In this document: positions 1 through 64,000 of the stretch, in pieces
Layout: each line of letters starts with the position of its first letter
Position numbering within the stretch: position 1 is the first letter of the stretch
Origin: Bryoerythrophyllum caledonicum
Taxonomy: Eukaryota; Streptophyta; Bryopsida; Pottiales; Pottiaceae
DNA: 64,000 nt
Reading direction: 5' to 3'
NCBI GenBank assembly: GCA_963971425.1
Contig: OZ020515.1
Coordinates: 34,235,856 to 34,299,855 of the forward strand
Made by a program: the position numbers and the translations under genes
The notes under the pieces: generated by a model
What the model saw: only the letters and a program-made list of their open reading frames with translations
Databases searched by the model: none
What the model was told of the DNA's origin: nothing

Positions 1-1734
1 CTCGACGTTTTTGAGGACAAATATCTCCATCCTGCTCTACTTTGATTTCATTTCAACTAGTCAAAAGTTTGGGATATGTTCCTTAGATTGAAATTACCGC
101 TGTGGTGTCCCTATATTACAACTATGAATGTTGTTGTTGCAAAAGAAGAATTGCATTCTTTCCATTCTCAATTTTTTGAAATTGTCCATTAGCCCTGTGT
201 ATGTTGAGGCAAATGTACTTCTTCCATGCTGCAGAATCCTGCCCACATACTACTTCCTTGTACCGACCTATAAAACAAATCATGCTTTATTGAATGTCTT
301 TCGAAGCCTTCCAGTGAGCTATAGCTTCTCATCACAGATAGTCTCATGCACAACTTTGAGGTGCTCATTCCGGAAATAAGTCGCAATTGAAACCGATGGA
401 AGTATTTCAGTTGCTTCAGGAAAGCAAGTGCAGTGCAGTGGCCTCTACAATTGTAAGCTTAGCAATCATTGGATCAATACAAAAAACCTTCATCTTTAAG
501 CGTGAGGCCCTTATTTTCTTGAGGTGATGTTAGTCTAATTCTAATCGTGGAGAAGAAACCGTTTTTTTCCAGAGATACAAAAACTTCCTCACCTTGTAGG
601 TTAAGATTGCGAGTACGAAACTTGTCTGCACCGAGCATATTGGCGAGTGCGGCATGTTTTTTAAAGCATTGAATGATGCGATAGGCAATACAAAGAGTGA
701 ATTAATCTTTCCCATGATCGTTGCCTAGTTTTTTCGCCTTTCAAATATTGGTATTAGACAACAATCCAGATGCATACCTAGACCATATCATCCATAGCCG
801 CAACATGCATATCATAATTTTTTGTTTGAATATTGGAACCACTTGTTGTCCACCAATTCCGTCAAATATATGACGACATCTTAACATATTTGAACAACTT
901 CCGATAGATTATTTGATGACTAATTATGGTTAGTACAACATTTGGCATGGCAAAGTGCTAGAAGAACTTAGGATACAAAATGTCACTAGTAGCGGCATAA
1001 GGTAGTATATTAGATAAGTATGACAACCGCCAAAAAAAAATACCGATGTTGGCAGTCCTTCGACAATGACCTCTAGCAATGAATAATATAGCACTAATGG
1101 TTGGATGCCCAAACCCGCTCTACTCTAAAGTAATATTGATTTTTGCATCTCGCTATTAAATCATAATGTCGAGCATTAATTCTTCGAGATTTGGATTTGA
1201 ATTGTCATGCCTAGTTGAAAGTTCATTACATCATCTCCAGAACACTTGCTAAAATACCACATTTTAGAATACATATCAAAAGTCACAATTGTCATCACGG
1301 GACGGTATATAGAGTTGTACACATAGGCAGCTATAGTGGTCTAAGACTAAACACTTTTGACATGGTTAAACATCATCCGCGCATCCTCTAAGTCATCTTT
1401 AAGTTGCATAATCTTAATTAAATCAACCCTAATCTAAAGTTCTATCTCCGCCATCTTGAAGATCAAAAAATTATCGACTACTATCGCCTGTCCTGGGAAA
1501 CGCTTCTTCTAAAAAAATGCCCAATTATTAAAGCTTGTTAGTTTAGTAATGCCACCCATTACTCCAAAACAACGCATATATCTAAAAGCGGTTATCTCAT
1601 TTTAAATACTAGGGTAAGACATTTTCTTGAACTTGACCAAGACAAAGACAAGATCCTCATATGCAAGGGTCTTGTGAAGAATAATTTTTGGTCATAAAAA
1701 TAATGTATGAGGTAATCTTTGCATGCTCCAACCA
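1..1734. other. AT-rich sequence without a recognised gene
   Basis: Only short open frames (under about 85 codons) occur on either strand and none has a motif I recognise. No splice-supported exon chain, repeat array or terminal repeat was seen. It leads directly into the TGCCGACATCGGCA repeat array. Confidence 0.5.
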
Positions 1735-1739
1735 CTAAA

Positions 1740-2600
1740 GAGGTGCCGACATCGACACTCTTTTACAAAACCTCTCCTATATTTAGAAAGAAACCTTCCA
1801 AGGGGTTGCGGATATCGGTTCTCTACAAGAGAATCCATTCTATACATTAAAAAAAACCTTCTAAAGAGGATGCCGACATCGGCATCAAACTAGAGGTCAT
1901 TTGTATGTCTAGGAAAAAACACCATGATATGGAATGCTACCATCAGCACCCTCTAAAACACCTTTCCTATGTTTTGAAAAAATATCCTTTAGGGAAGGTA
2001 CAGACATTGGCACTCCATTAGAAGGCCCTTCATATTTTGAAAAAGACAACCTCCAATGGGATTGCCGACTTCGGCACTCCCTGAAGGATCCTTCTTATGT
2101 TTAAAAACGGAACCTCTAAAGTTGACCCATTATCGACATTCCTCTAAACAACCCCTCCTATATTTAGAAAAGAGACCCCCAAAGGTAATGCCGACATCGG
2201 CACTCGTTTAAAGGAGCTTTCTCATTTAAAAAAATCAATCTTTAGAGGACTGCCGACAACGGCGTTCCTCTAAAGGATCCTTTACATCTTTGAAAAAGAA
2301 ATGTCAGACGTCTGAGGGAGGTGCCGACATCGGCATCCCTAGAACGCCCTTACATTTTTATTAAAAGAACCTCCAAAAAGAATTTTAGACATTATCATCC
2401 CTCAAAAAGACTTTTTCTATTGTAAAAAAGAAAACCTCTAAAGGTGGTGCCGACATTGGCACTCCACTAGGCACTCTTCCTTTGTTTACAATGAGAACCT
2501 CTAAAGACAGTGCCGACATCGGCACTCTACAAGAAGGCCTTTCCAATCTTTGAAAATGGAACTTCCAAAAAGAAGTGCCGACATCGGCACCCTCTGAAAT
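1740..2600 (+). repeat. About 64-bp minisatellite, roughly 14 degenerate units
   Basis: The palindromic core TGCCGACATCGGCA or a close variant recurs near 1742, 1811, 1870, 1943, 2000, 2060, 2115, 2185, 2251, 2320, 2380, 2446, 2510 and 2575, a spacing of 55-73 bp. Between cores the units share CTCTAAA-type and A-rich segments. Divergence between units suggests the array is not young. Confidence 0.8.
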
Positions 2601-2895
2601 TTACATTCACATTCTAGAAACTTTTGAGAGAATTCTAGAATGGTATCACACTTTATCATCCAACACTCTAACAGTAAGTTATCAATGGATGAAGTCTTGA
2701 AATTTACTACTTCATCCATTGATAACTTATTCTTAGATTTTTAGATAATGAAGTGTAATACCATTTTGGAATTCTCTCAAACAATCTTAGAGCGTGAATG
2801 TAAATTTTAGAGGGTGCCAATATCGGCACTCCTTTTTAGTAGTTCCATTTTAAAAGATTGGATAGGCCTTCTTGTAAAGTGCCGATGTTAGCGCC
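2507..2895. repeat. Long palindrome centred near 2700
   Basis: Sequence before about 2700 returns as its reverse complement after it. For example ATCAATGGATGAAGT at 2685-2699 pairs with ACTTCATCCATTGAT just after 2707, and the pairing continues outward through the 'ggtatcacactttatcatc' segment and the flanking TCGGCA cores. Arms are close to 190 bp with scattered mismatches, enough to make a long hairpin in RNA or cruciform DNA. Confidence 0.75.
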
Positions 2896-2897
2896 CC

Positions 2898-3120
2898 CTA
2901 GAATTGACATTCACGCTCTAGAAAAGTTTAAGAGAATTCCAAAATGGTATCACACTTTATCATCTAATGCTCCAAGAATAAGTTATCTTTGGATGAAGTC
3001 TTGGAATTTATTATTTCATCCGTAGATAAATTATTCTTAGAGTGTTGGATGATAAAGTGTGATATCATTTTGGAATTCCTTGAAAAATTTCTAAAGCGTG
3101 AATATGAATTCTAGGGGGTT
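2898..3120. repeat. Second long palindrome centred near 3010
   Basis: This is a diverged second copy of the preceding palindrome. 'ccaaaatggtatcacactt' near 2940 mirrors 'gtgtgatatcattttgg' near 3058-3075, and 'attcacgctctag' mirrors 'taaagcgtgaat'. Arms are roughly 105-110 bp. Its presence next to the first palindrome shows that the inverted unit was itself duplicated. Confidence 0.7.
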
Positions 3121-3650
3121 GCCGATGTCGGCATCCCCTTTAGAAGATCTCTTTTTAAACATAGAAAGGGCCCCCTTGTGGATTGTTGATATCGGCACTC
3201 CCTCTAGAGATTTTTTTTAACAGATAGGAAGGACTATTTAGATGAGTGTCAATGTCTCCCTCCCTTAAAGATTCTTTCAAAGAATAAGGGGAGAGCATCC
3301 TTAGGAGTGCCGATGTCGGCACCTTTTTTACAAGTATGATGATGGAGAATATTACATGATATTATATTGAATCTTATGAAATCTAATCAATCAATTACAC
3401 GATTTATTTAAATTCAAATCCTTATCAACTCAAATTTGATTCAGATATGCGCTCGCAAATGCCTTGCTTGTCTCTATTTCCTTTGACCAAAATCAAAGGT
3501 GCAAGTGCTTGTGATTGACAAAGTATTGCTTGTAGTCATCTTTTCCACTAATATTGAAGGTCATGGTCATTGATCAACGACAATTTACATGGCAATTTCC
3601 TAATTTTGAATGATTGTTAATGACGGAGATTATTGTAGGCTTCAGCGACC

Positions 3651-3869
3651 TCACTCCATACTTAATGCATGCATTAAAGAGTTCATCAAAATAGTCATCA
3701 ATATCTTCCTGAAAACTCTATTGGTGTTTTTTGCAACTCGCCTAGTCCAATCAACGTATATTCCATCATGAACATACAACAACACATTGAACAGCTTTAG
3801 ACCGTCCATGGAAGCAATTCTTTCCCCCATCTTGTGCTTCACCATTGCTCTATATACCGGCAAATACAT
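3651..3869 (-). pseudogene. Coding remnant, copy 1 of an unknown duplicated gene
   Basis: A 72-codon open frame whose C-terminal half resembles the frame at 5023-5433 on the same strand. Shared elements include LLYVHDGIYVDW against ILYILERIYFDG, and the block around 'atgcatgcattaaagagttcatc'. I do not recognise the family. The surrounding frame is not maintained, so this is probably a decayed exon or a piece of an old element. Confidence 0.3.
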
Positions 3870-5022
3870 TGAGAGAACTTACTTTGTGCCTTCATTGATT
3901 CTACAATTGTATGAAATGATACACTTATAGTATCTCCAACCTCCAATTACATGAGGACCTCGTAATTTCACTAAAATGGAAGCTTTCAAATATTTTCCCT
4001 CCCCATGCTAATTTGCTCTAAGATGTCCAAATTTAGCGCGGAGTTTTCTATCATGTCTGCTTCATCTTCAATTCTATCGTATGACTATATTCAAATCTCA
4101 AGTGCCAATAACTACACTAGCTATTAGATATTGAAACCACAACTCTCACAGCCTCCTCAATACTCTCATCTCTCGCATTGATCCATAGCCAATCTTAAGA
4201 CTCTAAAATTCAAAAAGACAAAGATCTATTAAAAGAGACCAAGAAACTTGAGACTAATCGTATGATCTAGTCTCTTTCAACTCTCCATTTTTTAATTAAA
4301 GCGGTCCAACTCTATAAGAATAGGACAACTGCGTTTGCAATTCATTTTAGTGTTTATTTCTCAATATTGAGTAGATCAACCTAGCATTTGTAATTCACAA
4401 AGCTCATCAATTGGAATGTCCCTATCACCGGCTCTATTGAGGTGCATTTTGAATTGATGATTAATAATTATTGATTTTCTGCATTTGTTTTATTTGATGG
4501 ACGCCCTTGAGAGGCTTTGTTTCATTTAGATTTGACGTCTTCTTTGACGTCTTCTTTAAGATTGAACAATCGCTCCACTTGTTGATTCTTTCATGTTTAT
4601 GTATTTTGTTGATTCTTTTATATTTATAGTCTACCTAGCATCTTCTTCATGATCGAACAATCCGCAAAGTTTCGAAAAAAACTAGATTGATTAAGTTAGT
4701 TGGAGTTCTTATTACTTCCTCAAACATCATTCTTTGTTTTTTTATTTGACAAAAATTTGTATGACTTCATCGGGCTAATGACGGAGCATATCTCTCCCGA
4801 TTGAGACTTTGCCATGGCACCATGGAATGTTGCAATTGCATATGATATCAATTGCCCGTGTTTTTAAACAAAACCCATATCCTCACGGACTTTGTTTTAA
4901 ATAAGATGTGGGTGTAAAACCACTACCAGTATCCATTCCTTTTGTCGACCTTGACAAGTGGTGCTGAACTTAATGCTTCATGTAGCTCTTGGAAATCCGC
5001 ATTCTATTTGAGTTCATGGTCA

Positions 5023-5433
5023 TCATCGTACTTTGGCACCAATACACATTGCAGTTGCACGCGTCAAATGCTCATTCATTCCGGCAATGACTGTGGCCTC
5101 CAGTGCCCATGCTTCATACTTTATACATGCAACAAATAGCTCATCAAATAGCATATCAACCGCTTTCCAAAAATCCGGCGGTGTAATCAACAACTCAACG
5201 GGTCCATCAAAGTAAATCCGTTCAAGAATATACAAGATCACCATGAACCATTTCAGTTTTTTAATTGTAATGTTCAACACATCAACCTCCGAAGAGATTG
5301 TTTCCCTCATATTATTCTTGAACATTATTTCAAGTACTTGAGAGTTCATCAAAATGACACAGTTATATGCCTTCACGAAATTACCAACCGCATTGAAGGT
5401 GATGTCAATGTTATCACCCACTTCCAGTTGCAT
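5023..5433 (-). pseudogene. Coding remnant, copy 2 of the same unknown gene
   Basis: A 136-codon open frame, one of the longer ones in the first 6 kb. It is rich in aliphatic residues (KKLKWFMVILYILERIYFDG) and contains a segment also present in the remnant at 3651-3869. No signal peptide, metal-binding cluster or catalytic motif is evident. Function is unknown; a host exon or a transposon-derived domain are both possible. Confidence 0.35.
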
Positions 5434-6100
5434 TCAAAGTCATAGTGTAGTAAAAAATGTAGCTTTGAGTTTTCACCATTTCTCAAACAAATGAGCTTTG
5501 TGATGTCTACATTCAGACTTTTTTGCTCCATCTTCGTCACCTCTACTTGATTTCTAGCAAATCAAAATGATTCTATTACTCAAGCACACCCATATCAATT
5601 AAACAAAACTTCTAAGACTCTGTGAACTACTTGCCTAACTCTAAGAACTTCCAAAATAAATGTCATGAATACCTACTGCCCTCTCCACCCTTATAAACTC
5701 ATTACTTCCAATTGCATCAATTTGAAGGCTTCAATTCCTAAGTCCAACAATATGATCCTAATTCAGAACATAACTTGAACTGTCAAGCCTCTCAAGAATT
5801 GCTCTACAGAGTTCAATACAAGGTAGCTTTGAAAAATGATGCCCACCATTCTACTTAAGAGTCCATCCTATTGCCCAAGTCTATCTATGACAAATGTGTG
5901 GGGAAAAATCTACCGAAGGCTATCTGTATTATGTGTGTGAGGAAATATTTATGTTAAATTACTCTTATAATAGTTTATGTGGAGTCTGATATAATGATTA
6001 TAAACCTATGGTATATCCAAATATTTACCAATTTATTTTGAATCAAGGTTCAGACACCCACGGTTATAGGATGCCTAAACCATTTTAGCAGTCAAGATCA
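5434..6100. other. Sequence without a recognised gene
   Basis: No frame over 60 codons with recognisable content lies here. It separates the unknown remnant from the Helitron fragment. A 17-bp direct duplication, 'gcaaagttgggcac' twice, follows at about 6118-6150. Confidence 0.4.
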
Positions 6101-6109
6101 CCGCCATAG

Positions 6110-6932
6110 CAAAGAACGCAAAGTTGGGCACGCAAAGTTGGGCACGCAAAATAGCACTCCCCGGACGTTGCTCCTTTCACCACTATCAAAAGGATTTGTG
6201 CAAAGAACCGCTTGCCACCGGACGGCCCAACAAAATACATCCACCCGATGGCCATTCCCGTCTAACGCCGCTTCCACTTCTTTTGCAAAACATTCCACGT
6301 GAAGTGCTTGGGCATGTCCTGATAAAGCGTCTGGCGAGCAAGCGGATCCGTTTGGCTGATGACAAAAAACTTTGTCAAGCTTGACTTGTAATCTGCTCCG
6401 CGGGCAATGACCTCGGCAAGTGGCTTGTCGGCGTTGAACGTGATGTGATGCTCATTTGGTAGGTGGATTTGTAGTTGTGTAACTGATGGCGATCCCGCGT
6501 ACAGCTTGAGTTCAAATTGTCGCCAAACGAACTCCGTAGGCGGCACATAGCGAGCGTTGATTTATTGCTTCACCTCGTCAATCGGTCCTTGAAGCACCGT
6601 TGTAGCACAATCATGCCCTTTGTAGACATATTTGAAGAGGTACTTGACAGCTTGGACGGTCGAGCAAATCTGTATAAACTACAAATAGTAAGCTACAAAT
6701 ATTACACACCTTGGACGGGCATCTGTGGCAGAGTACTTACCTCACTGTTGATGTGGGCATTGTATTTGGTTGATAGCCACAAATTGTGTGGCACCACCCA
6801 CATGTTATCAATGGCGTTGCCGCGGGCGTCAACAAACATGCGTCCATTGTCGTGTTGCCAATATTTGAGGTGGCTTGGACGCGTTATACACATATGAAGT
6901 TGGACATGAATGTAAGCAACGCCCCTCCTCAA
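6110..6932 (-). mobile_element. Helitron Rep-domain remnant with an intron
   Basis: Three consecutive blocks read as the Rep part of a Helitron replicase. The first contains HDNGRMFVDARGN and VVPHNLWL...YNAHINSE (6932-6741). The second has the two-tyrosine motif VKYLFKYVYKGHD with CATTVLQGPIDEVKQ (6669 downward). The third contains PPTEFVWRQFELKL and LQIHLPNEHHITF (to 6262). A 71-bp intron at 6670-6740, with GTAAGT donor and TACAG acceptor, lies between AHINSE and ICSTVQAVKY. One in-frame stop follows VKQ and the frame shifts near 6270, so the copy is dead. The sequence differs clearly from the larger Helitron at 11-21 kb, so it is a second family. Neither terminus was found. Confidence 0.75.
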
Positions 6933-8080
6933 GACCTACAATAGATATATGTGCTGAAATTCCTCAGGGTTCTATTGCTTCTCTAGAAACAGTGTCTGCT
7001 TCTCATCTCTAGAGTGAATTATGAGCTTCAGACAATGTGTTTGGCGATTTTCAAAAGTGATTGGTGTCAACAGGTTCAAGCCTACTTGTATGATGGTTAT
7101 TGAGAAGACATTGGAACAATTGAAGCATTCTACAACGCAAACTTGGAAATCACGAATGGCTGAGAGGTTGGATGCAACTTTTCTGTCCATATCTCAAACC
7201 CCAGCTCTCGTCTCTAATTCTAATTTGTATCTATAATTCTTGAATGATTGAAGCCGTGGTTTAAATAAGGCTAAGTACACTTTCAAAGAATTGATTCAAG
7301 AGAATACTTCATAATTCATCACTATTATTGCAGAGAAATCATCGTTCGACTTGAATCTCACACGTGGGTTTTCTTGTGTTCGATTTGTTCCAGGTGGTAG
7401 AAGCCGAGACACAGATTATCGAGATCCGTGACATCCACAATTGTCCATTTTCATTTTCCACTTAATTAATCAGAGTGCATTAATTTAGTGAATTGTTCAT
7501 CAGGCTAACTACTAGGGAGAGAATAAGCATAAGTACCTGAAGATCAGGTTTCTTCCTAGAGCCGATAACTTAGGTTTTTGGCAATCAAGCTCCTCCGGTT
7601 CGTCTACACTCTGTTTCTTTGCTTTCAAATTTCATTTTGGGGTGAGAGAGTGCATCAAGTGAGTTGTTTATCAGGAACGCCGGAACGCTGAAAAGCTCCA
7701 CCATGATGCTAGATTTTTGTAGAATCACGTCAATCGGGTTGCATGCATGCATGCACCGAACTCAAGTTGAATTCCATCTACCAACTCTATCTCTATTCCA
7801 AAAATAGACTTTCTATTCCAATAGTAGACTTTCTATTCCAATTCTGACTATTGAGAACTTTAGTTCTAGCTTTATCTTTCTTAAGTTCAGTTGAAGTGTG
7901 AGTGTTGCCTCACCCGAGAGCCTCACTCGAGAGCCTCACTGAGAGCCTCATTGAATTCTATTACAGATATAGACTAGTGGGGTACCCATGTCCTTTGGAC
8001 ACCTTTCTTGTTGGATAATTTTTGTTGGATGAATTTATTTACTGGGAACGGACGGACCGACATCAAGCTTAGCATATTGT
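6933..8080. other. Intergenic sequence with short direct repeats
   Basis: No gene recognised. 'gagagcctcac' recurs four times with drift at about 7915-7952, and 'tagactttctattccaa' is repeated at 7806-7840. A GCATGCATGCATGC run lies near 7741. Confidence 0.45.
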
Positions 8081-8084
8081 ATGG

Positions 8085-8220
8085 TTGTTAGTACCACGGC
8101 AAGGACATATGCTGGAGGAAGGGGATGTGTGCGTCATTGAGCTTGTCGGCCCTGGCCCTACATTTTTCATCCCTGTCCAGATCTTCAAAATCGTCACGGC
8201 GGAGATCAATTCGCGGAGCG
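8085..8220 (+). pseudogene. B3-type DNA-binding domain remnant
   Basis: The frame reads HMLEEGDVCVIELVG followed by FFIPVQIFKIV. This is the C-terminal half of a plant B3 domain, which typically has a GDVCVFEL strand and then a hydrophobic V-x-I-F strand. The N-terminal half of the domain (the tryptophan strand and earlier) cannot be read in one frame, and a stop precedes it. B3 proteins are plant transcription factors. A short basic open frame at 8514-8774 on the same strand may or may not belong. Treat it as a broken host gene fragment. Confidence 0.4.
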
Positions 8221-8798
8221 ACAACTTCATTCATGGCGGCCAGAGTGCCTCACTCAACCAAAAGTAAGAAAATCACGCCTTGTACTATATCTTACATGCC
8301 AATTATTTCTGGACCTGCCAAAATGAGCTCCTCAATCTTGAAAAAACACTTCACATGCACCTATTTTTCACAGGCAGTCTTCTTCAGCGCCTCAGTATCA
8401 ACCGAGTATTACAGATTATAACAACGGTATCGCATAGTGCACATGGTAAACTTGTATCAGAGAGTCATTTATAATGAATTTTGTCTCTTGAAGCAGATTG
8501 ATCGTGTGATGTTTTGCGCAGGTTTGGAAGGCAAGTTGCAACTGTAGCGAACAATGCAGATCAGGAACTCATGAGGCACGATGGAAATCACTCCAAGAAA
8601 GTACGCCTTGGCCGACTCAGCTTGCAGAAAACCATCCAGAAATCGTATAATCTTCAGGCGTGGACTAAGCTGTTCAAGCCAAGGGTTAGTTTTGAAAGCC
8701 AACTCCAGCGCAAGACTTATTCCGAATTCAAAAAATTACAAACGGAGCTGCACATCCTCCCTCAGCGATTTTGATGGCAAAATCCCGACCAACTCAGA

Positions 8799-9985
8799 CA
8801 TGTTATACAAACCAAATTGTCGTCCTTGTACTCGCGCCGGTCAAGGTAGTGCGGCTGCACACCCACGCCCTGGCACGTGGTGCACGTTAGGGACCCGGAG
8901 CCCTCGCAGTTGATGTAGCGTGAGACCTCGCGCTCGCCGCCACCGAGCTCCTCCGTGATGTTGTCCGCGCCGACGCATAAGCAACACACCTGCAAGCCAG
9001 TTCCCTTGCACGGAAAGCACGACTGGTGTTATACAAACATAATCGTCGTCCTTGTACTTGCGCCGGTCGAGGTAGTGCGGTTGCACGCCCGTGCCCTGGC
9101 ACAGTTTTCTCTGGCAAGAAAAGTAAGAAAACAATCACCAAAGCCGCTATCATGTCGTCCAAAAAAACTTCATCAACTAAGAGACATTAACAACCCATGT
9201 CTGAACATCACATGTATGATAAAATAGAATTTACTCCAAAACTCAACCACTAAAATCGGCATCCAGAACTCAACATCGCTTCCAAAAACCTATTCCAATA
9301 CAGAGATGTTACCAACGCATCTTAGATTATCTGAGCATCACATTGTCGACCTACACATGAGAATCCACTCCAAAACTTAAATGAAAAAACTCCTCACCCT
9401 ATCATCGGGATCCGGCACGCGATTCGCTTCCCCAAGGTACGCAATGCACGCCCGCAGCAGCTTCTTCCACACCCTGCCCTTGTCCCCACTCCCTGTCATC
9501 GGCTCCTCGAGCACCGTCGCATCATACACCCTGGACATCATCCACTTCTCCCCTACCACATTCTCTGTAACCTCCTCCTTCCCCTCCCCCTTCTCTTCAA
9601 CGAATCCCGGCTTGAGGAAACTCCGCAACGCCACTGCCGTGAACACGCTTCCGAGGACCATCCTCCGCCCTACCTGCACCACTCCATCGCCTCTCCCGCT
9701 CGGCGACGCATCATCGTCCGTTGCGTCTGCTCTACATCTCCTTGGAATCGAGACGTGATGAAACCCTCGGTGCGGCTCGTGCCGGATCCTGAAGCTCTTG
9801 AGTCTCACCCTGCTTAAGCGCACTATGGAGAGCGGGAGCGCTGTGGCACCGTGAGGAAGCTCCAGATTCATGGCAATCGGAGCGGCGACCTTCGCCCCCA
9901 TAGCTCGCTCCTCGCTCCTCCACAAAATGAATGCATTCACTAAAAAACTCATTGTCGTTGTAAGGCGAGCATCATCGAGCATCAA
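8799..9985 (-). CDS. Plastid-type protein with DnaJ-like Cys-rich zinc finger
   Basis: Exon 1 (9985-9398) encodes a basic, Ser/Arg-rich leader followed by GRRMVLGSVFTAVALRS, an RR-plus-hydrophobic segment like those of thylakoid-targeted proteins. It ends AGG before a GTGAGG donor. The next exon begins at 9110 after a GCCAG acceptor and stays in phase, giving RKLCQGTGVQPHYLDRR. Further down the strand another frame gives CFPCKGTG, CLCVGAD, INCEGSG and CTTCQGVG, the CxxCxGxG pattern of DnaJ-type cysteine-rich domains. Small plastid proteins with this domain (BSD2, LQY1, PSA2 types) act as chaperone or disulfide factors in photosystem or Rubisco assembly; which one this is cannot be told. The segment encoding GVQPHYLDRR is duplicated (8799-8870 and 9033-9103). 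The exon join between the two copies is unresolved, so the gene may be rearranged or inactive. Confidence 0.6.
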
Positions 9986-11270
9986 ACCCTAACTGCGTCT
10001 CAGTTTTCATCCATAAGTGCGATTTTTCATCAGCGCGTTCATCCATCGACGCGTTCATTTGTCATCTTGTATTCTTTTATAGATATAGAAATATAGATCT
10101 ATATATATATCTCTCTCAAATATGAATAATAATATAAAAGTGATATTTTAAGTATATCTAATACTAGAAAATCTAATATATCAACCAATTTTAAAATAAT
10201 TTTTTATTCCATCTCGAAGTCCATTAAAAACGGCAATTTTAATTTCTAAAGAACTTAGTGTCTGACTAGGAGACAAAATTTTCCTCTTTGACCGCATTTA
10301 TCTTTTAAACCGTATAGTGAAAATTCACAAATCTTTTACCACATCATCACATACAAGTTACAAAGAAAATCCTACAATTACATTATGCTATATTGAATCT
10401 TTGTAGTTTTAAATCAATGGAGTAAAGATTCTTCTAAAATGCCTTGGTCCTTCAAGGGTTAATGATGGTTGGCTAGTTGATTTTATAATATATATACTCA
10501 AAACTATAATGGCTACTTAGGTTTTTTTCAAGCACTAATTTTTTTTTAAACTTTAAATAAAGATATGCATCTTTGAATTTTAATTACCAATTTTAATCAA
10601 AATTCAAAAGTATCGTTTCTAGAAAATCTCTTAGTAAATAACGATTATTTAAAATTGGATGATCTCAAGGGCTCAAAAAAATTCAAAGAAAAAAAATGCT
10701 GGAAACAAGCCCATGGCCACTTGCAAAATTTGCAATAAGATAAGCTATGAAATTAAAAAAATGCAACAACTTCTTCTAGTACACAACACCTTTAATTATA
10801 ATAATATGATGTTTTCAATGCCATCACTTTACAATCATATTTTTGAATTTATAAGTTTTCAACTTCAAACATTTATTATGTGATTGATGGCTTTTGGTGG
10901 CTCATCTTGACATTGTTAACCTTGCAACAATTATAAAAATTAAAGTCTAATTTCATTGTGCAAATATAATTCAATTTAGATTGTGCATTTGTTTCCAATA
11001 TTGTCAAAGGTTGTAATTTACTTCTAATATTGATTTTTAGATTTGTAACATTGTTAATGTAAGCAAAAATTTCAAATATTTTTAAAATTTTATCTAGTAT
11101 TCATATGATACAAATATCTACAAAATAATTGGGTGTGACTATGATTTGATATTGACTTTGTTTATTTGGTCTTCATGAAGTATGATAATACAATTATGAA
11201 GTTGTTGTGAATCTCCATGATGACTTCAATGGTCTATAAACATTAAACTATCCAATATATTTATAGCTAA
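9986..11270. other. AT-rich intergenic sequence
   Basis: No gene recognised. Very AT-rich, with a TATAGATATAGAAATATAG tract near 10078. A 74-codon open frame at 10659-10883 has no recognisable domain. Confidence 0.5.
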
Positions 11271-11298
11271 CTAGCGGTTGGCGCTTGCTTTGCAACGC
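11271..11298 (-). other. Helitron 3' end: hairpin and CTAG
   Basis: On the minus strand GCGTTGC-AAA-GCAAGCGC forms a 7-bp stem with a one-base bulge. Six bases later comes CTAG, followed by T. A GC-rich hairpin a few bases before CTRR is the canonical Helitron terminator and end-recognition signal. Its position 0.7 kb downstream of the helicase stop supports assigning it to this element. Confidence 0.75.
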
Positions 11299-11995
11299 AT
11301 TAGTCCAACCATTCTAATGTAGTTCAATGTTATAATTTTTTTTTCAAAATTTCATCCACAGTCTGATTTTCATCCGTAGTTTTTTTTTCATCCGCAGCCT
11401 GTTTTTCATTCGTTGTGTTGTTTTTCATCCGCTACAAAGAAATTCATCCGCTGCGAGATTTTCCTTCCGCCGCACAGAATTTCATCCACAGTGGATGAAA
11501 CTATTTTTTTGGCAGAATTAACTTAACAACGAGTTAATAACTTCCAAAATATTCATTTTTTTTGAATTCCGACTTCGGATTTGGGCTTTCTAGGTGCGTT
11601 TTCACAGAGTAGGGAAGAAAAAAAATTATTACAAAAGTTTTGAAAATTTGACATTTTGAGTGTATTTTTAAAAACCATTTTAGGGACTAAACTTTGGAGG
11701 TAGATTATGGCTAGAAAATATGTTCATCACATTCGATCTCATGCATGTTTTTTGTGTGTTAGATGTTGGTTGTGTTTTCAAATTTTTTATATATAGCGAT
11801 ATTCATTTACAAGACATGTAAGATGTCTCATTCGAAATATCATTTGAAACAATAACATGATGATGGACACCAAACGAATACAATTGGATGGAAGGGGACG
11901 TCGCCGAAGCGTGCATGAACCCTAGACATGCAAAGTTTGAATCAAACTTTTAACTTTTCCATCCACCTGATTCAAGTGTAAATATTTAGAAGAAT
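11299..11995 (-). other. Helitron 3' non-coding region with CATCCG repeats
   Basis: The sequence between the helicase stop and the 3' hairpin holds several 'tttcatccgc' or 'tttcatccaca' words at 11345-11510, about 25-45 bp apart. Nothing coding was seen. Confidence 0.5.
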
Positions 11996-13781
11996 TTACA
12001 TGACAATGTCATGGAAAACCTCATGATAAACGATGTTTTTCACCGTTCCCACAGCTTCATTGTTGTCATTGGCAACCTTAATGTTTGCAGGATGTCTACC
12101 ACGAGACAAAGCCACATATAATTGACCATGGCTAAATACTTCATTACGAAGATAAATGCCAACACAATCATATGATTGGCCCTGCGATTTGTTGATTGTC
12201 ATGGCAAAAGCGCCAGTGACAGGAAATTGTCTCCGGCAAAGTGTGAATGGCAAACGGCTATCGTTGCAATGATGTGTGATTCTAGGAATCAATACCTCTT
12301 GGCTACGATAGCGACCTTCTACAATTTCACATAGCAATACACTCGGAGACACTTGCAAAAGACGCAAACGACTACCATTGTACAAACCTTTTGCGGGATT
12401 CAAGTTCCTTAGCAACATCAAATATTGACCACATTTCAGACTTAACTGGTGAAGAGGCAAACCGCTCAATTGTAAAGAATTTAAAAACTCTACTGGATAA
12501 TGATGGGCATGCTCATCATTTTCGTGGACAAAATCAGCACTAAAACATTGATGCACATCACCAGGTATGCGATCGGTGATTCGTCGGTTGATTTCTTGGG
12601 CATCAACATTTCGGACAGCCAAAATAACGCGCTCAGAAAAATCAACCGGATCATCAAATATAGCATCAATGAGACCATCTAAAGAATTTCGAGGAGCAAC
12701 TAATCCCGGCGGTAGATCTACTTTTGGACCGGTTTTGCCCTCACCAATATCTAACAAATTTTTTTGAAAGTCCGGTTGACTTTGCAAACGCATGTTAGTG
12801 GTCAAATGAAAATGTTGCATTAGTGGAAATAGATATGAATGTCACAAGCAAGCTTGAACAGTCTGCTTGCGACCTCCACGTACAACTACATGCAAATTTT
12901 GGCAAAAATCACCACCATATAAAACTACAACAGCGCCATTTGGACTATCCACACCGCGTATATCTCGCAATGATCTGTCTGTAGCTTCAAACATAAAACG
13001 ATGCCGTGCACAAGCTTCATCAAGTACAATTAATTGTACTTCACGTAAGCTTTGACCTAATGTAGATTGGGCACTAATGCTACAAATCGATGCATCATGC
13101 AATTGTAATGGAATAGCAAGAGATGAATGTGCCGTTCGCCCTTCATTCAAAAGGCATGTGGCAATTCCACTTGTTGCCATTGCCATACACTTGATACTAC
13201 GACCGCGAAGATAACCTAATATGGTATTATACAAAAAAGTCTTACTTGTACCACCCGGACCATCTAAAAAGAAAAGATTGTTTGGAGAATCAGAATTCAA
13301 AACAGAAGTAGTTACCGCATTGAAAACAATGTATTGTTCTTCGTTGAGCTTTCCTACATCCTCTTCTAGAAACATAATATTTTGATTATCAGAATCAATG
13401 TTGTCATTAGCATCACTGCCAACATCAACACTATTTGGATAACCTAACTCATTCAATTCTTCGATATTAAAAAAATCTGAAAGATGTTTATCTGATGATG
13501 ACAAATATTCCTCAATAGACGAAATCGCTTTGCAATAGCGATTTTGATCATTGCGCCAATCATCAGACATAGCGTCAAGATGTGTCTTTGGTAAACTAAG
13601 AGGATCAATCGGTTGTCCAAACACAAGAAGTGTTGCAAACAACCGCCGAATTTGTTCAGGCAACGCAATGACACTTGCCTCTTGCAAACATTTTTCCCAC
13701 TTGGTATCATCCTGTAAAAGTCCTCTCGCAATACAAGCGGCTTTGTACGTTGGATACACTATATCATGAGAACAAAGTAGG
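11996..13781 (-). CDS. Helitron helicase domain (PIF1-like, SF1B)
   Basis: This is the C-terminal half of the Helitron replicase, which unwinds donor DNA during rolling-circle transposition. Reading from 13781: VYPTYKAACIARGLL, then the Walker A region GPGGTSKTFLYN, Walker B LIVLDEACARHRFMFE, GGDFCQNLHVVVRGGR, TTNMRLQ, and finally FAMTINKSQGQSYD with YVALSRGRH (motif VI). The last glycine of the usual GTGKT is serine here, which may impair ATP binding. An in-frame TGA at about 12840 separates the first 340 codons from the last 274; both lie in the same frame. The N-terminal junction with Rep is occupied by the nested insertion. Confidence 0.85.
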
Positions 13782-14003
13782 TCCTCTGTAGTAGTACGCG
13801 TTGGCAAATATTCACATCTTAACACAAAGATACCCTTAAGGTAATCGTTCCCACAGAGAGTCACCGAGAACTACAACGACTAACAACAAACCATGATCTG
13901 TACAATGTCAACTATACAATATAAACATCAAAAGAAAAGATAGAAATGTTTAGATCACAAAGGGGAACGTTAATTTCACCAACCGCCCCACCCAAGTTCT
14001 TTA

Positions 14004-14168
14004 CATGGCCCGGATCCCACATGGCCCGGATCGTGCATGGCCCGGATCGTACATGGCCTGGATCCTACATGGCCCGGATCCTACATGGCCCGGATCCTAC
14101 ATGGCCCCGATCCTACATGGCCCGGATCCTACATGGCCCGGACCGTACATGGCCCGGATCCTACATGG
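14004..14168 (+). repeat. 16-bp tandem repeat, ten copies
   Basis: Unit CATGGCCCGGATCCTA, ten complete units with few substitutions, ending in a partial CATGG. Lies inside the nested element. Every unit carries the TGGCCCGGA word that is also frequent at 17.5-18.7 kb. Confidence 0.95.
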
Positions 14169-14865
14169 CATTTACAACTATATACATTATGGACATCCGG
14201 ATACTTGCGTATCCAGAGAGTGTTTAATCACCATGAACAACAGTTCACGGACTCAAACAAGTTTAAGTAAACGTTACTTCTTCCTCACAGTTTCTCTAAT
14301 CACTCCTACTCACTAACTTGGGATGGTTGTGGTGTCACTGGGTTTCCCCCCCCCGTAAGAGGGGATAAGGCTTGGGCCTTAGGGACTAACACTACTCTGG
14401 TGGCAAGTATACGGTTTACCTACCATTCGAGCTGTGAGACCTTCTTTTACCTCAGAATCAGCTAAAGGAATAGTACGCCGTCGGATCGCCTAGCTAATAG
14501 CCTCGGGTACCCGATTCCCACTCCTTTTCTTCAGGGAACAAAGTCCTCCTCCTATTACTCCGATGGTCACCTCGCAAAGGGGTTAGTTGGATCTCCTTTC
14601 TTCTCTCAAGATAATCCGAGCTATTAGAGTCGGTCTGGGCTTACTAGTCTTGGATCAAGCCAGTCTACTCCGTCCTCAACACGAAGGGTTGATGGTGTGT
14701 AATGCTTCTATGGATCAACCTATCTGACCAAAGGTTGATGCATCCGGGACCCAGAGTACATCTTCACGATCGATGACATATTGCCGCCGACCAGTCACAC
14801 AAGACATATCAAGACTCCTTCCGCACCCGTCACTCCCCCCTCGTCCTCCCCTAGCCACTTATAAT

Positions 14866-15031
14866 CTCACATGTTATTCTCCTCTACCTCGACTAATTCT
14901 ACTTGAGGGAACAAGGAAACAATCTCAAGGGGTCAGATTTAGATTCACGCCCCAACTCACCATCTAACCATCTCACCTGTTATTTCCATCCACCCGGACT
15001 AACTCTACCTGATGGAACAAGGAAACAATGA
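14866..15031 (+). repeat. About 106-bp direct duplication
   Basis: A segment beginning 'tctcacatgttatt' and ending 'ggaacaaggaaacaat' (14866-14925) recurs with substitutions at 14972-15031. It lies within the non-coding left part of the nested element. Confidence 0.7.
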
Positions 15032-15425
15032 CTCGACGGTTAGAATGGACTTGAGGAGTGGACTACTTGAGATGGTACTCACAGTCATATAGAATCCGAG
15101 CTCTCCAACCGTCGAAGGTTTTCTGAAAGCATAGGTTTAGAATTAAACTGAAAGCAAGTACACACATCAAGCAGTGAAGAGAGAGGCCACGAGACTCCTC
15201 TCATATACTGCGAAGGACTCACACAAGAGTCCAAACTCAAACGATACCTTCTAACTAAAAACGGTGACAATAACTACTCTTGGCGACGGTGCTGCTACTA
15301 CACACGACGTGCACCGTCAGAGGTCACTTATCACACAAAACCCAAGGCAAAAATCAAGTCAAAACTAAAGTCAACCGGGGGCCAAATCCCGGACTGAACA
15401 GTGACCTACGAACAAATATCCTGAC

Positions 15426-17424
15426 CTACTTCCAGGCCAGTTCCTCGAGTCTCTTCCGCTCCCCTCTTGTCTTGTGCTTCTTGGAACTCCGACTTGAAGT
15501 CGGGGTGGGCGCGGCTGCAGCAAGTGCCACCAATGGCGCAAACACATCAGTGGGAGGCGTGGGTTGGCCAATCGTTGTCCTCAACAAGGTTTCCCTCGAA
15601 GGCAAGGAGGAATCCGGGCCATCTGGGGTGATTGACACGGTAGTCATGCCCGGATATGGCCCGGATCGTGTCGGAGGGGCCGATGCCTGACTCGGGGTGC
15701 CCATGATGACATCCTGGCCGGATATTTGTCCTGGAGTGTACAAGTAAGAGGAACTCTCACTTGCGATCTTCCCAATATGAAGTCCGCTCTGCAAAGGGGC
15801 CACAATCAACGTAGTGCGCGGGGAATCACCGAGTGGCACCTGGCGCGGATGCACGGGAAGTGGGGGCTCCATCGCAACCCCCGGCCGTTCCTTCCAACCG
15901 CTCTGCATCGGTGCGGTGACTTCCAAAGGGAATGAACCTGCCGGGACCCTCAAGCTCACGAGTAGAGGGGGCAGATCCGGGCTGTCAAGGTCCACCACTT
16001 CCTTCTCCTTCCATGGGCCGTGATCACCGAGGTGACGCTCCTCCGGGTTGGTCTCCAAACCCGAGTCCACATCCTTGTCGAAACTGTCGGAGTCTTCCAC
16101 AAACTTGGGTAGAATGTGGGTGAGATTGCTCACCAATAACCGCATGTTGGCATAAGCCGCCTCAACCTTCACGGTTTGCTCCATCACGAAGGCAATCACC
16201 CGTTTGCTGGAAATGTGATCATCTATGTCCAATCGAGCGTCGAACATCTTGGCCTTCAGTACCACATCCGCTGGAAAACGTAATGCTTCATCTACCTGTT
16301 GTAACGCTGCTGCCGAGGCATTGGCTTCGAGAAGAGCCGCCTTGCAACTTCTCTCTGCCTCCAACGCTCTACTCCTTACCTTTGTCACCTCGAGTGTGAG
16401 TCGGTTGACCTTCTGCTCCATGAGGCGAAGATCGTCGGCTCTCTCCGACCTTCTCCTTGATCGCAGCGATCAACCCTTCGCGTGGAGGGTTGCCCACCAA
16501 GTTGCTCGCTTGTCCCAAGGTCTTATCCGCATCTTCCACATACACGCGAATGGCTTCGAGTAACTCAGAGGTAGAGTAAGACTTGCCTCCGAGTTGCGCC
16601 GGTCCGGTGGCTGCAGCGCGGATGGCTGCACGGGTGCGGGTGTAGGGGGCTCCTCCTTGTCTCTGTCTCTGGCGCTTGGGAGGTGGTACAACCTCCTCTC
16701 TTGACTATGATGAGCTGCTCCCTCCTTCAGACCCTGGTTCGGGTTCTGACTCGGTCCCTTCGAATTTGTTCATCGTTAGTTGCGTTCCATACGCCATGTC
16801 TACCTCCGGAGTAGTCTCCTTGAAATGGTGATACAAGTGGATCAGAAACGGGCAGAGGGGTGCACGCTTGACATTGTGAATGTTCTTGGTCAACCAAATC
16901 ACCACATCCTTCACAATGATGGCCCAATTCACCACCCTCTCGCCAAGGTAGGAACCATACACGGTGTTAGCGAGAGTAACTGTCACTCGGGTTGATTTCT
17001 CGGGGTGTAAGATTGGTACAAGGAATGCGAAGACCCGTCTAGCGCGGGGGTCCGTGCAATCTTGTACCGCATAACCATTCTTGGCGTCCTTGTTTCCGAA
17101 CCTCCCCTTGGCATACTCCTCCTTCTTCGTACTCGTCCATCCCGCCCTTTGTCGCGAAAACCCTTACACCTCTTGCCACCTCCCCATGGTCCACCGATCT
17201 GGACAAGCCCGAATGCTATCTCCATCGGGTACCGGCAAGGAATCTTGCCGCATCTCCTGTACCGTAGACTTCACCCAAAAACTCCAACAAAATTCCATCA
17301 GGGAGAGACAACCCATACGAAGGAGATCCTCCTTGAGCTCAGTGAGCTCTAGGGAATCCCTGGGAATGACTGGACAAATATCCTTCTTCCCCGAGGATAC
17401 CAGATTGGAGGCCATGTGATTCAA
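15426..17424 (-). other. Coding remnants of the nested element (gag-like region?)
   Basis: Several minus-strand open frames lie head to tail. One includes LCPFLIHLYHHFKETTPEVD in a context resembling the plant 'putative transposon protein' domain found with gypsy-type elements. A 331-codon frame (16421-15426) begins with a coiled-coil stretch (EQKVNRLTLEVTKVRSRALE) and continues into Pro/Ser-rich sequence. I infer a structural, gag-region product from the context, not from a decisive motif. A captured host gene is the alternative. Confidence 0.4.
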
Positions 17425-17499
17425 AGTCTTGAGGTGTGAAAACCGGGTTGAAGCTTGATCTTCTTGTCCTGCTGTTGCCTCTTTCTTACCGGTGGTGCT

Positions 17500-18690
17500 T
17501 TTAAACCCGTTTCCCCCAAGTACTGGGCTTCTTCCTCCTGGGCTGGCCCGGATCTCTCCTTCCTCAAGGGACTGCTGGAGCTCTCCTTCCTCCGGGGCTG
17601 GCCCGGATTTTCCTATTCTTTTGTGTTACCGAAGGATGTAAGTGGACGTACCTTCCCTCGAGGTCGGCCTCCTCTTCTCTCGTATGCTGGCCCGGAGCTC
17701 CTTCGCTGGACCCTAGTGCTTGAAGGCTGGCCCGGAGCCTCGTACATGTATGTTGGTCCTCATGCTGGTATGCTGGCCCTCGTGCTTGTATGATGGCCCT
17801 CGTGCTTGTCTTCACTTGAAGGCTAGCCCGGAATCTCCCTCGTTGGTCCTGCTGTTGATGATTGTCCTCGTCATGTTCCCTCGCTGGTGTGCTGGCCTGG
17901 AGCCTCGTGCTCGTCTTCACTTGAAAGCTGGCTCGGAGCCTCCCTCGCTAGTGTGCTGGCCTGGAGCCTCGTGCTCATCTTCACTTGAAAGCTGGCCCGG
18001 AGCCTCCCTCGCTGGTGTGCTGGCCCGGAGCCTCGTGCTCGTCTTCACTTGAAGGCTGGCCCGGAACCTCCTTCGCTGGTGTGCTCGCCCTGTTGTCGAT
18101 GATCGTCCTATGGCCCTGCAGTTGATGATCGTCCTTGTCCTGCTATTTTGCTAGTGTGCTCGCCCGGAGCCTCGTGCTCGTCTTCACTTGAAAGCTAGCC
18201 CGGAGCCTCCCTCTCTGGTGTGCTGGCCCAGAGCCTCGTGCTCGTCTTGACTTGAAAGCTGGCCCGGAGCCTCCCTCGCTGGTGTGCTGGCCCGGAGCCT
18301 CGTGCTCGTCCTCGCTTCAAAGCTGGCCCGAAGCCTCCCTCGTTGGTGTGCTGGCCCGGAGCCTCCTGCTCGTCTTCGCTTGAAAACTGGCCCGGAGCCT
18401 CCCTCGCTGGTGTGTTGACTTTGCTGTTGATGATCGTCCTCCGGCCCTGCTCCCTTGTTGGTCCTGCTGTTGTTGATCATCCTCGTCGAGGTCGTCTTTA
18501 TTCCTGGTGGCCTGCCTCTTAGGAACCTTCCTGGTCCTATCCAGTCCCGCTTCTCCCCACCTTCCGGGCCAGATTCGGACTCCCTCCATTTTCCGGGCCA
18601 GGTTCGGGCTCTTTCTTACTTCCGGGCCAGATTCGGACTCCTTCCTTCTTCCGGGCCAGATTTGGACTCGTGCGGGTTGGCCCGGATGAT
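17500..18690 (+). repeat. GC-rich minisatellite with TGGCCCGGA/GAGCCTC units
   Basis: Units of about 60-66 bp with 'ctggcccggagcctc', 'cgtgctcgtcttcacttga' and 'ccctcgctggtgtgctgg' recur from about 17690 to 18420. A 28-30-bp family 'ttccgggccagattcggactcc' follows at 18555-18670. Long open frames on both strands here are by-products of the repeats. Confidence 0.8.
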
Positions 18691-18947
18691 GGCATTCCTT
18701 GCCTCTTGGTCTTCTTGCGGTTTTGGGGCTCGGGAAATTGCTTTTAGGCTAGAGTCTAAGTCATAGATTTAGGTTCCTCTTTGCAACTATTAAGGTTTTC
18801 CTAAAAGCCCCGTATTTCTTCTATCTTAATCTTACTTAAAGATTGATCCCGGGTGGGAATAACCTTCTAGCCTAGCTACCTTACCTAATTTTAATACCTA
18901 TATCTACCTAACTAAGAAAAACAAAAAAATTGTGGTACGACATCCTC

Positions 18948-21217
18948 AAATGAAGTCGGTGCCTCAACATGAGTCAACAACAAACGCAAGTAAAATACTT
19001 CGGTACCTACGGGAACCATATTTATCCGACCAAAAACTTTTATCTTACGTTGTCTTCTTTCCCACATGTTATTCTTCACATGCCACTTGTCATAGAGTGG
19101 AAGATCCATGTAACGAAGAAGCATGTGATTGCTTTGATTGCTAGAAGCAATTAAGGCATGAATGCGGCAATTGAGCTCAAAAAACTTGGTGAATTTAGTC
19201 TCAGCATTTTGATCAATCACCGACTGCAAAGATGTTCCTTCCTCAAAAGTAACATATTGCTGACCAGGTAGGTGAACGGGTAAACGACAAATACTATGAC
19301 TCTTATTGTTGGTTTCAAAACCAAAAAGCCTCCTACATGCTTCTTGAGCGGCCACATAACGGCCTTCCAAGAAGTCCTTAATCTCATCTACAACTTCATC
19401 CGTTTCCACAACTCCACGATCTGGACCTTTAAAAATATATTTGTGGAGATATTTGACAGTTTTTACTGAACTGCAAATTTCCACATCAATATGACAATTA
19501 AACCGACCTATCAAATATGGATTGTATGGCATAACCCATCGATTGTCTAAATGGACGATTTGTCCGCGTATGCGTTTCTCGATGTACCGACCATGGTTTT
19601 GACGACGGTACAAAACATGACCGTCACCATTCACCTCGGTGGTATCCCGAGCTTGCATCGGATAATCCTTTGTACATCTATTGTCTTCCATGCATGGACA
19701 ATTGGGATTGTCCAAACCACATGGTCCATGCATCATGTGCTTGGCAACCGCGGCATACAATTGCGGTTGCCTCTCTAAATCGGAAATCTCCGCAGATACT
19801 ATCTTATCTACAAGGTCACAATCATTGATCTTGTCTTTCAACCAAAGAAGAATGTGTGCATGAGGAAGACCACGTTTTTGAAACTCAATAGTGTAACAAA
19901 AAACAATTGTCTCTCTCATGACATTCTTCTTTGTAATCTCATCCATCAACGCTCGTAATTTAAACTCAAAAACACGCACAACAATATCTGGACGATCAGG
20001 GGGACTTTGACCTGGCTCAAGCTCATCAAGAATCTCAGGCCAGGTCGAATTACATGTCATTGTCACAAACAAATCAAGTTTTCCTAAAACTCTGACTAAA
20101 ACCATACTATCATGAAAGAGTTTTTGCATGTACCGGGGGGAACCAATGAATGTTGCAGGTAAGACAATGCGTCGCCCAATGCGTGCCGTATTGTCTTCAT
20201 GTAAACCATCCACGACCCCTTGATAGCATTCTGCACGAAGTTCGGTTTGATGATATCTAATGAAAATCAAATTTTCATGTTCTACACGTAGATATTGATC
20301 CACTACATATTGCTGAAATAATCTACCAGCCTTATGTAATACATTAGATTCCGGCCGCTTTTGAAGCAAATATTGGACATATGACTGTAAAGTCACTCCA
20401 GTATCTGTTTCAAAAGTCGGTGACCACCCACATTGTCCATCAGGAAACAACAATGGATAGGATAAAGCATCGTAAGCTGGATGAACTTCTTTAATACGTT
20501 GCAAATGTCCACCATGTTGGTGATGAATAATATCTCTACCAAAATTCATGTATTGTTCGTCAAGAACAACAGCAGCAACTTCTAGAACTACTTGGCGATT
20601 ATACCGACGGGGATGTTCTCCAAAAGGAACTTCACCGGAGATACGGAGTCCCATATTTTGTCCACTTTGAAGAACATCAGGCAAAGACTTGAAACCACAA
20701 ACCAACGCATTAATGGATTCTAAAACTTCTTGAATGTTATTAATAATATCATGATGAAGATCATCAAAAATCTCCATACGGCGATTTGTTTGTAAATCAT
20801 CATCCAAGAAATAAATTTGTGCAAATCTAGCATCTTGGTCTACATCGGGTTGTAAATTTCCAATGTGATGACATAACTCTCCGTTAAGACGAAAAGTATA
20901 TACCCCTCTACCTTCAACTTGGCCAGACTGAAATTTACTTCGCATACTTGTAAATGCAAAAGCTTGATTATATTTTCGAATAGATTTGAGAAAATCTCGA
21001 GATTTAGGTGTTGTGCCCATATAAAACTCGTTGAGCATTGGATGGACAATGGGGTGATTAATATGTTCATTGGCAATTTTGCCATTATAACAACAAATGG
21101 TAATTTTTCTTTTTTAAAACGAAATGCCAAATATTTTGGGCATTGAATGCACATTGATCCAACACTACAAATATTGGCATCAACAAAATTATCAATGGTA
21201 AACAAAGCACGACCCAT
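18948..21217 (-). CDS. Helitron Rep domain (HUH, Y2)
   Basis: This is the N-terminal half of the Helitron replicase, which nicks and joins single-stranded DNA. A zinc-finger-like start (GSMCIQCPKYL) precedes SIRKYNQAFAFTSM. The catalytic core has FVTMTCNSTWPEI, then the HUH motif in KRGLPHAHILLWLKD, then NRWVMPYNPYLIGRFNCHID, and the two-tyrosine motif VKYLHKYIFKGPD. It ends at TSFEDV, exactly where the helicase half should follow, and the nested insertion starts there. One frameshift near 21110 splits the first 36 or so codons from the 708-codon main frame. No intron is needed in this copy, unlike the remnant at 6.1-6.9 kb. Confidence 0.9.
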
Positions 21218-22800
21218 TCTCTAAAAAGTAGAATTTAGGATAGGATAATGAAGATCTTATCATAAATTCTAAATTCCACAAAGATAAAAAGATTTTTAAA
21301 GATAAAAAGATTTTTAAAGATAAAAAAGGTTTTAATAAAACGATAAAAAACCCTACCCAAACTCTCAAACTCCGCTAAATTTTTAATAAACCCTAACCAA
21401 AACCAATACCAAAACAAAAACCAAAAGTATTTCAAAACTCACAAAAGGCTCTTGATAGTACCTCAAATAGCTTTGCTCCAAAAAAGTTGATTCTTTGATG
21501 GAAAAGTGTACTCCACTCCAAAAAATTTCCCTTCAATGCACTACACTTCAAAAAAATAGAATAAATTAGGTTTTGAAGTTTTTGCATTCTAACATGGAAT
21601 TTCAATTTGAAACTTTTATATTTGAAAACTTAGTTTAAAATTTCACTTACCAAATTTCAAAACTACACTTATTCAACAATTTCATCAAAACCTCTCCTCG
21701 AAGTAAAAAATTAAAAAGATAAAAAATTTTAAAATAAAAATTGAAAGAAATGACATAATTTTATTTTCCCCAATATGCACTGTACAAAACTGTGTCCAGC
21801 AATAAGATAATAATAAATAAATAAATATAAAAGTTTTAAAGTTTTAATTCAAAAAAATTTAGAAAAGTTAAAAAAAAATCCTGCAATATGTCCAGGAAGA
21901 AGAAGAAGAAAAGAAAAGGAAAAAATAAGGTAAAAATAAAAAAATAAAAAATATTGTTCTGCGGACAGCACAAAACTGCGAACAACACAGAACTGCGAAC
22001 AGGAGCTGTGCTCGTTTTTCAACATTTTGAAAAAAAAATTCTTTGTTTTGTTTTTTGTATTTTTGCACTCAATTTTCACACAATTTCAACTTGATTTGAA
22101 AGATGAATCTTTGAATACTTGATTTTATGACTACCCAAAATCAAAAATCACCAAAAAATTGCAATCTCACCTCAAATTTCTTGAACAAATTTCTTGAACT
22201 TTGCAACTCCAACTCCAACTCCAACTCTTACTCTAACTTTCAACTTCCAACCTCCAAGATCACATCAACTAGTTCCAACTCCAAACTCCAACTTCCAACG
22301 TCCAATTTTACAACTCACAACTCACAATTTTGATTTCACAACTCACAATTTTCAATTCACAACTCACAATTTGCAATTTCCAATTCACAACTCAAAAGTG
22401 TAAAGTTCGAAAAAATGAGGACTGAGTAGAGCTCCGAGATTTGTGGTGAGGGGAGTAGGGGACTCAGTCTCCGAAACCAAGCATTCGCGCAGCAACAGGT
22501 GGCTGGAGTTGCTGCGGAGCCCTCGTTTGCAGTGGAACTGAGATTGGACTGGATTTTTTGCAAAGTTGTGAGAGAATTTGGAGAAGTTGGAAAGGGCTCT
22601 TATTAAGATCGGGGCAGATACGTTACAAAGAGTGATAGTTGTGTTAGATCTGAGGCGGTAAGAGCTGAAAGCAGGGATACCAGTATTGGAGCTTAGATCT
22701 AAGCTGGTAACTACTCCTCTAAGTGGCGTATTCTTCCCCCAGATCTGATCTCCACAAACTAGATCTGATCTCCACAAACTAGATCTGCACTAATCCAGTA
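21218..22800. other. AT-rich and low-complexity sequence
   Basis: Contains 'aaagataaaaagattttt' repeated three times (21283-21325), (CCAACT)n-like and 'acaactcacaatttt' repeats (22200-22400), and a 20-bp direct repeat 'agatctgatctccacaaact' at 22740-22780. The 5' end of the Helitron must lie here or beyond, but no TC-type terminus could be chosen. No gene recognised. Confidence 0.5.
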
Positions 22801-23729
22801 GTTGCTCTACCTCCCCAACCCACATACGCTACACTCAACATTGAAGATCCACGACTTGCACCCAAGATCGAGCTGCCCTATGGCAGATGCGACACCTTTG
22901 CTCCAACAACAATAGCGATAAGCATCTCTTTCCCTCCCATTACTTGCACTAGATTCAACTATACTCCATGCATTATAATCTTTTGTCCTTATTTGCAACC
23001 ATCGGCTAGAAATCCTTTGCCCAGTAGTTCGCTTAGGCAACACAGCACACACAATAGATGCACAACATATAGGCTTAGGTTAAAATTCTTGGCAATATTA
23101 CACTACGCACGGAAGCGCTGGAGAAATGCAAGTAGAACCAACTATATCGACAACCCCGAAAGGTGCGACTACAAGATTAATGTAGGCAGAGGTATTACAT
23201 AGGAGCAAACAAGACTGGAACTTGAGGATCGACACACCACAGGAACCAAGAAAACACAGACCCTCCCGGACCTGACCAGACCTAGACACCAAGACCACAA
23301 GATCTGGACACAAGACGCCTGACAAGAAGGACCCGCGCACACACACACAAGACTGATACAAGAGAAGCAAACAACAGTGGGAGCACAGACATATCCAAAA
23401 CAACCCGCCCTGGAAAACAACCGAAGACACAGACCTCCCGAGCTCGAGACCCACCCCTCCAGGCACCAGAAGTGGACAGCCCCTGCTTCCCGCAATCGAA
23501 CCTGGACCGCCCAGCAGTGGACAGCCCTCACTCCTCGAAACCAACGCCGGCTTGCCCCAGCCTCCCGAGTACACCAAGGTCCTGCACAAACTCGGATTAA
23601 ACCCCACAAGCACAGAAGGTGGACAACCCTCGACCCCCGAGTACATTCCCCTCACAGGCACAGAAGCTGGATAGACCTCCTCCCCCAAGCACATTGTTGG
23701 CCTCCCTCAACCCGGATCAAGACCCAACC

Positions 23730-23940
23730 TGACCCTGGACAGACATCGCTCCTCGAACAAAGGGTCGCTCATCACCAAGGCCCAAGACCCTCAACATACA
23801 GACAGATTCCCCCAACCCCCCGACATCAACACCGACCCTGGACAGTCCTCGCTCCTCGAACACACTGTCGCTCCTCACCAAGGACCAAGACCTACAACAC
23901 ACAGACGGACTCCCCTAACCCCCCGACAACAACATCGGCT
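23730..23940 (+). repeat. About 105-bp tandem duplication in the LINE leader
   Basis: 'gaccctggacag...tcgctcctcgaacaca' through 'ccccccgacatcaacacc' occurs twice in succession. Shorter related blocks ('agtggacagccc', 'cccgagtaca') precede it from 23470. GC-rich tandem repeats upstream of ORF1 could be promoter units, as in some LINE 5' UTRs; this is inference. Confidence 0.7.
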
Positions 23941-24853
23941 AGGGACACAACTCCACAGAGTTACTACCAACCTCCGCGACCAACGCCAAAACGAGACGGC
24001 TACTGCACTCCCCGCTTCAAGCACTGGTCCAGACAAACGACGCCACACAAGACGATCCAACGTACATTGGAGAAGACAACAACAAAACAAGACGCCCATA
24101 GACACGATCGCGACTACCACAATCCCAAAGGTAAGTTCTCGACCCACACAATTCACTCACAAATTCTGAATGTGCAGATCGACTCAACCAAAACAAAACG
24201 GAAGAAGAGCCAAAGCAGGAGATTAACCTCAGCCGAGGACACGGAACACAAGCACGAAGCCCTCCCCGAACACAAGACCTCCAAGGAACCAGCGGAGAAA
24301 AGCGCCGCCAAGGCACTTACAACATGAGGAAGGGAGCCCAAGCTCGAGAGGAGCGCGAAGAAAAGCAGGTGGGGGACGAAGCGGAGAAGTGCGACAGGCA
24401 AACACAGACTACGGGTGAAGCCCAGGGAAGAAATCAGGATCAGAAGCGGACGAGCGAGAAAGGAACCAGCAGAAGAAGAGAGAGCAAGACGAAACGAAGT
24501 GGACACAGAAACAAGAAGATAGGCCGAAGAAGAAGACAAGAAGAGGAGCGAGAGCTAGGGCTCTCAAGAAGCCCAGCAGTGGAGCAAGGACAGGGGACTG
24601 GAACAAGAGCGAGGAGGTAGCCCACGCAAATAGGGAAGCGCGCCACGCACGTTGCAGGAGCGAACGGCTCCTTCAGAAAGCTCCCACCAAATGAAGCCTC
24701 CCACGACACTCAGCCGCCAGGGAAGAAGTGACTACAGTAGGTGAAGACCACCACAAGTCACCATCAGCCATCATCAACGCCTCCCATCAAGTCCAGGCAA
24801 GTCCCCTCAAACCTTTCTTTCAAAAAAATTCACATCATAAGGGTTGCCTTGAA

Positions 24854-26421
24854 ATGAGTAGTAGGAGGAGCATCATGTTCAATGAGGAGATGGAAGTTGA
24901 CGAGTTGATTGTATAAAAAGTCACAGCTCCAAAAGAGAAAGGCTCCAGACGAAACGAAGAAGAACCAGGGAGCAGCAAGAAGAGTAGAAACGCCTAAGAT
25001 GACATGGGAAAAAAAGGTATGGCACTCATCACCACCCCTAACATTAGTTGCTTCAAATTTTGGCTAGGTTTCCAAATGATGGAAGACCTAGCTGTGGAAG
25101 AGGGATTAGATGAGCTCCTTTACTAAGAACAACCGAAGACATGGTGACCAGAGGACTCAAAGAGAATGAAGCCCGAGAAGTCAAGCAAGTTCGAATGGCC
25201 TTCCCACACATCCCACAGATTCTCTATCCACACTCGAGAGAGGCAGGTGGCCTACGAGGGCAACACTACAACCTCACACAAGTACCAACCAACATTCCTA
25301 TGGATGAAGGTACGGGTTTAGCTTTAGATTTCCAAGTAGCTATCCATTTTGAACTACCCACTAACCCCATGTTGCATGATGAAGTCAAAGAGATGGTTAC
25401 TAACCGCCTCAAAGACATGGACATCCCTCTTGGTAAGAAGCTCATTGAACCCATTTCAATTCATTGCTTAAGCATTAAACAAGGAGGAGGGAAAAAAAGT
25501 GTTTGGTCAGGACTAATCAAACTACACCTTGCTAAATCGGAGATTGATGGCCTACTCCTCCTCAAAGGGATTAGACCCTTCATTCTCAAAATCGATGAGG
25601 TCAACGTGGTGGGAAAGGTATGTAAAACTTACCATAGCATTGCACATCATTCTAGCTTATCAGTCAAAATTCAAAGTCCTTCCTTGCATAACATTGCCGC
25701 TAATCACCTCTTTAAAGAGATCCTTGAATCTAGCTTTAAACGTGGGCATGATTTTGAAGTGACTAGCATGCAGAAGGCAAAAAGAGATGGCTTTGCCTTC
25801 ATCTTGACCACCACCCCGCAACAAGCCAAGAAAATCCAAGAGCTACAAGTAACCGCACGTCAAGAAGTCATGCAAACAAAGAAGCCCCTTGGAGGAACCC
25901 GCATTACCAAAGAAATGAAAGCTAAGAAAGACGCTCTCATCCTAACACTCTCCCACCTCCCTATACTTATGAATGTTATTGAGACCACTAATGCTATTCA
26001 TACAATTGTCGGAAACTCCAATGTTTGCTCTATTTGGTTTCACAAAGACAATGGAGTCTGCCATAATGGAAGTGCAAATGTGGTGTGTGCTAACCCAATC
26101 GTGTATAGAGCATTCACGGAGAAAACCATTCCCATAGGTGGCCACTTCGTGGAGTTTGCTCCTCATAGAAGGAGCATAGATGGAATTGAGCCTCACACCC
26201 AAGCCCAACTCATAGAGATTGGCTTTGAAGACATCAACAAAGCCATCATTAACACGGTGGAGACCTTCAAACTTCACAACCCATCCCAAGCAATCACCAA
26301 GAAGGACCTAGCGGAGGCATTCGAAGCAAATAACAAGATTTTGAAGCAAGAAGTCAAAGAACAAGCGGAAGCAAAAGCCAAAGAACTCCAAGAAATCAAG
26401 GACCAAATGTTGAAGATCTAA
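24854..26421 (+). CDS. LINE ORF1 protein, putative nucleic-acid-binding
   Basis: An ATG at 24854 (MSSRRSIMFNEEMEVDEL) aligns with the start of the second copy at 58157, so I prefer it to the later ATG at 25141. Two interruptions lie before 25141; from there 426 codons are open. Conserved blocks shared by both copies are KFWLGF/KYWLGF, QHYNLTQVPTNIP, LALDFQVAIHFEL, IRPFILKIDE, GKVCKTYHS and GHDFEVTSMQKAKRDGFAF. The last 45 residues (KKDLAEAFEANNKILKQEV onward) look like a coiled coil. ORF1 proteins usually bind element RNA. No CCHC knuckle or clear RRM is visible, so the role is inferred from position. Base composition is ordinary, unlike the G-poor ORF2. Confidence 0.6.
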
Positions 26422-26539
26422 GAATGTGTTGGTACCACCTTTGCAATGTTGCAAAACATCACGGGGTCCAAACCTCACACCTCAATTGAAGAAGACTCGT
26501 CAAAAATGTGAAGAAAGACAACCTCAAAGCCAAAGACTC

Positions 26540-27300
26540 AACACCTCACCTGTATTTTATAGAATACGACCGCAATAGAATACATCTAGCCACTATCCAT
26601 ACATACTATAAATTTATACTAATACTTAGTAGCACCTATGTAGTATTTTCCACCATATATACGAAGATTTATACATCAGTATACATGGTAGAATACATAA
26701 ATACATACAAAGACATATACACCACAAAATATACGATATACAATACGGTATACATACATTGTATCAAACAAAGAATAAAAATAAAAACAAAAACAAATAC
26801 TATAACAAATATTGTGTACACAATACAAATACAAATGCATATACACATACATGTATTATACAAAACAAAAATGCTGACATTTGTACAAATACCTATACGA
26901 ATATAAACATCAGTATAAATACCAAAATACATACTAATACAAACATAAAACACTATATAAACTCCAAAACATATAACACTAACACCACATATAAAAATAA
27001 TAACCTACACACCCCCTCACATACCAACATAAACCCACATAAATATACTCTCAAACATAACAATCACATACACACGGGGACAAATACAAAGAAAATAATA
27101 ATAATAATAATAATAATAATGATAATAATAATAATAACATACACACACATACACACATACACACACATCTATACACAATGCCGAAACAAAAACAACTAGG
27201 CACATAAACACATGGCCACATAAAAAGTTAAAAACACCCACTAATACGAATACTAATACGAATACCAAGACGAATATTGAGCCGCATATTAATACAAACA
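26540..27300 (+). repeat. Low-complexity ACATA-rich spacer with (AAT)n
   Basis: Between ORF1 and the polyprotein the strand is almost wholly A, C and T, built of 'aaatacaaat' and 'acatacacac' words. It includes an (AAT)n run at about 27090-27136. Open frames here are low-complexity and are not called as genes. Confidence 0.8.
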
Positions 27301-27305
27301 CACAT

Positions 27306-28410
27306 ATGAATATTAATACAAAACCAAATACAACTACATATATACACACACATACAAAATTAAACACACACCATCAAAGAAACACATACATATACACACA
27401 CACATATAAAGACAAATACACACAATCAAATAAACAAAAAATAAAATACCAAAGCCACATACCAAAACAAAAAACTCTCAAACAAAAGAAAAAACCAATC
27501 TACCACAAAATACTAATATTAATAGGAGGAGACATAGAGACTAACCTAGGACCCATGCCGAACATATTAAAAAGACACCCCGCTCCGCACAAAAAGAATA
27601 CCATAACATATTTCATACCAAATACCATAAAACTACAACCCGAATATGACCACAAAGCCCAAAAACTTGCTCCCCTTTTCAAAACCACAAATATATCACA
27701 TCAACAACATAATACAAATACCATGATGAATATTGAGGCACGTACTTATACAAACATACACTTAAATACTAGTATAAAACCAAACACAACTACATATACA
27801 CACGCAAAGACAACCACGCATCATCAACGAAACACATACATACTCTCACACACATACAAAGATGAATACATACAATCAAAACAATACAAAATAAAATACA
27901 CAAATACTACCTACAACACATACACTTACGTATACTCCACCACATACGAAAAAAGACGCAAAAATACAAGTCAAAATCTACACATTAAAACTGACACAAA
28001 CCAAAGTACAAAAACAAACTTCAAACTAATTAACAAAAATAACATACAAAACAATAAACCAAAACAAAACAAAAAACCTAAGAAAATCAATCCAAAGAAA
28101 ACCCATTCAAAAGAAAAAAAACATAACACTCACATCCCCGAATACAAGGATAAAATAAAAAACAAAACAAAAAAATATACTAAAAAAACAAAAAAACATA
28201 TAACCATTAAACATAATAACAAACCACCACACTATAAACTACTACTAACACTTGGAGGAGACATAGAAACCAACCCAAGACCTATGCCAAACATACTAAA
28301 AAGACACCCAACACAACTCAAAAAGAATGCCAAAATATATTTCATACCAAACACAATAAAATTACAACCGGAATATAGACATATTGCCCAATCATTTGCA
28401 CCTATACTAA
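27306..28410 (+). repeat. Internal tandem duplication carrying 2A-like motifs
   Basis: Two copies of one segment lie in succession. The first (27306-27690) and second (27770-28410) share 'aaaaccaaatacaactacata' type sequence and then a coding block. The first block reads LILIGGDIETNLGP-MPNILKRHP and the second LLLTLGGDIETNPRP-MPNILKRHP. The second unit has about 256 bp extra in its middle. Each copy has lost a different residue of the NPGP tetrapeptide of 2A ribosome-skipping sequences. Confidence 0.8.
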
Positions 28411-31400
28411 AACCCACACATACACTACACCTATCATACGCCAACACACACCCACACAATATCCAATATATACAACAACTAAACGAACACCCCTCACCAC
28501 ACATCCTATATGCCATAGTAACTACCATCCACCCACACGTAGACGAATGTAACCTCCTATTAAATCAACAAAACCCAAACATAACTCAATGGACCAATAC
28601 ACTACTAAACTCCCTTGCTAATGTACAAAACCCCCCCAAAAGACACATCAACACCCCACACCCCTATATATCATTCATTGAAAATAACCAAAATATTATA
28701 AACCATAAAGCATCAATACATAAAGAACTATATGATTTTATACACAATCATCATATGCCACCATCACAAGAAACTATAAAACAAAAATTTTCATACCTTC
28801 CCAACAAATTAATTATTGAATCACTAAAATGCCTTGACCAAATACCAGAATATACCCATCCACCCCCCCCCACCCCCATACCTACGACCACAAAACCAAA
28901 ACAATAATCCAAATCAAGAAAATACATATATAATCACATGGAATGCCTCCTCTCTTAACACCGCCCTCCCTAGCTTACAAACTCTGGTCACACATACAAA
29001 CACACCGCCAGTCATTATAGTTATACAAGAAACAAAACTATCCGCCACAAAATCCACAAAACATATACAAAACTTATTTCACGACTATAAACTCATTTTC
29101 AACAATACACACGCACTTACTAGATGTATTCAACAACGGAAACCATACACACCGGGACGCGGTGGTCTCCTTACACTAATACATAAAAAATACGCTTTCC
29201 CGAGCAACATCAAAAAAATCCCCACCTCAATGCACATATCCCCTTACCTTCAAATAATCAAAATCACTAATTACCCACTACAACCATGGCTAGTCCTTTA
29301 CATGTATATGCCATCTTACCCCGAAGATACTAGATTCATTAATGACATACAAAACACTATCACATCTCAAATAAATAACAACCCCAATCACACATACATA
29401 CTATGCGGAGACTTTAATAGAGATATAGCGTTAATTGGACGCCAAAACGGAAACCATAGTACCACCCCCAAACCATAGACTACCAATGGCGTCACTTCAC
29501 AGAAAACTTAAACCTCACATACATAAAAACTGATACACAATTCTCTAGACAAGGCGGCTACAATTATAGCGATTGGAGTCTAATAGATGGATTTTATATA
29601 AATACCAACAACAATACACAATATACCTCTACAACAAACAAGGATGTTATTCTCAACTCGGACCACACACCCATACATTTACACATACCAAATAACACCT
29701 TAATTAATAGAACACCCACAATCCTAAACAATGACACTATACGCATACTCAACCCCATCCCAAAAGACAACTTAGAAAAATTCAACACAAAATTCTTTGA
29801 AGAACAATCCATGCTAATAGACTCCCTCTTAAATACTCTAGAAAATAACAATCAACTACCACAAATACAATGGCAAGAAGCATGTGAAATCCTAGATACA
29901 CTCATCAAAGAAATCTCTAACACACTAGAACAAACTTGTAGAGCCCATCCAACACCCCAGTTAACAAACAGAACATCTCAACAAAGAGGATATCTACCAC
30001 GAAAACTCTCTAAAACTTGGAAACAACATCTCACTACATACCATGTTATACGGAAAACTATAAGACTGGTAAAAAATAACTCTCAATGGCGCAACCACCC
30101 CATATGCAATGAACTACTAACTCTACAACATACCCAAATTCCCACCCCACCGCCCCCGGATATGCCCCACGATACATGGATAAATGATATCGCACTAATT
30201 GCAAAAAATGCCAACATACAAGCCAGAAAAATAACCTCAAAACACACCAAAGATAACATTAAAAAAACCATCTCGAAATATAGACACATATATGAAATTA
30301 GCCCTAAGAAAATTAACAGAAAAGTCTTTAAGAATCTAGAATCCCCACCACTAAATTGCATCACAGATCAATTCAATAATATTCTAACTAGCCCCGAAGA
30401 CATTGCAAATGAAATATTCAACCAACAAACAAAAACCAATAGACCAACAATACCAACATGTAACTACCAACCACAACATCAAAACAAATGTACATGTGAA
30501 GTACGCCAATACCCATGGCATGACCTAGATGGATTTACCCTGGACAAAAGAGGCGAGCCAGAAATTCCACTACATCTATACCTTATTAAAGCCACGTAAG
30601 ACACATGCCTTCAAAATCCTGGTAACAACAAAGCCCCAGGCCCAGACCGCATACCAAACTCAATACTCAAAAACATGCCTCCAAGGTTTTATAAATTACT
30701 ATTCCTATTCTTCTCTCACTGCTATAAACAAAAACAGATACCGACCTCATGGAAATCAAGTGCAACAATTTTACTATACAAAAAAGGTGATCCATCTATA
30801 CTATCCAACCATAGGCCAATTGCACTAGCTAACACAATATACAAACTCTTCACCAGTACACTTACCTCCATACTACCCTCATACGGTGAAAAATTCAAAA
30901 TCCTACACGATAGTCAAGAAGGATTTAGAGCAGAGAGAAGCACCGCCCGACAAATACGAACCATAATAGCCGCACTAGAAGACGCAAAATTCACTAACCA
31001 TGATATATTCATATTATACGTTGATTTTAAAAACGCCTTTGGCTCAATAGATCATGCCCGACTACTAACAATAATGATTGACCTTGGCTACCCAAAAGAT
31101 GCAACTACACTTGTAGGAAACATCTACTCCCAATCATCCACCTACTATATTGGTGAACATTTTGGGAAAACAAAACCTATACCCATACAAAGAGGAACCA
31201 TACAAGGGGACACCCTTAGCCCATATTTATTCATCATATTCTTAGAACCAATACTTAGATGGCTAGAACGAGGCAACAACGGATACACGTTTGGTACCTC
31301 ACAAGTCACAATAAACTCTGCCGCATATGTAGATGACCTCGCCGTCATAACTAACAAAATCCAACATATACAAATACAACTAAATAAAATTGATAGATAC

Positions 31401-34400
31401 TGTAAATGGGCCGGTATGGACGTAGGTGTCCCAAAATGTGCCGCTACCGGATGCCCAAATAAATCCAAATTAAACCCTACCACTTTCAAAGCCCTAATGC
31501 AAGCCTCGAACATCAATTACCGCAACCAACCGATCCCCATACTACACCAAAATGAACCATACATATATTTAGGTACAAACCTTGTTCCCTCACTAAAATG
31601 GAAAATCCAAATCCACACCACAACGACGAAACTCATCAAACAATGCAAAGAACTATCAACATGCCCAACCACCATGAAACATAAAATAAAAATGGTTGAT
31701 ACCGTATTACGCCCAGGCATGGCATACAGTTTCTACAGTGTACCATACTCTATGCCAGCTATCAAAAAACTTGATAAAAAATAATAGCCATACAAAAAAC
31801 CATATGTGGATTACCAAAATGTATGTCAAACGCAATAACCCAACTACCACATAACCTATTTGGACTAGAAGTTTTCTCCCTCAAAAACGCATACCTCCGA
31901 TGTATAGGCAAACAACTGTGAAATGCTTTAAATGATAAAGAAAGACTTGGGAAAATATATAATGGATTAACTCACTATGCCCTTGCCCTATATGATGGTG
32001 CCAAAAATATACCAAGAATTAAAAAAAGTGATTGCATAAGGTCACCGATAACACGAACATTCTTCTTATTAAAACATATAGCTAAAGCCCACCTTAGAAG
32101 TACACTCCCAAACTTCCTCATTAATCCTGCAACACTAGAAATAATATGGCGCCAAGAAACACTAAATCATAACACACTCAATGCCCAACTCTCCCAAAAG
32201 CTCCTACAAAAACTCCTCTCAAAAAATATTTTTGAACTAAATCAAATTACTTTACCTAACGGCACATACATCATGAACAATGAGGATTTCAAAACCTGCC
32301 ACTTCACCCCATCTAAACTAATAAAAAGTGCCCTAAATGTTGCTAAACAACTATTTTGCCACTCAACATGCCCCATTACATGTCATTCTCCTTGCAACAT
32401 ACACCCATACTCTCATATACTTAAAGATCCATTCACCACCCTCAACAGTAACATCATCCCAATAAATATTCCTACACCAACCAATCGCCCTAATCCTCCA
32501 CATACATACCACCCCCGCCCCCCAACACACATTCCCAAAAATCCTAATACATATCCCATTAATAATATCATAAGCCATAAACATATCCAACACACAGACA
32601 CAAATAATATAAAAAATACATACACAAAATATTTATGCCAATGGCAACACAATGATAACACATACAATAAATGGCTTTCCCAAAGAGACCTATTTCCACG
32701 ACATGACATCAACACCTCCACACATAACACAGAAAAACTAAAACAATATTACCAAAAAATTCAAAACAAAACATACTCGGATATCATACTAGCACACCAC
32801 CCCCAAGAACAATTCTCAGACTCAAGATCCGTAACACCACCCATGATTATCCCTCTCTTAAACATCCACACAACAGAATGCAATCCCGAAAATGATATCC
32901 TCACATCATCAAACACAATCCAAATAATTAACAATCAAGCACATCTATACGAAGAAAATGGCCGACATTTACACACCATCCCCGTTACTAGACTCCAATG
33001 GTTATGGAATCAATACAATATAAAATTACAAACTCCTACAAACATTGAACCAACGACCCAACCCTTTGAAACCGAAATAATCTGGCTACACCAAAGATAT
33101 AAATACCGAATACCAAAAATTGACCCCCTAAAAAATATGCAATACACAATACCCACTCCCATCTTAGACTCATTAATCACATCCTTCAACATTGAACAAG
33201 CATACTTTTCTTCCCCGGTCACATGCTCTACCAAACTAAAAAAATTCTACTCACCCTACGAAAGAGATAAAATATTCGGATCCCTAGGAAAGGCCTTTGA
33301 CTATAAATGGATCGGTAAAGGTATAGCTCACCTCCACAACGAGAAAGATATGGAACAAGCAATACATTGGGCTCGACTTGCCGCCATACACGATCCAAAA
33401 AACACAAATACAATAATCATCACACCGAACAACAATTGATATCAAAACAACAACTAACATTTAAACCCATTTTCAGATTCCCATATCATTGCAGTATTTG
33501 AGGCAGACACAATACCATACGAAGAACCTACTATCCCACCCGAACTAAAAAAACCCCGAATCGAGCCATCAACATTACAAATACTATGCGTCCATCATCA
33601 ACCTCAAACCTTAGGTTCCCTAGAACAACTTGCCGAACTTACCACCATAACAAACAATTTAAACATACACCGAATATAAACAAAATTGGCCCCACCAACA
33701 CCCATACAAACCCCCGTAAATAAAAGTAAAAAATGGTTAAAACTAAACTATGTCAACAACACATTAAACTACTCCCTCACACCTCCCCCTCTCCCTGACT
33801 ACTCAACTCACACCACACCAAAGTTTAACCCTGCACACAGTTATTACACCGATGGCTCCTTTAAACCACCCGAACAAATTAGCCCGAGATTTTGGCGCAG
33901 AGAAAAAGCTGGCTATGGCATATATAATTCTACCAAGGAAATTAAACTAGCCAAAAGACTCCATGGACTACAAAATATCCTTAGAGCAGAACATGGCCAT
34001 TCACAAAACACTACAAATCATCACAACAAAATACAACAATGAACCCGCACATATATTCATCGACTGTATAAATGCACTTTACCTACTTAACACTCAAATA
34101 ACACACCCTACCCTTCACAATAGCCACCCCGACCAAACAATACTAACATCAATGGTACAAATGTTACAAAACCGTACACAAATCACAACCCTTCACAAAG
34201 TAAGAGCCCATGCCAACATTGATGGCAACGAACAAGCAGACAAACTTGCAAAAGAAGGCCGAGAAAAAACACACAAAAATGCCAAAGACCCGCATGAACA
34301 TGCCCATGCCACCCCATACTACTTTCAAAAAGAAGATTGGCCTTCCAAAGAAGATACCCCCGACAAAGGCCCAATTAGATTTTTGGGCAAATATCTCTAA

Positions 34401-35330
34401 AAACAAGACCTCTACAACAACCTCGACACAATCTCAGAAAATATTCCTAACATAGAAAAATGGACTAATAATAATGACATAGACAATGAACTCTCTACAA
34501 ACTTTTGGAAAAATCCCATCATTTCAGACTCACAAATAACATGCATCATCAAATTCCATACTGGTCAATATATGGGAAACGCTCGCAAACAACTCTTCTT
34601 TGGAATAGAAAGATTCCCATCCATAACATGCCCCATATGCCCCTCAACGGACCCCGACACATGGCTCCATGTTCTACTCAAACGCCAAAACCACCACATA
34701 CACTCTCTAATTGTTAAAAGACATAATAAAGCGGTATGGGAAGTCCGCAAACTAATCACCTCCTACAATAAAACGAGATGTTTCATACTAATGAATGCCG
34801 GCACTTTTAATAACAATCCACAAGAAAATACGGTCCCCCCTTGGCTACTCCCATGCTCATGTATGACCCAAAGATGTCATTGCAACGCTAGGCTCAAACC
34901 AGACATCCTTTGTGTTAAAGGTTTACCATATAATGGCCCACCACCCGATAACATCAACCTAGAATACACCATTCAATTCATTGAGTTCACATATTGCAAT
35001 GATAGATTTTCCCCGGAAACAATCCAAAATAAAATAGATAAATACCAACCCCTTATTGACGACATCACCGCCCTAGGATGGAATGTCGACCCCCTTATTG
35101 TAATCACATCCGGCGCTCGTGCCACCACCTTTATCCCATCTATGAAATCTCTTGAAGATACCTTCAAGATACCCATTGAAACAATTAAAACCTCCTTTAA
35201 AAACATTGACACCATTGCTACTCAATATGCCATATCCATTCTCTACATAAACGGAAAATCGAAAACAATCAAGCCCTCCCCGATACACAGGACCCCCCTT
35301 AAATTTTTTCCCCGCCTTGATTTATCATGA
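28240..35330 (+). pseudogene. LINE ORF2 polyprotein: APE, RT, RNase H, CCHC, REL-like
   Basis: APE domain 28930-29700: TWNASSL, VIQETKL, CGDFNRDI and LNSDHTPIHLHI give the AP-endonuclease catalytic residues. Reverse transcriptase 30620-31780: NNKAPGPDRIPN, STARQIRTI, YVDFKNAFGSIDH, GTIQGDTLSPYLF and the catalytic AYVDDLAV. RNase H 33840-34260: YYTDGSF, FIDCINALYLL and RAHANIDGNEQADKLA. A CCHC-type knuckle follows (CPIC...TWLHVLLK); its last cysteine is arginine here but cysteine in the 62.5-kb relative. The C-terminus (34890-35270) has KPDIL, QFIEFTYCND and NKIDKYQPL, resembling the PD...D/E...KxxKY core of R2-type restriction-like endonucleases. Frame changes occur near 28865, 29470, 31785 and 33990, with stops at 30597, about 31918, about 33437 and 34400. 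The sense strand is strikingly poor in G. Confidence 0.85.
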
Positions 35331-35439
35331 CTAGTTGGTTTTGAGGTTTCTTGATGAATTGCTTGATTTGTGGTTGGTTTGTTGCCTTGTTAATTAGTTA
35401 GTGGCTCGTGGGTTGGTTTGTGGTTCCTTGGCTACTTGT

Positions 35440-35575
35440 TACATAGTGTCTACCCTCGAGAGAGGGAAGTAGTTCCAGTTTACTTATTCCTTGTCCTGTG
35501 GGCATGGTCTTAGTAGTGGAACGAACAAACACTTTATTCACGCCGGTCCCCTTCGGGAACCGGCGTTCTTCTTCT
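35440..35575 (+). other. LINE 3' tail ending in (TTC)n, shared with the SINE
   Basis: This segment contains 'ctcgagagagggaagtag', 'tagtagtggaacgaacaaa', 'cactttattcacgccggtcccc' and ends 'gttcttcttcttc'. It aligns along its whole length with the minus-strand tail of the SINE at 40496-40630. In LINE/SINE pairs the shared 3' end is the signal recognised by the LINE reverse transcriptase, so this is the likely template-recognition region. Confidence 0.8.
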
Positions 35576-35583
35576 TCAAAAGT

Positions 35584-35640
35584 GTAATCAAGAGCTTCAA
35601 TATTGTAATCAAGAGCTTCAATATTGTAATCAAGAGTTTC
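35584..35640 (+). repeat. 21-bp tandem repeat after the LINE end
   Basis: 'gtaatcaagagcttcaatatt' occurs twice perfectly, plus a third partial copy. It lies just beyond the TTC tail. A short 'aaaagt' run (four or five units) follows at about 35743-35768. Confidence 0.9.
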
Positions 35641-36323
35641 ATATATGTTTTGGGTAAGCACAAATTGAATCATACACTTGAAATTGCATATACCCACAAA
35701 TCCAACGTTCAAATTTCAAAACGGCTCTCTAAAAAGCTACAGTAAAAGTAAAAGTAAAAGTAAAAGTACATCTGACTTTTTAGGGGGGCTTGACTTTTAA
35801 TTTTTAGGGGGGCTTGACTTTTTAGTAGTATGATGGTCAAAATCTAGGTTCTTAACATCTAACTTTTAACCTCAACAATATTTCTAACATATAAAAACCA
35901 TTAATTATTTCCAGCATTCACAATAATAAATTGACATTCTATTAATTTTGTGGAAAAAAAATGATGTAAATAATTGCTTTATTTCAAATTGGCAAGGCTT
36001 TTTGCCCTTGCAAGTATCATAAATATATACCACCATGGTAATAAAAAAGTTGATGTCATTGATAATTCTTTCTAAAAATAGATGATGTTAGTGAAATCAA
36101 AATGTAAGTGAATAATTATATATGTGTATATATATATATATAATTAATGATATAAAATCAAACTTTGCAACACCTAGTTTCTTCAAAAATATGAAAGTAT
36201 CATTATGTTAAAGATTTAGATATTTATCAAATTTGATATATTCAATATTTTCATCCAGTCAAAAATACTCTATTATTTATTGATTTTTACATTAAATGTT
36301 CAAAGTTCTATATAAAAGCATAT
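35641..36323. other. AT-rich sequence without a recognised gene
   Basis: Contains a (TA)n run near 36120-36145 and a duplicated 'aggggggcttgactttt' (35782-35822). No coding signal seen. Confidence 0.5.
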
Positions 36324-39300
36324 TTAAGGTGGGGGATCTATATCCCCTGTAAATGCAAGATAATTCACAGTCTTATTATGCAAGTCATCATATTTAGCAC
36401 ATAAAATAATGGTTTCATAGGGCTCTAAATGAATTTTAAGTTGGCTACTACATACTTGAGCAAATTGAGTATATGTTACATGACCTATAGCACCTATACA
36501 CATTTTTGTTTGAGCAAAATCTTGAAATGCACCACGGACATATATTCTTTTATCAAACAGTTCTTTTTGAATTCGTGCTATTATTTCATTTGCTTGTTTT
36601 TCTCTAACATCGTCTAAAACTACAGGACATTTCAAAAATCGGTCTGGAATAAGGCCTTCCAATTTGGGCCTCGATAACACCTGAATGAAATCATGTAATG
36701 AATCAATGGAAATTCAAATTTCAAATGTATGATTATGTCATGGACACAATTAAATATTTTTTATTTTTTTCAATTTTAAATGATTTTGTACCTCTTTTAA
36801 TGGAGTTTTTTCAAGTTCTTTTAATGTGTATACTGTATCAATTTCATCACAAAATGCAGTCCAACAAACACGATATTGTGGATCATCATTCATACAATAT
36901 TGATCACATATTGCATATACATGACAAGGAGGAACAATAAGTTTTGAGTTATCAATGGATGCAGCAAATTGTTCCTTAAGAATAAGACGATGTCGTAGTG
37001 GATCATAGTCTCTAAAAAATTCCCGAGTACGGTTCCTATTTTTATAAACTTGAGTTTTAATATTATTCAATGCAATCCCTACATCAAAACCATCTATACG
37101 TACCTACAACCATCCACCATACCAATGTATTAGCTTATGATCATAAAATGTAAAAATATCATATTTCAAAATGTCATGTAAATAAATGCAACAAACTTTC
37201 TATTTCAAAACAAATTCAAGCTTGTACCTTCCACGCTTTGATAAAGAGTAGTCCAAAGTCACGTTCCTCAGGTATACTAGCACCAATGAGTAGATAATAC
37301 TCTTTGAAATCAAAAAGTGTCACTTTTTGGAATAATGCAAAATTTTCATTCAACCAATCATTTATTGCTTCCTCTTGTGTTTTTTGTTGTATCATAACCA
37401 TTGGATGACATTTCAAGTGATAAACGTCTTTAATACGATCTAATGTAATATAACCTACTTTGTCCTGGTGACTTTTCACATGGATACTTATAAGTTAATG
37501 TACAAGTTCAAATCATTTAATTTTTTAATAATAGAATCATTCTTATAAATCTATGTAAATGATTAAAATGTAGATATTTCTTGTATGTATTGGCTTTCAT
37601 AATTAGACAAATATCATATTTTAATAAAATAATTGTTACTTGATTCATATATATTTGATTAATAATGTTTTTACTGGTAATAATCATTTATATAGACGTC
37701 TCATGCATACAAATGTATGTACACACACATATATATTATGTAGGAATAATGTGCACATAATGAATATACATATTCTTAAGTATTGATATTGAATAACCTA
37801 AAGATTGTAAATATATCAAATATATAAATATATAAAAGTATAAACATATCATATAAAATACTTTGATTATAACTTACTTGGTCGAGTTTCTTCCAAGTAG
37901 TATTCACCAAATTATCCCGGTTATTATTAAGCTGCACAATTGAAAAAAACCATCGCTAATTGTCATAGTTCTTTCAATATTTTTCCAATAATTGGAAATA
38001 AAAACAATTTGTTTGTTTGAGATAGTAATATATCTATTCAACATTCTTATATAGATACATGGGAAAAAAAATTAGCCATTAAATGTCTTGTACTGAAAAA
38101 TCATATGTAAGCTACAATACTAAGTGAGTAATTGAAAATTTATCTATCAAATAAATTATACACTTAACATCTAATTATGTAATGATTAATTCAAGTTTCT
38201 TATAACTTTTCTTGTGTATTTAAGCTTTTACCTTCTTGATTTAGGATTTCTATGATGTATATTTGGATTTATATATTTGGGTTCAAATCTTAGTCTCTTA
38301 GTTTCATTTGATTTCAGGAATTAAAGCCAACATTCTAAAGATGATATTTTGTGATTCTCTTTCATAATTTAACTATAATATTCTATTTCCAATTTTATTC
38401 AAATCCAAATTCATTCTATCTTTTCTAGATTTTAGGTCAAAAAAATACTAAATGGTAGAAAATGAATAGATTTATAATCACATTTAAAAGTTATTATTAT
38501 AATAATTGGTGATACCTTAACACATTAAGCACTTCTAAATTAATCAAAAAATTCCTCAAACAATAAAATAATAAAGAATTTAGAATGACTACCATATGTA
38601 GGTCGTGTAGTTGTTTAAAAAAGCTATGCAAAAACTCCAATTCATCAACTCATTGTATTGAATTTCATTGAATGTATATTTAATTCTTACCTACTTCACT
38701 ATAATTTACAATAAATATTTTATTGAAATATTTTTAACAATTAAATTTCAATTTTAGACAAATGAAAAAACTACTTACAGTTCCTCGAACACATTCCATG
38801 AAAGTTCCAAAATGAAATTCCTTTCCACAAGTTGCATGTGTTCTCATGATAACGGCAAGTTCCTAAGACAAATAATTTACATAAATATATTTTTTCAAAT
38901 AAATCACAAATGAAATATTTCAATAAATAATTCCATATGATGTTTTAGATAATATCAAAAGAAATCAAAGTTTAAATTCAAAATCTTGTTATTTTAAATT
39001 CTTACTTCTGGATTGAGACGAATATCAGAAAATCTTAAAAATTCTCGCCATGTAGCAATATCAAATCGCCTATTACTATCACATTTTTTATGGTAAGTTA
39101 TCAAAGCCTGCAAGTTCACAATTCATACCATTTTAAAATTGTAATTATAATGGTAATCAATGATTTTACGTTTTTTGTAGATGATTGTAGATCAATTAAA
39201 GAATGAATACTTGATTATAATAACTATACTAACATTAATCTTGAGATATATATTCAAACTAAATTAAACAAAGATATAATTTAAATGAAATAATGTACCA

Positions 39301-39343
39301 ATATGCCTTTAGCTCCTATACGTTGGAGCTGATCACGTATGCA
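36324..39343 (-). CDS. Calcyphosine-like EF-hand protein (5' end missing)
   Basis: Seven exons, all phase 0, join into 396 codons: 39343-39299, 39107-39006, 38862-38779, 37931-37878, 37464-37228, 37103-36792 and 36680-36324 (TAA). Each has AG before and GT after (GTAAGT-type at four donors). The product runs CIRDQLQRIGAKGIL, ALITYHKK...WREFLRFSDIRLNPE, FGTFMECVRG, NNNRDNLVNTTWKKLD, then the EF loop DQDKVGYIT, KVTLFDFKEYYLLIGASI, and a second module with TREFFRDYDPLRHRLI, FCDEIDTVYTLKELEK and VNYLAFTGDID. The first half follows calcyphosine order (RG.LN..R..LV....KLD.D..G.IT...IKDVY). These proteins bind Ca2+ and are typical of ciliated or flagellated cells, so a role in a motile cell is inferred. 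Several EF loops have lost acidic ligands. The start codon lies upstream and was not found; the neighbouring SINE and LINE fragment lie in that direction. Confidence 0.8.
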
Positions 39344-40482
39344 CTCATGGATAAAAAAAATTGGAAGAACCATGATGATTGAAACTTGTTAATCCACTAA
39401 ATTTGGAAATCTATTATTTAACCTTTGTGATAGATGAAAGTTGTTTATGCAATTGCGCACTACTATAACCTCAAAAATTTCAAATTATCCAATAAAATTT
39501 TCATTGATGTTCAAACAACTTATATACTAGAATGAAATAGGTTGTTACCCATATAATTTTATGAAAAATGGTGAAATCAGAGGTAGAAATCGCATAAAAT
39601 ATTGATATTGGTATGTATAAAAATTATCAATAAATTTCAATTTCATCAACTTTAATTTTGAATAAGATGTAGAACACTATTCCTTTTTGTAAAGAAATTT
39701 TCTAAATCCATGGAATCAACTTGTGCAATTAAACAAGGAAACTCCTTCTAATCATGGATCTATCGAATATTTTTATAAATAATTGTGTTGATCTTGTAAT
39801 CATCAAACATTCAATTTTCCAAATTCATTGGCTCTCAATGAATAAAATCTAATTTCAGAAACCATTGTATTTATTATGTTACATTCCTACGATACATTCC
39901 TACATGTTTACAAAAAACTCATGTTATCAAATTTCGAATCCAAAAATATTTTGTTTTTTTTTGGTTTCTAGTAAACTATTGATACAACGCTTAGTGAAAA
40001 TAAAATTGACAAAAACAACCTTCAAATCTTTATGTCTGTATGGATGGTTGCATCCTTCTGAAACTTCAACCTTTTAAACTTTTGGACAATGCTTGATTGT
40101 AGATTGATTCATGTATACAATTTTCATTTTTTATTTACAATGAAGTATTTGAATATTTTTATTTAATATATTTAAAATATATTTACATGGTTATATATTC
40201 TCAACCTGGACAAATGTAAACACTCATAAAGAAAAACAAGTCCAACGGTTATTATGAATCTTTGTATGATAAGAAAAGTTACTTTGTATAAATATTTGAT
40301 ATATAATAAAACTAACACAAATTTTCATGCTATAATTTATATTTTTACTATAGTTTTTTTTGTAGCATTGAACTTTTGCAAAAAAATTATTTTAAAATGG
40401 CGGACAAGTTAGTAAAAGCAATATCACCTATCAAGGGGAAAAAACTAAATTTATCAATATAAAATACGCTCATGATTGAATA
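39344..40482. other. AT-rich sequence upstream of the EF-hand gene
   Basis: The missing first exon of the EF-hand gene should lie here or beyond the SINE. I found no frame with a clear start and a matching donor. No other gene recognised. Confidence 0.4.
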
Positions 40483-40495
40483 TGTGTTTTGACCA
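40483..40495. repeat. Target-site duplication of the SINE, left copy
   Basis: TGTGTTTTGACCA here and TGTGTTTTTACCA at 40747-40759 flank the SINE exactly: 13 bp with one mismatch. This is the length expected from LINE-mediated insertion. Confidence 0.9.
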
Positions 40496-40746
40496 AGAAG
40501 AAGAAGAACTCTGGTCCCCGCAAGGGGCCGGAGTGAATAAAGTGTCTATTCGATCCACCACTAAACCAATGTCCACAAGACATAGGTTTAGTAGTGTGAA
40601 ACTACTCCCTCCTCTAGAGGATAGGCAAATGGATGCAAGATTGGAACTTCTCGGTAGGTCACCCATCTCAAAGTTCCGGCCCAAAGGCGCTTACCATCAA
40701 AGTTCTGATAGTATGTGGTGTAGTAGCCTTGGTATGATGGCATTGC
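40496..40746 (-). mobile_element. 5S-rRNA-derived SINE with LINE-related tail
   Basis: The head (40746-40631) follows plant 5S rRNA from end to end. Matching words in order include ATCATACCA, CATCAGAACT (here TATCAGAACT), TAAGCG...TTGGGC (A box) and GATGGGTGACCT..CGAGAAGTTCC (C box), closing TGCATCC against 5S TGCACCC. The tail (40630-40496) is homologous to the 3' end of the LINE at 35440-35575 and ends in TTC repeats. A 13-bp direct repeat flanks the element. The internal 5S promoter would allow RNA polymerase III transcription, and the tail would recruit the LINE machinery. Length is 251 bp. The head is diverged from canonical plant 5S, so the copy or the family is not new. Confidence 0.88.
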
Positions 40747-40759
40747 TGTGTTTTTACCA

Positions 40760-41610
40760 TATGATACACTAATCACATACTTTTTATAACAATAAAAAGA
40801 ATAGAAATATAGATTGAAACATCAAGTAATTCAACGCATGCAATTCAAAAAGGATCCACTTAGATTGCACCACATTCCACATGCTCTAAATCACACATAT
40901 AAAATTCATGATAATATTTTATTGGATTTTTTTTTCAAATACAAATTCTAAGTTTTTTAAATTTAAAAAAAACTCTGCTAGACAAGTTTCATTAAGAATT
41001 ATTTTGTAACTACAAACTTAGGCCATGTATACATCAATGTACCTATTATTATCCTTTTAGGACATTGGCCTTTCAACTAATTCAACAAGCAATGAACTTT
41101 TCAAAGATCTTAATGTCTAAGTTAAAAATACACAGTTACAACAAACATCTATAAAAATAAAATTCCTCAACACACACCAAACTACCACAATATAATGCAA
41201 GTTTTTATTTGTTTGTATACACACATTCAATTCATTCTAAGAAACTTTCACATGTTTCATTTCAAGCTTGTTGCCACATGACAATCAAAACAATACTATT
41301 GTCATCCTTGGTACAAAAATATTGATAAATTTTAGATTTAAAAAATAATAATTCATATAAATTAAATAAATTCATTATGGAAAAGAATGATCTAAAAAAT
41401 AAGTGATTATCAAATTTCAAATCAAGAGTATATCTATATAGTAAAAATATTCAAAATAATCTAAAAGTTATAGTAGTAAGTATCACTGATAAGTAATTAT
41501 GGCTAAATTATGATCTTCTCCAGAGTTTATTGATTAAACAATAGTTCAACCAACATATATTGTATGAGCACAAAATTAGTGGTGGGACACACAATCACTT
41601 TGTTTATGCC
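40760..41610. other. AT-rich sequence without a recognised gene
   Basis: No open frame or motif of note was found. It separates the SINE from the LINE fragment. Confidence 0.5.
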
Positions 41611-41619
41611 TTTAGTGTT

Positions 41620-42762
41620 GAAGATCTACTATACAAATGGCTCCTTTAAAGAACCAACGGTAGCAAACCCTCGACATTGGCATAAAGAAAAAGTAGGATA
41701 TGGCAAATACAACTCCACCAAAGAAACAAAAATATCCAAAAGACTCCATGGACTTCAAAATATCCTCACAGCAGAATTGATGGGTCTCCATAAAACCCTC
41801 CAAATTATCAATACACAATACTCTAACTAACCCGCACACATTTTTAAAGATTGTATAAACGTCTTGTATCTATTAAATATACAAATAACACACCCTACCA
41901 TCCATAATAGCCACCTCGAACAAATCATCTAACATCTATGGTTCATATGCTACAAAATTGCACACAAATTACAATTCTCCATAAAGTTAGAGCACATGTC
42001 AATAAAGAAGGAAATGAACAAGCCGATAAACTAGCTAAAGAAGGACTAGGTAAATCCCATAGAAATGCTTAACACCCGCATAAACATGCCTACGCTACCC
42101 CATACTACTTCCAAAGAGAAAGTTGGTCTTCTATAATGGAAGTCACCTTGGATAAAGGCCCCATATGATTTTTGGATAAATATCTCAAAAAACAAGATCT
42201 AATTAATAACCTCGATTTAATCTCAGAACGCTTCTCTAACATAGACAAATGGATCGGAAATAACAACATTGATAATGAATTCTCTAGAACTTTTGGAAAA
42301 ATCCCACAATTACCGACTCTCAAAAAATATGCCTTATCAAATTTTGTACTGGACAATATATGAGAAATGCCTGTAAACAACTACAGACATACTATGCGTC
42401 AAAGGACTACCATATAAAGACCCCCCATGGGACCACATAAATACAAATGTTACCATCCAATTTGTTGAATTCAAATATTGTAATGACAATTTTTTCCCAA
42501 AAGCAATTGAAAACAAAATTAATAAATACCAGCCACTTCTTGATGACATTGCAACTCTTAGATGGAGAATTGACCCCCTTATTGTCATGGCCGCCGGAGC
42601 TAGAGCTACTACCTTTATTCCCTCTATGAAAAGTTGTAATCTAATTAAAAAGACATCTCCATTAATCCAATTAAAAAGACATCTCCATTAATCCAATTAC
42701 AAAGACATTCACAAAATCAACACCATCGATATTCAACATGCAATGTCCAGACTTTTACACAA

Positions 42763-42763
<1 letters not shown>
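41620..42763 (+). mobile_element. 5'-truncated LINE fragment (RNase H to C-terminus)
   Basis: Homologous to 33840-35240 of the long LINE. It begins at the RNase H motif (YYTNGSFKEP..NPRHWHKEKVGYG), continues through KRLHGLQNILTAE and VRAHVNKEGNEQADKLAKEG, then IQFVEFKYCNDNFFP, NKINKYQPLLDDIA and GARATTFIPSMKS. About 330-350 bp, including the CCHC region, is missing after NACKQL. Several stops and shifts are present. The coding homology breaks off directly into the long TTC run. Truncation at the 5' side is typical of incomplete reverse transcription. Confidence 0.85.
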
Positions 42764-42793
<30 letters not shown>

Positions 42794-43073
42794 CTTCTTC
42801 TTCTTCTTCTTCTTCTTCTTCTTCTTCTTCTTCTTCTTCTTCTTCTTCTTCTTCTTCTTCTTCTTCTTCTTCTTCTTCTTCTTCTTCTTCTTCTTCTTCT
42901 TCTTCTTCTTCTTCTTCTTCTTCTTCTTCTTCTTCTTCTTCTTCTTCTTCTTCTTCTTCTTCTTCTTCTTCTTCTTCTTCTTCTTCTTCTTCTTCTTCTT
43001 CTTCTTCTTCTTCTTCTTCTTCTTCTTCTTCTTCTTCTTCTTCTTCTTCTTCTTCTTCTTGTTGTTGTTGTTG
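42764..43073 (+). repeat. Uninterrupted (TTC)n microsatellite, about 99 units
   Basis: A pure TTC run from 42764 to 43060, then about four GTT units. The purine strand is (GAA)n. Runs of this length can form triplex DNA and are unstable. The position, at the end of a LINE fragment whose family ends in TTC repeats, suggests expansion from the LINE tail. The long open frames across it are poly-Phe, poly-Leu or poly-Lys artefacts. Confidence 0.98.
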
Positions 43074-43699
43074 AAGGTCAATCTTTTGACATGAAAGCTA
43101 CATACAACAATGCATTTTATTTTATCTTTTATTGATTTCTTATTAAGGACTATAATGATTGAATGCTTAAATATGTCCCTCTAACAACAAGACAAAAATA
43201 CTTTTATTTACACAAAAAAAATTCAAAGCTATCCTTTAAAAAATAAGTAAAAATATAACACATCTACATAATTTTTTAAATTTTGAAGTCTTTATCTTTG
43301 ATAAAAGGTACTAAATACATGCCGTTAACTCATGTTCCAAAGACATTGAACTCCAACCAATTCTACAAGATCCACTCATGTCAAATCTAACGCCTTGACA
43401 ATATAACTTCAACAAAGTGCATCTTATTGTTCAATATCTCTGTCAAAAAATCAATTTACTACCACATATTGATAAATAAACATTGGTCATTGACTACGCC
43501 TTTCACTGAACATAGTGTGGAATCATAATTGATGTGGATCATCCACACCAATTTGCATTAACCACGTGCATGTCAAAATATAATTGGCTAATTGTTTTCT
43601 AGCAAGTGCATGTCAATTGCCGATTGGATGTAAATTTTGAATTAGTGTAGATACACGAACTACTATGGTCCACACTATATTCACATAATGATGTAGTGG

Positions 43700-43955
43700 T
43701 TATTGGCTACTTTGATCACTGCATTAAAGATGGTCATTAGTGTAACCGGTCTAATTATTTTGGAAATGCTACAACTTTTTACTTTTGAATATTTTTTTTA
43801 TAGTGAGCATATCTTTCTATATTCCTTAAGGAGAGGATTATCGTAAACATAGTTCATAAATACATTCACAAGGAGTAAAAACTTATAGCATCTATAAAAA
43901 AATTAGTGTGGTTAATACTGATGACCATCTTTAGTGTGGTGGCGTATAAAGTCCA
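43700..43955. repeat. Hairpin-forming inverted repeat, possible MITE
   Basis: 'aaagatggtcattagtgta' near 43726 is inverted as 'atactgatgaccatcttt' near 43918. Pairing extends over about 50 bp on each arm, with about 145 bp between. A small non-coding element with terminal inverted repeats would look like this. No target duplication could be fixed, so the class is open. Confidence 0.45.
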
Positions 43956-44817
43956 CCTCCAGAAGGAGATATAGAAAATAACACATCTTTTTAAGATTCT
44001 ACTCGCCAAGTGATTGCACGATCTTCAAATGCTTAACCCTTAGAGGTAAACGGGGACCATATAAACGGTCACGTATTTTTCTTTTAACATATAAAAAATA
44101 TAATAAATTTTAGTAAGACATACACCTTTGGATTGAAGATTCTTCAACCAATACCTTTCATTTTGAGTTCATTTCAATATTTGAACCTTATCATGCTCAA
44201 ATATGACATCATATATGTAGAATACGGGACCATTTTGCAACTTCCCAAGCATGTAGTAGGTGCAATCATGATCTAAATTAAAATTGTCATGTGTCATTGA
44301 ATTGGGTTCAAAACAAATACAAACTTTTTGTAAGTAAGATAGAGGCACCCAATTACAATCACTTAAGCCAATTGGGGACTCAAATGACATTGTATGTCAA
44401 AAATATTATGTAAAAAGATGCGGAATTCGGAATGAAACTCAACAAATATTTTTTCAAATTTAATCACAAAGATTTGGAATTGATATGGAATTTAAAAGCC
44501 CAAAAACCATCAGAGCCCAAAATCAAACTGTAGGTGAGATTTAGTGCCCTCTTTTGCCCAATGCTAATAAGTGAGAGTGAGTAAAAGAGAGAAGAAATGC
44601 CACAGATAACCAACTCATGGAGGGTACTCAATGTTGATCGGCCTTGTTTGAGTTTTGAGGCAAAGCCATCAATGAGAGCTCAATTGAGGTGGAGCAATCC
44701 AAAATTGCACACTTTATGGCCCAATGATGATAATGTTTGGAGTTTTTAGATTTTGAGTTATTGGTTTTGGGTTGCTTTACGCACCATTTTCATGCACCAT
44801 TCCATGCATACTCTACT
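43956..44817. other. Sequence without a recognised gene
   Basis: The only notable frame is 73 codons on the minus strand (44390-44169), starting MSFESPIGLSDCNW, with no motif I recognise. It has no splice partner that I can see. Confidence 0.35.
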
Positions 44818-44912
44818 GATTGGAATTGGATGGCCAATCGGAGTTGGGTGGCCGATCAGAGTTGGGTGCCCGATTGGAGTTAGGTGGCCGATCGGAATTG
44901 GGTACCTCTACC
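44818..44912 (+). repeat. About 22-bp tandem repeat
   Basis: 'attggagttgggtggccgatc' recurs about four times with single-base drift between 44818 and 44912. Confidence 0.8.
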
Positions 44913-45049
44913 TTATAGTATACATCAATTCTAATACCTTGTATGTCAAATACATAGATAACATCATGTTGCAACCCAAATGTGGCTTCTCAGACCTTTG
45001 AGGGTAAATCGGAACGTGTATAATATCGTAGGTTGGGCAGGTATCGCAT

Positions 45050-46355
45050 GTGTTTCAGTTCATACACATACCCGTCGCTTATCGGGTATCGTCAGGCATA
45101 TCATCTAGATCCCCCCTGACGAGGGCGCATCGCAGCCGTAGAAGCGATCGGCGGCTGCGGCCGCGTCGGCTTTCCGGGCGAGACGACGAGAGCGCGACTG
45201 TATCCATGGACCGGCTTCGGAGACTGCGCCAGTGAATTGCGCAAGCGAATCTCAACGAAATGCGGCTCGCACTGCCCAACTTGAACTCTTCCCGCTCGCA
45301 GCCGCCAACTTCACTCCGAGCACTACATTTAGTGTAGTGGTACAAATAGTGCACACTGCTGTTACAGTGCGCGCGCCAGGTAGCTAACAGTTCAGTTCTC
45401 TCGACGGATGAGTCGAGACATCGATACTAGATCCGGATGGAAGATCACCGCATTCCGCTAGGTTTTTCTCACAGATCGACCCTGCACACTATCCATTTTT
45501 TCGTTTCCTTGCGCAGTTGATGAGCTAGCACCAAGTTTCGCTCCCATCTTGTGGGCTGAGCTGGATTAGGTTCGGATCGTCGAGTGGCGTTGGCTTACGC
45601 TGTGCGTGAGTGAGGATTGTGGACGTGCATTCGAGGTCTAGGTCTTTAGCTTGCCGTGCTAGTGGCGGATTCGGACGTTGTGGGGATCAGTCACACTTGG
45701 GCGGCATTGGCGCTGTTTAAGCTGGAGGATCTCCCATTTCGTGCGTTCACTGTACAATGTGAATCGTGTCGTGGGCTGGAGCGTTTTACGTTTTTGGCGG
45801 TGAGGGTGTAGGTCGGACTCATGCAATGTGGGTGTTTCTGGAGCGATGAATTGGAGCCAGAAGCTGTAGCGCTTGCTAGGAATGATCTGGACGTCGGCTC
45901 TGGAGTCGTCGAGTTCGGGGGACAAGATCATGCGTGGTGAAGTGACTAGCTGGGTGAGAGGGGGTTTGCGGAGCAGATCCAGAGTCCGCGAATGCTATGC
46001 GCGAGGTTTTGCAGCTTTGCGGCGATCGGAAGCTGGAGTCCGCCTTTGACGCGGCAGGGGATCTCAATGTTCCGTGCACTGTGTGAACATAGTTGGGGAG
46101 GTGCGTTCTTTTGTCCTATTTCCGGAGTGTTTTTGTTCTTCAAGTTCAGAGTGTTTACATGCCACGTTTGTTCTTTCTCGGCTGACAATGCCATGCTGGT
46201 GATGTCTATCAGAGTGTTTCACCAAACTGCGACCGGTGTAAGATTTGAGCGATGTAACTGCGCCACGCTCGAGTATCCAAGCATCCCAGGGAACGTAGAT
46301 AGAGACTTAGAGTTGGAAGCGGTAACATCAGAGTCGACTAAGGCCGACAGACAGG
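45050..46355 (+). promoter_or_regulatory. GC-rich 5' region of the GIL1-like gene
   Basis: The composition changes sharply from AT-rich to GC- and CpG-rich from about 45090, and the GC-rich character continues into exon 1. A promoter and 5' untranslated leader of the gene starting at 46356 is the natural reading. No TATA box was assigned with confidence. Open frames on both strands here have no recognisable product. Confidence 0.45.
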
Positions 46356-48620
46356 ATGCTGTCCGTGGAGGAATTCGACGATGCTTTCTCCAAGAGACTG
46401 GAGGGCGGAGGAGGGCGTCGCAGTACCGGGAAAATGCCTCCCTCCGGTCGCTCAAAATCTATCTCACGAGCGAGTAGGAGGAAAACGCTGGATCCTTCAA
46501 TTCTTCCCGGTAAGCAGCTAAGAGTCTGGGACTTGGAATTGGATGCACATTGTCAAGTAGTATTGCATGTTTAGCCCTTAAACGTCAGAACGGCCTGAAC
46601 ATGATGAGGTTCAGATTTTGAAATGACCTCCTAAAGAAAGATGTTACTTGAAGAATCTTCAATTCAAAGGTGTAAGTCTTGCTAAACTTTGATACATATC
46701 TTGTGTTCTACGGAGTAAAATACGTGCCGGTATATTCTGTTCCCGATTGACGTTTAAGGGTTAGTACACAATCTGAGGAAAAAGCAGCAATATTGTCTAT
46801 CTTTTGCTTGTGCAGGAAGTCGAGGGCAACCAGTCCCTCAGGTGTCGGAGGTTGGCTGTGGATGTAAAACCTGGAATAGAATGGGTTTGGGGATCGACTT
46901 TGGCAATTCTTCAACGTCGACCTCGGAATCAACCGCTCGCAAATCACAGACAAGCACTCCTGGAGACAAGACTCCTCCAGGCTCTGCCGCTTCTCAAATC
47001 TGTCCCAAATCTGCAAACCTGCTCCCCAAATCCGTCAGCGGCATGTTCCGGTGAGTATTCGCAACCGGATCATTAACTTTTAGATGTAAGGTTAACCCCC
47101 CATGACCGATGTGCATGTATGGAGAGAACAAATAATAAGATACTTAGTTTCGATAATAGCAAGTAGAATTAAAATTTCAACACAAGTGATTTCATCTTTT
47201 TCTGATGAAGTTTGAATTAGTTATGAATTTTCAAAATGTGCTGCCAGGGTTAGCCCGTGGTGCCAATAGGTATCCCTTAATCTCCGACCAAAAGTAAGGG
47301 GTCATGACTAATAGCAAACCTTCATTTGGAGGTGAATGGGTGGTAGTGGGGTGGAAGTGGGTTGGATATACCCCAATTTTATAGCTATAGGTTATGGGTT
47401 TTGGTTAGTTATAGGGGTTACTGTAGTGTGTGGATCGTATCCTTTCCTAACTCGTACAATGTACCATCAGGCGGGTCAAGTCCGCTCCGCCTCCAGCGTC
47501 ATCCTCCTCGCCCAAATTTGAAGAGCAATGGTCGAGTTTCCGGGAGCAGCACCAGCAGGAGATGAATGAGATGAAGCAAATGTACAGCGCATTGCAATCA
47601 ATGTGCCAGGAGATCAAGACCATCACCAGGTTGCAGCCGTCCGCACCGGCATCGTCGTCCCCTCGCACGGTCAAGGCGCTCTTCACCGAGGAGCCGGAGG
47701 CCTTGAAGTCCCCTCCTCCACTCAACCAGAAACCGGTGTGCGCTTCAAAGGAACCCACGAGCGAGAAGAAAGCCCCACCCGAGAGACGCCAGCTTGTGAC
47801 GCCGCGGCGAGCGCAGTCGGTGCCGCGAGCGCGCTCGACCAGCGCCCCGGGGGGAACGCTCCAGCGCGACCTGAGTGCGTCGGTCAACCTCTTCTTCGCC
47901 ACGTCCTGGAATGATGTCACGGCTGCGCTGTTCGAAGAAATCGTGCAGGTCCAGAAGATGTTCCTACGCTCCTTCTGCCAGTCGCTCACGAAGCACCGCG
48001 AGGCCGACGCCGGCGCGGACTCCGACGTCATGAGCTCGCTGGTGGCACGCCTGCTCCCACACACCTCGTTTGCGAAGCCCTGGCACCTCAAGTACGCCGT
48101 GGAAGCCTGGGTGAACCGCCTGGTGCTCGGCGACTTCGGCACCGCGAGCTTTGGCCTCGACGAGCCCGTGGCGTCCGCGTGGGACGAGTACCAGAAGTTG
48201 GCGTTGCTCAGCCCCAGTGACGCCATCAACCCGACATCGGGGCTGTACCATGCGAGCTTCCACACGTTCTGCAACCGCAAGTTCCAGGCCATCCATGACG
48301 AGCTGCAATGGTGGGAGGAGTGGCCTGCACCTCTGGTGGAGGAGTTTCTGGAGGCCATGAAGCACGTGTGGCGTGCACACAAGCTGGCATTCTCATTTGA
48401 CCCGCCCGCTGCCATCTTCTGTGTCAAAACGACCACCATGTTTGACCCAAAGTACATGGAGACTGTCCTCGAAGTGTCGTCGCAGTTTGACTCGTCTACA
48501 TTCTCGTCCAAGGTTGGCTTCATGGTCACACCGGGCTTCCTTGTGCATGGCCTCATCATCAAGAGCCAGGTCTACTTGATGCCCAAGGTCGGCCGCCTCA
48601 TCTGCTCCCCCTCCAAGTAA
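46356..48620 (+). CDS. GIL1/IRK-interacting-type protein (DUF641 family)
   Basis: Three exons, 46356-46509, 46816-47050 and 47471-48620, give 1539 nt and 512 residues. Introns have GTAAGC...TGCAG (phase 1) and GTGAGT...ATCAG (phase 2), and the reading frame is kept across both. The N-terminus is MLSVEEFDDAFSKRLEG, then Ser/Lys-rich low-complexity sequence. A short helix-forming stretch (FREQHQQEMNEMKQMYSALQ) precedes the conserved C-terminal region: WHLKYAVEAWVNRLVLGDFG, SFHTFCNRKF, WRAHKLAFSFDPPAAIFCVK, YMETVLE and VGFMVTPGFLVHGLIIKSQV. That order matches GRAVITROPIC IN THE LIGHT 1 and its relatives, plant proteins that act in light-dependent growth responses and bind receptor-like kinases. 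Codons in exon 3 are GC-rich at third positions, unlike the surrounding repeats. The exact orthologue is not determined. Confidence 0.85.
47075..47430 (+). repeat. Dispersed repeat in intron 2, related to 52975-53315
   Basis: About 330 bp of intron 2 recurs with roughly four-fifths identity, as judged by eye, at 52975-53315. Shared blocks include 'gaacaaataataa', 'aagtgatttcat', 'ccaaaagtaagg' and 'ggaagtgggttggatatacc'. It may be an unnamed repeat family or a trace of local duplication. Confidence 0.75.
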
Positions 48621-51215
48621 ACCCCTCACCATTTCTGTAATCCCATGGCTCATAAAATGAGAACAATGTACCCATATATGTCAACACAGTACTCGTGAAA
48701 ACCTCACATGATATATGAAAAATTTATATGGTGTATGACTAGGGCTAATATATTAGTACCATATCTCTGAAAATGTAGGATTCAAATGTGAAGCTTTCAT
48801 GTATACTGTGTTTGTCTACATGGCACATTGTCATGTTCATGGCTCATACATTCCATGGGTGTATGAGAGTATTTCCCTATATTCCATGGGTGTATGAGAG
48901 CATTTCCATAATCTTTTAACATACCATGGGTGTTTGAGAGCATCGCCATATTGGGTGTCAGAATTTGCTTGGAGAAAATTTCTTGTAATCTGAGGTCATG
49001 TCATGCAAGCTTATCTTGGAATAGAATATGGGTACAACATGTTGGTTGCAATATGGGGAGTTTTTATCAGACTTTGACACCCTTAATGGATACCTTCATG
49101 GCGGGTAGATTTGTGGCACATAGTTTCCTTACTACTTGTACCATGGGTGTAACCAGTTTGTGTGATTTATTGAGGATTGTTTCAGTGTAGGTTTGATTTG
49201 GATGGTATGTAGAGTGGTGATTAGGCTTTCACTGAAAGTGTGGACCATTATTGCAACATAATCCAACAATTTGTAGAGATTCTACTTTTCAAGTAAGAGT
49301 CTTTGCTTTTAATTTGGATCTTGGGTGCTCTTTTCATGACCTGTACACAAGAGCATGGTTGGTTGCTGTGGAACCATTGTGTGCCATTAACCTGTGCTTG
49401 AAAATGCAATGCAAACTAGAAAGGGGAAGCCACACTTCCCTTGGCATCATCAAGGATTAATAGTCCTTCAATTCAGGATATAGATGAAGCTCAAATGATA
49501 AACTTGAAATCAAGATGCTTCAAATTACATTTTTGTTTTGAAATGAAGGATAATTGTAACTAATCAAGGTTGACCCCTCAAGGATCAAGGCATTTTAGAA
49601 GAATCTTTACTCCATTGATTAAAAATTGCCAACATATTTTAAAAAGAATGTGACCATAGATCTTCTTTTGAATTTATATGAGATGATGTGGGAAACATTT
49701 TGTGAATATTGACCATATTGATTCAAAGATAGTTGCAATTAACCCCTAAGAGCCCAACTGTACATAGGGCGTACATTTTGGATTTTGGACAAGTTCCTAA
49801 AATTTGAAAAAAATCTTTTTTTAAAAAAACTCTTACACTAGATTGTCCCTGATAAGAGCTCCATGGAGATATTTTTATTATTATTTTTGGATTCATGGTT
49901 TGAAAGTTAGTACCACTCAAAGTTAGAAATGGGGACTTTGGGCAGCTCCAAAATTTTGCTAGAAGTCTCTATTGACATTGAGATTTTTCATACATGTAGG
50001 GAATATTACCTTCTTTGAAAATGTCCAAAAAAAATTCTTGTCTTTAGTATAAAAAAACATTTAAACTCAAGTCAAACATTTTTACACATTTTGAGCAAGT
50101 GGGGAAAAAAACTTCATCTTTTCTACATAAAACCTAGAAATCTTCATATTTTCCACTTTTTATTTTTTCTACAACAATATGTGGTGTACCCCTTCTTATT
50201 GATCGTTTAGATTATCATTCTAAAACATATTAAATTCCCTAAAAAATAAATTGTCAATTGAAAGTTTTTGAACCTCCACTCCTTGCACACTTGTTTTGAG
50301 TATGCTACACCCCTTCTCTACCTCTAAAAATTGTTGTATATGGTACTAACATCATGCTCAAGACAATGGTAAAAGATTTAGACCTTGTGTAGTGCAAAAA
50401 TTTAATGCCAAGTGAAGTCAAAGTCTGCTAATCCATTCAAGGCAGGGAAGAAAATGAACCATTTTCTTGACTTCAAACACTATAATCTTTCAATTTGTGC
50501 GGTCAAAGTATATGAAATCTTGTGAGTATGTTACTTAGTAAGTCTTTATGAAGATCCTATGGTCAAATGGATAAATATAAGGTTTTGTTTCCTTCCTTAC
50601 TGATTGCACTAGAATCAACAATTTTGAAGTGTTTTTGGTGTGAAATTGTCACGGGCTTTTAAGGATTACAGTGAAAAAATTATACTCCACAAGTACATTT
50701 TGCCCTTTAGAGCATCTCCGCTCCTAAACGCCATCCATGCCACGTTGGATGGATGGCATGCAAGGCCCTCGGCCTAGTTGTTGGGGCATTAATCCTAGCG
50801 CCAGCTGGGAGCAACCATACTGCTCTAAGTTCTCAAATTTTCACTAAAAGTTCGCACATTCTCAAACTATATTCATGCATTCACGCTTTACGGTCACGAG
50901 TTCCCAAGTGCTGCAGTTCACTTTACGTTAAGTCCTAGTGGTTGATTACTCCCCCGCTACCACATGGTGGCATAGGAGTCGCTTGCCCGCCCGCCCGCCA
51001 TTCTTTGACATTCACCTATCAAAACCTATAAATGCCAAGCTGGGCATTTTTGCCAAGGTGGTGGGCAACGGGCTCCAGTGTACATGCTCATAGGAATTAA
51101 TGGTCACCTGGTGAGCCATGTCGTTGGAATTACATGTTTCTACATTTCAAGGGTCAAAGATTGGGATTTCAGTGGTCGAAGGTACTTTTGTGATGTGCAA
51201 ATTGGTACTACTATA
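48621..51215. other. 3' flank of the GIL1-like gene; no gene recognised
   Basis: A 'ccatgggtgtatgagagcatttcc' repeat occurs three times at 48853-48945, probably in the 3' untranslated region. From 49.5 kb the sequence is AT-rich with no convincing frame. A CGCCCGCCCGCC run lies near 50990. Confidence 0.5.
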
Positions 51216-52883
51216 TAGTACCCGGAAGAAATGTTACGGAATTTTTACTTAACTCCAATTATACTAGATTACAGATAGTGAACTTCAAGTGACTACTAGG
51301 AGTTCAATTTGTGAGCAATTGCCTTGGGATTTTCACCTATTTGTAGGACTAAGAGTAATGTTGTGAAAGTAACTTGTATGTGGATAATTATCTAAAAAAC
51401 CCATGTAAAGTTATAGTTCTCCATTGCCCTATCCAAACTGTGTCCACACGTTTTTCATGCACCGGCTTGCATTGGGCCTCATTGCGGCATGACAATGTTT
51501 TGGACCACTGTTTTTTAAGAAGATATGTATGTGATATTGTGTTGTGATTGCATTGTAAGTTGTGGGGGTTACTTTTGATATGATTGTATGTGAATTTGTG
51601 ACTTGGTTTAGCGTGAGGTGTATTATTTTTGTTGAAACAAGTCTGTTTGGTGTTGCGGGTAGGTGAAGTGGCATAATCTGTTGAGAAAGATGAAGACTAG
51701 AGCATTGTTAGATGCTGAGAAAGGAGAAGTGGTTGGAATGCATAAAGGTGGAATGAGAGGTGCGTAGATAGCAAGAGAGTTAGGGATGCATCTTCCACTG
51801 TTTATGGTGTTTTAGGAAGTTTTAAAAAACAAGAAACTGTAGTGTCACCAAAGTCACCGGGTAGGCCTTGAAAGTTCACACAGCGCAAAATGAGACACTT
51901 AGAACGCCTCTTTAATTTTGATCGTCGTTCATCACTCACAGAGATTACAAATCAGATGGCAAGTATTGCACATGTTAGTACTCGTATTGTAAGGAACACT
52001 TTGAAAACCATTGGTTACACAAACCGTGTTGCAGCAAAAAACCTTTTCTCAATGAGAAGCCCAAAATAGACAGGCTAGAATTTGCTAAAAAATATAAAAA
52101 CTCGACTGAGGAGGATTGGAAGAAGGTTATTCGGACCGATGAATCATCTTTTGAAATTAGAAGGAATTCTAGACAAATTAGAGTGTGGCGAAAGGCATAT
52201 GAGAGATATTCATCTAAATGTCTAGCACCTATTTTAAAGCCTGGACGTACTTCAGTGATGGTTTGGGGTGCTTTTAGTGGCTCTGATAAGTCTCCTTTAG
52301 TAATCATACCCCCACAGAGTAGAAGTGCAAGTGATTTTGTTGATCTTATTTACGAAGGCGCTTTAAGTGGGTTTTATTTTCTCCATGATCATCGAGAAGA
52401 CATTATACTTATGGAGGATGGCGCTCCGGTTCACCGCAGCAAGTTGCCAGAGTTGTGGAGAGAAGCTCATGGCATAAAGAAGTTGAAATGGCCAGCCAAC
52501 TCTCCATATCTAAACCCAATATAGAACTTATGGAAGATAGTGAAAGACAAAGTTCAGAGTACATCCCGGCCAGGCAATAAAGAAGAAATGGTGGAATCTC
52601 TTCATAGAGTATGGGAAGAGATACCTTGAGACGTTTTGCAAACCCTTATTGCTACCATGCTTGCACGTATGAAGGAAGTAATTAGTGCAAAAGGTGGTAG
52701 TACTAGATTTTTTTTCTATGTAAGCAAATTTTATTATTGAAATAGAGTCCAAAAGCTTTCAATTGCAATTTTTTGTATAAAATTCCATGAATTTTTGAGT
52801 TCGTTTGAGCTTACTAAAGTAGCTCTTTAGTACATGTTTTTGGAAAATTATTGGAAATCCCGTAACATTTCTTCCGGGTACTG
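51216..52883 (+). mobile_element. Tc1/mariner element (DD34E) with intact ends
   Basis: A 1668-bp element. Terminal inverted repeats of 24 bp begin YAGTACCCGGAAGAAATG; the left starts at 51216 and the right ends at 52883. TA dinucleotides flank both sides (51214-51215 and 52884-52885), the Tc1/mariner target duplication. Between the ends lies one transposase remnant. The near-identical inverted repeats suggest moderate age at most. Confidence 0.92.
51690..52741 (+). pseudogene. Tc1-type DD34E transposase, inactive
   Basis: The start MKTRALLDAEKGEVVGMHKG precedes a helix-turn-helix (IARELGM...STVYGVL). A second such region follows (LTEITNQMA...STRIVRNTLKTIGY). The catalytic core has IRTDESSFEI (first Asp), VWGAFSGSDKSPLVIIP, LMEDGAPVHRS (second Asp) and WPANSPYLNPI-NLW. 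The residue 35 positions after the second Asp, which should be the catalytic Glu, is a TAG stop (GAG to TAG) at 52522. Other stops lie after MRGA (about 51767) and PGRP (about 51870), with a frame change near 52040. DD34E fits the Tc1 branch. Most plant mariner-like elements are DD39D, so this family is unusual in a streptophyte. Confidence 0.88.
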
Positions 52884-52974
52884 TACAGTATTGGACTTGC
52901 AAGTGACTCTGGAGGGGATGTGCTTTATGAGTCAGGTGAAGATCAGCACCTGGACTTTGAGTTATGTATACTTC

Positions 52975-53315
52975 CCAATTAAGGACCCCCCTAAAAATAA
53001 CTGAAGCTTAAGCAATGTGCATATGTGGAAAGGACAAATAATAATTCATATGTTTTTAAGAGATAGCCAAGAGAATTACAATTTCAACCTAAGTGATTTC
53101 ATATTTTTCCAATGTGAATTAGTTATAAATTTCAAAAGTGTGCTCCTATGTTTTGTCAGTGACTGCCAATAGTGCTGACCAAAAGTAAGGAGTCTCAACT
53201 AATAACAAACCTCCATTTGAAGTTCAATTGGTGGAAATATATGGAAGTGGGTTGGATATACCCTAATTTTATAGGTGTTGGTTATGGGTTTTGGTTGATT
53301 ATCAAGGGATAACCT
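52975..53315 (+). repeat. Second copy of the intron-2 repeat
   Basis: Homologous to 47075-47430 inside the GIL1-like gene. It starts about 90 bp beyond the Tc1 element. No exon sequence of the gene accompanies it. Confidence 0.75.
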
Positions 53316-54306
<991 letters not shown>

Positions 54307-54535
54307 ATGATCGTCATATCAATGCTATTGTAGATCTATGGCATGTCTTAGACTTATTTCAGAGCTTTTTAGAACTCTCAATTTTTTTGGTTCACCCAAA
54401 TTTCATCCATATGAAATGTCTCCAAAGTTGTTGTCCACAAGAAGCTGCTTAGGTTTGCGTGGTGCAATCAGAGATGCAAGCTTAGTTTGCGAAGAAGCTC
54501 CCACACCACTGGTGGCGGTAAAATGATATTGCAAA

Positions 54536-54902
54536 GGATGAATTTTTTGCTCAAGAAGCAGAGAGGCAAGAGCAAGATTGTGAAGCGCAATTGCACAGCC
54601 TCAACACGTCTTTGATTGGCCTTTCGGGTGATGAGAATATTCACATGCTTGAATTTAAAGCAATTTTGGAGAAGAGCCTGCAAAGCCAGTGGGAATTAGT
54701 TATTAAGTCCAGACTTGTCAGAACTTTGGCACCGGATCAAGATTGTTACTTTATAGAGGTGCCTAGGTCCACATTGTCGGATGCTGCTGGTGCTACTCTC
54801 AGGTTGTTCAAAGACCTGGATCTTTTACGCACGACTCCTTTGAAGCGTGAGTATCAATTTCGTCCCTTTAGAACAACATCACTAGTAAACACCCTTCACT
54901 AG
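54536..54902 (+). other. Open frame of unknown nature
   Basis: About 120 open codons (DEFFAQEAERQEQDCEAQLH, then HMLEFKAILEKSLQSQWELV, then DQDCYFIEVPRST). Composition is protein-like and not repetitive. I do not recognise it. It lies just after the CDC48 fragment but in a different frame, and could be part of the same decayed unit. Confidence 0.3.
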
Positions 54903-57289
54903 GTCTGGACAGACTTTACACTCCTAACTTTACATTCTCACCTTCGGAACGACACAAAGTAAAAAGGACCGCTATCTATTCTCTTGTCCGTTTTTGCTAA
55001 ACTATATCACTCTTAACAAAGTCTAGGTGTGAATGTACCTTAAGGAGGTTAATTGTGGGCTGCTCTTAGACAACAAATCAAGAGTGTTTTCTGTGGAGAA
55101 ATTAAATTCTTGCGTGGGAAAATAATGTATTGTGTTTTTTGAGAACTTTGTAACCTACTATGGTATTTACAAAAATCTAGACCTAGTGTTGGAACCCAAT
55201 TCCCAAAATTTGGTTGTTGTTTTTATACCATTGGAAATATCCTTGACCCTCAACAACATGGGATATTGTAGACATGAATACAAGATTTCACCTAATTTTT
55301 TCTTTGATTGTTGTTATTCTTATAAAAATTACTTTAGCAATTAAATGTATAATTTTAGATAAAACTCATAATTTAAACTAAGGAAAAAAAATTGCACAAC
55401 GGTTAAGGGTTAATTGGATAGATCATAATGTTCAAAGTCACCATATATTGATCGTGAAAATTTGTAGATTTCAAAGGATTTACGTTTTCAGCAATCAATT
55501 GAGTCTTTCAAAAAAAATTATACATGCACTATTAAGATAGCTTTACATTGACATACAATATGTGAGGTAAACATATATACATTATTTATGATGATTTTCC
55601 AACTCCTACCTTCTTGATTGTACTATACAAAGATCTTTCAAAAGTTATCAAATCAAAATAAAAGTTGTTAAATGTGGTATACAAGATCAACAATAACAAA
55701 ACAAATAAGAGCTTTTGCAAGACAAATTTCAAACAAAGTTTTAGACCAAAATAATTTTACATGAGAATGCAATACCACACTATAGAATATATGTAAGTTT
55801 CCCTAAAGTTTTAGTAAATTCCCGATCAATTGATTGATAATAGTAATATTTTTTACTTTAAATAATTATTGGATGTGGAAGAGCTTGGTGGTGAATCCTT
55901 GTTTAGTATGGAAGAGCTTGGTGATGACTAAAGTTGAAATTAGTTTTTGCCACTTTCTCAAGGAGAGGTCATGATGTAAAAGAATTTTAAACCCCTTTCT
56001 TCTCTTTGAGCTAATTGTAGAAATTTATGATCAATTAGGACTAGTATTGTTTGCCTTACTTTATAGACAAGTCAAATATTTGGCATTGTATTTGTTGGTA
56101 CTTATTGTATTTGACAAAAAGTATTTGAGGAGTGTTGTCACTTACAATGATGATTTTATTTTTTGTAAAGTGTGCTTGCAATGTGTGTCTATTTATGAAC
56201 TTCAATTTTGAAAATCTAATAGAGCTTTCTTAAAAGTATCCAGCACAGTCACCTAAAGTATCATGTTGTAACTCATAATGGATTTGCTGAACTAAAAGGG
56301 CAAGGGGGAAACAAAAGCCATGGCAAATTCAATGGTCGGGTACATTTTAGTTCATGATCATGTGATCTATGGAGACTGTCAACTTTGTAAGCAACATTTT
56401 GGTGACTAAGGTTACTATTTTTGGAAGGATCATAAGTATGACATCAGTTACGACCATTGACAATCATTGACACAATTTCAACTCTCAATACTGTCCTTGT
56501 AACGAACTTTGTGTGAGGACCAGCTACATCCGCTACAACAGTAGTAAGTACTACAATTATCATTTTCAGAAAATGGTGAGGGTGGAGTTAAAAGTTGAGT
56601 CATTCTAGGCTCTAGCATGTCTCGCCTGTGTGGCCCATGAAATATGCTGGGCGAGATTTCACCCTATAATATTTATGTTTATAAATCTCACCCTGCTTTT
56701 GTGATTAGAAAAAGGACACACAGGCCTGAAGGATGTTGAAGTGGGTCTTTTTAGCTGACACAAAGTGGCCACCCTCTAAAACTTAGACTATTAGAAAAAC
56801 TCTAATGTCTCTTGGATTTTATATCGTTTGAAATTTTTAGCACGTAAGTTAATTTTAATTGTCAAAGGCACCATTTTTGGCTTTCAGGTGATCATGATTC
56901 ATGATTTGTTCACTTTTCAATATACCGTATGAATTGATCTGGTTTCAACACCCTCTGTATGAACCAATTTTATTAATACAATGGTTTGGACACAATGGGT
57001 ATAACCTAGGTATTACATGAGTATTGCCTAGATATTGGAATGGTATGACCTTGGCATTACATGGATATCACCTTAGACAAATACTTTATAATTTCCAACA
57101 AATTTGGACACCCTCTAATTTGAATTAATTATGTACAAACCCTACCAATGCGTAGGGTAGTATGGGTGATTCTTGTCAATGGACTTTGGTGCTTTTGGAA
57201 GCATTCAAATGAATCAAGCCGTATAGGAGAGTTTGGACTTAGTTTTTGTCTATGGTAGAAAAGTATGTAATGAAAACGAATTCCATACA
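54903..57289. other. AT-rich sequence without a recognised gene
   Basis: No frame, repeat array or terminal repeat was recognised in these 2.4 kb. Confidence 0.5.
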
Positions 57290-58157
57290 CTATATTTTGA
57301 TCCATGCAAAATTACAAATGGCCTTCTTTTGTACCTCTGTAACTTCAAACCCGTGACCCCTTGCAGAACTGTCCCTCACAATTTTGTTGTGGATATCATA
57401 CCATTCTTTGTTTATTAGACTTGGGCCAAATTTTTTGACCAAAAGGAGATTTGTAAGAGCTAAGGAGTCGTATGCTTTGCATACCTTGCCCTCGTAAGGA
57501 ATCCCTTCATTCAGCACGAGAATGAAAGGCCTTAGCTCTTGCAAAAGTCCTTTATCATCAATATTTGGGTTCTTTAGCTGTATTTTGATGCAACCACTCT
57601 AGTTATCAGTCTCATGATTACACATGATTGCTATATGTTCCCCAATGTTCTCACCAATGGCAATTTTCATAATTTTCCTTCAGCCTCTCCATAACCATGT
57701 CCAACAGTACTTTCTTGGTCCAATTTTGCTCTCCTATGTCAAAGTAGATGGCAATTTGGTAGTCCAATGAATAGCCGTGAGAGTCCACCTCTACTTCACT
57801 TGGAAGTTGGATGAGGTTGATATGATTGCCCACTTTTCCATCAACAATTTTTTAGAGGGCCATTTATCTTGGGAGACAAAGGAAAAAGAGGGCAATGCTT
57901 CAAAACTCTCCGCTCCCTCTTTAGCATTCAATCCATTTGAACCAATTCTTTGATGGCAATAATGGGGACTTTAGGTGCATCTCTTAGTTTCGCAATAGTG
58001 TTCAATGTGTTAAAACCCAACCAATACTTCTGGTGAGGCAAACTGGTTGCTTTCACCTTTTTCTAGAGGGTACTTGCAACATCTAAGGCATCAGGGATAC
58101 TTTCCTCAACAACTTCAGTGAATAAACGCTTTGTGATGGCTGCTAGTGGGGTAGACA
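57290..58157 (-). pseudogene. Second, diverged LINE ORF1 copy, 3' truncated
   Basis: Starting MSTPLAAITKRLFTEVVEE at 58157, it aligns block by block with ORF1 at 24854-26421: KYWLGF, NHINLIQLPSEVEVD, YSLDYQIAIYFDI, LRPFILVLNEG, GKVCKAYDSLA and GHGFEVTEVQKKAICNFA. Stops and frame changes are present. Homology ends at about 57290, before the coiled-coil end, and no ORF2 follows. It is distant in sequence from the first copy, so it represents another subfamily. Confidence 0.75.
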
Positions 58158-60900
58158 TACTGGAGTAGAAGCAAACAAATGTGTTATTATAGTTTAAATA
58201 GACTTTAATTCCCTTTTCTTCTCCCCACAATTTACTTTGAGGGTTTGTTGAAGAGAAGGAGGATAGGACTTGTTGAGTGTGACATGTGCTGTTAGTGCAA
58301 AGAACGTCTCTACAAGAATCTATAAAGATCCACACAAGTACAACGTAGGAGGATACGCCTTGAATATTGGTGTATCTCAAGTCACAAAAAAAATTGAATA
58401 TAGTAGGGGCACTAAGTGTACATGGTTGTCGATTTGCAAAATAAAATGTAACTGAAAGGTAGTGTGAGGAGGAGTAAACAAATGAGATAGGGATTGAGAA
58501 ATTGGTGGTAGAGAGAGAGGAGGTTGGAAACGGTGATATGTAGGACCTGATGGAAATGGGAGTTGAGCAGCACCACTTGGGCATTGTGTTGTTACGACAC
58601 TACAAGGTGTAAAGGAGGTACTTTGGTACTTCAGGGTTGGCGTAGATTCCTCCGGGAAGAGCACATTAGCACACATCCACGATACGCTTTGGTGCACACC
58701 ATCCTGTATTCTTTGGTACTTCAATGTTGATATGAGTTTGCTTTAGGGAGAGTGTTTTGACGCGGCCTTCGTGTGGTGGCCAACACACTGCCTAAGTCTT
58801 GACTATGTCCAAGGTCTTTCCATCGCTTTTCTGTACAACACGGGCATGCACAAGTAAGGTGGTGTGATTTGTAGACATATAGAGAAGGCAGTGAGACAAA
58901 AGCAAGGTAGGAGAAGAGCATGTTGAGTCAGGGAGAAAAGGTGGACTTTTCTGGAAAGGAGCAAAAAATTGCTACTTTTGGTGTTGGTGGTCTTCTTGAA
59001 GTCTGCTTGGTCTGCAGGTCCTAGAGGGTTCTTAGTGGCTGCTCTGAGTTGTGGGTGCGCCCGACGAGTTGGTCGCGCACGGCAACGTCGTGGTGAGTGC
59101 GTAGGGTCAACGAGGTGTGGGACAATGCTGCAGCTTCAAGGATCAAGGTATGATCATAAGGGAGAGAGGAGGTGAGGTTTCTCTCGCTTGGAGTTTTATT
59201 TGAGTGTATCGCTGCTAGGCTATGGTTAGGCGGTTTGTGACCCAACGATGGGCACCGTCTTCATTAGGGTTTGTGGGTGCTGGAATCGTGTGCCATCGTA
59301 AGATGTAGATCGTGTGGTTCTTGCTCCATCGTGCATCTTCTCTCTGTAGCCAATGTTGGCACTACAGACAAGATTAGGTAGATTCGTGTGGATATCGTCA
59401 GGTGGATTTCCATGGACGAGGACACTGTTAACCGTTTCTTGTGCAGAAATTTGAGAGGGAATTAGAGCACATACCTGGATGATGCTGCCATTGATTAGGA
59501 TTTGATAACTGGACAATGACATTATTGGTGGCATGTTTGCGGATGGGCGTTCCACCTTGGAAGGTATGGAGAGGCGGTTCCTTTTTACGTTGGTCTTGAT
59601 TGCAGTGCCTCTCCGTGTTCAAGCACTCTCGGCTTCTCAATCCTTTGTTTCGGCTCTTGCATCTTGTCTTGGATTCTTGAGCTTCTTGGTCGCTCTCTTT
59701 CTTCTTCATGCTGTTCGTTTTGACAGTGTCTTCTTGAGGTGTTTCCATTGTTGGTTTACATGGGTGTTGATATGGATTCGTTCATGAGTATCGCAGACAC
59801 GAATAAGAAATGAAAGGAGGTTTAGAATGCATACATGGATTGACGAGGTTGGGAATGTGGCTTGCTTGAATCTGGTGTTGTTGTTTGGATCGTCAATGAT
59901 AGGATTGGTGATGTCTTGTGTTTGTTGTTTGGCAGTTTCCACGATGCTCTTGAGGTGATGGTGATGGCACTATTTTGTTGAAGTTGGCTTCTCTGTCGAT
60001 CTTTTTACGAACTTCGATTGGTTTCTTTTGGGCTATTGATCTTGATTTTGGCATTGATTGATCTTACTTTTGCTTCTGTCTTGGCGTTGTTTGTCTTGGC
60101 AAGGGAGTTGTCTACAACTTTGGTGTTGGAAGTCAAGGAATTTACCGGCTGATGATGTAGTAGCAAGTGCTTACAACTCTGCCTTGCAATCGTGATCAAA
60201 TTTTGATTTTTGCTTCTTTCTTGTTGTCTATTAGTTTTACCTGCAAAGCTCACCTCACCACAGATCACGTAAAGAGAGATTGTTGTAGGGTTTTTGTAAC
60301 TTACGTGATCATTTGTATGTTGTAGGTTGGTTGCTGGTTGTTGATGATCAAGCGGGCTCCTGCTGCGGCCTGTCGGTGGAGTTGTTGGTTGTTGGCAATC
60401 GAGTGGGCTCCTGCGAAGGCCTATCGGTAGAGTAGTTGGTTGTTGATGATATGGCTTGATCTGGCAACTGCCAGTCAGTGGAGCTGTTGTCTACATCGTG
60501 TAGTCTTCAATGTAATTCCTGTAGAAGGTGTTTGGTGTTGCAGCTGTCGTTTCTTGTTTGGTCTTGTTTCGCATAGTTTTGTGTGGGTTTGCTGATGCAA
60601 GCTTGAAATACGCTCCTGGGTATCTATGCTCTGATTTGAATATATCAATTGTTAATGCAATTGAGCAGTTGTTCGATATGGCCTTGCCTAGTTTGTATAA
60701 ATGTGATCTATTTTGTTTGCTCATATCACATGCAATGAATCCAAAGGTGTAAAGGACAATAAGAAAGAAAGAAATACTAAGAGGTAAGAGCGTAGTTGTG
60801 ACATGTATTTGTGGTCATTGCATTTGTTGTTGGTGTCGATACATTACTTGAGGCCTACGCTTGTTGGTGTTGTCCTTCATCGTTTATTGTTAACCGAGCT
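58158..60900 (-). other. Probable leader region of the minus-strand ORF1 copy
   Basis: This stretch precedes the ORF1 copy in its sense and has no recognisable gene. It holds a tandem repeat at 60320-60490 ('ggttgttggcaatcgagtgggctcctgc', about 65-70 bp period, nearly three units). By position it parallels the repeated leader of the plus-strand LINE. That it is a LINE 5' UTR is inference. Confidence 0.4.
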
Positions 60901-62050
60901 TGAGAGGCTTCGGTGTAGTCATTCTAGATTCTAGTTTAGCTTCCAAAAACTAGGTCTAGATCTAGAGAATGTTCTTGTACAAGTGTGAGGCAAAATAGCT
61001 TCCCCCTAAGGAGGAGGTACAACTCACAAGGTCCTAATCACAACCATGGGGTCAACCCTAATTGGAGAATGGTTGTGCAAGATTTTGGTCATCCCAATCT
61101 TACTAGGATTGAACTTGGTTAATTTTGTTGTGCAACTTCTGTACCTAGGCAATTAGGGTGGGGGCACCGGATTAGCCCCCCCTAGACTATTAAATAATTA
61201 CCTCCATGCCCTAGTTGAATTGGTTTGATTCAACCCATGACTTGAGGCAAATCAACCTAATTGTCATTGTTCTTCCTTTTCTTTTTCTTGTTATCTTTTT
61301 CTTAGTTCTTTCTTAACTTGATTTAGAATTATTTTTTGCACGGGGGTTAACTAACGCAAAACTTTCCTTGCTAATAACTTTTTGGTCATGAGCTAGAATT
61401 GAACATTTTATGCGTCTAATGTTACTAGTTTGAGTGATTAACTTGATGGAGCATTAAGATCCCCAATTGAACTCACAAATGAGCCTCATGCAAGACAACC
61501 AACGGCAACTTAGGTGATGCAAACTTCAACCAACCATAACTTTACGCCTGCAACCCGGAATGGAGCGTTTATTTTGTCTAGTATTACTGATTTTGCATGA
61601 TGAACTTGACCAAGCACCTAAGCTTCTCCTTTAGACTGCCAACTATCACCAACAAGAGCATCCAACAGTGTGCAGTTAAGTTTCGCACGGAACTTCCCAT
61701 GCAGTGCACCTCCACCTCCAACTACTCATCCATCTTTGATTCCCAACCAATTCAGCTTATGCATGTGGTAGGCTATAATGTCATCAAGGGGTCATACACT
61801 TAATGTAGATTGAACTTACTTTGTTTTCCAAATTACGTTAAGATGCTTAGCTCACCGCCTAAGGTTAACTCTAATGAGTTGCGAGCATACAATCAATCAT
61901 TCCAATGGAAACCCTAAGCTTAATTCCGAGCCAATTTTTGGCAGCGCTACGGCGTAACTCTTATCACCAAGATATTGTCACCACATGACCAGCATGATAG
62001 CGGATTCTACGCTACACCAACAAGCATTCACACCAAGGTATAGGGGTTAA
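60901..62050. other. Sequence without a recognised gene
   Basis: No coding motif was found. A 68-codon frame at 61597-61803 is unremarkable. Confidence 0.45.
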
Positions 62051-62395
62051 GTGCATTCAATAAAAATGGAAGGGGGCTCCCTGGGGTGCTTGGCTGCCGC
62101 ACGAGGTCTCCTTCAAGGTCTGCTGGATGCCTTCAACCTCCCTGGTGGTCTGCCCTTGCTCTTGGGCTTGGGCTCTTTAGAGCCATCGATCCGATCTCTC
62201 GACGCCACCTTCCCTAGGCGCGCTCATGCTCACGGATCTCCTCGTGCCGCAATCTTCTCAGATATGGCTCCTTACACTCACTGCGATGGCCCCGGGCTCT
62301 ATCTCCGTTCTAGATCTTCCGCCCTGGTGCTCTGCTCTAGCCCTCTCGGCCCCCTATCCCCCATAGTCTTCTTCCTCCCACCGCGGCTACAATGA
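62051..62395 (+). other. GC-rich open frame, unknown
   Basis: A 114-codon frame rich in Leu, Pro, Ser and Arg (GCLAAARGLLQGLLDAFNLP), in a GC-rich patch just upstream of a LINE fragment. No domain is recognised. It may be a leader or host fragment rather than a gene. Confidence 0.25.
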
Positions 62396-62479
62396 CGCAA
62401 AACAAGGAATTATCACCAACCAACCTTCGTGAGAATTGGGCAGCGCTTCCGCACCTTTATCTCTCTCCAGACACCGATC

Positions 62480-63340
62480 CGCTTCCGTCTTGAGTGTGGA
62501 AACCCCCGCCATCGGCAACATGTGGATATGGACGAGATAGCTGGATATGACATCCACAACACTCAAAAAGAACTAAACATATCAAAAAGATTAAATGGAC
62601 TACAAAATATCCTACAAGCAGAAATGATGGTTGGATATAAAACTTTAAAAATCATCACCAAACAATTCCCAAACAAACCCGCCTATATATTCACTGATTG
62701 CCTTAACATCCTATACCTCATAAACACACACATAAAAACCCAACGACCCATCCTAACCACCCGGACCGCATCATCTTCTCTTCAGTAATAAACTTATTAC
62801 TCCAAAGAACTCAACCCACCTCATTATTAAAACTCAAAGCCCACGCCAACATTCTAGGAAATGAACAAGCAGACAAACTAGCCAAAAAAGGAAGCAACAA
62901 AACACACAAAAAAGCCTCTAAACCACACGAACATGCCCATCACACACCCCACTTCTACTAAAAAGATATGTAGCAAGACATGGAAAATACACCCGACAAA
63001 GGCTCCATACAATTCTTGGATAAACACCTAAAAAAACATGACTAAATAAACAATCTAGAAATTATAGCAATACAATTTTCAAACATTGAAAATTGGATCA
63101 ACAACAAAGGCATGTATCGATACCACAGATTTATGGAATTCCTCCAATATTATTTCAATGCCCAAACAATAAGCCTATTTAATTCCGAGCAGGCCAGTAT
63201 ATGGGTAATGCCCAAAAACAACTATTCTTTGGACTCAAAAGATTCTCCAACTTTTCATGCCCAACATGTGACTCAATCAATCCTAACACATGGCTCCACG
63301 TCCTACTAAAATGTCAACAACCACACATACACCTATGTTA
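62480..63340 (+). mobile_element. LINE fragment, RNase H to CCHC
   Basis: Homologous to about 33870-34700 of the long LINE: GNPRHR..., AGYDIHNTQKELNISKRLNG-LQNILQAEM, AYIFTDCLNILYLIN, KAHANILGNEQADKLAKKG, HEHAHHTPHFY and, near the end, NTWLHVLLKCQQPHIH. The CCHC cysteine mutated in the long copy is intact here. Several stops and frame changes are present. The fragment stops short of the REL-like domain and has no TTC tail, so both ends are missing. Confidence 0.8.
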
Positions 63341-64000
63341 AGCGGAGAACCAGGATTAGCAGACCCGGGTAGTAATTTTTATTTTTGGACTCCGGATGAG
63401 TTTTTAAGCTCTTGAGTGGATAAACCTGACCAAGCGGATGATTTCCTTCATGGACAATTTTTCATCCACTGGACTGGCCGGATGAAACCTGGCCAGACGA
63501 ATGATTTCCGTCCTGACTAGTTTCATCCATCAGTTGGATGAACCTGGGCATCTGGATGACTTCCATCCAGTCTAGTGTTCATCCGCCGGATGACTTCAGT
63601 TAGGGTTTGGTGCACATGGAGGGGGAGCTTGGAAGCTCTCTCTTTCTTTCTCCCACTTGGAACTTAGAATTAGAGCTTAGACACATTAGGGTTTGAGGGT
63701 TTAGGAGTGTGTTTTGAGGTCACATTGAGTTTGAGAGACTTTGCCATGTACAAACTATGAGCTAGCCAATAAATCCGACGTGATTTGAGGTTTTACAAGG
63801 TGTTTTGAGCAAATCAGGGTTTCTTAGGGTTTCTTAGGGTTTCTAGGGTTTATGTGAAAGTGAGTTTGTAGATCAACCTTCCTTTAACAACCCACTAATT
63901 ACCAAACGACATAACAAAGTTGTATGAGAAATAAGAAAAATGCTAGTCTCCTCTAGCTACTCTGGATGTTACACTCTCATGAATGATGGAACATTCAACA
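63341..64000. repeat. Degenerate GGATGA/TCATCC repeat cluster
   Basis: From 63395 to 63600 the words 'ccggatga', 'tttcatcca' and 'ggatgacttcc' alternate in both orientations roughly every 20-35 bp, forming many short inverted pairs. After it come 'agggtttctt' repeats (63815-63855). No gene recognised. Confidence 0.55.

Follow-up and report, generated by a model that had tools for sequence, protein, structure and literature searches.

The 250-base element analysed here, located in a 64,000-nucleotide stretch of plant DNA (the whole stretch being referred to as the window), is very probably a single chimeric retrocopy in which a 5S rRNA copy is joined to the 3' end of a LINE, and which has the look of a SINE, no SINE family having been found for it. 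This high confidence applies to chimeric retrocopies as such, irrespective of whether the joining took place by a template jump of the LINE reverse transcriptase or by ligation. What can be read directly from the sequences is the presence of two parts, a single duplication enclosing both, junctions that are variable on the LINE side and near-constant on the 5S side, and several LINE subfamilies as parents. A SINE is thought to originate when a reverse transcriptase joins a LINE tail to a small RNA, and usually only the winners are visible; the approximately 30 fusions of 5S to one LINE lineage in one plant genome described below show the sites at which the template would have been changed.

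Structure of the window element and of a LINE of the parental type

The features are as follows, with positions given with respect to the window:

40628 to 40746, minus strand: 5S rRNA copy (head); Rfam RF00001, 38.7 bits; 81.5% identical to the array 5S
40496 to 40627, minus strand: LINE 3' end including a short (TTC)n tail; 90.4% identical over 135 bp to the 5S-less LINE copy L006
40483 to 40495, no strand: target-site duplication beside the TTC tail; 12/13 identical to 40747-40759
40747 to 40759, no strand: target-site duplication beside 5S nucleotide 1; 12/13 identical to 40483-40495
At least 28828 to 35577, plus strand: decayed LINE of the parental type; Pfam matches and the 3' end at 35447-35577
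28828 to 29475, plus strand: endonuclease of this LINE; Pfam
30600 to 31781, plus strand: reverse transcriptase of this LINE; Pfam
31922 to 33436, plus strand: PCIF1_WW-like stretch of this LINE; Pfam, 39.4 bits (cut-off 31.1)
33951 to 34397, plus strand: RNase H of this LINE; Pfam

The earlier note had described the locus as a SINE with a minus-strand head derived from 5S rRNA, new to the window and bounded by exact 13-bp duplications. The head is confirmed, being a full-length 5S that runs in sense from nucleotide 1 (= 40746) to ...CATCCATT, with RF00001 aligning along its entire model (1-120) at 40630-40745 of the minus strand (gathering score 38, E = 1.9e-4); no other Rfam RNA, a second 5S included, was found at gathering score within the window. 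Comparison with the host array 5S gene over 119 aligned columns revealed 21 substitutions and a 3-nt gap, and the stretch from the A box to the C box, taken at their usual 5S positions, is recognisable although mutated. The unit also bears the marks of target-primed reverse transcription in the form of a TTC tail (approximately 40496-40508, the LINE and TTC piece together measuring 132 bp) and direct repeats. The 13-bp duplications are thus present, but not as an exact match, with 12 of 13 positions being identical between TGTGTTTTGACCA and TGTGTTTTTACCA.

As for novelty within the window, this does not extend to the 3' half, to which positions 35447-35577 of the plus strand are 76% identical over 131 bp. 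That stretch is the 3' end of the decayed LINE copy listed above, which shows similarity to other LINE copies over approximately 700 bp upstream. Elsewhere in the genome, sequence similar to this 3' half occurs at many places without a 5S head, and 22 of the 32 tail copies compared, over an upstream extension of 700 bp at most, share 200-700 bp more upstream sequence with others, the remaining ten not doing so. One of these 22 is the window LINE itself, the upstream open reading frames of which match endonuclease, reverse transcriptase and RNase H. The reading of the tail as the body of a tRNA-derived SINE was ruled out on this basis, considering that 22 of 32 tail copies extend upstream toward LINE open reading frames. 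In the 437-Mb assembly, a 26-nt signature of the LINE 3' end has 4,613 matches when up to 2 mismatches are allowed, as opposed to 0 for the reversed pattern. The same assembly yields 75 matches to GRAS transcription factors, as opposed to none in 14 control genomes; as GRAS genes are indicative of land plants, the host is very probably one of these.

The last 130 nt of the LINE can be folded into a consensus RNA structure in which 96.7% of cells are paired over 20 copies, a score that is raised by construction, the alignment that yielded the fold having also been used to test it; 7 of its 33 pairs are changed on both sides (22 cells, with a mean of 7.3 after shuffling). It is at the 5' base of this folded domain that the LINE part of the window element is 5'-truncated.

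Cassandra, a TRIM, was considered as a candidate identity for the locus and ruled out based on the lack of a second 5S at gathering score, the LINE 3' end and the duplication of 13 bp; Cassandra duplications are short, at approximately 5 bp.

Further observations concern the window LINE and its surroundings. The PCIF1_WW match, corresponding to a domain that occurs in cap m6Am methyltransferases, sits between the reverse transcriptase and the RNase H, an unusual position inside a LINE, and a title-level literature search turned up no report of this domain within LINEs. An array of (CTT)99 with 100% matches is located at 42764-43060 in the sense of the LINE tail, and no LINE 3' end was found ahead of it in the window.

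Census, duplications and junctions of the fusions

The count of 5S copies is based on 40 scored of 83 head candidates (7 of these 40 being 5S genes on small contigs), on a whole-element search and on two gapped patterns. Thirty-four dispersed 5S places were compared, including the window copy and L047, the latter retrieved by the whole-element search. Twenty-eight of them continue in sense orientation into LINE sequence, four (L019, L037, L074 and L075) lie within another repeat of more than 1 kb, and two (L025 and L032) run into unassigned sequence. The LINE region joined is the 3' end in 26 of the 28 fusions and the open reading frame region further upstream in the other two, L018 and L077. 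The gapped patterns retrieved 15 places genome-wide, namely 12 known ones, L109, L110 and one judged to be a chance match, bringing the fusions to a total of 30. Both additions score below the Rfam gathering score: L109 aligns along 5S with 29 differences in 122 positions, its head being strongly diverged, and L110 carries a partial 5S identified by reading. Since 12 of the 14 true pattern places were already known, the 28 fusions represent roughly 86% of the pattern-detectable set, corresponding to an estimated total of approximately 33, or approximately 0.7% of the 4,613 signature matches. The heads range from 100% 5S identity, and thus fresh, to old, and the whole 5S 5' end is present in 29 of the 30 fusions. 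No 5S head was encountered among the first 30 LINE ends in positional order, several of which are near-identical duplicates (230 bases upstream were read, with an Rfam search for 27).

Target-site duplications were scored in 27 fusions, with L018 left out. A duplication abutting both 5S nucleotide 1 and the TTC tail was detected at a score of at least 6 in 24 of the 27, as opposed to 1.5% of swapped-flank controls, and at a score of at least 8 in 22 of the 27, as opposed to none of the controls. The three fusions in which it was absent are L023, L029 and L077, the first two of which carry very long TTC arrays. These data bear on the possibility that a LINE was inserted just downstream of a pre-existing 5S gene or pseudogene, which would account for the simple adjacency of 5S and LINE and is in line with the existence elsewhere of 5S copies that lack a LINE. 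A later LINE insertion would, however, duplicate only the bases flanking the LINE, and this possibility is therefore rejected on the position of the duplication, which encloses both parts as a unit in the 24 fusions indicated above; also against it is the constant orientation of the 5S, which is in sense at the 5' end of the LINE in all 28 fusions compared. We consider such an insertion to be barely credible.

On the 5S side, the fusions begin at nucleotide 1 and, in 27 of 28 cases, extend to the 3' end of the 5S or just beyond it, the exception being L072, in which the 5S ends at nt 107. A clear 3' extension of the 5S is present in at least five fusions (L021, L022, L024, L073 and L078) and resembles the downstream flank of the L019-type repeat, while L027, L034, L058 and L076 contain a few extra bases following the 5S that are possibly of LINE origin. 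On the LINE side, a hand count yielded at least 20 distinct junction points in 28 fusions. One point is common to the window copy, L033 and L047, and another to L058 and L039. By eye, a few junctions contain 1-3 added bases; the addition of non-template bases at jumps has been described (Bibillo and Eickbush 2004, as cited in PMC6740152).

Seven of the 28 junctions, that of the window copy included, are located between -4 and +2 nt relative to TGTCTA, the sequence found at the LINE domain's 5' base, a clustering for which p = 0.001 is indicative only, the positions having been set by hand, the interval chosen post hoc and the null being uniform over 135 nt. Headless short LINE copies with duplications, as judged by eye, begin at the same domain base. 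Also by hand count, 14 of the 28 fusions join at or upstream of this base, keeping the domain whole or nearly so; with the entire LINE 3' domain retained in about half of the fusions, these are therefore structural proto-SINEs.

Several individual places deserve separate mention. The headless copies of approximately 130 bp (L044, L046, L048, L052, L060, L069 and L107) begin at nearly one base (AGTCTAYCC), where the folded 3' domain has its 5' base, and possess TTC ends and, by eye, duplications; they may represent a minimal SINE-like derivative of the LINE. In L018, a 5S copy of 100% identity lies between a LINE reverse transcriptase fragment upstream and a part extending from RNase H to the 3' end downstream, an arrangement that may reflect a long fusion located inside another LINE. 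In L077, a LINE 3' end is located just upstream of the 5S, placing this fusion in or beside another LINE copy. The dispersed repeat of more than 1 kb (L019, L037, L074 and L075) carries a 5S gene with its own 3' flank, the 5S of L019 being 100% identical to the array 5S, and could be Cassandra-like. The 5S genes listed on contigs C829 and C410 are spaced 17.3-17.5 kb apart, while usual tandem 5S units are much narrower. This spacing had suggested that the 5S might be part of the 45S rDNA unit; no rRNA match was obtained in C410:11000-22234.

Relatives of the window copy

The earlier note had regarded the locus as a SINE. Were it a member of a genuine SINE family with a 5S head (a plant SINE3), the family would derive from one master that Pol III transcribes using the 5S promoter and that is copied by the LINE machinery. 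The layout expected of a SINE3 is indeed present, in that the element combines a 5S head containing the internal promoter region with a 3' part shared with a LINE and a duplication, and its junction point recurs in two other copies. A single master with a common junction between head and body is, however, not what was observed: the supposed SINE body is the 3' end of a LINE, and 5S copies join at the many points described above to LINE parts from several LINE subfamilies. The genome search for copies that the earlier note had suggested retrieved no family with boundaries at 40496-40746, and shared boundaries that differ from these, which the same note had set beforehand as evidence against a SINE, were found among other 5S-headed copies. 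The two copies with the junction point of the window element, L033 and L047, carry LINE parts of other subfamilies, and the head substitutions in common with the window copy amount to one each (C95A and C112T). A close sister of this element was likewise not encountered, the best copy spanning both halves being 78% identical among the 40 scored of 2,018 candidates; its head is related to 5S genes, to separate fusions or to another repeat, and its tail to LINE 3' ends. What the fusions do exhibit is the arrangement expected of chimeric retrocopies made by a LINE reverse transcriptase, with one duplication surrounding both parts, the small RNA placed 5' in sense orientation and the LINE truncated variably at its 5' side.

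Decay of the two halves is unequal, and this is in favour of a family. The LINE part of the window copy differs from its subfamily consensus at 11 of 128 positions (the consensus being based on 30 LINE rows, of which L054 and L070 are misaligned) while the head differs from the present-day 5S at 21 of 119 positions (Fisher p 0.04), making the head approximately twice as decayed, as if it had evolved prior to insertion. A single capture predicts comparable decay of both halves, and the observed inequality counts against such a capture unless a variant 5S served as template; the more decayed head would be accounted for by such a template or by an earlier period spent as a short-lived SINE. Taking both sides into account, membership of a SINE3 family is considered very unlikely, and the reading of the locus as a single chimeric retrocopy is retained.

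Whether the fusions are related to each other was assessed by a nearest-neighbour comparison in which the LINE parts of 28 fusions (26 earlier ones together with L109 and L110) were set against 73 LINE ends as well as against one another. The nearest relative of the LINE part is a LINE end without 5S in 26 of 28 cases by bit score and in 20 of 28 by percent identity (mostly over shorter stretches). Another fusion is nearer by percent identity in eight cases (L010, L023, L024, L033, L036, L038, L073 and L110) and by bit score in two (L010 and L078). Because part of the LINE set had been retrieved by querying with the tails of fusions, the comparison is biased towards LINE neighbours in the case of the window copy, L021 and L076, and searches of the genome therefore constitute the better test. 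In such searches, each of the 39 other places listed for the LINE part of L021, the head of which is 99.2% identical to 5S, matches that LINE part at 99% identity, and no known fusion occurs among them; the six of these neighbours that were read share non-5S sequence upstream. Likewise, the LINE part of L076 is 92-95% identical to 39 other listed places, none being a known fusion; ten were read, none of which is 5S-headed, and the LINE mostly continues upstream in these. From this pattern we infer that each single fusion represents an independent event, and the fusions would usually have been dead ends. Possession of the parts of a SINE, this suggests, is not enough for an element to become one, and for annotation purposes the co-occurrence of a 5S head, a LINE tail and duplications at one locus should not be equated with a SINE family.

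Proposed mechanism and comparison with known systems

Based on these comparisons of genomic sequence, it is likely that the LINE reverse transcriptase jumped from LINE RNA to 5S rRNA, and that it did so repeatedly and independently, approximately 30 times. Target-primed reverse transcription would start at the (UUC)n end of the LINE RNA, following which the LINE reverse transcriptase would copy the folded 3' domain and leave the LINE template at the 5' base of this domain. Synthesis would then resume on the 3' end of 5S rRNA and run to the 5S 5' end, and the chimeric product would be integrated between the 13-bp duplications. The position of the junctions and of the headless starts at the domain base suggests either a pause of the enzyme or a broken RNA at that place.

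The jump itself, as opposed to a joining of RNAs before reverse transcription, is what we infer from the above. In the alternative scenario, an RNA ligase joins the 5S RNA to the LINE RNA and the joined RNA is then retrotransposed, which would leave products identical to those of template jumping. Ligation is compatible with a junction that coincides with the 3' end of the 5S RNA in 27 of 28 fusions, at least five of these RNAs being clearly 3'-extended, and ligation and template switching are given as alternatives for U6/L1 fusions in PMC13174262. The junction of L072, which lies inside the 5S, speaks against ligation, as do the seven of 28 junctions at the folded-domain base, where headless copies stop, a coincidence that fits a pausing and jumping enzyme; neither argument is decisive. 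Ligation is held to be rather improbable, and template jumping remains the preferred mechanism.

In a further-reaching form of the template-jumping mechanism, the LINE would repeatedly and preferentially capture 5S, with the folded 3' domain as preferred point of departure and 5S, including 3'-extended forms that resemble those of the dispersed repeat carrying a 5S gene, as favoured landing site, and the genome would keep making proto-SINE3s. This extension is doubtful; if true, it would provide a natural series for asking what makes a fusion a spreading SINE.

A retropseudogene of 5S rRNA in Dictyostelium, SINE-like and generated by LINE template jumping, was reportedly described by Szafranski et al. 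in 2004, going by the title of that work, which is cited in PMC6740152. On that description it resembles the present fusions, in which 5S is likewise joined to a LINE; here, the host is very probably a land plant, 30 fusions were compared and a cluster of junctions occurs at a folded LINE 3' domain.

In mammals, chimeric U6/L1 and 5S/L1 insertions are known, with 27 human 5S/L1 fusions catalogued (PMC13174262). They similarly consist of a small RNA and a LINE within one duplication, the U6 fusions being full-length sense copies that mostly fail to propagate further; human 5S/L1 fusions, by contrast, are typically antisense and truncated, while those described here are in sense with an entire 5' end in 29 of 30. 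The LINE concerned also differs from L1 in being TTC-ended and in possessing a folded 3' domain. The WEIRD-MGL chimeras (MINEs) of the rice blast fungus, where 33 bipartite fusions mostly combine an abundant non-coding RNA with a LINE, are comparable in that preferred switch sites lie close to predicted hairpins, but the RNA captured there is WEIRD rather than 5S, and the site motif proposed there is a GCC triplet (PMC2104539). The SINE3 element HaSE3 of Helicoverpa possesses, as here, a 5S head and a tail in common with another retroelement, a template-switching origin being proposed for it, but it constitutes a family with a consensus (PMC3272025), no such family having been found in the current work.

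Among plant elements, SINEs derive from tRNAs according to a review (PMC9033089). Cassandra TRIMs resemble the present fusions in placing a 5S promoter on a plant retroelement, with the difference that the 5S is there inside paired LTRs (PMC10853983 and PMC10886601), while here a LINE 3' end comes after it and 13-bp duplications flank the unit. A search of the literature by titles and abstract openings, with thin coverage of subscription journals, retrieved no report of plant 5S-LINE fusions.

Concerning other RNAs that might be captured by this LINE, no Rfam family was detected at gathering score in 58 LINE-end loci without 5S. Sixteen of 38 listed U6 copies were examined, one of which (L136) is a possible LINE junction. 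In this copy, a degraded U6 is apparently joined, by eye, to the last 3' bases of the LINE and a TTC tail, while BLAST flags a LINE stretch only further downstream in the locus; U6 may thus be captured by the LINE as well.
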